Of a stretch of DNA of 64,000 bases, positions 1-64,000 are shown in pieces. The stretch lies in contig CAJQUW010008638.1 in NCBI GenBank assembly GCA_907163375.1, forward strand, positions 62,001-126,000. Reading direction: 5' to 3'. The DNA is from Prostheceraeus crozeri. Lineage: Eukaryota > Platyhelminthes > Polycladida > Euryleptidae. How positions within the stretch are numbered: the first letter of the stretch is position 1; each line of letters starts with the position of its first letter. The position numbers and the translations under genes are program-made. The notes beneath the pieces are model-generated. The model was not told the origin of the DNA. It did not search any database and saw only the letters and a list, made by a program, of their open reading frames with translations.

Positions 1-90
1 TCATAAATGGGCAGTATTCTTGTAGTTACTGTACAATAACCGGTATTTACCGGTCGTAGGAGTGCTGGAGTGTCGGAGAAGTGTGTGTTC

Positions 91-477
91 AAACTCAGAC
101 TGGATTAGTAGAACACTCTTCCACCGGTTAGAGCACTGTACAAACTCATTTTCCATGTATCACCAAGAACTTTTCTGGAAAATCTTATCATTTTTTGAAA
201 AAATCGGTTTTTTTCGCGGTTTTTTCCGGTTGTTCGTGTAAGGAAAGTGCTGGAAGTTGCTGTACAAACTCAGTTTTTAGCTCTTGTATCTAAATTTTTC
301 CATCGGAATGCTGTACAAACTCGTTAACCAGGTAGCACCAATAATTACACCAATTTTTCGAATTTAAATTTGAATTTTGAAGGTGAAGGAGTTCGAATTT
401 TGAAAAAATGTTTGGCTGTACAAACTCTGCGTCATCAGTAGTACCTAAACATGTGGTTTCCCATTCTGTACAAACTC
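91..477 (+). repeat. Cluster of CTGTACAAACTC repeats
   Basis: The exact 12-mer CTGTACAAACTC, or a one- or two-base variant, occurs six times on the same strand, at about 91, 136, 260, 311, 416 and 466. The intervals are irregular at roughly 45-125 bp. The sequence between copies is AT-rich and not obviously conserved, so this is not a simple tandem array. Irregular clusters like this are typical of subterminal motifs of hAT-like or Helitron-like DNA transposons, which may have their other end outside the window. No coding potential is seen here. Confidence 0.6.
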
Positions 478-2893
478 TATTCAAAAAGTTGGTGTTGAAG
501 TTGGTGCTAACTTCAACGACATGAGTGTGGCTGCATATTTTAATATGGAGTTGTGTTGAATGCTAATAAATATTCAATAAAAGTTTATATTCGAATCGAA
601 TCGAATGATAGAAAACATACCTAGACCTACTTATGTTTAATTTCTATTCTGCGATTTACTCAGCCATGTATATCGTTAGGTTTTAACCATTGAGAAGATA
701 AGATCACTAAATATTTTTCATATTTTCTGGATAGCTATTGAAAGACAAATTAAGCAATCAGGGTAAAGTGTCTTCATTTCTCTCAGATTTTATTCACTAC
801 GCTTTATCAGTCATCCTTTTTTTCGAATGACATTCTGACTCTAGATTATGAATTAGTGGATGTTGATTTGACATGGGACTAGCGCTTGACTTTGTTTGCA
901 GCTTGATGATAAGGACTAGCTTTGCAAAGGGATATACAGTATGTATCGGATAGTGGCATCGGATGTACCAACCATAAAATGATATAATCCAATTTTCTCT
1001 ATGATTTATTGTACATACATGTGCATGTAGTAGTTATGACCCCACCTTGCTGGTTAGTACTTGACTACGTACGATGTTTCTGGAGCACAAATTTCATCTA
1101 CGATGTAGGGTCAAGTTTCACTTGTAGGAGGTAATTGTGCCTTATGTTTGCTACTTTTGGTGTACATCAATCATAAGGACATCTTGGCGGGTTCACATTC
1201 TTATCTGCGTAGATACTCAATATTTCTTACCCCATAATTCTAATTTTCTTTTCTTTGGAAAGAGCCAAATTCTATTTGATGGAATGAACCTCACTTTTAT
1301 TTTCTTAACGTCGATTCATTTCAGCTATTAATTACATGAATTCATTTCCTGGAGATAGCTATAGATAATAGCTGAAACAGACCACCCAGCCGATTCGAAT
1401 TTAAAAAAGCGAATAAAACGAATCATCAACTTAGGAAAGTGAAAAAAAGCGAACCCATAACTTTTACATCAAGCGATGCAGAATAGCGTTGTAAGGACAT
1501 ACTATGATAATAGCGTTATAACGACATACATATTACGAGTATAATGACAGTCAAACCATGCACTACTACAAAAATGATGACTTGACGGAGTACCTCATTG
1601 GAGGCATTTTTATTGCTTCTTGTTAAGCGATTCGCAAGTGCACCAGACCATATTTATAGATAAACCAGCTTTTGTATTCTATTAATGATCAGACATATAA
1701 CCAGCAATCGATTTAGATTGCTTCAATTTTAGACAAATAATGTAGATTCCAACATAGTTTCATAGGACAGTTGAAACATAGTGCTGAAAAAAACCAACAA
1801 GAATACTGCTAGAAAATTCAGCAGAATGAAGATGATTTTATAATTTGTGGTTAAGGAAATTTCTCTAACCGCCAACTAATAAAATAGTCGAGAGCTTTTG
1901 CTTCCTTTATGTGAATATTCCAAAGCATATTGATATTTTCAAGTATTTGTTAGATAGGTCTATCAAATCAAGTCATGAGAAGTGGATCATATCACGAATT
2001 AAGGATCATTAATTAGGTTTTACAACAATATGGCCATTATTTCATGGAGTGATAGAATGTACACCAAAGGTTTCATCTGATAATCACTGGAGTTTTCCTC
2101 ACTACTCGTAAGCTTAATACTATGCTAATAATATTCCTCACTAGGATGCATTTTTGCAAAGAAAGATAATGCTTATAGTTAATCTGTATTATTGAAGCAA
2201 AATTGATCTTTTATTAAATGGGCACTGTTGCAAACGCTAATTCAGATGTAGAAGTGTCAACTTTATATTCACGATGAATGAAATTGATATTGCTCAATTA
2301 TGTAGTCCTATAGTGATTAGATAAATAATACATCTAAAATGGATTTTTTACGACAATGGACGGTTGCCAAAGAGAGAAAATTATGTAGTAAATGATTTAC
2401 ATTCGAGTGGGTTCTTTACAGACCCTTTCCGTCAAGCTTTTAACTATGAGTGGGCCTATTCCAGAGATCAAAACTGCCTCTTATGAGACTTCCCTTCGAC
2501 ATATCGTACTTTTTCAATCAAAACTTAGTAGGCCTATACATCAATATTGTAAATATACATCAATTTTCTAGATCAAAATTGATGAAAACCGACGATAAAT
2601 GACAATATTGGATAAATCTTTGAAAATATTCCATAAAATACTATCACTATGCGGCCTACTTCAAAGGCCAATTATCAAGATCATGCTCCATGCACGTATA
2701 CTAAAAAATGCAACCAAGTCCAAGCTTTGAATTGAATTGGAAATTGCCAATTTGGAAAGATGTTGATTTTATTCTCTCTATATTTTCCGACGATTATATT
2801 TTCGTCTTCGTAATTTTATAATAATCAAACAGTCAAAGCTCGGTAATTAAGACAATAAATACCAGGTTTCAATGTCTTAATTAAACAATATAC
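478..2893. other. AT-rich stretch without recognisable genes
   Basis: I see no gene, RNA gene or transposon domain here. Visible simple structure is limited to TCGAA repeats near 591-607 and the short tandem duplication at 1482-1529. The short reading frame at 1137-1331 has no recognisable domain. It could hold introns or upstream sequence of the STAT gene. Confidence 0.4.
1482..1529. repeat. Two-copy 27-bp tandem repeat
   Basis: AATAGCGTTGTAAGGACATAC is followed 27 bp later by the near-identical AATAGCGTTATAACGACATAC, with two mismatches in 21 bases. This is a short local duplication with no assigned role. Confidence 0.7.
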
Positions 2894-2913
2894 ATATATA
2901 TATATATATATAT
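2894..2913. repeat. (AT)10 microsatellite
   Basis: An uninterrupted AT dinucleotide run of 20 bases, of the kind common in AT-rich animal introns and intergenic DNA. Confidence 0.9.
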
Positions 2914-5900
2914 GCCAAATATACAAAAAGTTCCACGGCCGTATGATCTTGATTAACCGAAGTCTTAATTATCCGTGTCTGAATTAAAGAGTTTCGACTT
3001 TATCTTGGCTCTTTCCAATTCAATTCAAAACATGACAAATGGCTCAGACAATTTATCTAAAACCAAGTCCAAGTTTTACGATGCAGGGTTCTTATTGTGT
3101 TGGATCGTTGACACCACTTTCTCTCGTTGAATTTTATGTGGGCATTTCTATTTACTAACGCATTTCCCAGAAGTCACGGGTTGTTGAAGCACACGAAATA
3201 AGTCAATGCCGCAGTCAGACTATTTTCAAAAATACTGCATTACGCCTACTGGTAGATGTAGTATTCTTCAATCTATAACTCAGAAAGTTTCAGGAGGTTA
3301 GATAAAAGTAGGCTACACATATCCGATCATATCAGCATCAAATCAATGTCTTTATTAGTAGATACAAAATGATTATTATTCACATCAACTTTTTGTCTTG
3401 TTACACGTACTTCACGAAAATCACAGTGAAAGTGACAGTATAATAAAAAACATTCCTTTGTGTTTGACATCATCTCAATTTCTTAAGCCTATTTCTGAAA
3501 ATTATGCAATGCACCTCACTGATTCGCATAAACTGAACAGTTGTTTCACTAATCCAACATCAATCTTCTAAGACAACTCGGTAGTAGGCCTCCCATGAAT
3601 CTCAGGCAAGCCGGCATGGATTTATGTCTCCAGTTCCTTGACTGATAAATACGATGATTCATTTGTAGCATGCGCTTTATGCATGTACCGTACTTTCAAC
3701 ATGCATCAATGCAGCTCATATGAAAGCTATAGCACCATGGCCTCAAAGTTGCTGTAAAAAAATTGTGCATGCACCGGAATGCACTACGACAAGGCTTTGC
3801 CTTCAGGAATAGCTACAACATGACTTTTTTGCTAATAAGGGTACATTTTCCAATTCCTATGTAATATAAATTACTACATAAGAGGATGCAATTGCTAGAT
3901 CGGAATTCAATTGTAAACACATGGATGATAGCATGACTAAAGTAAAGGCCAACATGACAGAGTCGCGTTGTCAACATGCAAAAAAGCCTGTACTACGAAG
4001 CACATTTTCTTGCTCTACCGAAAAAACCGAAAAATAAACGAATGCCATTCGATTAAAGCGAAAATTCAGGCATATTTTCGAAAAAGCGAAAAGAACGAAT
4101 GTCTGAATGGTCTGCTGAAATTAATCGACCGCAAGAAAATAAAAACAAAGTTCATTCCATCAATAGAATTTGGCTCTTTTCAAAGAAAAGAAAGTTATGA
4201 CCAATAGGCAAGGATTCTTTCCATAATTCTAATCGCGTCTGTATACATATGCAAAATGCACCTGACATTGTGGCGCAGACATATCAGCTACAGAATCAGA
4301 ACCGTGGTAATTACAGTAGAATCATGATTCATGGACATAGTGCAATAGATTGCAGTGAGAATCCAACATCACAAGCATATCACAGCGTTGCAAGTCGTGT
4401 CGAGCGAGATGAGACTGCAAATGAAAGAGAACAATTGGAGTAACTTTCGGCCAACGAAGAGAAACGATTCGAAATTTTTCGAGTCGACTAATTTCCTATT
4501 AGTAGCGCATTCATGAATCGAATCGAATCTTGAAGCTTCGCAAGTTCCTATCGAACAATTGTGATGTTAGGGCTTGAATCATTGATTGATTTGATGCAAT
4601 AGTTGCACGCTGCATAATAATACTGTCAGGACCTTTGCATCAAATTAATCAATGATCAGTTATGATGTAAATAGTAAAAAATCTATAGTTATTCTTTATC
4701 AGATGTGATAAGAAAATTACAATTACTTCAACCAAAGTCTAAAATTGAGCACTTGTTTCACGGTATCCCCATTGAGAATCGTTGCAGTTCACTGCAAATG
4801 AAATTTGACTGAATTACCAGCTGCACTTGTTTTCTTCGGCACCTTGGATCTATCATTAAACTCATTTCATTCATTGTTGATTGCATTTACGATGTGGCTT
4901 CAGATGCTTTAGTGGACATCGGTCCCCGCTAATGATCTTGATGCGGCCAGTCATTATTTTAATGAAATCTTTATTCATTGATCTTCTACTAATAAGAGCT
5001 GATCATAAAAACTTATAACTGGGAGAACTATTGAACTTATTTGAATAAAACTTGCATATTCGCATTCCTTACATCACAAGGATTCTGAGGATACCAAACA
5101 TGAGCATTTTTGATGAAAAAAGTGAGAATATACCATTTTCAGTCAAAAGACGGGAACAGGGGGGTTAGGGAGGGCTAAGCCCCCTAAAATTTTCACCTAC
5201 TTCCATCAACAGCGAAACTTTCAGCCAGACACATTGATAACAGAATATGGTCTAATTCATCCATCGGTAGACTAAATCAAACAAAGCAAAACAATCATTT
5301 CCAAAACATTTCAGAGTAATTTCTTCTTAATTGTCACCCCCATATATGTGTCTCTTGTCACGTGACTCTTGATTGTGTATGAATGAAGTAGAGGTCAGTA
5401 CAGCGAGTTCAGAGATGCATAGCTCCACCCGTTGATACAGGACCCCACAGATTTAGATTCGTCAATCAGTTTGCAGGAGATGCGTTGAGCGGGAATTTTT
5501 CACTTGGGCTACGAGAACTTCCTTTATGATTGTAGTAGTTCTCGAAGTCCTATTCGTCAATGGAATTATGTCTTCGGGGATGGAGCTGCAGTCATATTAA
5601 GCGCATAAAATCATTACTGCATTCGGAAAGTCGAAGGAAATCGCTGTCTGAAATCGTTGCAAAAATCAAAAGTACTAACGATGAAACCAGGTCACCTGGG
5701 TCAAGGGCATTATTCTGTGACTCAGTCAATCACCTGGTTTTTCGTTTTTGGGTTTTTCTGCTTGTGTAGCCATAGAGCAAGCTTGTAGCTAAATTGTGAA
5801 GTCAGAAGGATCTGTTATGTACATGCACATGCACAATCTATTATACATAATTCTATGAACTTGCAATCCACAAGGTGATTGATAATGTAATTAATTATTG

Positions 5901-6100
5901 TTCAGCGGCGAAAGACAAGCAAGGATTCAGTGTACAAGTCGCTTTTTTAAAGGAACATATGATTATCACTAGACAGCACAGCTACGAAAGAGCCGCCATG
6001 TGACAGTTTTCAGAAAATTGATAGTTTTCGTGAGTTCATAATTTTTCAACTTTTGGCACTTTACAGTATACGTAGAAATACTACAATTTTTCACTATATC
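2914..6100. other. Non-coding stretch with a SINE-tail copy
   Basis: No gene can be supported. Small open frames at 3968-4207, 4249-4443 and 5560-5769 have no recognisable domain, and I do not call them. The one clear relationship is at 4847-4882, which matches the 3' part of the SINE near 12.8 kb. A/T-rich words such as GCGAA and CGAAT recur around 4020-4110 without a fixed period. Confidence 0.4.
4847..4882 (+). repeat. SINE 3'-region fragment
   Basis: This 36-bp segment matches 12824-12859, the part just downstream of the tRNA-like head of the 12.73-kb SINE, at 32 of 36 positions (GATCTATCATT...CATTGTTGATT). No tRNA-like head is visible upstream. It is probably a 5'-truncated or decayed copy of the same SINE or of the LINE that supplies its tail. 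Confidence 0.5.
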
Positions 6101-6103
6101 ACA

Positions 6104-6304
6104 GCATTTGATCTTTGTAAACGATTCGTACTATCAGTGTTTAAACTCTATGCCCGATACCTCGCTATGCGATGTAGTGGCGAAAAATGAAATGGAATTC
6201 TTTTTTTACAATTTCAAAGCATTTGATCGAGATCAACGATTCGCACCATCAGCATTTAAAATCTATACCCGGTGCCGCGCTAACGTTGAAGCTGCGAAAA
6301 ATGA
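6104..6304. repeat. Diverged tandem repeat, period 115 bp
   Basis: The block at 6104-6190 (starting GCATTTGATC and ending GCGAAAAATGA) is repeated at 6219-6304 in the same orientation, with scattered substitutions. Open frames across both copies follow the repeat and have no recognised domain. Confidence 0.65.
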
Positions 6305-7167
6305 AGGGAGGGGCAATGGCTTCCCTAAATTTTAGAAGTTTGAATTTTTTGTATGGCTTTTCACTTGGACCGGGCTGGAACCGGCTAATTTTTTTGTAAT
6401 CGGTTAAATGAGGATGCTCATATGCTCATATTCACTCAGATGCTATACTCAAAAATTGACTGTCTTATTAGTATGTTTTTTGGCCTACATTTTTTCAGGA
6501 AATGCTTTTAAAAAGTGTGATGCTTAGAGGTCAACTTCGATATTCACAAAATCACATAATTAGTCGCTTAGCCTGCCAGCAATTGACGGAAATAATTTAA
6601 AAAATCCGCTCGTAGGAGCATGGTACTTTTGATTGAAAATGACTGCTACATGTATGTTCAAAATAGTAGTATTTTTGTAGGTTGATTTAGGTTTGTATAT
6701 TTGCCATGTTAAATAATAGCAAGCTTCAGCCTGAATGTAGAAAGCTGAAACTAATAAACAGTAGTAAACCAGTAGTCCAAATTCAAAAGAGAGCTCAGAA
6801 AATGCTTGTTCTCCTCGTGCCTGATTCATTATCATACTGACATGTTTTTTATTGAAACATTAATTGAGTAATTTTCATACTTTGAGCACTGCTCAGCAAA
6901 TACAATAGCGGATACGTCTATCATAGCTCATTCAAAAACTGAAAATGCAAGCTCTCAAATGATGTATGGCACGTTGTTGTGCGACGCGATTGGAGGACAT
7001 GAGAATCGATCGAATCTCAGCGAAAAAATAGGTGGTCCATTTTTTATGATCAGCTCTTTCGCTACCGGAGTCTTCCTCTCAATATACCTGGTATATTAAA
7101 TGGAAAATGACGAAATCGCAGAGCCAGTTTGGATCAGGTTAATAGCTATGGTTAATATACCTGGATA

Positions 7168-7247
7168 TACAGGGTGATCGCGATCTTCTTGCGGATTTTC
7201 TTTGTGGCCACAAAGGAAATCCGCAAGAAGATCGCGATCACCCTGTA
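7168..7247. repeat. 80-bp near-perfect palindrome
   Basis: Two directly abutting 40-bp arms (7168-7207 and 7208-7247) are reverse complements with a single mismatch. The ends read TACAGGGTGATCGCG and CGCGATCACCCTGTA, and the centre is TTTGTGGCCACAAA. The DNA is GC-richer than its surroundings. There is no loop, so it could extrude as a cruciform or fold as one long hairpin RNA. It may be a head-to-head dimer of a small transposon end. No target duplication was recognised. Confidence 0.85.
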
Positions 7248-7461
7248 TTATGTGGAAACACTACAAAATAAGCATATTTAAGATATGAGATGGAATTCTT
7301 CACTTAAAGCAACAGCAATTTATTACAGGGACTTATAATATGGTACATGAGCTTGAAAGTAAATTGTCATAAAATCAAATTCACAGTTTGAATGTAATTC
7401 ATGATAATTATTAGATTATAAAGTGACCAAGCACCTGAATAACAGAGAAACAGCTCTTAGG

Positions 7462-7575
7462 TTAGAATAACACTTCTTTTTTCATCCAATTACGGATTTG
7501 ACTACGTTGAAAACCAGTTTCATTCGCCAGGCTGTGCAAGGATTCTCCTTTTTTGAAGTGTTCGTCTCCACGGAT
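7462..7575 (-). pseudogene. Helix-turn-helix (Psq/pogo-type) fragment
   Basis: The minus strand encodes about 35 residues ending in a stop, including HFKKGESLHSLANETG and IRNWMKK. The pattern (charged helix, GES, hydrophobic pair, turn, then a helix ending in W-K-K) is that of the DNA-binding helix-turn-helix at the N-terminus of pogo/CENP-B-like transposases. Nothing downstream shows a DDE domain, so this is at most an isolated fragment. The reading frame upstream runs through the CATAGTATGAAA repeats and is not trusted. Confidence 0.35.
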
Positions 7576-8545
7576 ATACCCGCGAGGAAATAAGCGGGTA
7601 TGATCATAGTATGAAAGTGAAATTTTTTTTGTACACAAATCATAGTATGAAGATTTCATACGCAGTTCATAGTATGAAAATTTTATGCGCAAATCATACT
7701 ATGAAAATTTCATACTGCCATTTCTCATCCGCGCAGGGGTTCGCTCCATGCCTAAATTCTGCGCGAATTTTCGTAGTGCAATCATCTATATTAAATCGTA
7801 TTAAATCATTCTACAGCGATATTCCTTCCTTCCTATGCTGATCACTGAAATCTTTACGTTCATGATTACGAAGAGATAGAGTTTTTAATAAAAATAATAA
7901 ATTCTTTATTTTAGAAATTTTATTTTTTTAAGAAATAGAGTTTACCCGGTAAATACATAAAATCAGACCTTCAACATTTTACTGCTGAATCCAAACCTCT
8001 CACTAATGACACTTCTCCAGGCCTGTGGCAGGTCCTCTATTTCCTCTCTTTTTGTCCCTCTCCTCTTAAATGCTCCATTTTAGAAAATTTCCTCTAAAAA
8101 TGTATTAATGTTGATAATGATGTGTCGTTTTTAAAGACATCAGTAGGGAAAATATACAAGTATACGTCGAACAGATTTTGAATGTGTTTTTTGGTCCCTA
8201 TACATGGATTTAATGTTATCTAATATATATAATTTACAGGTGGAGTTTACATTAATGATGCTCAGGTCAGTGTATTCGTTCTTGTTCAGGGCTTGTTTTT
8301 CTCAGGACTCGTCATCAAGTGATCCGATCGGAGAAATGAAGAAGGCAATATTCATTAAAGACTGATTCACAAATCCAATCAGACCTATCTTTTCCTGTGT
8401 TCAGACTGTACGAAACTTGTCAGTCCGTCATTGACTTAAAAGCTTAAAAACTTTCGAAGCCAAAATCCATTTCATTGTCTCAGTTTCATCGGTTTTTGAC
8501 AAATTTGAACGTTTTTTCCAAACGGAAGGCGCGCTAGTACATTTA

Positions 8546-9593
8546 TTGTACACTCAGTTGTCTGATTTGATCAGAATGTTACTGTTGAGGTTCATCCGAC
8601 CGAACACTGTTGCACAAAAAGAAGGACATCAGCTTTTCGAAATTGACATGGAATGTACTGAAAACCAACTTGAGACAATTCACATAGGGGTAAAAGCAGA
8701 ATCGTTACTCAAACAGGGCACTCCATCACAGCACTTGAGTTTTCGAGCCGATGTCAAAAGGTTTCACGTCGCGGTTGCGGGACACCTATTGAAAAAGCTC
8801 CCACTTTCTAATCCTGTTTTGAAGTCTTTGCGGTGCATGAGCCCTTCATGTAGAACGGAAAAAACGGATTGACTCATGTCAAAATATTAAGCCAAAACTT
8901 GAAAGCTGTTGTGAAGCCAAACAAGATTGATTCACTCGTGGATGAATGGATGCAATATTCCATCGAACCATTGATCCAGGAGTCGTGGCACTCTTCCGTT
9001 CTAGTCGACGCATACTGGAGCAAAGTATTTCAAATTAAGCGGACTGATGGACAGATTAAGTACCCAATTTTTACAAAGTTGAGTAAGGCAGTACCGTATT
9101 GTGCTTCTTTCACGGAAGTGCAGATGTTGAAAGAGGCTTTTCACGGAATAAGTTCTTGATGGGCACTACTAGAACGTCTTTGTCTCTTCAAAGTATTAAG
9201 GCTCTTAGAACTATTAATGACAGCTTGATGTCGTTGGGAGGGAAACCTGAAAATTTGCCGATAACAAAGTCGCTGATAGAAAGAATGACCGCTGCTCGAG
9301 CCACCTACAAAGACAGCATACAGAAATCAAAAGCGTCAAAAAGTAAGGAAGATACATCCAAAGCCGAAGCGGAACAAAAACAGGTCGAAATTGAAAAAGA
9401 AAATATCAATTCAAGATTGCGGGAATTCCACGATATGGATCGAATAATGGAGAGAGAAATGTCCGTGGCAAATAATTTGATGAAAGAAGCTAGTGCAAAA
9501 ATCAAAACAGCAATCCAAAATAAGAATATCGAGAATATTGGAGTAGCACAAGCTATGATGGAAAGTGCTCAACCGAAGCTGGATGAGCTATGA
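8546..9593 (+). pseudogene. hAT-like transposase, C-terminal half, broken
   Basis: Three frames in succession (8546-8872, 8869-9159, 9099-9593) encode the C-terminal half of the transposase that is intact at 26174-28717. The first matches the segment before the dimerisation region (LKKLPLSNPVLKSL against LKRLPIRNRLLRDAL). The next two carry the hAT C-terminal block around HGSADVERGFSRNKF, including the glutamate that serves as third catalytic residue in hAT enzymes. A ~110-residue lysine/glutamate-rich coiled-coil tail follows. Two frameshifts separate the pieces, and the N-terminal zinc finger and first catalytic aspartates are not seen. It is an old, non-functional relative of the 26-kb element and much diverged from it. 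Confidence 0.75.
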
Positions 9594-9599
9594 GCTACA

Positions 9600-12150
9600 A
9601 CAAATGCAAAATAAACAGAACGCAAATAAGCGAAAGTTCACGGAGAATCTGTCTCATTCAAGATCTAGGCCATTGCCTAAGCAATGCCTAAAATTGCAGA
9701 TGGTAAGTCGACTGATTTTCGACTAAACTACGTTGTTAAAGGTTAAATTATCACTTTCAGATTTCTCTCGATCTACATTCAAAAAACAATTGATGTAAAG
9801 TTTCTTGAGAAAAAGGCTATTATTCCAAAGGTACGTCTACGAGTATATTGCATCATGAAGTCTACATCCTCTATACAAATCTTTCATCTTCAGATTTTGA
9901 TGCCGCCAAGAGAATTCTCAAATGCTGGAGTTGATACATAGTGCCGTTGAACAATTTGTATAACAAGCATCATGTTACACAAACTTGTCAATTTGTTTCA
10001 ATAAATAGATAGTTTAAAAATGTTCTTTATTCAATCCATATGTAAATCACACACCAACAGAATATACAGAACATATCAGAACCAACAGAGCTCCTTGACG
10101 GGAACAGAAAAAGATATATAGGATGTATTTACAACGGAAAAATGTGTGTTCAGTTGAATGGTTCTAGCGGGGTGATGGACAAGCGGTATATAGGGAACTA
10201 GTTCTAGAGACAATTCATTGAGTTGAAAAACCGTTTTTTGCTGTGCAATTTTCCAAACACACTTGCAGATACCACAAATAAGTTAGAATTTTGCAAAAGA
10301 ATCATTTTTCACTTCCTCTATTTTTAGCGTCAAAATTCCTCTATTTTTTGTAAGTAAGCGCCACAGGCCTGCTTCTCCCATTACATAACCATCAATGCTG
10401 GCTATACAGCAAATCAGTTGATCTGTTCCAACAGATCTTCCAAGGATATTACCCTGATCTTCAAATGATAATTTAATCTACTATTCCGGGAATAACATTT
10501 AAAATGAAAATAAAATGACTTTGATAGTTCATGTTTCCCAAATTACATGATATTAACCTATACATTCGTCAAGTCCAGAGAATAATGCTAGTGATTAAAA
10601 TACTGTTAAGGCTTTCTATAGCAATAGAAATTAGAAAAAATCTTTTACAATATGACGGTATACACGCAAAATAATACAGTACATCCCATAAGTCAACTGG
10701 GGAAGTTATCAGGCCTGAGAATGACGGCATGACCGGAATATGATGAATAAATTATTCACATCGTCATTATCGAGTGGGATTTAATAAACTGTCTTTCATT
10801 GAATGAGTGACACATCCCAGCATCAATATATGTAAACAACGTCATAATGTCAAGAAAATCTTTAATTTAATCTTCCTTTCTGAAAATCCTGAATATTTCT
10901 AGTTTGGGACCTACTGATGATATCCCGGAAAGGCATCGGTTGCATGTCTGCCCAAAATAGGTATAGAAATCAGAATTCAGTTGCAAAATACAATATATTC
11001 TACTATAGTGCAAATAAGTAACACAGGTATTTTTGTAGGCAGACATCTATTAAAGGTAGACAATGCACCTGTGCACTCTTCAGTGAAGATCAGTCAAATT
11101 CTGACGATGGACTAAAAGAAATCGTTGTTAATAATAATAATAAAGGCTCATTAACGTTTATCCATCATTCGTCATGGTGGGTTAGTAAGTACAGTACCGA
11201 CTTCTGTGGTTGACATGTTGATCTGTGTTTATTTATCCTGTCCTTGACGTGCGGCTGATAACTGAAATATCACAATGTCAATGATCCTGGCTGGGCATAT
11301 AGATAGGGGAGACTGTGCATATACATGACAAAAATCAAGATCTGGAATACTTTGGGAGAAAGCAGTGCCGGTGACTTAAGTTATTCAGAGCTTAATTTTT
11401 TAAATCTGGACATATCTTCCTATTATGGCCAGCCAAAAGCATTGACATTGATATCTCATTTATCATCCAAGCGGCAAAACCATGATAAACAAACGCAGAT
11501 CAATATGTTCTGCCGTTCTTTATCTTGCTCAACCATTTCGATATCATATGCTAGTTTGAACCATTTCCAACCGTACTGATGGGCTCTTGAAGGCGAAACG
11601 CAATGTTTGCGGCTGCAAAGGAAATAGTGCTTCAGCTGTTAAAATCTGAGATCATTCTGTCAATCTTCAAGTCTAAATATAAGGGGCATTGATGTGTGCT
11701 ACAAATGAGAGCCGCTGCATATTAAATTTTCGTTTAGCATTAATAGGAACATGCATTGTGATGGTTCATGACTAATTATCACCAGAATTAGAATACTACG
11801 CATTTCCAGAACTTTTTGACTATTCTTAGTCCACACCAACTGCAAAATATAATCCACACAGCCTTCACAGTAAACCATCTACAAGAAAAATGACTTAGGT
11901 TCGATCGTCAAATAATGAAATAGTTTCTTTAGCTGACGAATCAACAAGCTCATTCACAATGGTCTCTTCTTCGTCTTCATCGTTTGTCTGTTCATCGATA
12001 TCATGTGCATGTTCTTTGTGGTTCCGCCACTGATTTTTAGTTTCTTGATTCACCTGTCTTGCGACGCGGTTCACGGCAGCGATTGTACAAATGTTCTCTA
12101 GCAATAAACAGCTAGCTCTGTAAGCAAAAAATTTTAAAAACCTAACTTTT
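9600..12150. other. Non-coding interior of the inferred hAT relic
   Basis: No gene is supported. Just after the transposase relic, a possible in-frame continuation of its lysine-rich tail runs to about 9700, ending at a GTAAGT donor-like site. A short hairpin, CATTGC-ctaa-GCAATG, lies at about 9673-9690. The rest is AT-rich DNA without recognised domains. The frames at 11325-11579 and 11895-12104 are not recognised. Confidence 0.35.
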
Positions 12151-12729
12151 TAGCACTACTATGAAATTTTCATACTATGATTTGAGTATGAAAAATTCAG
12201 TAAAATCATACTATGAAATTTTCATACCATGATTTGAGTATCATTTTAGTATGAAAATTTCATTTTTCATGCGTTTGAAAAATTCATGCTCAAATCATAG
12301 TATGATTCATACCCACTTATTTCCTCACGGGTATCCTTTATTTTCTTTCGTGACATCTGCATGTTACCCACACGTTTGCCGACAATGGATTCCATAAGAA
12401 CGTAGTAGCCGGTAATATCCAATAGGGATGTGCAGCAATGAAGGACGATCAATGATTGGCTGTCACATGAGATCACAAGATGAGTACAGTACTTGATTTC
12501 CAAGAATCAGCAGAAGTGTTTTTTCCAAGAAAATTGTTGAATGCTACAAAGACAATGAAAGTTTAGATAATGATAGTCAATATACCCAGTATATCAAGTG
12601 GAAAACTCCGGTACTTGTATATCGATAGTCACAAGTTTGACGAAATATTTAATCACTGACTATAATTGCTATGACAACTTATGTGTGATGGTGAGGGTAT
12701 AATCCTGCCAATTGAGCTCGGTCTCATAA

Positions 12730-12862
12730 GCGGTCGTGGCTCAGTTGATAGAGCGTTGTGTCCAGGTAACCTGTGGTCTTAGGTTCAAGTCCTACAAACC
12801 GCACATCATTTGCCAGACAATTTGATCTATCATTGAGCTCATTTCTTTCATTGCTGATTATA
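12730..12862 (+). ncRNA. tRNA-derived SINE
   Basis: The head (12730-12803) has the internal RNA polymerase III promoter of a tRNA gene. Box A is TGGCTCAGTTG at 12737-12747, and box B is GGTTCAAGTCC at 12782-12792. The ends GCGGT...ACCGC can pair like an acceptor stem. The spacing and arms are tRNA-like, but the anticodon region is poor, so it is a SINE rather than a working tRNA. The tail (12824-12859) recurs at 4847-4882. The element ends about 35 bp before the acceptor of the first STAT exon seen here. Confidence 0.65.
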
Positions 12863-12898
12863 TAAAGTCATGTTGCGCCTTACTGTGCATACTTTCAG

Positions 12899-13303
12899 AT
12901 TGATTGAACGATTCCGAAAATATTTTCAACCACGTATGATTTCTACCGGAAAAGGCAATGAAATACAGTCAGAAATATCGACTTTAGAAATGACAAAAGC
13001 TGTGGATTTGCTGATTGAGAAATCATTAATTATAACCGAGTGTCCTACGTGGGATGAACGATCACTAAGACAGTGTAAAAAGAAATTTCCTGTTTCTCTG
13101 GAAATTTTGCTACCATTGGAAATGGATCCAATCTGTTCAAATGTCAAAGCTTACTTATTGACTGAAGAAGGATATATGAACCTGAAAGAAAGGCCATGCT
13201 CAGAGGAACCAACGGATTGTGATTTAGCAGCAAAGAGTTTGCATCAATTTGAGGCGGAAATCATGAAGGACCATGCACTGAACAGCATCAAATCAAATTT
13301 TAC
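12899..13303 (+). CDS. STAT: STAT transcription factor, DNA-binding-domain exon
   Basis: STAT proteins are latent cytoplasmic transcription factors. JAK-family kinases phosphorylate them on a tyrosine, after which they dimerise through SH2 domains and bind DNA. This exon runs from an acceptor (ACTTTCAG/A) to a donor (C/GTAAGT) and carries ~134 residues. It covers the end of the coiled coil (LLIEKSLIITECP, matching the FVIEKQP-type boundary) and the first strands of the immunoglobulin-like DNA-binding domain (KKKFPVSLEILLPLE and SNVKAYLLTEEGYMNL, matching the VKA-ISE segment of STAT5/6). It enters in phase 2 and leaves in phase 2, giving a clean ACA codon at the junction with 23735. An ATG at 12870 lies in the intron and is not the start. 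Upstream exons for the N-domain and most of the coiled coil were not found. Confidence 0.8.
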
Positions 13304-13362
13304 GTAAGTAGAATAAAGTAGTATGGCAGATAATGGTGGTATTGTATAGAGGGGTGCCTATT

Positions 13363-13412
13363 AATCGACCGATTATTGTATCGATAGAGTGATAATCGAC
13401 AATCGGTCGATT
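13363..13412. repeat. Imperfect hairpin with 12-bp perfect arms
   Basis: AATCGACCGATT at 13363-13374 is the exact reverse complement of AATCGGTCGATT at 13401-13412, with a 26-bp AT-rich spacer. A further AATCGACC follows at about 13422. It lies in STAT intron 1. It may be a decayed miniature element; no target duplication was recognised. Confidence 0.6.
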
Positions 13413-13419
13413 GCCTTGC

Positions 13420-15043
13420 TAATCGACCCATGTCACGATCTCGCATCTGATTGGCTTTGCAGCTGACGAGCTGCTATTGTAGCCTCATGATAGGGTGCTC
13501 ACCCAAAGACAGTGGAAAATGACATAGTTCCTGTACTCACCAATACAATTGGGGGCCTGGTTTGAATCTCAGCACGGAACATCAACCAATACGTTCAATT
13601 TCGTTGAGAGAAGTGTTGTTTTCGTTGACGCCAACGGAACCCGAAACTACAAAAAGACGAAAACGAAAGTCTCCTAGCATTTTCGTTTTCGTATTTATGG
13701 TGGCAAGAGAGATAATACTTCTTGTTAGGTAAAATGAATTGACATCATTTCAGCTCATAGTCTTCGAACCTATGAATTCGTCTTTTTTGCTTCATGTGAA
13801 ACGGGTATATGAGTGCTATCAGCAGGGGTATGGAAGCGGAAGCGAATGCGTGACGATCACTTCCGCTTTTGAAAATATCATGATACTAATGACTGACGCA
13901 ATTCGCGCGTCAGGGCGAGGCGAGGCACTTTTGACTTTTGACCTCAAGTCTTGATATGAGTGATGATACGTATCACCTGTATATCCAAATGATTTCCAAG
14001 AATCCGGAACACACGCGTTTATTCGAATGATGAATTGGACACTTGTATAAAGAAGGGAGCAGAATATCGCCCTTTTATAGATAAGCGTTGCACTGTTTAT
14101 GACACAGACCTGAGGCATTGTGCAGCTTCATGGAAAAAAACTTATATATTAAATAGAGGTTGCAGAGACAACAGCTGACTGCTTAGCTTCAATTAAGTTC
14201 GGTAGACTGGTCGCTTCAAGACCCATTTCATAGGAGTGTAGCAGGTATTCGACCATGTAAACGACACATAGTAGGCGATAGGCCTACGATACATAGATAC
14301 AGGAATTAAAGCAAGATCATAATTTAGAACGCTATGCAAATCACCCAAATCATGGGTTTTTCACATTGGATATTATTGTAAATGCGAAATATGCTGTAAA
14401 AATTGCCCATTCAGAGGCATCTTTTATAAAAAATCACCAGATTTGAGAACTCACATCAGCGATTTTTACATGGTTTTAAAAGGGTGTTAAAACCTAGTGC
14501 CACCCTGACTATAGGGAGTGCCATATTTTTTTCTCATCCTTATTTCTTCCTGCTGTTTTAGATAGTGTCTAGCCCGTTTTTCAAGTAGAACGAGTGTTGG
14601 AAGCGAAGACAAGAAGTTTGCCATTGCTCTCAACTCCGGGCATAATCATAAATATATATTCCCCATTAGATGCGAATGTATTCGATAAGTGTTAAGTGCG
14701 AACAGTTTTTTGAATACCATCTTTGATTTACTGCAACACCAATTTAGACTATTGACGTCATAAATAAAATGTCATTTTTTGCACAATTAACTAAGTCATG
14801 GTTATGATTAAGTCTATCCATTCGCCAATTATGTGCCCTGTTACTATCCAATAAATGAAAATGTGTGTATTATGATATTATGCATTCTTAACTTGCAAAT
14901 TTGAAGTTTAAAAATTGTCATTTTTCGCAAAGCTATTTAGCTTATGGGAGTCCGTCCTCATGTTCTTGTAATTAAATTCTTTTCTCGATCGCTGGAAACC
15001 ATGCCGTGTTTCATTTGTAAATGGGAAAATTAGCGGTACTTGT
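13420..15043. other. STAT intron 1, unassigned part
   Basis: Apart from short GC-richer patches around 13620-13680 and 13820-13960, no gene, domain or repeat is recognised. Opposite-strand open frames at 13739-13954 and 13819-14118 overlap and have no domain. Confidence 0.4.
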
Positions 15044-15601
15044 GGGTTATCTCCCCCTCACGTTTTCAAATTTGTCTAAAATCCACAGAAATAAATCAAT
15101 CGTCACAAAACTTTAAGCACATCTAAGTGAGGTTATTCTGTACCCACTTGCAAAAATTTAGGCAAATCGGACAAGTACTTTTTGAATTAGGAGCGATAAC
15201 TTGAAGTGCAGCGATGCCGGCAGCTTGATCTGACTTCTTATAACCTCACCGTCGGAGCAGAAAGCACTTGAAGTCAGCAAAGTCATTTCCCGACAACTCG
15301 TGAAGTGGTGATGACCAGACCACATCCCTTATATCAATATGCTTGGCTTTATAAAGGTGTGGCAAGGTAGTGGTCGTGGGAAGATTTCAAATAACATTGG
15401 ATGAGACGAAGAGGGATAAGGAATAATGCACACACGAGCAGCAATAATGCGTCGAACAGACGAAGTCAGATCAAGCTGCAGACTTCGCTACACCTCACGT
15501 GATCGTCTCTCATGCAAAAAAGTATTTTTCTGATGTTTGGTGACGATTGATACATTTTTGCAGATTTTAGACAGATTTGAAAACCTGGGGGGAGATAACC
15601 C
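15044..15601. mobile_element. 558-bp inverted-repeat element
   Basis: The left end (15044-15111) and right end (15535-15601) are inverted copies about 67 bp long, beginning GGGTTATCTCCCCC and continuing through TTTTCAAATYTGTCTAAAAT to ATCAATCGTCAC. A second nested inverted pair, 18 bp and perfect (GCAGCTTGATCTGACTTC), lies at 15220-15237 and 15462-15479. The element is symmetrical over much of its length and has no open frame, so it is a non-autonomous DNA transposon or fold-back element. No convincing target duplication was found at these ends. It lies in STAT intron 1. Confidence 0.75.
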
Positions 15602-15972
15602 ATATGTACCAAATTAACAAAGCAAGTGTCTGTGTTCATCTTCGTGCTACCTCTCTCTCAAGAAGTTTCGTCACCAAAGGATTATACATCATATTTTTGT
15701 ATATTTTTGATCTTAGAACATCTTAGACATTTCAATAAAACGAATTTTTTTCGAAAAACATGATGGTAGTCTTCTAACAATCATTAATTGCTCGGACAGC
15801 ACCCAAGAATGCCTCGCAATAGAGCTCTAAACTCTTAATACGTGTGTGATTCAATGCGTGATTCACAGATTATTCAACAGTTGATTGCGTGGAGGTTCAC
15901 ATTAAGAACGTTGACTCTACAGATCATAAGCACATACATGAAGAACGACAACTCCAAAAATATGTTAACATG

Positions 15973-16042
15973 CAGTGGAAATTTTTATACTGAAAGATTC
16001 AGTTTTTGCGGAGATTGTGTACCTCAGGTCCACAGAAATTAA
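15973..16042 (+). repeat. Dispersed repeat, copy 1
   Basis: About 70 bp beginning CAGTGGAAATTTTTATACTG, with a core of AAAGATTCAGTTTTTGCGGA, matches 24897-24965 in the same orientation at roughly 75-80%. It is probably a piece of an unnamed interspersed repeat. One copy lies in each of the two STAT introns. Confidence 0.55.
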
Positions 16043-16049
16043 TTGCTTT

Positions 16050-17560
16050 GTCTGCGCGACAGACGAATCCAACTCTGTGCTGATGTCTAAAGAAAATCTG
16101 ATAAATTTGTAAACTTTTGCAAATTATTCCTTTGTTTACACACCATAGATTTCTTATATTTAAGTAGTGCAAAACTGGTTAGCTATCAAGTAGAAAGAAA
16201 CATTATGATTTTTGATGAGAATCTGAAAAGATTTTGCGTAATAGGATATGAAGTATATGCCTTCACACGAAAAAGTGAGAATTTTTCCTGCTTCCTGGTT
16301 CAATTTTCGGGTGTGTTTAACCTCCACATAGTAATTTTTTATCTGGTCCCTTGAAATTCACTATTTAAAGTTTGAGTGTAAAGCAAATGGTTAAAATGTT
16401 ATATTTATCTTTTATGTTTACATTCGTCAAATTTATTGACTACCAAAATAGTTTCTAGGATTAATAAAATTCATTGTGTGTGATTGAGTTATAAATGGTT
16501 AGAATTCTAACTTTGCTTTCTGATCAGAATTCAGCTTATTGAAATGTGTAATAAATTTTCTTTTGCATGGTTATATGAAATTACCTTCCATAAATCGAGT
16601 TCTACTTTTTAGCTGGATTGCGAACTGAGTTATATCATTAAATGTATGGCCATTGCATTTGATTATGTCACTGCTTCTGGATCAAGCAATATGTAGCATG
16701 AAGCGTAAAGAATAGAAAATTATCTAAATGACTTGGTGTAATTTCTGCAAAACAGTTAAACACACATCTCATATGCGATACACATAAAAAAGAGTTCATT
16801 TAATGAAATTGAAACTGGTATCACTTAAGCGATGTAATTTAATGCTGAATTGTAACTCGACCTATATATTATTGCCGTATTTCCTCTACGACACCCTTTA
16901 ATAAGCGCCGCAGCTGATTGGTCAACTTCTCAAAAAACGTCGTACCTCCAATATCAAGAAAAATTGAAAATAATGTCTAAGAGCTGCAGTACTTAAGCTA
17001 AAAAACAAAGACTTGGTTATCAAACGACGCTGGAATGCACATTGAGAAGAAGTCGCATGATATAAGCATGGCACTCAACCTCCTACAGGTTGTTGCCTAG
17101 TGGTGGCTGTCAGAGTCAGGAGAGGGACTCCTGACTCGGACTGTTGCTAGACCGCACCGTCGAGCATCGAGTTGTCATAACTCATCGCGCTCAAGTTTTG
17201 TGTGAGTGTGAGCCCTGCCTTCAAATTGACCATCGGAGGGAAACCGCAAATACAGGCATCGGTAATTCCAAGAAATTATTTCCATGCTGTATTCATATCA
17301 GCGTCGATGCCACTACGCCTTGTCGACAATGAATAAATCCGTAATGCAACAAGAAATCTGCTAGATGAGTTTCACCTCATCTTTAAATAATTTTCCGTAA
17401 AGGTTAGGTAGGTAGGTAATCGTATATTTTCCAAGTTACATTGAAAATCATAAGATGCAAGTTATACGGCGATTTAGAAAATAGCAGGCAGAGTACACAC
17501 GTAGCGGTTGTGAAGGAGCGCGTAAAATGACAGTGCAAACCGAATTCAAGAAAAGACAGG
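16050..17560. other. STAT intron 1, unassigned part
   Basis: No gene is seen. A perfect 10-bp-arm hairpin (GAGTCAGGAG/CTCCTGACTC) lies at 17113-17137 within a GC-richer patch (17040-17340) that may be an unclassified SINE or the end of the LINE next to it. A TATTTCCTCT word at 16878-16887 is discussed in the findings. Confidence 0.35.
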
Positions 17561-17564
17561 GTCA

Positions 17565-19762
17565 TTAATCAAGAAAAACATTGCTAATTGCGATCGAAGT
17601 TGTAGGGGAAAAAGAGTTTCGACGGCGAGTCGTTCGTAAACTGGGTAGAAGAAATCTGCCCAGGAGGGCAAAGAGAGTGTAATGGGTGGTTTTGATTGCA
17701 CTGAATCGCATGGAGTAGACGAATAGCCGCGTCAGTGCAGCGAGAATGCAAGTCCGGAAGAATAGAACAACTGCAGTCATTATGACAGATTATCTTATAG
17801 CACGACGTTGACTATTATCGAGTAGTCTTCTATTTTTTCTTGAAAGAGAAACAAACAAAGGGGGACAATATTCTATCAGGGACACGATCAACCCAAAATA
17901 CACTCGCTTTAAGTCATCAAAGAATACAATCTCTGTGACACTCGCGTATTGACTGCATCAAAATGTACATTCCACTTGAGATCTGAAGTGAAAATTACAC
18001 CAAGGATTGTAATTTCCTCGACCACTTGGAGTTCAGGCATGACAAGTGGACGATGAGAAGGTGATTTTGGTATCCACAACATTTTGCACTTTCTGTAATT
18101 TAGGGACAGACCAGCAGCATCAGGCCAATTCTTCATATGATTTTGCTCTTGAATTGGAAGTGGGAGACTATTCGGTTTAACGGGAATTATATGGGTACAG
18201 TCGTCGACGTACTTGATGACGGTGCTCGAGGGATGTATGGGAGAAAGCGAACCAATGACAGTATTGAAAAGGAAAGGTCCTAAGATAGAGCCTTGAGGAA
18301 TCCCACTAACAACGGGTAGTGGACCACTGACACTGCCATGCATCTTTACCGTTTGTACTCTATCACGAAAGTAATTTATGATCCAGAGGATGAAACCTGG
18401 TGGAAAACCGCTATTACGAAGACTTTTGACTATCAAATCATGACCAAGTTGACCAAAGGCCTTACTGAAGTCATAAGCTAACAAGGTAACGCCCAAAGTG
18501 TCAGTTTCTTCAAGAGATTATGTAATTGCATCTTGTAAACCGATTAATGCAATCGCAGTGGATGATTTTTTCAGACCACCAAACTGATATTTCCCAAAGG
18601 CGCGACGAAATAATTGGTAGGACTGAGTTGAGAACCAGGCGCTCACAAATCTTGGACGGTATAGGTAAGAGAAATGGGTCTCAGCTCATTGATCGATGGA
18701 TGCGACGTCTTGGGGATGAGTGTGATAATACTTTGTTTCCAAAGCGAAGGAATCCTACAGACGATTGACACGCTCACTATATGGGCCAAGGGTGCACTGA
18801 TTATAGAAGATGCTTCTTTATAAATTATAGATGGAATATTGTCACTTCCAGAAGCTTTGTACGGTTGTAATCTTGAGAGCAAGATGTCCACATCTTCTTG
18901 GGTATATAGAGGCATCCAATCATCGTCGTTGACCAAGCAGGCGTTTGGAGTAGCACTTTGATGCTGGAAGGATGCGAATATAGAGTTAATGGAATCACCG
19001 CTTCATCGCTTGATGTGAACTTTTCGATTATTGGATCAATTGTAGAAGACGATGACTTTTTAGTTCCTCGAATATCGCCACAACTTTCCATAGTTGCTTC
19101 GAGCCTTGACAAGCCTTTTGAGCCCACCTTACTCTCTCAGACGCAATCATCGACTAGACTTTACGACTCAGATACTCATACATAGAAAAATTATGTTTGC
19201 GACATGCATTCCATCTTGCATTTATCAATGGTGTTATATAAAGTTTGTCTTTAGAAGTCATAATCACCGAGGTGTGCGGGATAGTCTTGAGGAAGCACCA
19301 TTGAATGACGTCCATAAAGAGACTGCATTTATTGTCGAGAGATTAATTGCCTCTAAAAGAGCAAGGAAAGCTCTGACATTAGATGCTCGCAAGTCATAAA
19401 TAATACAAACTCTACTGCTTGGTGGTAAGGAGCATTTGACTGGAGTGCAAAGGACTACGGTGATCGCTGGAGGCAATGGGAGGGCCAATTTCCGTTTGGT
19501 ACTGATCACTTATAGAAGAAGACACCAGAACAAGATCGAGGATGGCATCCAGTCGGGTGGGCTTCGTAACCAAGTTACGGAGATCGAAAGAACTGACTAG
19601 GTATGAAACATCTAGACGATTGAAGTCACCTGTAAGAATATCCTTGTATTCCGGATAACGCAACAGAAAGTTGTCTATGTTGCTCGAGATGAACGATAAG
19701 ACGCCACTAGATGAGAGGATCACGGACGAAGGAGGGATGTAGATGCATACGAAACATAACTT
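17565..19762 (-). pseudogene. CR1/L2-type LINE remnant (endonuclease + RT)
   Basis: Read on the minus strand, broken frames give the usual ORF2 order of a jockey/CR1-superfamily non-LTR retrotransposon. First is the C-terminal part of an APE-type endonuclease (19412-19723; TGDFN and a terminal SSDH). Then come a linker (18825-19127), RT fingers (18643-18936; the KASGSDNIP type, ending in LRPISL) and the RT palm (17909-18496; SGIPQGSILGPFLFN and the catalytic YVDD). A C-terminal tail with an RTTRRRNSFSP motif lies at 17565-17780. Several frameshifts and stops make it non-functional. The N-terminal half of the endonuclease is missing at about 19760, where the Penelope-like element begins. It lies antisense in STAT intron 1. 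Confidence 0.85.
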
Positions 19763-21784
19763 TTGTTAAAGTAAGTGTGGAAATTATAATTAGAATTGTT
19801 AAGAAAATTAACACAATATATTTCAACTATTGCACATAGTCATCTTCAGGTAAACATATAGAACTAAGGAATGAAAACAGGCTGATAGACAGTATGGTTC
19901 AAATTATGAATTGGCAAAATCTATTACATAAAGAGATGAAACTCAGAAGATATCGACAGAGCTGAGTTCTGGAGTCCATCTAAGACTCCCCCAACCACAT
20001 GAGGTATCTATGTAAAAAGAAAATCGTTCATGGAATTGCATTCTTCTCTGTTGTTGATGTTAGGTCTATGTTTCCGTATTAGGATGGCTTCTTTTATCCT
20101 TAGGTTAGCTTCATCATTCGCCGATCCGATTACTTGCATGGTGAAGGCATTGTTGTTGCATTTTGCTTTGTGTTTGTAAATTGATGATGTGTTGCGAGTG
20201 AGATGCTCTTTGATGCGATGGTGTAGTGGTCTTGTAGTGCTTCCGATGTAAGTTTGGCTGCATGAGTTGCACTTGTACTGATATACAACGTTCTTGCGAA
20301 AACAAAGGTTCGTTGACTGCATTTTACAATCTGTCATGGAACACGCAGTATGTCTGACTTTAGGTTTTCTTAGTGCATTCCTCAAAGTTCTTGATTTGTG
20401 GTCTAGTCTCACATCTATTCCTTCTCTCTTGAAAATTCTCTTGATGGAAATGTCAACTTCATCTGAGATGTAATCCAATTTCAGGTATACTGGCTCGCAA
20501 TTTAACTTCTTCGATTTTTTCTGTTGCTTTGATTTTTTAATGAAATTGTCATCACATCCGTTGATTTTAAGTATTCTATCAAATTCTTTTCATGGACAGT
20601 TCTTGTATCTCTTGAGCTGCACCTCATGTTGATCCTTTCTCTTTCATTTCGTATGATGCTCAATTTTAAGTTTGATGAAAGATGAGATTCTGAATTGTTG
20701 CGTATTAAGCAGAACCAAGAGGTATAGTATATTACTGTATATTGCAAAGCAAAAGTTGCAGAAATAACTGAGTCAAGACGGCACGGAACGTTCTGCATGC
20801 AACTGGCATTACAGGGTTGGTGTGGTGCGCGAGCGAGCGAGATCACTTCACAAGGGCTGCCGATCGGAACACATTTCACCAAGGTTCAACAATCAAAGCA
20901 CACTAGCATGAACACGACAGCAGCTCAAACGTAACAACAGAACTTAATCCGTCACTGAACAATACATCAACCACAAGCGTTAACCAAGACATCGAACAAT
21001 ACCGTACACAAACAATACAACGGATCACAACATGAATGAACGAATAGATCTTTCTTTTGTTTCTTTTTATAGAATTCAAATGTCGGTCCATGTTGTTGAT
21101 CCATTGCTACAGAAAAGTCCAAAAGACTTATAGAATTATTATCTTTTGGATATTCGATGTCAAATTTGATATTCTCATGTTGACTGTTCATTTTCTGATG
21201 AAACTCAATTGCTTCATTTTTGTTATGTACGAGAATAAAACAATCATCAACATATCGTTTGAATATAAAGACGAAAGGGCATGTTGTCAACGTTTTTTTC
21301 TCTAATGTATCCATAAATAAGATTGCTAGAATACTTGAGAGCGAAGACCCCATTGGAAGACCTTTCCTTTGTTTGAAAATATTTCCTTCATACTGAAAAT
21401 ATGTGTTTTCACATACAACTGTCAGGAGATTATTGATGTACTGAATGTCTATTCCTTTCACTTGACTGTAACTGTTTGTCAATAAGATTGATATGACGTT
21501 CTGAATTGCCTCGTGTACTTTTATTGAGGTATACATCGATTGTACATCTAGACTGAATGGAAAGGTACAATCAGTGTTGTTGTTTTCTTTTAAGGTTTTG
21601 ATGAGTTGATAACTGTTCTCAAGATGAGCCGGAACGATTTTGAGAAGTGGAGTTAGGATCTTTTATAAAAGCCATGCGATTTTCGATATAGGTGAGCTGA
21701 CACTTGCAACAATAGGTCGTATCTTTATGTTTGGACCATCTTTGTGAGTTTGTATAAGGTGATAGAAAGATGGGAGGTCAGAAT
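19763..21784 (-). pseudogene. Penelope-like retroelement (RT + GIY-YIG), broken
   Basis: On the minus strand, the reverse transcriptase (20967-21536) has RKGLPMGSSLS and RYVDDCFIL. Its upstream part (HKDGPN, then RPIVAS) lies in other frames at 21540-21765. The GIY-YIG endonuclease typical of Penelope-like elements is at 20008-20478 (VVYQYKC, QTYIGST, and an EHL arginine helix region). Between them, 20502-20930 contains a GC-richer segment interrupting the linker, possibly a rearranged terminal (pseudo-LTR) region. The 3' untranslated part runs to about 19763 and includes CCTGAAGATGACTATG. The element is truncated at the 5' end inside the RT domain, and a perfect hairpin marks that end. Frameshifts make it inactive. 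Confidence 0.85.
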
Positions 21785-21807
21785 CACAAACAATTCTGAC
21801 CTCCCAT
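21770..21807. repeat. Hairpin at the 5' end of the Penelope-like element
   Basis: ATGGGAGGTCAGAAT (21770-21784) and ATTCTGACCTCCCAT (21793-21807) are perfect 15-bp inverted copies with an 8-bp spacer. The first arm is coding sequence of the truncated RT, so the second arm is an inverted duplicate of the element's own end. This is a known outcome of 5'-truncated Penelope-like insertion. Confidence 0.8.
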
Positions 21808-22260
21808 GTCACGCCGGCTCAGCACGTTGTTGCAGGCGGGCACTGCGGCATAGAGATCTCAAAGACCACACTAATAATATTCTTGTGAACTGGAAAATCC
21901 AAGCACAGCCGGTTCACAGCCAGGAATCGATGATAGAACGAGATGTGATATGAATTCAGCAATTTTACGAAACACAGGGAGATAAATCTAAAGAGTGAGG
22001 AAATGACTGCACCAATGAAAAAACCAATCACGCAGACATCCGGGAGAGACCAAGAGCAATCCAACGGACCAAAAAAACTGCAAAATTACCACCCAACGCC
22101 AAAAAACCGCCGAAAACAAGACTCAGCGCACGAGAGACGCGAACAACCGACCACACTCGCCAAGAGCTCTCTAGAGTTATACCTGCAATAATTATTGTTA
22201 TTCGATCTGGGAAAATGTCATGTAGAAAGTCGCACATTTTAATAAACGCCGCACTTAAAA
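21808..22260. other. GC-richer block of uncertain origin
   Basis: This stretch is clearly richer in G+C than its surroundings and has no conserved domain on either strand. On the minus strand it reads like the leader of a CR1-type LINE and could be the displaced 5' part of the LINE at 17.6-19.8 kb, split by the Penelope-like insertion. That is inference from position and composition only. AATAAACGCCGC occurs twice at its right edge (about 22240 and 22275). Confidence 0.3.
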
Positions 22261-22970
22261 CCCTGCGATTGTAAATAAACGCCGCGACGTTTATCAGAGG
22301 AAATATAGAGATACTGGAGATAATGTTTGATGTGAATCATGATAGCTGCAACTTCTAGACATTAATTCAGATTTTTGCTCCATTCTGGAGTTTTCTTGTG
22401 AATTTTTAATAATCAAATTGTTGTGAAAATGAAAAATTTATTACTTCGTCTTTTCCTTTCATGGAGGTACATGGTATATGCGTTGGAATGTGTATTTCTT
22501 TCAGTGTCTCTTGGAATAATTGTAGTTAAATTGTCATATATTACAATGAGCGTCCGACATTTTCATCCGTTGGAGTTGGCAACCTTACAGACTGCATATC
22601 TGAAATACGATCTCATGTCAGATGCACGGAGTTTCCCCCATAAACACAATCGAACTTCATGGAAAACAGAACGGTAGCACAAAGCTCGAACGCATTTTCA
22701 CTTAGATGAACTTGTCAACGCCTGCATCATGGGGTGGAATCTGTCACATGTATATTTCTAAGTTTTTCATTGGTCATTCATGCCTTCAGATAGACATCCT
22801 ATTTGCATGGATGTCACAGTGATTTCCACGTCGACTATCTATGCCGCAGTCAGCTATGACATGGCATTAATCTTCGTAGGGTTGAAATAACAGTGATATC
22901 ATCTTCTATCCGACACTAAATTCGAAATTCGGATTTTTTTTCGGAAAATAATCATTCTGGGTTAAATGAT

Positions 22971-23400
22971 TTGGAGCTATGCCTGCTTGAGGATACCATG
23001 AAGTCATATCTAAATGTTGATATCGATTGTAACCATATCAATATCATATTGAAATTTAGAGCATTAAATCACAACTTAGAAGTTGTCATTGGCATTTATG
23101 GAAATCGTTTGAGGTATAAAGAACGACGATGTGAGCAATTTGTAAAATTTACTCTTGGGAGCATTTGAGAAAATTTGTATCATTTCATGATCGAATGTTC
23201 AAAATATCAGAAATTACGCAGGAGCCAGCACCGGCATCATGCCACTGTGAAAGTACAGCTGAGTTTTATAAGTTGATGAATACGCAGATTCCAAAATATC
23301 TTTGAGGTATTGCTAAATTCCTTCAAACAGCTGAGGAGTTACGACAATCTACTAAAAAGCGCACAAACTAAAGGACATTTAGAAGCAAATCTTGGTTTCT
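22971..23400 (+). pseudogene. LINE ORF2 C-terminal fragment
   Basis: The first frame (22971-23168) carries LKFRALNHNLEVVIG and a following R-Y-K-E-R-R-C. After a stop the sequence continues in other frames as YHFMIECSKYQKLR and then GIAKFLQTAEELRQ. This order (an FR-x-x-NH-x-L motif, a cysteine, then YHF...C-x-x-Y-x-x-LR and a terminal helix) is the C-terminal domain seen after the RT in many animal non-LTR retrotransposons. No RT core precedes it, so it is a short 5'-truncated insertion in STAT intron 1. Confidence 0.55.
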
Positions 23401-23734
23401 GATTATTTTCCTCTACTTCCTGATCACGATATTTTTGTTGTTGTTGAAATTGACCGCACGTCTGAAATGTATGATGCTTTATCAAGTTTTAATAGTTATG
23501 TTTCGAAATACGAATTTTCATCGTTCACATGTTTCTTTCATCTTTAACATGTTTTTCTTTCATGAAAATAAACATTTATTGACTTATTGTACTCTACTAA
23601 AGTAGATATCTTTACTCTATGTGTACTACACAGACAATCTGTAAAATCACTTGGCACCTGTTTTCGATTTGTAGTACTTTTTCATTTCAACATTTTGGTG
23701 GTTAAATTGTAATTATGTACTTATTTATTTACAG

Positions 23735-24120
23735 AGAACTTGGATTCTCCGACAAAATACTTAGAAAGCGTAAGAGAGCGGTACCTGTCATGTTTATGAA
23801 GCATGTGTACCTTTTTCGTTCTGAGATTGAATTCTTCGGGAGAAAATTGTGGAGCCGCTGTTTTTCTTTGCCGGTATCTCTTTCAACTCACTCCGATCAA
23901 AATATGGAGGGATCATCAATGATATTCTGGGACAGTCATTTCCGGAAATTTCACTCTGATAGTCTCGAAACTCGTGATGACGTCTCCTGGAATGAACTGT
24001 CGAAAGCACTGTCCAGAATGATCGAGCAAAAGACCGGCAGGAAACCAACAGCACAAAATTTATCATATCTAAGGTCGTTGCTACTGGGAGATGGAAAGGC
24101 CGAAGTGAATGATGACGGAG
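23735..24120 (+). CDS. STAT: STAT transcription factor, DNA-binding/linker exon
   Basis: The acceptor is TTTATTTACAG/A and the donor is G/GTTAGT. The exon enters in phase 2 and leaves in phase 1. Its ~129 residues continue the DNA-binding domain (FMKHVYLFRSEIEFFG, then CFSLPVSLSTHSDQ, equivalent to the SLPVVVI-HGNQ strand of STAT5/6). They then enter the helical linker domain (VSWNELSKALSRMIE and NLSYLRSLLLGDG, matching the W-L-FLAQKLF region). The match to STAT5/6 is continuous across the junction with the previous exon, so no coding exon is missing in the 10.4-kb intron. An in-frame ATG at 23715 is intronic. Compared with vertebrates, where this region is divided among several exons, the exon is large. 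Confidence 0.88.
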
Positions 24121-24139
24121 GTTAGTAATTACGTAATTC

Positions 24140-25079
24140 GCATTCAAATGTTAGTCTGATTATTTGTGAATGCACGTAGGAACCGTGCATTACAACAATT
24201 ACGAGATCACTTTTTATACTCTTTGAATCCCTTCTTCCCCCACGATCCTTCCCATTATCACCTCATCAACCAATCCTCCTAACGTTTACGCAATCACCTT
24301 CGTAACCTTCGTAGCCTTCGTAGTATCTGTCCAATGAACGCTTTTCAAGTAACTGTATAGGTAAATGCACATGAAGCAGTTTCCGCACATTTTCACAAAT
24401 TTAAGAATTGTATGTGCAAGTAATATTATTGCATCAAGTCGTGACATTGGAACGAAGACTTTTGTATTTTTATTTGAAATGTGCTGTAACACTTCAGTTT
24501 CAAGTATTTTCATTTGTTTTTTGACCTTGCAAATATATGTATTTGTTTCCCAAACCGATCTCGGCAGGTCAGTGAATTGTCATTGAATCATGTCACAACC
24601 ATCACAACCAAGAGGTAAAGAAGATTCGATGAAGGAAAGTGAAGAATTCATGCATCACCTGCATCCGCACTGGACACCATATAAATTTGCTGAAGATATT
24701 TAGAGATCTTCCGATGAAAAGCTCAGTGATCGGATTTCTATTGGATTGAATCTATACAGAAGTACGGTTGTTCGTTTTTCTGAACTTGAGTACAGTATAA
24801 GTATGTTATTTCTTGTCGACATAACTTGTGACTACAGAGGAAACCATAGAGTAGGGTTATATAGGTAGAGTGTCGACTCAAAAAAGTATCTGTATACAGT
24901 GAAAATTTTCATATGAAAAGATTCAGTTTTTTGCGGAGATTACGTTCCCGTGGTCCAAAAAATTATTTGAGCACTTTTGAAAAAAGTCAAAATTTGCCAA
25001 TTTATGTACTACCGAGATGACTCCTATATAAGTAGTATGAAAAAGTTGGATATCAAAAGGAATGAATATTTGCTAATAA
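24140..25079. other. STAT intron 2, 5' part
   Basis: No exon is recognised. Three imperfect copies of CCTTCGTAG lie around 24298-24325. A 38-codon frame beginning MSQPSQPRGKEDSMKESEE (about 24590-24703) has no known domain. The second copy of the 70-bp dispersed repeat lies at 24897-24965. Confidence 0.4.
24897..24965 (+). repeat. Dispersed repeat, copy 2
   Basis: This is the second copy of the ~70-bp repeat also found at 15973-16042, in the same orientation. It shares the word AAAGATTCAGTTTTT and GCGGAGATT, with small indels elsewhere. Confidence 0.55.
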
Positions 25080-28000
25080 CAGGCATCCCAGCGATCCCTA
25101 CTTTTCCTACTTTTACCTTCTTTTTAAGGGTCTCCCTTTTTTTCACTATTTTTTTTGCAAAATCCCTACTTTTCACTACTTTCCGGCGAAATCCCTACTT
25201 TTCTATGAAGTTGTGTAATTTGACTTTTATTTGTTTCGTGAGAGTTACCGGATCATATTGTGACTTTTTATCAGTTAATGAAAATTATATATATCAGAAC
25301 TATTTACAGATTCATAATCAAATAATTATCACAGAAATGTATCCTTGTTATCCGTTGTAAGATAATGTGGTAATTCTACATTTAAAAAAATTATCATAAA
25401 AATAACAGCTTTTATATTACAAAAAAGATAGAAAGTAAATATAAGATAGAAAATAGAAAAAATTAAAAAGCCCGTACAAAAATCATTCAATTATGTGTCG
25501 AAGTTTTTTTCATTTAAGTGTCGAACTGTTATATTCATACAATGATTTTAATCTCAATCTCCTCCACAGATAAGGAAAGAATTCATCGCGTAACCATTCA
25601 TAGGAAGAAAGTTTCGTAGAAAACAGCTTCCAGACATGTAGGCTATCATGTCTAACAAGGATCAAGTACAATCGTGTGCAAGTTCATTATAGTGTTGGAA
25701 GACATTAATATGGAGTACATACATAAGGTTGACATTCAATCTTCCAATGTTTTTCATTTACTGACTTTAAAGGAGTTGGATTCCTTATTGCTGTCTGAAG
25801 TTGTCAGATCTCGTCGCTTGAAAAACAGACTATGTTTGAACAAAATAACTTTGAAATTGAAATAGATTTTTCGGAAACTTTTTGCACCATTAAATGAGCA
25901 TTCGAACTCCTTTAAGTGCGAATGTCATACTGATACTGCGATAATGTAGTTTAGTAAAGAACTTTATATTCTGATGTTGTTTTTTTTTCTTTTCATCATG
26001 TACATATAACCATTGTTATTCGAATGAGTTATTGGCTTGATTGCATTCTTTCTGTATTTGTATCTCATAATACATGAAATTTGTCTTAAGAATTTGAATG
26101 GTTATGTAGCAATATTTTATTTTGAATTGCTGTTTTCGAGGTTTTATGAGCCCCAAAATAGTGAATTCGTGCATTGAAAAATTTTCATGCATCATTAAGA
26201 ATCCCTTTCATCAGACTTTCCGAATTTCAGCGCAATATGCCGCATGGTAAGACTAAATTTCAGAGTGCCTGGCTTAACACGAAAGATTCAAATGGGCACT
26301 TGTTGTCATCATGGTGTAAGTCAAACCCCACCGATAATTTCTCAGCATTCTGTACTGTATGCAAAACTGATATATCATGTTCTAATTCAGGAAGAATGCA
26401 GCTATTAAACCATGCAAAGACAGCCAAACACAGAATCGTTGCAAAAGATAAGTTGAATGCTAATCAACAACGAATTATTATCGATTGCGGTTCAGTAGAT
26501 TCTCAAGGATCGAAATATTCATCGCAGCAAAACAAGGAAGTCAGAACAAAATTATCTGGATTTCTTTTGCGACCGTCTGAAAATGAAGAAGTTACTAGAG
26601 CTGAAATAACATGGATTTTAAAGATGTGCTCATCTGACTGGTCTTTCGCCTCTTGTGACGATATTAATGAAGTGTTTCAGATGATGTTTCCTGGTACTAT
26701 CAGTGATAATTTTCAATGCAAAAGCAGCAAAGCATCATATGTTGTATCGGATGGATTAGGACCCTTTTTCCAACGGGAATTAATCGAGGAAATGAAAAAA
26801 TCAGAATCTCTCTTCACGTTGGAATTTGATGAGACAACAACGAAGAAATCAGAGAAGCAAATGGACCTGCTTGTTCGATTCTGGTCTATCTCTCGTGAGG
26901 AAATCGTCGTCCAATATCTAAGCAGCAGATTCTTCGGTCATGCAAAGGCATCAACGGTCACTGACTCGATTATTTCTTTGTTTAAAGAAATAGGTGTTCC
27001 GATCTCCAATTTGTTTTGTTTATCATCAGATGGTCCCAACGTAAATAAATCAATCCGGCAATCTTTGAATAATCACTTGAAATCACTTGGATTACCAGGA
27101 CTGTTAGAATTCGTTCCATGCAACTTGCACGTGGTTCATAACGCTTTCCGTGCTGGATTGAAAGAATACGGGGATGGTGTTGAGAATTTCTGCATTGATA
27201 TGTTTTATTGGTTCCGACAGTCTCCTTGTCAGAGGGAAGATTTTCAGAGCATCTTGTTGGATCTTAATCTTGAAGAAAATTTTTTTATTCAACATGGACA
27301 CACTCGATGGATCACACTTGGTCGATCACTCACAAGAGTTTTGGTGAATTATGACGCCATTAAAGAATATTTTCTGAAGTACATTCCATCGTTAGTTAGA
27401 TGTGGAGATACGTCCTTAGAGTTGCGGAAAAACGACCGTCTGAGACGAATCACTGGAATGCTGCTAGACAATACTTTCCTAGTGAAATTGAACTTCGTTG
27501 CTTCATTAGCAAAAATGTTCGAGTCTTTCCTCGTAACATTTCAAAAGGAAGCCCCTCTAGTCCATGTACTTCACATTGAATGTGTAGAACTCGTGCGCAG
27601 AATTATGACACGATTCGTGAAAAACAGTCTTCTGTCAAATGTCGATGCAATTGCAGACGTTGATGTTTCATTGCCTGCAAATCACGTTCCTTGGGAGGAA
27701 GTAGAAAATGGCAACGTTGAAACTCCTCCTAAAATCGAAATTCAGTGCATGATCAAGTGCTATATTGCAATCACAAAGTATCTGCTGAAACGATTGCCAA
27801 TTCGCAACAGACTCTTGCGAGATGCCTTGGCACTCCATCCTCTACATAGAAAGAAAGAATCCAATACGCACGCTATTAAGAGATTGGTTTTGAATTTTCC
27901 ACAAATCATATCTTCGTCTGACCATGACCTGATTCGTGATGAATACCTTGCATATCAAAACGACGATTTGTCACCTGCTTTGTCTGTATTCGAAGAAAGT

Positions 28001-29359
28001 GGACGTGTCGACCATTTTTGGCGTGATGTTGGGCGATTGAAAAACAGTTGTGGGCTTCCAAAGTATACGAATCTCTATAAGCTTGCTCGAACAGTCCTGA
28101 GTATTCCTCATGGCAATGCGGACGTCGAACGCTCACTTTCAATTAACAAAAATATTCTAACTTCAGAAAGAACCAGGTTGTCTGAGGAAACATTGATTGG
28201 ATTGAGACTAGTGAAAGATGCCGTAAGACGTCATGGCGGTATCTCACGAGTACCGATTACAACTGATCTAATGAAAGCACACCGCAATGCGCATCGCAAA
28301 TATCAGATCCGCAGTGAAGAAGAGAAGGAAAAGGCTGAGAAGCGGAAAACCGAAAGAAGTGACCAAAAGCTAACTGAACAAACTATCAAAGATACGTCGA
28401 CTCAACAAGCTCTCACAAAGACATTTGAATCAATGACATCGAAGGAAAAGTTACTCACCGATAAAGAACAGGAAGTGAAAGACGATTTGAAATTGGCTCA
28501 TAAACTAGTCAATGAAGGCAATGAACGTCTCGCAATGGGAATCAAGAAGAAAGATATGGTAGAGATCGCGTTGGCTCAAACCATACTCGAAAGTGGACGC
28601 AACAAGATTGTATCAGTGCAGAATGCTGCTGAGGTATGTGAAAAGAGAAGAAATAAACTTGATAAGCGTAAAGCAAAGTTTTTTGATAAAACCATGAACA
28701 CCCTACAAAATAAATAGTACATCATCTGTGACTTTAGCCATGTTTGGACAGTTATTAAGCGTTATTTGTTTATGAAAGAGTCAAGGAGAGAATGATGTAT
28801 AAACAGTTTTGCTACATAACTCGTTACAAGATTCGTTCTAAATGAGAGGCCTACAACTTAACATTCCCCGTTGATAAACGGTGACAATAGTCAACTTTTG
28901 CATCATACCAAATTTCGTCACGCTAAATTCAGGGTACCTTCTTATTCGTAAATTCTCTCCTCGTCTCTGATATGTTATGTTATCCACTTTCGAATTGAAA
29001 TTGATGTGATCGAGTTACGATATGGTTACGATTTGTTTTCTTGTTTTTAACAATGTGAAAATATCATGATACAATTGCTCTTACTTCGCATCATGCACTG
29101 GTTTGTACTCATAGTTGTTAGGAGTGGTTTTACACAAGAACTCAGTTTAACAACTATTTGATTATTTAGGGAGAATGTAAGACAGGATCACACATTACAT
29201 TAGCCTTATTTTTCTTCTTTCTTGCTACTTTTTCGAAAAAAATATCCATACTTTTTTACCTACTTTTTCGAAAAATATCTCTACTTTTTTACCTACTTTT
29301 TCGGAAAATTATCCCTACTTGCATCCCTATTTTTTTGTTGAACAGCGCTGAGATGCCTG
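25080..29359 (+). mobile_element. Complete hAT-like DNA transposon in STAT intron 2
   Basis: The left end begins CAGGCATCCCAGCG (25080) and the right end is its inverted copy, CGCTGAGATGCCTG (ending 29359), with one mismatch in 14. TAATAA flanks both ends directly (25074-25079 and 29360-29365), consistent with a 6-bp target-site duplication. Inside each end are repeated CCCTACTTTT-type words (25095-25205; 29220-29330), so the subterminal regions also resemble each other. One long open frame (26174-28717) encodes the transposase. The 4.28-kb unit has no visible disabling mutation in its coding region, which suggests a recent arrival. Most hAT elements make 8-bp duplications, so 6 bp is shorter than usual. 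Confidence 0.8.
26174..28717 (+). CDS. hAT-like transposase with zinc finger, intact
   Basis: This 847-residue frame has no internal stop. A BED-like zinc finger lies near the N-terminus (C60-x2-C63, H80-x5-H86). The RNase-H-like transposase core follows, with a first aspartate in FDETTTKKS (D219) and a second in SSDGPNVNKS (D286). The HTRWITLGRSLTRVL segment lies at about 376-390. The C-terminal hAT dimerisation block is HGNADVERSLSINKNIL, where E652 sits where Hermes has its catalytic glutamate. Residues ~705-847 form an unusually long K/E-rich predicted coiled coil. The second methionine (M22, at 26237, MPHGKTKFQSAW) fits the family better as the start. The protein would cut and paste the surrounding element. 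It has relatives at 8.5-9.6 kb and 45.9-46.7 kb. A domesticated role cannot be excluded, but the flanking TIRs argue for a transposon. Confidence 0.88.
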   Translation: MKNFHASLRIPFIRLSEFQRNMPHGKTKFQSAWLNTKDSNGHLLSSWCKSNPTDNFSAFCTVCKTDISCSNSGRMQLLNHAKTAKHRIVAKDKLNANQQRIIIDCGSVDSQGSKYSSQQNKEVRTKLSGFLLRPSENEEVTRAEITWILKMCSSDWSFASCDDINEVFQMMFPGTISDNFQCKSSKASYVVSDGLGPFFQRELIEEMKKSESLFTLEFDETTTKKSEKQMDLLVRFWSISREEIVVQYLSSRFFGHAKASTVTDSIISLFKEIGVPISNLFCLSSDGPNVNKSIRQSLNNHLKSLGLPGLLEFVPCNLHVVHNAFRAGLKEYGDGVENFCIDMFYWFRQSPCQREDFQSILLDLNLEENFFIQHGHTRWITLGRSLTRVLVNYDAIKEYFLKYIPSLVRCGDTSLELRKNDRLRRITGMLLDNTFLVKLNFVASLAKMFESFLVTFQKEAPLVHVLHIECVELVRRIMTRFVKNSLLSNVDAIADVDVSLPANHVPWEEVENGNVETPPKIEIQCMIKCYIAITKYLLKRLPIRNRLLRDALALHPLHRKKESNTHAIKRLVLNFPQIISSSDHDLIRDEYLAYQNDDLSPALSVFEESGRVDHFWRDVGRLKNSCGLPKYTNLYKLARTVLSIPHGNADVERSLSINKNILTSERTRLSEETLIGLRLVKDAVRRHGGISRVPITTDLMKAHRNAHRKYQIRSEEEKEKAEKRKTERSDQKLTEQTIKDTSTQQALTKTFESMTSKEKLLTDKEQEVKDDLKLAHKLVNEGNERLAMGIKKKDMVEIALAQTILESGRNKIVSVQNAAEVCEKRRNKLDKRKAKFFDKTMNTLQNK

Positions 29360-29365
29360 TAATAA

Positions 29366-30175
29366 GCATCCTAACTAAGCGGATATTAAGCTGATTATCA
29401 AGGGAATTACATGAATGGTATTATAATGAAAGTCTTCATGAAAAAGTCGCGATATTATTCATGCTTTCTTGGCTGAAATTTCAAGTTTTTAATTCAATTT
29501 CCTCCGGCATGACTCTATGATTCACTAAATTCATGTTTCATTTCTTGAATCTGAATATTGATGTGGACCCATTTACATCTTTCAAAGTTTAATGAAGTCA
29601 TTGTCTTTGATAATGTGATTTTGCTGTGCCAGTGGCAGGTTGCCTGTGATATGATAACGCTTAATTTGAGAATATACTCATGAGGTTGAGCAAGAATGTA
29701 ATAGGAACCCATCGAATTGCTAATTTAGCAAACATTAAATCTCCAAGGCTGTCACAAGAATCTGTGAAATACCATCATTCCTTCTGCATTACAATCATGA
29801 TCAGTCAATGCCGTTGTAATTTCTGCAAAACTGCAAAGATTTGTATATCTCACATTCGGTGACAATACCACCTGTATCTCCCGTGAGTTCATTTAATAAT
29901 ATCGAAAGTGTATACACATTGGGGATTTAATAAATGCGGAGTTACCACTCTACCTAATATATCTACTCTATGGAAGAAACCACTTATTGAACCTATTAGA
30001 TAATTATGATCAAATAAAAATATATTGTAAATAATTTAGCGTTTACTTGAACCAGTTGTTTCAGTTAGCTGAAAAAGAATGTTTTTCATGATGACAATGT
30101 CATTCGCATACATCCGAAATTCAGAAAATAAGATGATTCATTTCTACAGTTAATGTATTTTTTCTGCATTTTCAG
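29366..30175. other. STAT intron 2, 3' part
   Basis: No coding feature is seen. It ends in a good polypyrimidine tract and acceptor (TTTTTTCTGCATTTTCAG/A). Confidence 0.45.
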
Positions 30176-30816
30176 ATGATAAATTATGCGAGAAGGACCT
30201 CACGCGCTCACTCGATGGAAAAACTACATTTTGGGAGTGGCTTATGTCCACCATCAGTGCTTTGACAAATGAAAAAACTTGTGTACCGTCGCTGTGGCGT
30301 AGTGGTTACCTTGTTGGATACATTGATCCAGACAATGCGCGTGATGTAATCAAAACAGCTTTGTCAGTTACTGATGATGAAAATTCTAAACACTGCTTTC
30401 TTCTTCGATTCAGTCGAAGAGATGGGAAAGCTTTGGTTCTACAAGGTTTTCTTGAGGGACCACAGTCGAAAGGTATATATAGTGTTGATCCATACAAAAA
30501 GGAACATTTACGTGACTCGCCTTTGGAGCATCGCATATTATATCGCACTGATTGTAAAAATCTAATTTATGAGAAACTTTCCGGTGGATGGGCATACACT
30601 GACAAGCGTCACGTATTCAAGGATGTCGATAATGCATCTCAACCAGACTTGCCTGAAGGATACATACCAAGGCACTCTAGTGAGTTTACGCCTAAAGTAA
30701 AAGTGGAAGAAAATTTAGACTTTACAAATAATGTCATGCAATGCGGTAACGAAACAGACTACTCTATCAGTACTCCTGATGTGTTGGAAGAATTAGTATC
30801 TTTGAAGAATTCATAA
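30176..30816 (+). CDS. STAT: STAT transcription factor, SH2 and C-terminal exon
   Basis: This is the last exon, 213 residues plus a stop, entering in phase 1 from a 6.06-kb intron. It completes the linker domain (DGKTTFWEWLMSTISAL, matching the family's TFWEWF motif) and gives a full SH2 domain: LWRSGYLVGYID, then HCFLLRFS with the phosphotyrosine-binding arginine at 30406-30408. YSVDPYKKEHL follows, matching the SVEPYTKKQL-type strand. The tail has PEGYIPRHSSEF; its tyrosine (30661-30663) aligns with the JAK-phosphorylated GYV tyrosine of STAT5/6. Only ~50 residues follow it, so the transactivation domain is short and acidic, ending VLEELVSLKNS. An ATG at 30244 is internal and not a start. 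Together the three exons give ~476 residues of a protein normally 750-850 long. Confidence 0.92.
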
Positions 30817-30918
30817 GATGATGAGCTGTGACTTCTTCAGTACCGTGCACTCGCATCGATTGGTATCTATTTTGTGATTCTGATAATTTTTCAACATCTC
30901 ATCAGATAGAGTGAAATA

Positions 30919-31569
30919 CAGTGGAATCCGCATAATTCGGCAGTTTTGCGGACCTTACATATTTTCCATTGAGCGCGTAGTAGTAATTTCGCTTAAATGG
31001 GCACCATATAGTTCGACACATGCTTTCTGATGCCGAGACGCCTAGACTTCTTGTAATTCGTCACATTTAGAATAGGCTAGTTTATTAATCTCTTATTTGT
31101 CTACACTTGGTTAATTTACTCATCCTATACGAAGGGCTATTGTTTTTTATGTAGCCGATATGTACAACCAAGATGCCAATTTCAAATTTGAGGGCTGCTG
31201 AATTAAATTGTCAAAATATTACGTGTATCATCTACATACTCGTATTCAGGCTAAAAACTAGGCTTGAATTATTCAACATCACTCATTTATTGTATACGTT
31301 ATCGTTTGTTGTATCATGATGCAGACTACTGTATGTGCTATGTGCATGTTTATGTGTGCAGATGATTATTCTAATAATGCTCTATTGTGCATTATTATAC
31401 CCAATGTAGGCGTACATAACGAATATTTATTCTAAAACAGACCAACAGACGCGCCTTTAGACGAAAGTATCACGTGATCTATTGCCGAATTTGTCATATT
31501 TGGTCAAATATATCTAATTCGGCATGTTTAAGACAGTTCGTTGAGTTCCGAATCATGCGGATTCTACTG
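30919..31569. mobile_element. pogo/Tigger-like TIR element, non-autonomous
   Basis: CAGTGGAATCCGCATAATTCGG (30919-30940) and the reverse complement of 31548-31569, CAGTAGAATCCGCATGATTCGG, match at 20 of 22. The motif resembles pogo/Tigger-type ends, which duplicate TA. TA precedes the left end. On the right, TA occurs three bases beyond the TIR, as if CAG had been inserted. No transposase frame is present in the 651 bp. It begins ~100 bp after the STAT stop codon, so it probably lies in the 3' untranslated region. Confidence 0.55.
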
Positions 31570-34500
31570 CAGTATCTCAGTTGTCTAAAACTACCTGGAT
31601 GTTTTCCGAATAGCATAACAGGCATGTCTATCAGATTATCATTATCTTGATAATGCGAGACTAATACGTTGAACCTGATGAACCTAAAAGGAATTATAGG
31701 CACACGTATTTAGCAAGTCAACCGATATGATTGTGAATCTGTGATGTTAAATATTTAAAAACATACATTCTTAAGCAGGGTAACTGAGGTAACTGACTTA
31801 AAATCGTAATTCAAAGCGACTAAATAGTTGATTTGAGACAGTTGTTTATGCAGCTTTTTTCTTACCTTGTTCTTTACATGCACGTAATTAGACTATTTGG
31901 GTTCATTTTCTGATTTCACCCGACTTTACAGAATTCAGTCTTCAAATTTATTGATACATTTGTCGATACTACATTCCTTAAATCTCAACTTCAAGTCAGC
32001 TGGTTTTGTGCATGAGCTGTGGCAGCTGTTTCTACTCGGGCATTTATGTCTTTTTTATTCATCAAAAAACTTATCACATCAACGAAGGCATTGTATTGTT
32101 TGAGCTTTTTTGTGCGTGCTTTTGACCCCTTGCATGTTGAAAGTCATAACCAGGTCACACCACTAAATTAGAGTAAATATCATTTTTGACATACTTCATA
32201 TTTCTTATACATTGACAAACGCAAGACTTTCTGCAAGGCTTCCTGCATACCGACAAATGTGAAATTTTTCATCTAAGTGTTATGCAACAAATGTCTTTCC
32301 ATTAAAATTGCGCTTAGAATTTCAGGTTTAATCCAGGCGGCGTTGTTGAAAAAACTGATACATCGTGTTCTAATCATGCTTGTGAATGTCAAGATTTACT
32401 TTTCTAATACACATGTATATGACGATATTCCTCTTTCTCATTTCTCGTTTCACGCGGAGGTGAATTCACGTTATGAAGTTTATTGAGTATATAGTACATA
32501 AATGAAGTAAACTAGGCCAAATGAAAAGAAGTGGAATATTATATGGAATTATAATTACTAAATAATGCTTAACAGTAGTGATATTGGGATGATGCCACCT
32601 TAGGATGAATTCCGTTTATGTCGTATGCACATTAAAGCCGGCAGGTTTGAGAAAGGGGATGCTGAGCGATATTGCGCTGTGTGCTTGATCAAGCACGCAA
32701 TGTAAAATTATCGTTGATAGAAAGCTGAATGTGACACGCGTTTTAAGACGACTCTGACATTCCTTCACTCTTGAGTTATGAGCATTGGCATTTCTGTCTC
32801 AACTGTTTTGAGTGAGAGGCAGATTTTCAATTCAAGGCGTTTAGCGGTGTATTATTGTTATTTTGCCTAATTGCATCAGGATAATATGAAGGTTGTCTTA
32901 GAGCGCGTCGAACAAGTATAAATTACGATATTTGTTGTTCATTTCATGTGTTTCAGATGAGACGATTTCTATGGCTTGATCCCTTGCAGCATTTTCCAAT
33001 TTGCAGTGATGAATTGCGAGGAAGTCCAACATTAATGAGCATAATTACAAATATTCAGTATTGAGCACAAGTTTACTCTGAAGCTCGATCCTCTAAGAAA
33101 ACTGCTTAAATCACTTCGCTTAAATATTTCAAAATTATATAGGGGTCGACAAAAAATACGCACTCTTGAGCGAGTGATTTGTTAAGTTGCATTAATCGTT
33201 TTCATCAAATATTCTGACAACTATCAAGACAAATAGATTGTTGATCCATATTTAAATTACTTCTGATGTCACTTCCATAGATATGAAAGTTGTGTTGAAC
33301 CATACTGATTTATCATATATACTGAGTGGATGTTAATTTTGTGTCGCGGTTGTTGTTACGGTGATGGTAAATATGTCAGTGAGTGTGAAATTATGGCTTC
33401 TTAATGCATCAGTTGATTTCTTTTCGAGATTCACTGTTTGAATATGGAATTCACGCACTAGTATGACGTGATCCTCTCATCAGAGCGCCGTCTAAAGATG
33501 GATACTATGCGACAAAGACTACGTTCTTTTTATCATCGTTTTGGGTAGGGACAACACTATCAAAGATACATGAATTCAAGATTTCATCAAAGAATTCGAT
33601 GATATAATTTATATTATAATTTGACTATTTCGATGTGTTATATTATTGACAGCAGCTATCAATAGATTTCCTAAAATTGCTTATTCACATACCTTGCTCG
33701 ATTTTGTTTTTATTAGACTGAATCGAATGAAAGCCTCTTTCTATTTCGAGTCATGGAATTTGTAGATTTTTATTCATCTTACAACTGATTAATTTATCAT
33801 TAGTATCTGAATTTCATTCGTAGATGTAAAGATGGGTTTTGATGATGCAATTCCGGTCGATCAATCTTGCGATTTTAGTGATGATAGCTTAATTTTTCGA
33901 GACTCGCGTGAAAATAATTTGTCAACAAAATTTGCTTGCTAGGCTATAGGCCAGGTTTATTTGTTAAATTCCAATACGGGTCACATTCTCAGTGTAAAAA
34001 AATCGCAGTGACCATTCTAGCAAGTCAACTAATCATGTGCCATGAGTAAGGGCTTTCAGCACTATCGTAAATGGATAGGCATACAGTGAAACAAAATTGG
34101 CGTAGGCCTATTAGCACTTAGCAGAGTAGGTACGCAGAACCTCCCATATCAATTTCACTCAAGCAGATATCAAAAAGTACATTGTCCGAATAATCCACTC
34201 GTTTATCAGATAAGTGCACCGATATGTAGCCTATGTGTCACGTTACATATGGTGCAGCCAATAACAAGGTTCCTACCGCGCCTGGAAATTTCAAAATCTT
34301 ATTAGGCCTAGGCCTAATGACTTTTTTGCTTCAGTCTAGTTCATAGAGTAAGTATAGTCGATGCAATTCATTTGCTTTTGCTTTCGATTCAGTCCGCTGC
34401 ACAAGATGTTTTTATTCATTTAACACCGCTTGACTAATTTTACTCTAAAATTTGACCATTTATGAAGTTCAATCAGTTATGTCAATCTGCAAACAAAAGT

Positions 34501-34770
34501 TTTGTTAGACTTCTCTTGATTATGATCCCAGGAGAGATTACGCGAGTCAGATCCTACAGGTTCATGTGTAAAACACACAGCGTATCGCGTTTCTGCATGG
34601 AATGTCCTTGAATTTTGCACATATCTTGAATATGTAGATTATTCTGCCATATTTCGCTGTCGCGACTTTGGCTGTCATTCAAAAACAGGTTAAAACATTA
34701 TAGGCACGTAGTATTGAAAGAAGCTAGCATCCGTGTTTCCAAACCGAAAAACCCACGATTCCTTTCATGC
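31570..34770. other. Unassigned AT-rich stretch
   Basis: No gene, domain or transposon is recognised over 3.2 kb. The only clear structure is the perfect 16-bp palindrome GTGCTTGATCAAGCAC at 32681-32696. It may include the STAT 3' untranslated region and intergenic DNA. Confidence 0.4.
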
Positions 34771-34771
34771 T

Positions 34772-35119
34772 CCAAGCCCCTGGGAAATACTTCGCAATTA
34801 CCTGAGACGATATGGTCTCTGAAAACTTTATTCGAATGACATCAATTGGGAGCTCGCTAGACTAAAGGAAGCAAATTTTCAAAATTCTGACTATTTGAAA
34901 CAAATCGCGGAAACCGATTGGATCTGGATCAACGCACAATCATCACAAGCCCCTGGGAAATACTACGCAATTGCCTGAGACGATTGGCCTCTGAAACCTT
35001 TATGAATGACATCAATTGGAAGCTGCATAGACTGAAGAAAGCAAATCTTCAAAATTCTGACTATTTGAAACATCGCCGAAACCGATTGAATCTGGATCAA
35101 CGCACAATCATTGCCTTGA
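34772..35119 (+). repeat. 174-bp tandem duplication, 58-codon period
   Basis: Unit 1 starts at 34772 and unit 2 at 34946 (both CAAGCCCCTGGGAAATACT). They share GACATCAATTGG, CAAAATTCTGACTATTTGAAA and GGATCAACGCACAATCA. The second copy is open for ~95 codons (34918-35205) as a charged helical sequence (EILRNCLRRLASETF, then NDINWKLHRLKKANLQNSDY). The first copy has small indels and a stop. The period is a multiple of three, as in a repeat-containing protein, but no family is recognised. Confidence 0.6.
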
Positions 35120-35412
35120 AGATACAGCTGTACCTTCCTTCGCAGAAATCGGCATTTTATGCAGCGGTTAACGATTTTTGTTTGCATTGCCACAAAACTG
35201 ATTAACCGTTTACCCTTGACTTTGCCACTTACACGGAGAGCTTCACCACCACTATGATTTTTTGTTGTCACAAAGAACGAATCACCCGAATCCTTGTGTA
35301 TAGACTTCATGATATGAGAAGCATAGGGAGGAAACCACACCAGGAATGTAAAATATTACAGATTAAATGTAATTTTTGGCAGATTCGCAAGTATTTCGCA
35401 AGATTGTCTATA

Positions 35413-35436
35413 TAATAATAATAATAATAATAATAA
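35413..35436 (+). repeat. (TAA)8 microsatellite, LINE target
   Basis: Eight uninterrupted TAA units lie immediately before the 5' end of the LINE at 35442. Dong-type LINEs are known to insert into TAA repeats, so this is likely the target site. Confidence 0.9.
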
Positions 35437-35446
35437 GCGTAGCGAG

Positions 35447-35500
35447 TGGCACAGTGGTTTAAGTGTCTGCCTGTGGTCTGGATGGCCCAGGTTCGACTCC
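35447..35500 (+). promoter_or_regulatory. tRNA-like Pol III promoter in LINE 5' leader
   Basis: Box A (TGGCACAGTGG, 35447-35457) and a perfect box B (GGTTCGACTCC, 35490-35500) stand 32 bp apart, normal for a tRNA gene. The arms fold only partly like a tRNA, and the acceptor stem is weak, so it is tRNA-derived rather than a tRNA gene. It lies within the first 60 bases of the inferred LINE. Confidence 0.7.
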
Positions 35501-35530
35501 TTGCGCAGTCAACGTTATTAATAAATTTCC

Positions 35531-35576
35531 GGCCGGGTGTTTGGCAAGCACCTGTAATCCAGCTACTTGGAGGTCG
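35531..35576 (+). repeat. 7SL (SRP) RNA-like segment, copy 1
   Basis: GGCCGGGTGTTTGGCAAGC, then CCTGTAATCCAGCTACTTGG and AGGTCG, follows the 5' Alu-domain fold of metazoan 7SL RNA. It has GCCGGG, a GTGGC-like loop, a CCTGTAATCC loop, AGCTAC and a closing GGAGG. The similarity was judged from memory of the 7SL consensus. Only the first ~46-50 nucleotides of the RNA are represented. Confidence 0.6.
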
Positions 35577-35633
35577 ATAACAGTGGATAAAGATATCTAA
35601 TAACTATATTCTAATATCATCTATATCCTTACA

Positions 35634-35683
35634 GCCGACCGGGTGTGTGGCAAACACCTGTAATCCAGCTACGTGGAGGTCGC
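35634..35683 (+). repeat. 7SL (SRP) RNA-like segment, copy 2
   Basis: This second copy starts 103 bp after the first: GCCGACCGGGTGTGTGGC, then AACACCTGTAATCCAGCTAC and GTGGAGGTCGC. The two copies differ at a handful of positions, while the ~57 bp between them is unrelated AT-rich sequence. CGACC and GGTCG at its ends can pair. The LINE start codon follows 134 bp downstream. Confidence 0.6.
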
Positions 35684-35816
35684 AAGTGGAAAGTGTAATT
35701 GGCTGATTATTAACCAGACTGCAGACGCTCGAATCACAATAAGTGCCAGCTCGGGAAGGAGAAGCGGTTTCTTCCTTAATCTCGTCCTTGCCCAGCACCC
35801 ATAGGTTACACAAAAT

Positions 35817-38800
35817 ATGGAGAATTCAAATAATACAAATTCCATACCGGAACAGGCGTCGCCCGGGTTACCAAGGCCTGCGTTGAATGTTGGGGAACCA
35901 GGATGTTCAAGCAGAAGGGCTACTGGAACGCATGATCACCAGCAACGTCATAGAAGGAAGTGGACACATGCCGATAATGACACCGTAATTGTGTGTTACT
36001 ATATGAGTCGACCAAATGAGAGAGGATATCGGAAACGTATGTACGCAATTTGGAAACAGCAATACCCGCAATCGACAATATCCGAGCAAGGATTGCTTAA
36101 CCAGAAACGGTCTATCATGAAGAACAACTTGTTAACAAATATCGAGATACAAAGAATTGCTGGTCGAGTGAATGGAACAACTACAACTATTGAAGATGAC
36201 AGGACAATCGATAATTCAGCTAGTAACGAATCAATACTTGAACTTGCGACAAACCAGACAACTATTGAAACACTTACCGACGAAGAAGAGAGCCTCAAAA
36301 ATAAGATGACGCAATATATGACAACTTATATGAACACAGACAATAGATCCGACATCAAGAAGATACGTATCAATAAGAATACAATCAAGGTGATTGAGAA
36401 AATCAATAAAGTGATAGAACACATACCTACACAAAACATAACGGAGATCAATGCGCTGATTTATTCAGCAGCAAAAGTTACGCAAGAAATTGTTACAGAT
36501 AATGCAAGAACTATACGCATACAACCCTGGAAACAAAGATTGTTGAATAAAATAAATACTCTCAGGAAAGAAACAAATCAAATTAAGTCAGCTATGGACA
36601 ATAACGGAAGACTACCACACCACTTGGTAAGAAAATATGACATGAATAACAGATTCATTGAAGAAGCATATGAAGATGCCAAACAAAGGTTAATTGCGAT
36701 CAGTCATCGATTAAAAAGATACGAAGAAAGAAATGAACAAGTCCGAATAAACAGGTTATTTCGAGAAAATCCGAAGAAAGTATACTCACAGATAAGAGGC
36801 AGAGATAAATCAGATATAAGTGTAATCGAAAATGCGGATGGAATAATGGATTATTGGAAAGACATATGGGAAAATGAAGGACAATATAATACCGAGGCTG
36901 AATGGCTAAAATTAATGGAAAGAAAATACGAAAGTCTCGCTTATCAAGATGACGTAGAGATAACAGAGGAAGATACAAAATTCAAACTTGCAAGTATGGG
37001 AAATTGGAAAGCAGCAGGCCCTGATAAAATACAAGTGTTCTGGATTAAGAAACTGAATAAGTTACATGAAAGACTTGCCAAGTACTACACTGAGTTCCTG
37101 CGGAATCCAAGTATGATTCCAAAATGGATGGTCAATGGTAGAACAGTACTTATAAAGAAAGACGAAGATAAACCTCCAACTCCAGACAATTTCCGGCCAA
37201 TAACATGTCTCCCAACCCTATGGAAATTGTTCACTGGAGTAATAACAAAAAAGATAAACCAACATGTAAAATCACAGAAGATAATACACAGCGAACAAAA
37301 GGGCTGTCGTCCACACTGCAGAGGCACAAAAGAACAACTTGCCATAGACAGAACAATCACCGATGAAAGTAAAAAACGGAAGAAGAACTTGTCAATGGCA
37401 TGGATCGATTATCGCAAGGCTTTCGATTCCATTCCACATTCATGGATCATGAAATGCCTTGACATGTACAAAATCAATAAGTCCATACAAAAAGTGATAA
37501 TAACATCAATGAAACATTGGGAGACGAACATTACACATGGTAAGCAAGTTATTGGAACAATAAAGATCAAAAGAGGAATCTTCCAAGGAGACTCACTCTC
37601 ACCACTGTTGTTCTGCCTTGCAATAAACCCACTGAGTGAGATCTTACATGGAATAGATAAATCGTACGCACTTACAAGAGGAAGAAAAATCAATCATCTG
37701 CTATACATGGACGATTTAAAACTATACGGGAAAACCGAAAACGACATCAACTGCCTCATCAACTCGGTTTAAGATATACAGCGATGATATTAACATGAAG
37801 TTTTGAGTCGGAGTCGAAAAATGTGCGCGACTTATAATCCATCGAGGGAGAGTAATTGAAACAGACGGATTTCAAGCTGAAGGAGCACTAATAAGGGATG
37901 TGACCCAAGATGGATATAAATACTTGGGAATTCCTCAGAGAGAAACCATACTTGATGATGCGGCAAAAGCAAGGGCAACAAAAGAATACAAGAGGAGATT
38001 AAAGAAACTGCTGAAATCGAAGTTGTACGCCAAGAATATGACTGAGGCTATAAATGCATATGCAGTACCCGTAATCAGCTACACTGGAGGAGTGGTGAAA
38101 TGGACAGTGCAAGAACTAAGTGAACTCAACCGAAAGACACGTAAGATACTAAACATCTACGGTGCACTACATCCAAGAGCCGATATCGACCGTCTCTACC
38201 TACCGCGGGATCGGGGAGGTAGGGGGTTCAAAGATCTGCAGGAAGTCATAGAACAAGAAGACAGAAGCCTAACAGAATATGTACAAAACAGAAACGATGA
38301 CCCACTGCTGGCAGTGGTTAAATCGGGCAATTTGTACAGGCAGCGACAAGATACCTTAGAAGATTGGAAGATGAAAGTTGTAGAAGATCGATACCATAAA
38401 TGGAAAGATAAGATAATGCACGGACAATACACAAGACAAAATGCTGGAAATAACATCTAGGCAGGCTTGTTACGGTTGGTTGAAATCAGTCAATTTGAAA
38501 ATTACCACAGAAGCGTTACTAACGGCAGCTCAAGACCAAGCCGTCAATACGAAAGCACATGCAACATACATCCTGAAAACCAGCAATGATGCAAAGTGCA
38601 GAATGTGTAAGTCAGCAGATGAGACAGTGTCCCATATACTCACAGGATGCTCAAAACTGGCATCAAAAGAGTACCTCAATCGCCACAATGAAGTTGCCAG
38701 AATGATCCATAGAGATCTCTGTCTACAGTATGACATCAGCGCATCGACAGAGCCATGGAAACATATGCCGATGCCAGTAGTTGAAACAGACATGGTGAAG

Positions 38801-39174
38801 ATCTTATGGACTTCGAAATAAGAACCGACAAGAACATTTCAGCAAGGAGGCCCGATATAGTGATAGTGGACAAAGAAGAGAAGATGGGATACATAATCGA
38901 TATCGCCGTTCCCGAGGATAGAAACATATGCAATAAAGAGCGAGAGAAAATAGCAAAGTACCAAGACCTGAAAATAGAAGTACAGAAGCTGTGGAAGATT
39001 AAAGCAAAAGTGATACCAGTAGTAGTGGGATCCTTGGGAGCCCATACTGACAACCTAAAGAAGTACCTCAAAGAGATTCCCGGTCGACACCAAGTACCTC
39101 AATTACTTAAGGCTGCCCTGCTCGGTAGTGCCTACATCCTTAGACGCACTCTGGATCTCCCTGAGTCCTGGTAG
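35817..39174 (+). pseudogene. R4/Dong-type LINE ORF (RT + REL endonuclease)
   Basis: One protein, broken into frames 35817-37772, 37900-38460, 38441-38821 and 38806-39174. It has an N-terminal Myb/SANT-like segment (RKWTHADNDTVIVCYYMS) and a basic helical region. The RT domain contains FRPITCLPTLWKL, MAWIDYRKAFDSIPHSW and GIFQGDSLSPLLF, with the catalytic YMDD at residues 630-633. After a one-base frameshift and a TGA (~37772-37830) the thumb resumes (GYKYLGI). A CCHC knuckle (CRMCKSADETVSHILTGC) and a PD-D/E-K restriction-like endonuclease (RPDIVIVD, IIDIAVPED, KYQDLKIE) follow. Further frameshifts lie near 38445 and 38815. Single-ORF layout with a C-terminal REL domain defines the R2/R4/Hero group. 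The R4/Dong assignment rests on the domain order and the TAA target. Confidence 0.85.
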
Positions 39175-39243
39175 GATTCCGAGGTCCTGAGTTACAACCG
39201 ACCATTGTGTGGTCGTGATCAAAAAAAAAAAAAAATAAGCGTA

Positions 39244-41896
39244 TATTTTCTGGAAGGCCTCAATATTGATAATCGTGAGGCAATAACATCATGAATGAAA
39301 GTCAAATTTGTTACAAAGTTATAGAAAAGAAAACTTAACAAAAGTAATGAAAATAAACATGGAAACACGATGCGATAATGTCACTGGGTAAATCCACAGT
39401 TGAACAGGCGAATCATCACCGGAAAAAATGAGTTACTCCTCATAACGGAGCTACAATACGGAGCTATCAATTTTCCCGAGTAAGGTAGCCGTTTCGGAAT
39501 GAGCTGCTGAAGTGGATTGTGATGCGACGGTAGTCAAGCGGAATGAAATTTGGGCACACGCAGCTGCTGGATCCGCAAATAATTTTGTGGCATCTTCGTT
39601 GTATTTGCTCTAAGATGTTGCCTTGTGTAGCACTCAACTGAACAAATAGCGGAGCAGAAAATTCTAGGAGACTTCGTATGTAACTATGTAAATGATCACT
39701 AACTCCGGAACCGAAAGGAAAGGCTTCAATTGCCTTAACGCATACATTCTGCACGCTGCTCTCTTGGCTACATGAAGCGACATGAGCATTCCACTTGTAT
39801 AACTGCTCAAAATGAACACCGAGGATTCTTAAAGTATCGACAGCAGGCACGGTAGGTATTGCAGGTACAGAATAATCGAAAGAGTTGACGCGGCTACTAA
39901 TAATGAACATTTGTTTGCATTTCTCTTGTTTGATAACCATACTATTTTCAGCTGTCCATCTTTTACTTTTGAGAATGCCGAAATCACAGGACTGTTTGAA
40001 GAGTGTCTATCAACTCCGCCAGCGATGATGATATCATCTGCATATTTCAGCAGTAAAGCATTAGAGAAATCAGTTTGATTCAGATCGGCAATGAAGTAGC
40101 CAAATATAAGAGGCCCAATGCTGGATCCCTGTGCAACACCACTAGATACTTTGATGTAATCACTGAACGTCTTGCGCCATCTGACTCTCTGAAATCTTGA
40201 TGAAAGATAGTTCTTCATGAATTTGATTATGAATGGATCAAACTCATCACGAACCATCTTAGCAAGTAGAAGTCTGTGGGAAACTTTATCAAAACCTTTT
40301 GCAAGGTCAACAGTAACAATGTGACACGCACTGATGCTTCTGTCCTGCAGTCTTTCCGTAATGAAATTGTCCAACATCAGCAGAGCACATGTTGATGAGC
40401 ATCCTTTCCTGTATCCAAATTGAGCATCGTCGAATTTGTTCACGAAAGATGGGCGATAACTTTGATTAACTCCTTTTCAAATAGTCTTTCAAGAAGAGGA
40501 AGTAGTGAGATTGGTCGGATGTTCGACAAATCAGCCGGTGAAGTTTTTGGCAGCGGCACAATATCGGCGTTTTTCCAATGCTGGGGCAAATTTGCGGTGA
40601 GCAGACACATGTTGAAAATAATTTTAACAGGTTCACAGAGATAATTAGAAAGTTTCGATAGGAAAATACTTGGTATTTGATCGGAACCACAGGCTGAACG
40701 AGGATTGACACGACACAGTAAATTATGAACATGTTCGGTTGTAAACAAGAAAGGAGCACTAGCCGATAAATTTGAAAGATGTCATATCAGGAGCATCATC
40801 TAGTTGATGCTGACTCAGCTGATTATTTAAATATTGAAGGGTATCATACAGAGGTTGATCAGGAGAACATTGGGACAACCAATCACTTTTCACATTAGCA
40901 TTCGTGACAGTCTTGAAAATATCCAAATTGATCTCGATGACGACATAGATTTAGCCCATTGTTTCTTTGACACAAAAATTGCTTGTCTGACTTTGAATTG
41001 GTAGTGTTTGTAGAGAGTCCAGTCCTTATTGCGGTAGGCAATGTAACGCTTATTGATAAGCACTTTAATGACACCACTGATCCAAGGCTTATCAGAGCTT
41101 GATACTTTTATTGAATTACATGGAATGAGATCCATCACAGAGTACAATGTTTTATAGAAGAAATCACAGGCTTTGTCCAGCGACTCACTCAACATATGGG
41201 AATTCCAATCAATACTTGCCAAATGCCATCGAAGCTTTCTGCAAGTGCGACTCGCGGAGATCCATGATATCTACATATACTGGAGTCTGCGTAATTGAAC
41301 TCTTTGCTTTCAGGAACAAAACGTTGTGGTCTCCTGCACCCAACGGCGGGTAAGTAACTGTATCACAATAATGAGGGGTTAATGATTCTGGGATGAGGAT
41401 AAGATCCAACTTAGCATTGAAACGGGTAGAACAATTGACAACATTTTGAAGGCCAAAATTATGCTCAAAACATGAATGATCAATCAAATTGAAATCACCA
41501 CAGATGATAACGTGATATCCTGGATAATGTGTAAGTAAGTCATCAATAACAGATGTAACGTAAGTGCACTGACTTTGCACTTCCCGACGAGATAGCGTGT
41601 TACCATGCGGAAAATAAACAGTTGTGAGAAGGCATTTGAAATGTCGTTGTGAAATTCTTATAACCAGGAATTCAACTTCAGAATGAGTAGATGAATTGAA
41701 GAGCAGCGTAACATGAATAGGAGGTTTTAACCCAGCAGCACACTCCTCCACCCTTCTTTCCACTATTACGATCTGCTCTGTATATATCGTATCCACATAG
41801 TAATACGGTATGATCCAGGATAGTGTTATTCATACCAAGTCTCTGTAACAGACACAATGTCAGGGGAATGAGAGGTAGCAAGAATTTGAATTTCAT
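39244..41896 (-). pseudogene. CR1-like LINE, ORF2 and 3' region, broken
   Basis: On the minus strand, ORF2 pieces appear in the expected order. The N-terminal endonuclease (41678-41896) has GYDIYRADRNSGKKGGGV. The rest of the APE endonuclease (41209-41796) has CGDFNLIDHS and ends LGAGDHNV. A linker (40890-41222; SSDKPWISGVIKVLI), RT fingers (40440-40748) and the RT palm (39829-40443; VDLAKGFDKVSH, GVAQGSSIGPLIF, KYADD) follow, then the C-terminal tail (39467-39940). At least five frame changes make it dead. About 220 bp of 3' untranslated sequence reaches 39244, where the R4/Dong-type LINE abuts. It differs from the 17.6-kb LINE and belongs to another family of the same superfamily. Confidence 0.87.
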
Positions 41897-41952
41897 CCAT
41901 CTTGTTGAGCACAGACCTTGAATTAAAGTAACATATAGAAGGAACAGGTAAG

Positions 41953-42718
41953 TTATTTGGTCATGCTGAAGTGATCACCTTTGTGAACAATTTCACCTCT
42001 ACGAATGACAACATTCTCACCATCAGCTCTCCTTCTCTGTAGCTCGCCTCGCAGTTGCTTGTTCTCCATCAATTTGGATTTCGTCAAATCCGGTCGAATA
42101 TAAACTTTTCGATAGGAGTTTGATCTGGCAAGACGTTTGGAATTTTTCAAACAATGAATTTTATCATCGTAGGATTGAAAAAAGACACGTATAGGTCGTG
42201 GTTTGCTGAGTCCGGCATGCTTACCAATTCTTCGGTGTGTTATTACACAATGTGTCAACATCAGTTTCTTTGAGAACATCTTTCACAACCTTGTCATCAT
42301 CTCCATACTCATCATCGGAATTGGTAGATTCATTCACTCCAAAGATCAAAAGATTAAATTTCTTTTCCTGTCGCTGTTGATGCTCATTTATGGCATCAGT
42401 TACGACTTTACCGATATTAGAAGTTAGATTCATATTGACTTGATCCCTCAAAGTTTTCAGTTCCATTTCGATACTTGCAAAGCGATTGAAGATATCACAG
42501 ATATCTATGGTCCGACATCTATTGCAGAAATATGACAAATTATCAATAGATGACATTGCTTTGCTGATTGACGCAGGCAAATTGCAACATTCCTTTTTCA
42601 TATGAAAAGCAGTTTTGCAAACTCTGCACTGAATACGGTCGTTGTCAATAATAGAAACACACGTTCCACACAATAAAGGGGCTTGAGGTACTCCACTATC
42701 TTTGCGTGAACCAACCAT
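41953..42718 (-). pseudogene. CR1-like LINE ORF1 with PHD finger, frameshifted
   Basis: ORF1 starts at 42718 with a zinc-binding PHD finger. Its C4HC3 pattern is CGTC..., then CRVC, H-x-x-K-x-x-C-C and CNRC, over residues ~17-68. A coiled coil follows (MELKTLRDQVNMNL), and then the start of a nucleic-acid-binding domain (KFNLLIFGVNES). A frameshift near 42240 separates the second part (41953-42279), which has KPRPIRVFFQS, KVYIRPDLTKS and VIRRGEIVHKGD, the usual C-terminal half of this ORF1 type. PHD-finger ORF1 proteins are known in CR1-like LINEs. ORF2 begins ~60 bp downstream. Confidence 0.8.
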
Positions 42719-42719
42719 C

Positions 42720-45680
42720 GCTGAAACTGAACACTATTCGCTATTATGTGATGAGAAAGTGAAAATCTCCCAAAATCCCGTTCGGAAGCGTCCAATTTTG
42801 AATTTAGATGACACCAAGCGAATCAGCAGGCAAAGATGAACAATTTGATATCAAAATCAAGTAATTTAGACACTATTGACCATCAGAAATAGACGAAATA
42901 AGCAATTTGTCGAGACGATCACCAGAGACACAACCGCACTGTTTGACTGTTTGTTTGTTTGAGTATATAGTGATCTTACAAATAGACAATTTTTTTATGT
43001 AATATTTCAGAGAAGCTGTTTCATTGAATGAAATATACCCTAACCCCACTATTAAAAAAACATCAATCTGTACACAACTGAGGTTATAAAAAATGTTCCA
43101 AACTGCCAGTTGATCAAAATGATCCGTCCCCGACTTCAAGTTGGGTCAAATGATTCTTCAGGTGATCAAATTGATCACCCTTTGCATCTAAAGCGTGGGC
43201 CAAAAATCTCGTATCTTAATCAGTGGCGTCGTGTGCTCCCAGTAGGCCTCGCAGGTACGGAGAAGACGCCACATGATCTTAATAAGGGTTAAGTTGTAGG
43301 CCATAGCTTTCAGAAAGTGTTATTCTTAGGCCTACTTCTAATGGTGGACAACCGAAAAAAATTGGTTAAATTTGAGAGCCGAGTACAGAAAAATGTAGAG
43401 AGTACCGGTAGGCCCACGTTGGATCATTGTCTGCAAAAAAAACCCAGTAGGCCAATATTGTTAGGACTCACGAGTATACTCAAGTACCTACTCGTGAGTC
43501 CTACCAATATGTCTCGTTAGTATTTGTTTGCAGACACTTAATTAAGCAGCTAAATAGAAAGTGTTCTACATGGCCTAGTTATAGTGTATTTATCCTTCAG
43601 CAGTTACTGTTGAGCTTTGTTATAGAGTTTCTAAGAATTCTAGAGAATTTGACGTCATTGTCATCAGCCGCGTATTGTATTATTAATTACTATTGTTCGG
43701 GTGTAGACATTTGCTGTCTTATGTGGTCGTATGCATGACCATCCTTAGGCAAATTACGAACATCTGCTAACCACATCAAAGTCGACTTTGTCAATATAAT
43801 TATGTAATTGCACTGATCAAGGTTCACGATCTGCTACAGAATCCTAAGTATCTGGATGATTAAGCTGTATTAAGTGCACTATTTCATCGCTAGCTCACGA
43901 ATTGTACACTTGAATTTTCATCTTATCTAAAATAACTGTTGCCATAGAAACCTGTACATAAATTGATTCCCTAATTTCTCAAGTATCATCTAAAAGTGTA
44001 TTATGAGATCTAAACATTTGAAAGCACAGTCTGCGGAAGTTGCGCTGAAAATAATCCTTCAATTATCACCATCACTCTTCAAAATCGCTGCTAAAATGAA
44101 TTATAGAATCAATGCATAATTGCAGTCTTCGAAGTTTTCTAGCGAAAAGTTCTGTAACATTGATCAATATCCTCTACATTTCTATTTCGCCATTATGAAC
44201 TGAACTTATCCATAAAATAGTAGATTTAAAAACTCGAAGTTGAAGATAAGAACACAACTGATATTCATATAATTGCTTTGGACAAAATGACAACAAAAGC
44301 ATTTACATCACGCAGTTTGAACATGAATGTCAAAACTACATAAAATCTTGAGAACTTGACATTACAAAAACTTTGATGACTCCTTTAGTGGCTTATTCAA
44401 GATCTTCGATTATTACAATACATACATAAAACGTAGAATCTTAGAGTCACTCTAATTCACTTAATAACAAAATTTTCTGTTGACTTCCGTGAATAATTTG
44501 AGCAATTTCCTGGACAACAGATCCGCACATCGACAGCATGATCAAATTATAATAATTTCCAAATACACTTTCACAAATGTTAATTTACTGCTGAAATCTA
44601 TCTACAGAAACAATGTACAATCAAATGGCAGCAGCAAATTAATATTATACTTCAATTCCAATTTGAGTGAAAATCACTGATTATTTACCCTGACCAAGTT
44701 ATGTTACCGCATGGTAACATGCCGTCAAAAACACCTTAAAGAGCAAAACGATCTCTCTCAAATTAAAGTTCAATGTACAAGACCATGAAAAAATGAATAC
44801 TTTCTCTGGAGTTTCCTAACAGCTCTAAATCCACAATGGAAAGCACAGTTCCTCTTTAAGTCAGAACGAACTCATTTTCACAAGTGTGAGGAACAGTTGG
44901 TAATAGGCAATAAGTGGCACAGACAATGTGATGTATTATCTTAAATTACCACTTATTGATGCCAAATATGCGTACTCGGTAAAATTGAGGCAGCTTTGGA
45001 AGAATGCCCATAAAAACGAGTGTAGACAAATTGACCGCAAAGTGAGCCGGCTGATATTTTGTGTAGAAGGATGCAAGTATAAATCTGAAAGGTAAAAATT
45101 TTTGTGTTAGATATAAGCATATTCTAATATCATGTGTTAGAAAGACAGGATAACAATGCAATGCAACTCTTTGCATTCTATTCCAAATAAATCGGTAACT
45201 AAATGTAATTTGTCTAAGAAGCAATGAACGCCAAGTCCATGAAACTAAGGCGCAATTGCAGATCCACATTCTGATAGGCAAAAATTATTCCATTATACTT
45301 CTAATACTTCAAGTCAAAATCTATGATATCTAAATCATGATGTTACGTGGCATCATGCCACATGAGTTTTCATTTAGTTAAGCATAAATGTTTCTATGCA
45401 CAAAACTCATACTGGGTGCATAACGATTTCTCTAGACCATTTTCCCTCAGTAACTTTAACCAAATTGAATGTAATTACAGCTACAGTAATTATCATACTG
45501 AGGGCAGTAGGAATGGGCTCGGTGAACAGTATATTTACTAGTCAGCAAGCATTAGTCAGTCATGCAAATTTAGACGATGTGAGGAGTAACCGTTTAAACG
45601 TAAGTTAATTTATGAATAACTTTGAATTACGAATTATGAGACCTAATTCCTGACCTAACCCATTTTCTTCATACACTTAT
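42720..45680. other. Unassigned stretch after the CR1-like LINE
   Basis: Apart from the LINE leader (to about 42850), no gene is recognised. There are short perfect hairpins: GTGGCGTC/GACGCCAC at 43223-43272, the 22-bp-arm hairpin at 43455-43510, and ATGTTACC-gcat-GGTAACAT at 44701-44720. TAGGCC words are frequent at 43240-43450. Confidence 0.35.
43455..43510. repeat. Hairpin with 22-bp arms
   Basis: ATATTGTTAGGACTCACGAG-TA (43455-43476) is complementary to 43489-43510 with one mismatch, across a 12-bp spacer. There is no adjacent coding sequence and no target duplication was recognised. It could be a miniature element or a structured RNA segment. Confidence 0.75.
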
Positions 45681-45683
45681 ATC

Positions 45684-46680
45684 TTGATCAATTCGTTGAA
45701 CATCCAACAACAGCTTCTTCGTGAGTTCTACATTTATTTATCCGCCGCTTTCCTTTTTCTTTCGGTACGGTCATTTGTCACCGATTCGTTTAATTTTTTA
45801 TCCTCCTTACTGGCCTCTGTATCGAGCTGCTGCCATTCTCCACGACAAAATCAATTTTTTGTTACCTTAAATTGCTTAACTTTATTATTACAGATAGCTC
45901 GTATGTGCTCGTTAATTATTCTCTGAGATATAAGTGAGCGATCTTTCATATTTTCCATTATAAAATCCCTATTTATCGAGAACCCTCGCTCAACTGCAGA
46001 CTGGCCATGACTCAGAGAACAATGCGAGAAAAGCTCAATAATTCCGAATTTGACGGATTCTCTCGCAAACAAGGAATCAAGTAATCATCTAGTCGGTCGG
46101 ATTCAGACTAAGATACGAAATGGTTGACTGATTGTTTTTCAGTGAAATAAACTGAGCTTTTGCGCGATCAGCTTCCAATCCACACATCCATTTTCGTGAT
46201 ACCATCTCCTCCAACGCTAGATTCAGTAAGGTGAACTTCCGTTTCGCATCAGATGCCATTATCAGAGGATCAAGCCAGCAAGAGCATTCAACAACATTAT
46301 GCTGGGCATCGCTTCTGAACTTTTTTCAATATTTCTTGCAGTAAATCTCTACTTTCTGTTAAAAATGATTTCTGCTTCTCTGAAACGAGTGTCAGCGCAG
46401 ATCTAGCAGCAAAACCAATATCGATGTATTTTAAATCATTCAAATTTCCTGACCTCAAGGAAACATTTAATTGTTGGAGTGTGGATAGATGACGGGTAGC
46501 AGACGGTTCAACAAAAAGCCGTAAGAGAGAATATATCATGTTTTCGAATGCTTCGAATAAAAATGGCAAAATTGGCTTGTCACTCTGAAATTTTGTCAAA
46601 AACCTACAATTCATTGACTGCACTCACGAGAAAACGAAGTCTTGCTTTTAACAGAGGATCCTTCCATGTCTCCTTCATAT
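45684..46680 (-). pseudogene. hAT-like transposase, C-terminal half, broken
   Basis: On the minus strand, 46297-46680 (KDPLLKARLRFLVS, then FLTKFQSDKPILPFLFEAFE) aligns with residues ~430-480 of the intact 26-kb transposase. After frameshifts, 45851-46072 gives LSHGQSAVERGFSINRDFI, the hAT dimerisation block with the conserved glutamate. A short basic tail (TERKRKAADK) follows to about 45740. Stops and shifts make it inactive. It is a third, separately diverged member of the same zinc-finger/coiled-coil hAT group in this window. Confidence 0.75.
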
Positions 46681-46699
46681 GCTTGTAAGAATTTGACTC

Positions 46700-47462
46700 T
46701 GGTTATTTTTTAATACGTGTCACATGTTCGACATAGGCCTCCAAATTATTCCGAATTCCATTTTCCCTGACTTTTCCAGAGTCAACTTTCCCCCCGACTT
46801 TTCCAGACGTTATACACTCTGTCATAACAATGAAGCATTTCAATTTTTACGGGATATAGGCCAATATTAAGTAAATTGGAAGCTAACGTTAATTACCATA
46901 AAAATGTAGATTATTTTGTTCTCTTGTAGGCCTACTTCTTACTGAAAGTGTCCCTAAATAAAACATAGGGCCTATACTATTTTCTATGATTAACAAAATC
47001 AATAGCAACATCACTATGCAGCCCATTGTCATTTTTCATAATTCAGTCCTGCTTCTGTGAAAACAAGTTAAGAACAAATCTCATTTCATGAGCAATCCTT
47101 AAAAGAAATGAAAAAGGACGAAGTTATCGATTGCGTGATCACACAGTAATGGCCAAAAACCACCAGAAGGAAGATTGAACCGAATGGATAAAACAGGTAT
47201 ATTTTCTGTTGAAACCGCTACTTTATTAAATACTTGTAACTATGTTGAAATATGCTTTGATTAGGATGGAAAAATCAAGTACTGGTATGCGTCCTATCAG
47301 CTAGTTTTTGTTTCATTGAAATCGTACAATTGATTTTGGCCTTATAGCCATAACCGTTTCCAGACAAAAAGGAATAAAAGTAGTGCAACATTCAAAGTAG
47401 ATTATAGAGACGATGTATTTGACAGTGAAGATTCATCATGGCAAGAGACAGCTATCAAGCAA
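46700..47462. other. Unassigned stretch
   Basis: TTTCCCTGACTTTTCCAG and CCGACTTTTCCAGACG (46770-46812) look like subterminal repeats of the hAT relic next to it. Otherwise nothing is recognised. Confidence 0.35.
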
Positions 47463-47676
47463 ACGTGTGTGAAGTTGGCCGAACCAGCTAGCGGAACCAT
47501 CATTTATTACGGCGAGATTCTATTCGAAACAATTTTTGCTTTTTCCATTTCAGTCTTCTAATCATGAATCTGGGCTCAGATCCCACAAATTCGCAGTAGC
47601 TGTTGAGAAATTCAAGCTTAAAGATAAAAGTGGATAAAAAGGTTCTACTGGGTGGTTCCGCTAACTTCGCACACGC
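47463..47676. mobile_element. Mutator-type MITE with 9-bp target duplication
   Basis: The ends are inverted over ~35 bp (47464-47498 and 47641-47675). They begin CGTGTGTGAAGTTGGCC and CGTGTGCGAAGTTAGCG on their own strands, followed by GAACCA and, at a short distance, GAACC. ATCAAGCAA flanks both sides exactly (47454-47462 and 47677-47685). A 9-bp duplication with long TIRs is the mark of Mutator-like elements. The 214-bp unit is non-coding. Confidence 0.85.
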
Positions 47677-47699
47677 ATCAAGCAATGGTAGACGTAATC

Positions 47700-50100
47700 C
47701 AAGATAAAGGCTGCCACCCCAACCTCCCAGCCAAATGGTGATGTGATGTGGCTTAAATAAGGATTCTTCATACTATTCAAAATCGGCACGAGTGTTTGTT
47801 TCTGGTCTGTATTTTCTTCTGACAATGGATTCATTTAATCGAAGGTCCGAATTCAATCGACTTCAAATTATTTGAAGTATATCTTGAAGTGCTTTCCGAC
47901 ATATCCCCTGGTCTTACTTTTTGACTAAAACCCCAAGATGTTCAAATTTTTGTGATTAAAAAGATATTACTTCGCCTTCTAAGATCTTCACTGCAGGGGT
48001 TTCATAGATAATATGACATTGATGGTCTGGAGCATTGGAATCGTCCAATAAAAATTATTTGGTGCTTGTCTTTCGTTTCATTTTTCATTCATTAAACTAA
48101 AGGCGACAAATTTCTTGAAACTGTACTTTAGCTTCAAGGCCATCTATCGGATGCTAGTCATTTATAGCACGTCCATTGTTCAGGTCGACAATTTCTTCTG
48201 TCCAAAATTGGTAACATTCGAGAAGGCTGGAAGCTTCACCATTTTGAGAAGTAGTCAATCTACCCTACAGACATGAGTGTTGTAGATTGACTGAAATGCG
48301 ATACATGTTTCTCAAGAGCAAATGCATACACAAATCCTTCATTCGGAATGTTATTAACATACGTATGTATGTCAGCTTTCATGCAGAATTACATGCAGAA
48401 ATACCATGTGAAATCAACTCATGTGCCAAAGATTATTTTAGCGTATATCTTAGCTTCATAAGTGGTCAACAGGTATTATAAGATAACAATGTTTCTTTGA
48501 CGCAGAATTTCAGGTTGGACTTTTTTCAGTGAAAATTAAATGATATTATTGATAGCGTGATCATTTTCTACTCAAGATGCTGCAATTTCAAGACTGTCTG
48601 GATGTATAAAAAACATGTGACTTATCCTATTCATTGAAAGACAAAAGGAAAATTTAAAACATCTCTATAGTATACTTCGCTGGAACTCTCATGCCGGGTT
48701 TAGTGTAAATCTGCCGGACTAAGACTATATCCAAGATCATGTTCTGCAACTTAGTTTGGCAGACCGCTTGCGTTTGGTTTGGTTAATGCATATAATTTTT
48801 GTCATTTCATTTGCTATTGCCCACACGAAAATACACAAAAGGAAAAAAATTGTGTTATCACCATTGGCTGTCAATAATATTTTAGGCGAAATACCATTTT
48901 TTTGAATTTTGGCATTCTGAATTTTGAAAGTTTAGATCATCATTATTTAAATCACAATTTTCCTTATCTCACATTTTTCCGAATGAGATGAGGTATGCGG
49001 ATGCTTTAACGCAGCAGCAATTTTTCTAATGAAGCTGGAATTTTCGTGTGAGAGCTTATAAAAGAAAGCTGGTGCTAACAGCTCCGAGAAAAACTTAAGC
49101 TTTATTACAATCGGTCCATCCATTCTCTGAAAACTTCAAATTTGTACTTTTTTAACTTTCAATACTTTTCTTAAGATGAGTAGCTATTCGAGTTTTCTGA
49201 GGTTAGTTACAGATTCAAAATGTGCAGATCAGTCAGACTAACGCACATACGCTAACCGAAGAGGAATTGTGGCGATAGATGTATCGAGCACTAGTTTGAA
49301 TGACATGAGAACCGATAGCCAAGGCGACACATTGCCTTTAATAAAGTAATCATGCAAAAGTTGATGATTATTAATCACATTAGCAAATTAGGAAGGCCAT
49401 TGGTTCTTCAACTGAATGACTGGGCATACCAGCAGTAACATATCTACAGTGCTAGTATATCATGCCATCACACTTGATAATACGATAAGATGATATATTG
49501 AATGAAGATTATTTTTTTCGTTTTGCTTTGAATTATAAAACAGACTGTACTTTCCTAACTAAGTACAAAATACAAATGCCTGAAAAGTATCCAGTGCGTT
49601 TCAAAAACAAAACTGTATGTTGTAAGTCTAGTTATGACAGCTTTGAAGGTCTAATATCCGAAGATCACCAACTCAATTACGCATGAATTGCGCAGTGTAG
49701 CTTAGTCTGCCACATTATCATGACCGTGCTTTCAAAATTCCATTAACTAGATTAATGTAAATTCTATTTCTGCTGTAAAAATGTCAGTAGTACTTTCAAC
49801 TTCTAAGTATAAAATTACGATAATTTAAAATATACTTACAATACTACGGGAACAACAAGCAGAAACTTTTTGGTCGGAGAGAATTGAATACCATCATCAA
49901 ATTGTTCCCATTGAGTGAGTACCCTCGATTTTCCCTGATCCATTGTCTCGTAGGGGCTCCCTTTTTCCCAATGCAATAAGACATACATAATCTGAAATAC
50001 AGAAATGAGTATTGTGGCAATGGTTGATGCTCAACAATCTTTCTTCAGTTTTGCTGATCGCTATCAGATGCTATTGAACGAATGCATTGCTCCTTGAACT
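47700..50100. other. Unassigned AT-rich stretch
   Basis: No gene is recognised. A perfect 11-bp-arm hairpin (AGTCAATCTAC/GTAGATTGACT) lies at 48253-48292. Short frames at 48287-48481 and 49498-49686 have no domain. Confidence 0.35.
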
Positions 50101-50106
50101 CTCGTC

Positions 50107-50490
50107 TTGATAAACTACTGTTTGAGAAAAAAATCATTTGAACAAGCTCTGACTCGATGTTTGTTTGAAATGCGCTCCATGCCGCATTCGGTGACAGGAT
50201 ACTCACATTTCCATCTTATGTTTCGAAGTGATATCTCCACGACATTGAATATCCACCCCCAAAAAAATCCCATTCGAGGTTCTGCTAGGGATAGCATTGC
50301 TCTGAATGATTCTATCAACCGCCGCCGCAAAGCTGGTGCGAAACTGGTAAACAAGTTTTGGTTCGTCTTGATAGAAGACCTAAGAACAATTTCAGTAGCA
50401 GATGTACGATTATTAGACGTGCAGACAGCGTTTCCAATTACCGAGTGGAAATTTTCCGCGCAGCACACAGATTTCCCCGCACGGATCTAA
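50107..50490 (+). pseudogene. LTR-retrotransposon integrase C-terminal fragment
   Basis: The first third, LFEMRSMPHSVTGYSHFHLMF, fits the end of the integrase core of Ty3/gypsy-type elements (R-x-x-PHS-T-TGxSP-x-x-LMFGR). The rest (RRRKAGAKLVNKFW onward) fits no domain clearly. No RT, gag or LTR is visible nearby, so it is an isolated remnant. Confidence 0.45.
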
Positions 50491-50499
50491 ATGCAACTC

Positions 50500-51180
50500 T
50501 ACGTATCTCAGTTATTGACTGACACGCAGGCCAAGCTTTGTACAAGAAAATATTTCGAAGACATCTCGACGGATGTGTTATTTCACTAATGCACAACGTT
50601 TCAGCTTTTCACTCTATTTATGTGCCAATCATATGCTTCGTGAAAAGATTAAACATGCACATTAGTGATAGGTATCTATCAATGGAAAACCATAGTGCTT
50701 AGCACATAAATGAAATTCGCGGATTTATGAAAAAATCTCGCCCTGATAAAATGGCATCATTCATCGATGGCCTTCTTGAAGCAAAACCAAATATCAGATT
50801 TTAATGCCTGAGTTGCTGATCAAAGGACTTCTCTTTCAAAAGCAAAACGTTTTCACCATGTATCCAAAAAATCCTTCATAACACTGAAATTCTTCATTGA
50901 TCTCTCATCGACGAATGTAAAATACAAATGATAGGAGCGGAACTTTGAAAAGAAATGCTTCGAATTGACTAAATGGTAGGAGGGCACAGCTGATAAAGTT
51001 CAGATTAATGAGAGAATTTGATTATTTAGGCAGTAGTCATCGTATCACCGAAGTTAATACGAATGTTGAAAATTCCTCGACTGTGAAGCACAAAAATTGG
51101 GCCGAAGCCTTCGTCAGGTAAAATGATGCGTCCGATGTACTCAATGACTTGATCAGAGCATCAGATACCCTGAGTTCTGT
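50500..51180. other. Unassigned stretch between two relics
   Basis: Neither strand shows a domain or repeat that I recognise. Confidence 0.35.
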
Positions 51181-51189
51181 CAAAATTCG

Positions 51190-51620
51190 CTTGACTCTCG
51201 GTTTTGATTTGGTTCGCTAATCAAGAAAACATCCAAAAGTGGTTCCAAGCGAACCAAGCATTTCGATGAATCGGACGTAAATTGTTTCTTTGGGAATCGT
51301 GAAACGCTCCCTTCGACAACATACACTTTCTCAAGAATGGCCACCCGAAAGTCATTGCTTACATGCAAGCAAATAAAAATGGCCTTGATTGGTGTAAAAA
51401 CAATAAATAGACTCAAGAAAAATGGAATCAGATCGTTTTCTACTGATGAATGTTGTCTGCATCTGCATGTGGACTATGCCACACATACATTTCGACTTGC
51501 CATTAAGTGGAAATGCAAATCATAAGACGACTAACAGACTAGCCAGCATAAAGCCCTTCTGTTAATTTAACTGAGCACTTGTGGGATGATTTGGAAAGTG
51601 AGACAATGTAATTCAACTAC
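51190..51620 (+). pseudogene. Tc1-like transposase fragment
   Basis: Heavily decayed. One frame reads NKNGLDWCKNNK, a stop, then TQEKWNQIVF, close to the W-x-K-V-x-FSDES entry of the DDE domain. The end, at about 51540-51605, reads SPSVNLTEHLWDDLESE, close to the diagnostic SPDLNPIEHLWDEL motif. The middle of the catalytic domain seems deleted. No TIRs were found. Confidence 0.5.
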
Positions 51621-51639
51621 CCTTGATGATGACCCTTTA

Positions 51640-54600
51640 GAAAGCTGGCTGAGCAGTAATAGCAAAGAAAAAAGGTTTTCTTAGGTATTTGTATGAAAGC
51701 ATGAACCGGCAAATTAAAGCTGTGGTTTTAGCTGAAGATGCAAATGTCAGGTATTATATTTCTTTGTTCATGAACTTCTTGCCTCCTATTGAAATTGCAA
51801 TCTCTATAAACTTAATATTTACTCTTTGATTCTGATGTCTTGCGAATAGACGGATCCTTGAATTTTTGATTCGCGCCCAGCTCTGATTTCCGAGGATTTT
51901 ACACATACAAGTAGACACGACACAACTAACTGATAAGTCACAGTAATAATATTAGTGATTCTTTGTGACCGTGCAAATCATAGTCAAACTTGGGACCAAT
52001 TCTTATTTTGCACCAATCAAAATAAATAAATATCTTCATTGTACGCTTAATATTTAAATTTCCGCGCTGTGCGTATGATTACCGAATTCTGCGCCATTTC
52101 CGCGTAGTATTGGAAACGCTGGAGATCAACCAATAACCACTATACATTTTTTGCAGTTTTGAAGATTCACCATAAAATTGACATAGCAGAGCAACAGTTT
52201 CGAACAAATTACTACATGTGATACAAATAATCAGTATCAAATCCATGCATGCCAACATTCTTAATTGACTAGGCTGAAATAAACATTAAAAAATATTTAG
52301 TTTAAAAGTATGTAAAATAAATGCAGCTAATTTTTTAACTGAGAAATAACTTTTAAATGCCTCATGATAATAAATCATGAATGGTGATCATGAATTGATG
52401 ACGCATTTCATCTTATATTTGACCACAGTTTAAATAGTTATTGTGCAAAGTTTTTTTGCTCCTCTACATGCAAAATTTCTATGATGATTGTTTCATTTCC
52501 GTTTGAGGATCAATCTGACGATGTGCTGCGCTATTGGAAGGCAGTGAGGCACCAGTTGCAGAAAATGATGCGTAAATGGTAAAGTTAAGGGGGGCCAGTT
52601 GAAGCTAGGGAGTCGCCGCAAGGAGATAAAGAACACCGCTGCGCTGAAAGCTTATGGGGCGCCAGTGGAATCGAAGGGGTTGTCCATCGAGACTGGAGGC
52701 TCATCGGTGCACGAAAAGATTACATTTTTCGAGTTTAATACAACATGACAAGAACTTAGTTCTTTTCACTTCTCTATGCTTACTTTTCTTACTACTTAGG
52801 CAACAGGGTGAAGCTGGAAATCCGGTAAAAGTCGAAAGAAAATAAAATGTTTGAAGATCTGTGTTTGAGATGTGATTCGTTAACAAAAATCGACAGCCAG
52901 TTTCAGTTTATACAGTGCATAAATGCACAAATCTTATTACCCTGAAAATTGTCTTCAGAAAGCAAACCGTTTATTCTAATATCAAACATGATATACTTAC
53001 CAAATTATGCGTTGTAACTGTCAAGGTCCATGCCATTGCCACGCTCATGTAAGGTATTGATAAGATAATCAGATGCGTCAAAAATATCAGCAAAATGTAC
53101 GTTAACCACATACCCCTACTGTTGAAGTAGGAGTGTGTTGGATTGTCCTCCGAATTGGCTGTCCCAACTTGCATTGCAGTAACAATCTAGTTTGCAAGTA
53201 ACCTCTATAAGGAAAAGCAAATTCCATTTACATCTGTTATATATGTATTTAACAAACAAGCAAATAGTTGGATGAAATTACTGAATGCATGAAAATAAGG
53301 CGGCTGACTACTTGCAAGAAATCACAAATACCTGACGAGAAAACCTACAAACATTCCCAATACAAACTCCTAGTTCATTATTTCAAATTCCGAGTCATCA
53401 CGAACACAACATTGCATCTCACTTCAACAATAAACTTATTATTGAAACTGTTCATCACTCACGAAAGAGGTTATTTTAAAAATCACTTAGAAAGTAAGAA
53501 TCCGAGGCATTGAGTAAATGATTTTTAAATAAAATTTTAGGATCATGAGAATATAAGAATAATAGGCTTGCTTGCCGCTAAGCAGTGATTAGTCGAGTGA
53601 AAAACGCAAACCGGAATTATTTTACCTAGTTATATACTTTCTACATGCTATAGGGATCTTGCTTCACTGCATTACAATATGGGAATCTTTTTGCCTTCGA
53701 GTGGACTTCAATAGGGAAATCTTCTAGTGGCCCTTAACTTCTATTTGACTCTAAATCTCAATCAAAGATTCACTACCAATTAGGCTGTGGTTTCACTTAA
53801 TTTACAGTGTCTTGCTGAACACTTCTTCTGGACATAACAAATGACATCCTTGAAGTTGAAATAATCCTGCAATCGGTACCATCAACAATCCTTATATCGG
53901 TGGATCTTGGAATATGGCAGCTATTTTTGAAAGCAGTCTTGGATTATTTCACTTCCTTGGTTCCGAAAAGAAATGAAGCTAATTAATGTTGCAATTGTCA
54001 AAGTTCCAATAGGTTTAGAGACGTATTACATCTTCTGCAACCGAAGAAGGTTTAGAGACGTATTTACATTTTCTGCAACCGAAGATGCTCGAATTGAACA
54101 GTTTCTTTTGATGTTTTTTTAAAATATGAAAACGTCGCAAAAATCAAAAAAATGAATTAATTAATGATTATTAAAATGAATTAGTCTCTACCGATTTCAA
54201 TTGGCAACAAGATGACATAGATTGACCAATCTTTATCAGTAGAAATATAAAACGAGGAAGTGAGAGGACTTAAGTCTCTACAGTTTCAAACTACGAACAG
54301 TTCAAATTTTTTTTCATTATTAACATGTATAGACTACCTAATCCAAGATATTCTATATCACAAAAATCATAGGGATGTTGGAGATTAATATTCATCTGTT
54401 GAACGTCGTATTTTTCGCATCAGAATTTGTAATTCTGAAAGATACAGCGTTGATATAATTAACATCTAGAAATGAAAACCTAGAAATGAATGTCTTTGTT
54501 AGTTTCTTTCAATTATTGAACCATCCCGAAATTTGCTCAATGCGGCTTGTCAATGCATTTTCTGCAAATGACGTCATCAAGGGTCTAACTCCTCCAAAAT

Positions 54601-55740
54601 TTTAGATTTTGGCCACCCATTTTAGTGGATGTCAAGGCACTACTTTGTGCTTGCAACGGTAAAGCTGATTCTTTTTGCCTAAATATCGGTTCATAGTTTC
54701 TACTTATGTGAATCTTTCGGCATTTATCGTACAATGAAATATATGGATATAGTCTTCTAGTTCGGTAAAATATTATCAAAAAATGTTCATTTCATCGACA
54801 AATCATCGCAGAATTCCGTGGTTCACGATTTTCTTTAATATTCCAATATTCCTTAGAAGGCGCCGTCTCATGTCCATCTTCTTTGTGGGAAAATGACTTT
54901 CTGTTTAAATGTGATTTCACGTATTCCGAAGGATCTAGTCTTTTTGTTCGACAGATATCTATAAAAAAACGTTAATTTCATCGACAACTCATATACAAAA
55001 TTCTATGGTCCACTTCGTTAATGGGCTAATTTGTTCGAAAAAATTGGTCATCGGATATCTGTGCATCACTTGTCTATGGCATGGATCATTTACGGTATAA
55101 ATCATGGAAATGCCCAGCCTTGAGATCTATATATGCGATCAGATAGATCTACAGCATGCATGATCTGCAGAGATGCTCAAACAAAGTTTGAATGGGAAGC
55201 ATCAGATAACATAATATGCGATGTTCATTAGTTTACTTTCGTGATTTGTGAAGATGGAGTTTCAAAAAAAAACATCAGGAGATAAACTTCTGCTCATGTG
55301 TAATGAATATATCTACATTATTGATACAACCAATTGGATAAACCAATTAACCATGTGCTGAAGTTAATTCAAAGAAATGCGAAGTATACGAGTATAGCTT
55401 AAAGTCGAACAAAGCGACAATCCCCATTCCGAAGTAAGTTTTTACGTTGGTTGCGTTGATCACTTGAGATCTTAGCTTCGTAAACCATGTTGGTAGAAAG
55501 GCATATATTTTCTAATGGACAACTTTCCTTGCTTTTAAAATTCCCTACCTTTTCTTCGCCTTTTAGCACATTTCTGTTATGCGCGGTTATAGGGGATTTT
55601 ATGTTCGGCATACAACTGCAGCTGACTTTTGAAGGTGCTTTTGTTAAGAATCATCTTTTAACGATGGCCACCTCGAAAATATTTTTCAATCAGCATTAGA
55701 AAATATCGACTCACACTTGTTGAAACGTTCATGCTGTACA
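51640..55740. other. Unassigned AT-rich stretch
   Basis: No gene can be supported. A GC-richer patch at 52580-52720 has an open frame of ~55 codons but no certain family. Two loosely similar blocks sharing AAATTTCATCGACAA-type sequence lie near 54780 and 54965. The two-copy 37-bp repeat is listed separately. Confidence 0.35.
54011..54085 (+). repeat. Two-copy 37-bp tandem repeat
   Basis: AGGTTTAGAGACGTATTACA at 54011 is repeated at 54048, and both copies continue with TTCTGCAACCGAAGA. They differ by one inserted base and one substitution. Confidence 0.8.
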
Positions 55741-55744
55741 TAAG

Positions 55745-55979
55745 ATTGAACCAAATCTGGAGCGTCGCCTCCTGTCGATTCCATTGTCGTCACTTTGATG
55801 TTCCAGCTTGTATTAGCATAAATTTTGCCTCAATATTTCCTGATAGTTATGAGCAGGTTCATCAGGGTCACTATCAGGTAATATGGAGGCAAAACAGATA
55901 CAAACACAAGCAGGAATATCAAAGTGACGACAATGGAATCGATAGGAGGCGACGTTCACGATCGGTTATTTGGTTCAAT
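55745..55979. mobile_element. Fold-back element, ~105-bp inverted arms
   Basis: The left arm (55745-55847) and right arm (55870-55979) are inverted copies at roughly 80% identity, separated by a 22-bp loop. Shared blocks include ATTGAACCAAAT, CGTCGCCTCCT, CGATTCCATTGTCGTCACTT and TTTTGCCTC. A 100-codon frame across it is a product of the repeat. It could be a MITE without an internal region, or a transcribed long hairpin. No target duplication was identified. Confidence 0.8.
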
Positions 55980-55984
55980 ACTTT

Positions 55985-57185
55985 AACGATTGTTTTACCA
56001 CTATTCAACAGATTAAATTATATGAATTCATGAAGTAGATCCATTCCTTTAGGCCGAGTGCTCAGAGTAGGTTAGGTTGGCGTAAATGCACCTAGTACCC
56101 TCAGTATCGTATGTCTGTATGTCTGCATTCTTCAAACTTCTCACAATGTTCATCAGGATTGTCTTTTTATGTATTAAAGTTTGCCTTTCCGGATGAAAAG
56201 ATTATTAAGAAAACCCAAGTGTCGGCACGTCTCGATTTAAATCGGTTGACAAAGATATTCATAACGTCCCGACACTTTGTTCCTATTTTCCTTCTCTAGA
56301 AAGGCGATTAGCAAACTAAATACACATTGATCATACTGACATTCTCAACAATGTCATACAATACATTCTCGTTTGAAGCTTCTTTATTCTATTGATGCAC
56401 AGAGACCAACCACATTGTTCAACCTCCTGCGCAATGGGAAAATTGATAGCCTCTTAAAGATTACTTATTGATGAACGTCAGCAGCAATATACTCTGCAAA
56501 ATGAAATATGATTATTTATGCCATTATTTTGAATCATAACAACATTATGTCAGCTACAATACACTTGTCCATTTCTTCCGAAAATCGATGAAAGAAGTCT
56601 TTCGCTACCTTGTCAATGGAAGAAATAGTGGTAAATTAGAGTCTACCGACAAGAATCCATCTTATCAAGTAGTACACATGCAACAACAATGACCAAAAGT
56701 CAACAATCTTGAAACTGAGCTATAACTGCACATCAACTAACACATACAGAATCTCTATAAGAAAAATTATTGTTACTAAATTAACACAGGATCCGTTCCA
56801 GTTGGTGAGTAGCGCCGATGAAACGGTTGCAGCAAAAGGAAGCAAACCAATAACCAATTTAGAAGCTAATAGTTCATATAAAAAGAAGAAAGCAAGTAGT
56901 AATTGTAAATCAGCGCTAATGTGTTTTGAGCTTCACAAAACATCCCAATCGATATAATACACAAACACTAGTTAGAAAATTCGGACATCATATCAATGAC
57001 ACTTTCAACTATATTCCTACCTACATATTTATCGATAGCCTAGTAGTTGAATCATGCTAAAGAAAGTCAAAGTAGTCGTTCTAGTAGAAAAAAGTGCAAT
57101 CGCATATACACAATAAGCTACCGGAACTTCAAAAAGCACATCTCTTGTCAATTTATAACCCAAATGAAAGACAAGGTCACAAAGG
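55985..57185. other. Unassigned stretch before the BEL/Pao relic
   Basis: It contains a hairpin with 14-bp arms and one mismatch (AAGTGTCGGCACGT at 56217-56230, inverted at 56264-56277), with the palindrome CGATTTAAATCG inside. No LTR could be recognised for the element that follows. Confidence 0.4.
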
Positions 57186-57189
57186 TCTA

Positions 57190-58700
57190 GGTTTAAAGGA
57201 TCCTTGACATTGTATGAGGAAGCGGAGCTGTTCGAAAAGCTTGATGAGTTTCACAGTGAGATATCTTCTTTGTGCGAGAATATAAGACAAAGCAGAACTC
57301 CCATTGGGACCAAAGTGATAAAGGTTGACTCCAGCTTTCAAGCGATTAAAGATTTGTGAATATACCTTGCCTCGACATAATTTTAATTAGATGTTTAAAG
57401 TCCTTGGCTTTCCCAAAACTTCTAATTAAGATTAAAGATTTGAAAGAAGTTCTACAAAATCTTAGTACTCAAGCCGAATTTAACAAAGAATATGCCATGT
57501 TTAGTGTTGACACCATGCTGCTACTGAGGCATCATTTAAGTCACTCCGGTCTCATGCTAGTCAGAGTTCCAAGCACACAGAAGCTGTAGCTGAGGTAGTA
57601 GCCAAGAAAGTCAAGATTGAGATGTTGATGAAACATGCACAAGAACAGCTTGAAATCCTTAAAGCTGAAAGTGAAGTCCATGTTGCAGAGGCTAAGATGA
57701 AGGCATTTGAAAATGACATTGAAATTGGTCATAAGCCTACTGGGTCACACATGTGTGAGTCATCGTTTTTTTAGTAGTTTTGAGGGATACTGACCACGTG
57801 CCTTCCCATGTGCATCTTGAGGATAGTGCAGCAGAAAGTGCTAGTATTGTAAAACTTTTGCAAGAAAGCTTAACTGTTAATCGTCCTCCAGTCCCGATCC
57901 TGGTGTCTTCACAGGTGATCCACTTTAACTTGTTGAATGGAAAAACAGTTTTGTTTCCCTCATTGAGAGCAAATGTTCTCGGTCGGTTGACAGACAGGCT
58001 TGTTTTATTTTCGAAAATACACAGGTGGAGAGGCTGCTGAGGTTATCCAAGGTACCTTCTTGCGTTCGGACGATGCGGCATACGGGGATGCATGGAGGAA
58101 ATTAAGTTCGCGTTATGGTGATGATTTCCTCTTTCAACGTGCATATAGGGAAAAGATCGCGCACTGAGCGAAGGTGGTGGGAGGGAAAGATGAAGGAGTC
58201 TTGATTGAGTTTGCAGATTTCGTTTCCAACTGTTGTGACGCAATGCCGTTTGTTAAAGGTCTACATGTTTTGAATGACTATGAAGAGAAATATGAAGATT
58301 GTCTCAAAGCTATCGGAATACTGAAGAATCAGGTGGAATATGACAGTCACGTCAGCAATTACGGAGAATGAATATCCGTCCTTCAGGCAGTTTGCGGATT
58401 TCCTCATCAAAGAGGCTGAAAAAGCGTGCAATCCAATTTTGAAGTTCGATAGCATTTCCATTGAAAAGGACAAGAAACCTTCAAGCAGTAGGACCTTCAC
58501 AACTCAGTTAACTAAATCTAGCTTACCTCGCTCTAGCTCTCAAGTTGAAAAGTCTCGATCTGTTACAACACCTGATTTTCAAGTTGCTAAATATTCTCAA
58601 AGGTAGTCAGTACCAGTTTGTACCTGTTGCAACGGAAGTCATGCGTTCCAGAGTTGCTTTAAATTTGGTAAGATGACCATTGATGATAGAAACATATCGC
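57190..58700 (+). pseudogene. BEL/Pao retrotransposon gag, decayed
   Basis: Pieces in all three frames follow the order of a Pao-type gag. An N-terminal helical segment (57200-57350) comes first, then a charged coiled coil (about 57590-57730, EVVAKKVKIEMLMKHAQEQ). The capsid-like region runs 57780-58350, with EVIQGTFLRSDDAAYGDAW and SSRYGDDFLFQRAYREKI as its clearest segments. A cysteine/histidine knuckle region begins at about 58610 (CTCCNGSHAFQSC). Multiple stops and frameshifts are present. Gag proteins of this type form virus-like particles around the RNA intermediate; this copy cannot. Confidence 0.75.
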
Positions 58701-59159
58701 TGATAACAAATGCGCTTTGCTTGTTTGGGAAAGGGATATCGTTCGAAGTTTTGTCGACGATGAGATACATGTGAACTATGCAGCAAACCCCACCCAACGG
58801 TGTTGCATTTTGAAAAGGAGGAAATTGCTGCTAGCGGGAGTATTAAGGAATCTCCAGTCTTTGTTTCATATTGTATTCAACAAAGAAGGATTCCTCAACT
58901 TCTATGATAGTTCCCGTGTGGATTTCTGCTAAGACTGTTCCCTCGCGCGAAATGTTGACTTATGCCCTATTAGATACTCAGAGTGATGCATCGAATATTT
59001 CTGATGACTTGGTTGAATCTCTTTGCATACAAGGTCAAAAAACAAAGTTGAAATTGTCGACATTAACGTCTGTAGCCACAGTTTCAGATTCATTAGTGTT
59101 TGAGAGTCTAGTAGTTCGAGGAATGAATATTGACCAAGCTATTGCCATAGATAAAGTTT
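58700..59159 (+). pseudogene. BEL/Pao zinc knuckle end and protease, interrupted
   Basis: After a frame change the last knuckle residues (CELCSKPHPTVLHF) precede an aspartic-protease-like segment in 58871-59159. It contains YALLDTQSDASNISDDLVE, the family's variant of the retropepsin active-site loop, followed by LKLSTLTSVA. The frame is cut at 59159, where a DNA transposon is inserted. Frame 58871-59284 reads into the transposon and its last ~40 codons are not part of this gene. Confidence 0.75.
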
Positions 59160-59516
59160 CAGTGGTCGGATTAAGAATTTTCAGGATTTTCGTGCCCACC
59201 CCTCGAAATTCGTGCCCACGCAGTGCCACCAGCTCAAAGAGCTTGCTGCTTCATACGCATGACTATAAATCCAATTGTAATTGAATTGCATAATCTTCAT
59301 ATTGTTTTTTGAGCCCGTAAATGCACATTTGTTGCATGTACATGTTCACGCAATATAGACTAGTCAACTGAAAAAATGCCGAAATGCCTACAAATGCCTT
59401 TTCTATTTAGCTACAAGTACGAGTACTATTCGTAGTACGTATATTACGTGGAGAAGTCTATAAAAATAATTTCTTATTAGGACAGCATTATCATCGTCAC
59501 TGTCAAGGTAAAGACT

Positions 59517-59715
59517 GATCCTTCTTTTCATCAACTTTTGAAATACGAGTTTGTAGATTGTCTGATTCCAGATTTTTCTCATCCATTCGTTTCGACATTT
59601 CATTCAGAAGAACCGTCAGATTTGCATCCGCATCCTTCAGACTTTTCAGAGTCTTGTCATATCTTCTTGATATTAGTCTTTTCGTTTTATCATTTTTGAT
59701 CTTCTGTTCACTTTG
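59517..59715 (-). pseudogene. Coiled-coil coding relic inside the transposon
   Basis: On the minus strand ~65 codons without a stop read as an acidic/basic coiled coil (YDKTLKSLKDADANLTVLLN, then MDEKNLESDNLQTRIS), ending in a stop near the left TIR. The position and composition resemble the C-terminal coiled coil of the hAT-like transposases in this window. There is no diagnostic motif, so this is a guess. Confidence 0.3.
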
Positions 59716-60318
59716 TAATGTTGGTTTGTACTACTTCAAGCTTTTATAAGCTTTGTGGGGAATGCCTTTGGTCGTGGGTTCGCCTGCTGCTGATCGCCCA
59801 AGATGTTAAAGGAACCGAAGCGAAATGTAGGCAATTGATCAACTTGCTGAAGAGACCTGTGCAGTGTGTATCTTTGTAGGGTAAGCTCGCCTAATTCGGA
59901 GGCATCTCTATTTTGGACGTATTTAATTTGATCAAATGATTTTCTTACTGAAAGAAATCTGATATTCTACACTTCACGCATGGATACCTGATATGTAGTG
60001 TATTGGTAATATGTAGGCCTACGTCAATCATGTTAGAATGATCAAAAATTCTATAGCGGAAGTGATGTTACACGAGATACCCATAGATATGTAACAAAAA
60101 TTCGCTGTTCATGCATACACATCGTGGGAAAGTCAACCTCTCAACATTTTGTGATATAATGCCGACAGACAACTATGTATTGACTAAACATTAGTTTCAA
60201 GTTAGAGACTCAATGCAAATCATGCTAGATCAAAATACACCAGCTAGATACTTAGCTAATTCATTGAAAATCAAGTATTTTTTCATTACTTGGCTGACGA
60301 TGGATCGGTAAACACGCA

Positions 60319-60800
60319 TTGCTGCTGCTAAGAAGGCAGCAACAGTTTACAGAATATCAATCTATAAAGCCTCCAGGCATTCTCGAGACTACATTGAGAA
60401 GACATGTCAAAACTTCTATCAATCCGAATCCTGGTTACCCACGATCCCTAATCGACAGCCAAAGGCGGGAGTTAATGAAGTATTCGACGGTTATGGTTTG
60501 CTTCGGGGTCGGATTGAAAACAATCGATGTGATTCGTTTTGCGAATACTATGGCTGGAAATAACAATTAAATTGGCTGGAACTGGCGGTCCTCTTTCAAA
60601 AGACGCGACAATATTTCAGTGTGAGCACTCGAGCCAGTAAACCACTATCGAGAAACGATTGCGAAACGCCTTATGATGGACGACTTCTTCGACAAGAACG
60701 GAGCTTAGAAAGCCGAACTGCATCTGAAAGATAAGTCTGATCTCATAGGCCTGCACAATCTGGATGGAACTAGACTTCAAATGGCGGGAAGATCTTGGCG
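60319..60800 (+). pseudogene. pogo/CENP-B-like transposase relic
   Basis: The first frame (60319-60570) gives GILETTLRRHVKTSI and then LMKYSTVMVCFGVGLKTIDV, the helix-turn-helix and following segment of pogo/Tigger-like proteins. After stops, the sequence continues as WRSSFKRRDNISV, NHYRETIAKRLMMDDFF and LIGLHNLDGTRL. This matches the CENP-B-type DNA-binding end and the first catalytic aspartate region (IYNLDETG). The remaining DDE domain is missing. Confidence 0.55.
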
Positions 60801-61549
60801 CCCGTAGGCAATCAAAAATAAGTTATTTTCATGGATTGTGTTAACAATTTCTATTCTGAAGTTACGGGATAGGCCTATTCAGTTGAGCTTCATATTATCG
60901 ACACAGGCCTATTACTCATTGGAAGCATCAATTATCAAGAAAAATTAATGGTTAAACCCTAATTATATGTTGAATGAACAAAGAAATAATTATAATACCA
61001 ATCTCATGATAATTCCTTTCATGCATGCACTACATGTGTGCATAATGAAATACTACCACCAAATTGGATGAGTAGGCCATACCATCGAATTAGCTTTAAT
61101 TAGAGTTTACCGTCAAATTACCAGAGTCATCTATCATTTTTCTCATTGATTTTCTTCTGTACGTAAATGAAACTGGTTAGAATCATAAGTGGCTCCTTGA
61201 ATTACGCTGAGGAGTAAATATAACTCGATCGAATGATGTATACCGGTATTATTTGGTTTTATTTCTTTTGAAAAAAAGTGAAGAAGATTTGACTTCCAGA
61301 ATCAGCAAGGAATCAAGTTGTTTAATATATATACAGTGAATTAATACAAGAAGCATATGGCTATAAATACCGATTGTGTTCCAAAGTTCAGGTGATTCTC
61401 AGAAAAAGATGGGCACGAATTTCAAAAGGTCCAATTTTCGTCCACTCGTCCAGGTTCAATCCAACGCCCACACTCATTGTTCGTGTATTCGTGCCCACTT
61501 TCGACAAATTCGTGCCCGGGCACGAATTCGTGCCCAAATCCGACCACTG

Positions 61550-61890
61550 AAGTTTATTCTAGGAGTCATATTCCTTAAGATCGTTCTTCTATTCCTACCT
61601 CTGAAACAGCTATGAAGTGGGCCCCACCTTGAGAGTGTAGCAGATGCAATTCCCTTGTTGAAGGATTGCGAAGTAGGCCTGCTTATTGGCTGTGACTGTC
61701 CACAAGCGCTAGCCCCTAGAGACGTCTTGACAGGTTCCAGTGATGACCCCTTTGCGTTAAGATCCGATCTCGGATGGTCTATTATTGGAGGACAGAGTAC
61801 TCGACCAACTTTGCGTCACCGGGCAACTATGAGAGAAATTCCAGTTGCGCAACGTGATGTCCTGAATTTTTGTTTTCTTTGAATTTATTT
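61550..61890 (+). pseudogene. BEL/Pao protease-to-RT linker
   Basis: This continues the retroelement after the inserted transposon. First come a few residues in one frame with a stop, then SETAMKWAP. The frame 61655-61882 follows, with VGLLIGCDCPQALAPRDVL and DDPFALRSDLGWSIIGG, the conserved segment before the RT domain in Pao-type elements. The RT, RNase H and integrase are absent downstream, so the 3' half has been lost or replaced. Confidence 0.8.
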
Positions 61891-61902
61891 TTCGTTGTCA
61901 AG

Positions 61903-62088
61903 TTAGACAGCTAGACGACTTTCAGAACTAGAATTAACAAGCCATATTCAGAAATTAAGGTAAAGACATCACATCGTAGCTCCTCCTGTGATAAAGACGT
62001 CAGATGCATGCAAGCGTGTGAAAGCGCTCATTGAAGAAAATACAACATATGAAGAGTTCATGTGTAATGCAATCAAAAATACTCTATA
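61903..62088 (+). repeat. Direct repeat, copy 1 (~186 bp)
   Basis: This matches 63290-63467 in the same orientation at roughly 85%, sharing GTGAAAGCGCTCATTGAAGA and GAAGAGTTCATGTGTAAT. It begins immediately after the BEL/Pao relic. The function is unknown; the frame in the second copy (63334-63564) has no recognised domain. Confidence 0.75.
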
Positions 62089-62229
62089 AGGAGTTCGTAG
62101 TTCTCTACGCGTCATGAAAAAATTGCAAAGTTTCGGGACAGTCAGGCTTCTAAGTTGAGCTACTCCTGGTAGCTGGTGAATATGCTGCATTGAGACTGGC
62201 AACGATGCTTCATGAAGTAATTGATTGCT

Positions 62230-62430
62230 GTGGTCTACCGTCTCAATGGCACGGAAGCCTGACTGTTACCGTTTTCTAGGGGAGAAGTGATTTCTTGGAC
62301 TGTGGAAATTACAGAGGGATTCGCCTTCTGCAGCATGATGTGAAGCTGCTTGAGAAAGTCATAGAAAGGTTGAGGAAGCTTGCTGACATCGATTGTCGGC
62401 AGCTCTATTTCGCAAATGGAAATCTACAAC
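62230..62430 (+). pseudogene. LINE reverse-transcriptase fragment
   Basis: One frame with a single stop reads WHGSLTVTVF, then DFLDCGNYRGIRLLQHDVKL and EKVIERLRKLADID. This is the RT finger region of a non-LTR retrotransposon (the DCGNYRGI motif). No further RT motifs follow, so it is a short remnant between the two direct repeats. Confidence 0.6.
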
Positions 62431-62770
62431 TGATGCCGACTTCATCCTCCGGCAGTTTCAAAATCTTTCGATAGTCCCCATTACACAGCCAAGGAGTTCC
62501 TGAGGGACTGGTTGTGGTGATGACTCCATGTGTTGGAGTTCAACGTAAATCATGACGAAGTTCGGTATACCAGAGGTGGACGCAAGCATCGGGGTTAACC
62601 AAGGGTAAGCGCATGAATAAAGCAGTGCAAATTGATATTTGAAAAACGCGAGGTAATTGCACGCATGCTGATGTGTCTCCTAAAAGAGAGATCAACATGG
62701 ACTTTTTACGGAAGGAGATATGGTCATATTTGAATTGCGAATGTTGTCATCATGAGACACATTTTCGGCG

Positions 62771-63218
62771 ATCCTTTACATTAAGGCCGTAGACTCAAAA
62801 AAATTCATAAGACACTGAGAATTTCAAAAATAAAACTAAACCAATGATTGTCACTGATATGTGGGCAGCATAGAAACAATTCATTAATCAATTGCAATTA
62901 ATCACAATTCTCGTTTTGTCGTCCCAAATGATCATTCTTTGCAAACTAACACTATCGAATGCACTTGAGGCCACACCAAAGCAAAGTTTCGGGCGATGCA
63001 CGGGACGTCCAATGCTTTATTTGACAGCTACATGCAAGACTTCCTTTACTGACGTCTTCATAAAATTAATGTATTGAAATCGCTTCTTTTTTGGATTACA
63101 CATCATTATCGTTGATGAAAGAACTGTAGTATTTGGTTTCTACAATTGAAAGAGTAGTTTTGAAATACTTAAGTGTCTTCTGAACTTTTTTGGAGTCTAC
63201 GGCCGCAATGTAAAGGAT
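62771..63218. mobile_element. 448-bp TIR element
   Basis: The 47-bp ends (62771-62817 and 63172-63218) are inverted copies beginning ATCCTTTACATT, then GGCCGTAGACTC, with about seven mismatches. The interior is AT-rich; its 61-codon frame (62892-63077) has no known domain. No clear target duplication was found, so the exact ends may differ by a few bases. Confidence 0.75.
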
Positions 63219-63289
63219 GGACAAATTTTTCCTCAATGTCACTCGCTGTGCGCTGGCAGTTGCGGTCCTTCAGTGTATTTGAGAGTAGG

Positions 63290-63467
63290 TTAGACAGCAT
63301 TCAGAACTAGAAATAGCAAGCCATTTTCACAAAATGAGAAAAAGATATCACGTCGTAGCTCCTTCTGAGATAAAGACGCCAAATGCATGTATGCGCGTGA
63401 AAGCGCTCATTGAAGAAAATACAACAGCTGAAGAGTTCATGTGTAATACAATCAAAAATACTCTATA
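63290..63467 (+). repeat. Direct repeat, copy 2 (~178 bp)
   Basis: Second copy of the repeat at 61903-62088. Here the sequence stays open for 76 codons (63334-63564, MRKRYHVVAPSEIKTPNACM onward). The family is not recognised. Confidence 0.7.
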
Positions 63468-63569
63468 TGTAAACAAAAACCATCTAGTTCAGGTCAATCG
63501 GTCAATCAATCGTCGTGTCGAAGTACTGGAGTTATTCAGCTCTCCTATGCGTCCAACTGATTAATGGAA

Positions 63570-64000
63570 GCACCATAGAATGATATTTGGACTAGTCATA
63601 AACTGAACAAGCTTCTTAAAGTTTTGCTGACGCATACTAGTTTTGTGTGGATAAGATGTTGTTCATTTCTACTTTCAATAAACTGAATATCAAGATTCTC
63701 ATAATTTACCTCCCATGCCAGGATTTTTTTCTTTGTTTCAGATTTTCTGCGGATTGTAGAGGTCGACTGACAGCATGACAACAGCCTTCAATAGTTTCCA
63801 AAATATTTCTTGTTTGTTCCTAAATTTTTATCAATTCACAAAAGTTGGTTGAAAATTTCACGATTATCTTTAAGAGAGCTGCTCCTTCATTATTGTGCGT
63901 GTATTGTCGACTCCTGCACCATGCACTGTGCTTCTTCCAACATTTCATTTTGCGTGATTGATTTCTTTCACTATCGCATATTTCGAAGTTCATGTAAAAT
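63570..64000. other. Window end, nothing recognised
   Basis: AT-rich sequence without a supported gene or repeat. Confidence 0.4.

Follow-up and report, generated by a model that had tools for sequence, protein, structure and literature searches.

We wondered why a LINE of Prostheceraeus crozeri should carry sequence resembling small RNAs ahead of its coding frame, and what this sequence might do for the element. A copy of this LINE lies in the window, by which we mean the whole stretch of 64,000 nucleotides that was analysed. A sequence-only reading of the window had claimed a target duplication, followed by box A and box B of a tRNA gene and two 7SL RNA-like segments in front of the ORF; all of these were found where it had placed them, by sequence inspection and by matches to the Rfam model RF00017. 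Sequence inspection and Rfam place the leader of this copy at 35441-35816 on the forward strand, with a tRNA-like head followed by two 7SL-like modules, each corresponding to about the first ~45 nt of SRP (7SL) RNA. The features of the element are:

35432..35441, no strand: target duplication, 5' copy, AATAAGCGTA, closing a TAA repeat
35441..35515, +: tRNA-derived head, start of the leader; the homologous head of copy L071 matches RF00005 (22.2 bits, E 0.023)
35447..35457, +: box A of a putative type-2 Pol III promoter, TGGCACAGTGG; 11/11 positions invariant in six representatives
35490..35500, +: box B of the same putative promoter, GGTTCGACTCC; 9/11 positions invariant in six representatives
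35531..35575, +: 7SL module A (Alu 5' domain), from RF00017 and alignment with host 7SL; 39/46 positions invariant over 35531-35576
35576..35636, +: AT-rich linker from module A to module B, with the 3' end CTTACAG; 34/60 positions invariant over 35577-35636
35637..35681, +: 7SL module B (Alu 5' domain), from RF00017; 36/47 positions invariant over 35637-35683
35684..35816, +: remainder of the leader up to the ATG; 62/133 positions invariant
35817..37772, +: first open ORF piece, reverse transcriptase, 651 aa; PF00078 E 1.9e-25, R2 protein 9nl2 E 4.3e-24
37807..39171, +: rest of the ORF in separate frames (37807-38457, 38417-38818 and 38785-39171), which are open in other copies
39172..39233, +: 3' end and A-tail, from sequence and flank comparison
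39234..39243, no strand: target duplication, 3' copy, AATAAGCGTA

The 7SL-like nature of the two modules is supported by Metazoa_SRP (RF00017), which matched at 35532-35613 (39.1 bits, E 8.9e-9) and at 35638-35680 (29.0 bits, E 7.3e-6). Both scores are lower than the gathering score of 70 because essentially only the first ~44 of the 299 model positions are matched, and for the same scores a gathering-level Rfam scan of the window returned no SRP match. A full Alu domain, made of 5' and 3' 7SL parts, is absent from the leaders of the window copy and of L071, where RF00017 covers essentially model positions 1-44 of 299. The host encodes at least 26 7SL genes (26 scored of 14,978 candidates; 247-262 bits), whose 5' end aligns with both modules, and for module B the likeness extends to about 62 nt. 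Chance similarity to 7SL was ruled out by the Rfam E-values together with the exact 16-mer CCTGTAATCCAGCTAC, which occurs 386 times in the 2.05-Gb genome compared with 0 occurrences of the reversed control. Among 100 listed of these 386 places, 66 were paired 102-133 nt apart, the spacing expected of two-module leaders, and 34 were single. The host 7SL genes themselves cluster at G000:C3985, C4827 and C4867, several of them about 2.5 kb apart. A COX1 of this genome can be read well with invertebrate mitochondrial code 5; its contig is 100.7 kb long, and the gene may therefore be a nuclear copy.

For the tRNA-derived head, RF00005 gave no match at E<=10 on the window leader and ARAGORN called no tRNA there, while in the sister family the model spans the whole homologous head (L071:107-179), scoring 22.2 bits (E 0.023) where the gathering score is 29. 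Covariance models thus bear out the SRP segments in the window and the tRNA module in L071. Boxes A and B of the window leader lie near the element start and at tRNA spacing, and comparison of 5' flanks showed that the leaders of other copies open with GGCGAGCGAG. The linker between the 7SL modules (35576-35636) closes with TCTAATATCATCTATATCCTTACAG (TCAG in L071 and L072), which may resemble a 3' splice site. Elsewhere in the window, 12730-12803 on the forward strand matches RF00005 at 30.3 bits; it was not called by ARAGORN and has no similarity to the LINE leader.

The element behind this leader sits in a TAA repeat at about 35442-39233 and is bounded by the 10-nt duplication given above. 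The window copy is defective, its frame breaking at 37772; intact single frames of 1120-1151 aa are present in other copies. The ORF piece 38417-38818 carries a zf-RVT motif and 38785-39171 an RPD..D endonuclease-like region; zf-RVT scored 20.6 and 21.3 bits, under the cut-off of 27.5, and the endonuclease region reached no more than 11.5 bits against R2. The L071 ORF matched R2 protein 9nl3 (E 6.2e-35), as expected of an R2-like reverse transcriptase, and PF00078 too. Assignment to the R4/Dong type, as the sequence-only reading had it, is plausible from the R2-like reverse transcriptase and the TAA-rich targets. The window also holds a hAT-type ORF of 847 aa (26174-28717 +) and part of another LINE reverse transcriptase (39829-40443 -); relatives of this reverse transcriptase, whose frames are about 875 aa long, provided controls for the T4 counts below.

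Does the leader belong to the LINE, or did it arrive at this copy by accident? Chimeras of tRNA or 7SL with LINE-1 occur in mammals (PMC13174262, in part), and the leader could likewise stem from a single SINE insertion or from template switching at the LINE 5' end. For the present element we rate such an origin as next to negligible, as the same leader is found in dozens of copies from several families. The genome search gave at least 40 copies of the window-type leader (40 scored of 365 candidates), 39 of which reach its first base, and at least 40 copies of a diverged leader in the sister group (40 scored of 311 candidates). This recurrence refutes a single insertion or chimera, and the expectation that other copies share the leader was borne out. 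A reverse transcriptase match lay 1.2-1.75 kb downstream of 15/40 window-type and 23/40 sister-group leaders and at other distances below 6 kb of 1/40 and 5/40, respectively; for 24/40 and 12/40 no such match was present among 135 listed of 21,787 candidates, which says little. At the first 36 loci (L001-L036), some of which are internal deletions or truncations, element sequence continued past the leader in 35, the match at L033 ending just after it.

The leader also recurs at distance. L071, L072 and L074, from a more distant group, have reverse transcriptases 66-70% identical to that of the window element; their leaders also consist of a tRNA head, here diverged, and two 7SL modules, which bears on the age of the leader. 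The ORF order of L071 and L072 is that of the window element; in L074 a deletion falls in this region, and both L073 and L075 are 5'-truncated. Seven further copies included two, L064 and L066, with a single 7SL module and 106 nt lost, and the L064 element retains an open frame of 1121 aa. Where distinct 5' junctions were compared, 34/42 read GCGAGCG; 19/42 distinct upstream flanks contain at least four TAA-type units within 40 nt and the other flanks are AT-rich. These data show that the leader is passed down within a LINE lineage as part of the element. As to individual insertions, the copy at L068 stands directly behind what we take to be the 3' part of a tRNA-Ser gene. At L021 (G000:C227:109500-119400) three LINE copies stand in head-to-tail order, and each begins at or close to the A/TAA tail of its predecessor. 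A tandem array that includes a piece of the LINE lies at G000:C11661:148604-164813, where nine matches to the end of the leader and the start of the ORF are spaced about 2.0 kb or 4.0 kb apart.

Conservation within the leader is uneven. Over six representatives, box A (11/11 positions invariant) and the 7SL cores (39/46 for module A, 36/47 for module B) are the best-conserved parts, with box B at 9/11, compared with 4/15 and 34/60 in the linkers and 62/133 in the rest. An alignment of 12 copies from four subfamilies (the window, L022, L021b and L023 types; L027 and L031 were used only up to position 1500, beyond which they contain different sequence) showed 96-100% identity in the head and 87-100% in the 7SL stretch, and only 43-82% between subfamilies beyond position 500. 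That the leader is more alike than the body across subfamilies could reflect constraint or an exchange of 5' ends.

The sequence-only reading had further suggested that composite SINEs arise from, or feed, such a LINE. This route is unsupported so far: no free tRNA-7SL SINE family was found among the scored candidates, though a diverged one may exist. The most SINE-like locus was L025, which joins leader and tail in about 0.54 kb between TAA flanks; it was rejected as a SINE family since, among 40 scored of 354 candidates, its junction was spanned by L025 alone. Short leader-plus-tail derivatives at L011, L015, L018 and L036 have junctions that differ from that of L025.

We then considered what the 7SL modules might contribute. 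SRP9/14 grips the Alu 5' domain of 7SL RNA. In ten modules, nine of them picked from 36 distinct strings and the tenth being host 7SL, 98.3% of cells in the Alu 5'-domain pairing held standard pairs, compared with 37-50% when partners were slid. TGTAAT and the loop bases GGC and CAGCTAC were invariant across these ten modules; single damaged copies deviate. Covariation is slight, with one pair changing on both sides and shuffles matching the score in 62/500, and modules folded singly do not clearly beat shuffles (17/200 and 69/200 as good). The 7SL fold is kept, mostly through sequence conservation. For 7SL-derived SINEs, retrotransposition requires binding of the Alu domain to SRP9/14 (PMC7245038, in part), and the preserved fold and loop bases would allow the modules of the LINE to bind SRP9/14 as well. 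A role of the modules as promoter was set aside, as they hold just the first ~45-62 nt of 7SL and box B of human 7SL is at positions 76-86 (PMC7245038, in part). A hairpin near 35754-35775, noticed by eye along with an A-T to G-C change between families, was likewise dropped: the fold of 35738-35800 lacked it and 49/200 shuffles were as good.

A different line of evidence comes from the body of the element. Runs of four T (T4) terminate Pol III transcripts, an argument used in print against Pol III transcription of SVA (PMC2666806, in part). On the sense strand of four families, with one representative each, we found 0 runs of four or more T compared with 12.5 expected from a dinucleotide shuffle (lowest of 500: 5). 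The open frames of seven representatives, two of them closely related to each other, likewise held 0 compared with 14.6 expected from a synonymous-codon shuffle (lowest of 1000: 5); taken element by element, the evidence for a deficit is weak (p 0.012 to 0.227). In L001-L036, whose copies are not independent, the pieces that measure 400 nt or more contained 1 T4 run in 63,813 nt, whereas the window outside the element has 8.74 per kb. Three controls from the same genome, richer in T than the element frames (28-33% vs 18-20%), showed no deficit: 15 vs 14.0 and 24 vs 21.5 expected in two APE-type LINEs and 15 vs 13.8 in the hAT ORF. T4 runs do occur in single copies, namely one each in the window copy, L026 and L028, all with broken frames, one within the 1006-aa open frame of the 5'-truncated L070, and four in L074, which has a deletion. 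In four copies the nearest T4 downstream of the element is 25-163 nt into the 3' flank; the examined 3' flanks of L071, L072 and L015 contain none, and L075 was left out of this comparison.

LINE RNA is in most cases attributed to Pol II, and the RNA of this element could be made by Pol II or by host read-through, the tRNA-7SL leader being a relic or passive and the lack of T runs following from A-rich, T-poor codon bias. The sense strand does hold 35-38% A and about 20% T, and other words are under expectation too: TTT (9-15 vs 18-27 expected, four representatives) as well as AAAA and TTTA (0.64 and 0.12 of expectation, seven representatives, synonymous shuffle). AAAA, TGAG, TTTA and TAGG have z-scores below that of TTTT in four representatives, and a second-order model given the low TTT predicts no more than 0.7-1.5 TTTT for each element, or about 4.6 for the four together. 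Part of the T4 deficit may thus be composition or codon context. Yet TTTT is absent, not merely reduced, in seven representatives, it is the sole 4-mer below 0.2 of expectation where more than 5 are expected (0 vs 15.5, four families), and boxes A and B are preserved across families with otherwise diverged leaders. We regard transcription by Pol II or host read-through, with a passive leader, as rather unlikely.

The lack of T4 runs speaks, independently, for the internal Pol III promoter proposed by the sequence-only reading; transcription by Pol III itself is what we infer from this lack and from boxes A and B. Our preferred reading, to which we give reasonable but by no means firm credence, is that of an R2/R4-type LINE lineage in which a tRNA-derived promoter lets Pol III transcribe a 3.8-kb coding element and in which the 7SL Alu 5' domains might serve as a handle for SRP9/14. 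Low TTT, the lower z-scores of other 4-mers, the AAAA and TTTA deficits and the T-richer controls keep us from rating it higher. TFIIIC would bind boxes A and B of the head, and transcription from this type-2 promoter would begin with the first base of the element; the uniformity of the 5' ends agrees with this. With no T4 terminator to halt it, Pol III could read through the 3.8-kb coding body and stop at a T-run in the 3' flank. The resulting RNA would be both template and mRNA, the LINE enzyme would copy it into TAA-type targets, and every new copy would bring its own promoter. In a more speculative step, the 7SL 5' domains would attach to SRP9/14 and keep the RNA close to ribosomes, in line with the model for Alu. 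A bolder version, which we offer tentatively and consider doubtful, is that Pol III makes a protein-coding gene of more than 3 kb as an uncapped mRNA, that paired SRP Alu 5' domains replace the cap in bringing it to ribosomes, and that selection excludes Pol III terminators from the ~1100-codon frame in several families.

The leader might instead act as RNA only, with tRNA-processing enzymes cutting the tRNA-like fold and releasing the 5' end from a read-through transcript, a task that falls to an HDV-like ribozyme in R4/Dong, and the 7SL part docking on SRP9/14. R4 and Dong release their 5' end by a ribozyme (PMC3774820, in part), and Rfam matched no HDV-type family at E<=10 on the window or on the L071 leader, Rfam possibly not covering R2/R4 ribozymes; the preserved 7SL pairing would also suit such a role. 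However, insertions retain the head at their 5' end, so it was not removed before reverse transcription, and the lack of T4 runs is left unexplained. We consider this account quite improbable.

The prevailing view is that Pol III makes non-coding RNA and that LINEs rely on Pol II or host read-through. Pol III transcription of a coding body, if proved, would be a mechanism of a new category. The division between Pol II and Pol III would be breached by a LINE lineage whose promoter is of SINE type and whose body lacks Pol III terminators. LINE and SINE biology would be united in one element, a 7SL-derived retroelement head would exist apparently outside vertebrates, and the SRP9/14-ribosome model for Alu would become testable in cis. 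Among the open-licence PMC papers that our searches listed, none reported a tRNA-7SL-led or Pol III-transcribed LINE; composite tRNA/7SL SINEs (PMC7245038, in part) and one-off LINE-1 chimeras (PMC13174262, in part) are already known.

How does the element compare with these and other systems? Like R4 and Dong, it has an R2-like reverse transcriptase in one ORF and inserts into TAA repeats, as does Bombyx Dong (PMC3774820, in part). In contrast, their 5' end carries a self-cleaving HDV-like ribozyme (PMC3774820, in part), whereas here a tRNA-7SL-7SL leader takes that position. With SINE1 elements (Alu, B1, hagfish SINE1-1_EBu) it shares a head from 7SL Alu-domain sequence; SINE1 are non-coding, contain 5' and 3' Alu-domain parts and are vertebrate in the part of PMC7245038 used here, whereas our element is a coding LINE with the 5' domain only, twice, behind a tRNA head. 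The composite tRNA/7SL SINEs tree shrew Tu and GarnAlu also fuse tRNA and 7SL in one leader (PMC7245038, in part); they are non-autonomous, without a reverse transcriptase frame, and here such a frame follows the leader. LINE-1 small-RNA chimeras likewise join a LINE with tRNA or 7SL pieces, but they are single insertion events, with a few to 21 loci per new type and mostly antisense tRNA halves (PMC13174262, in part), whereas the leader described here is inherited within a lineage.
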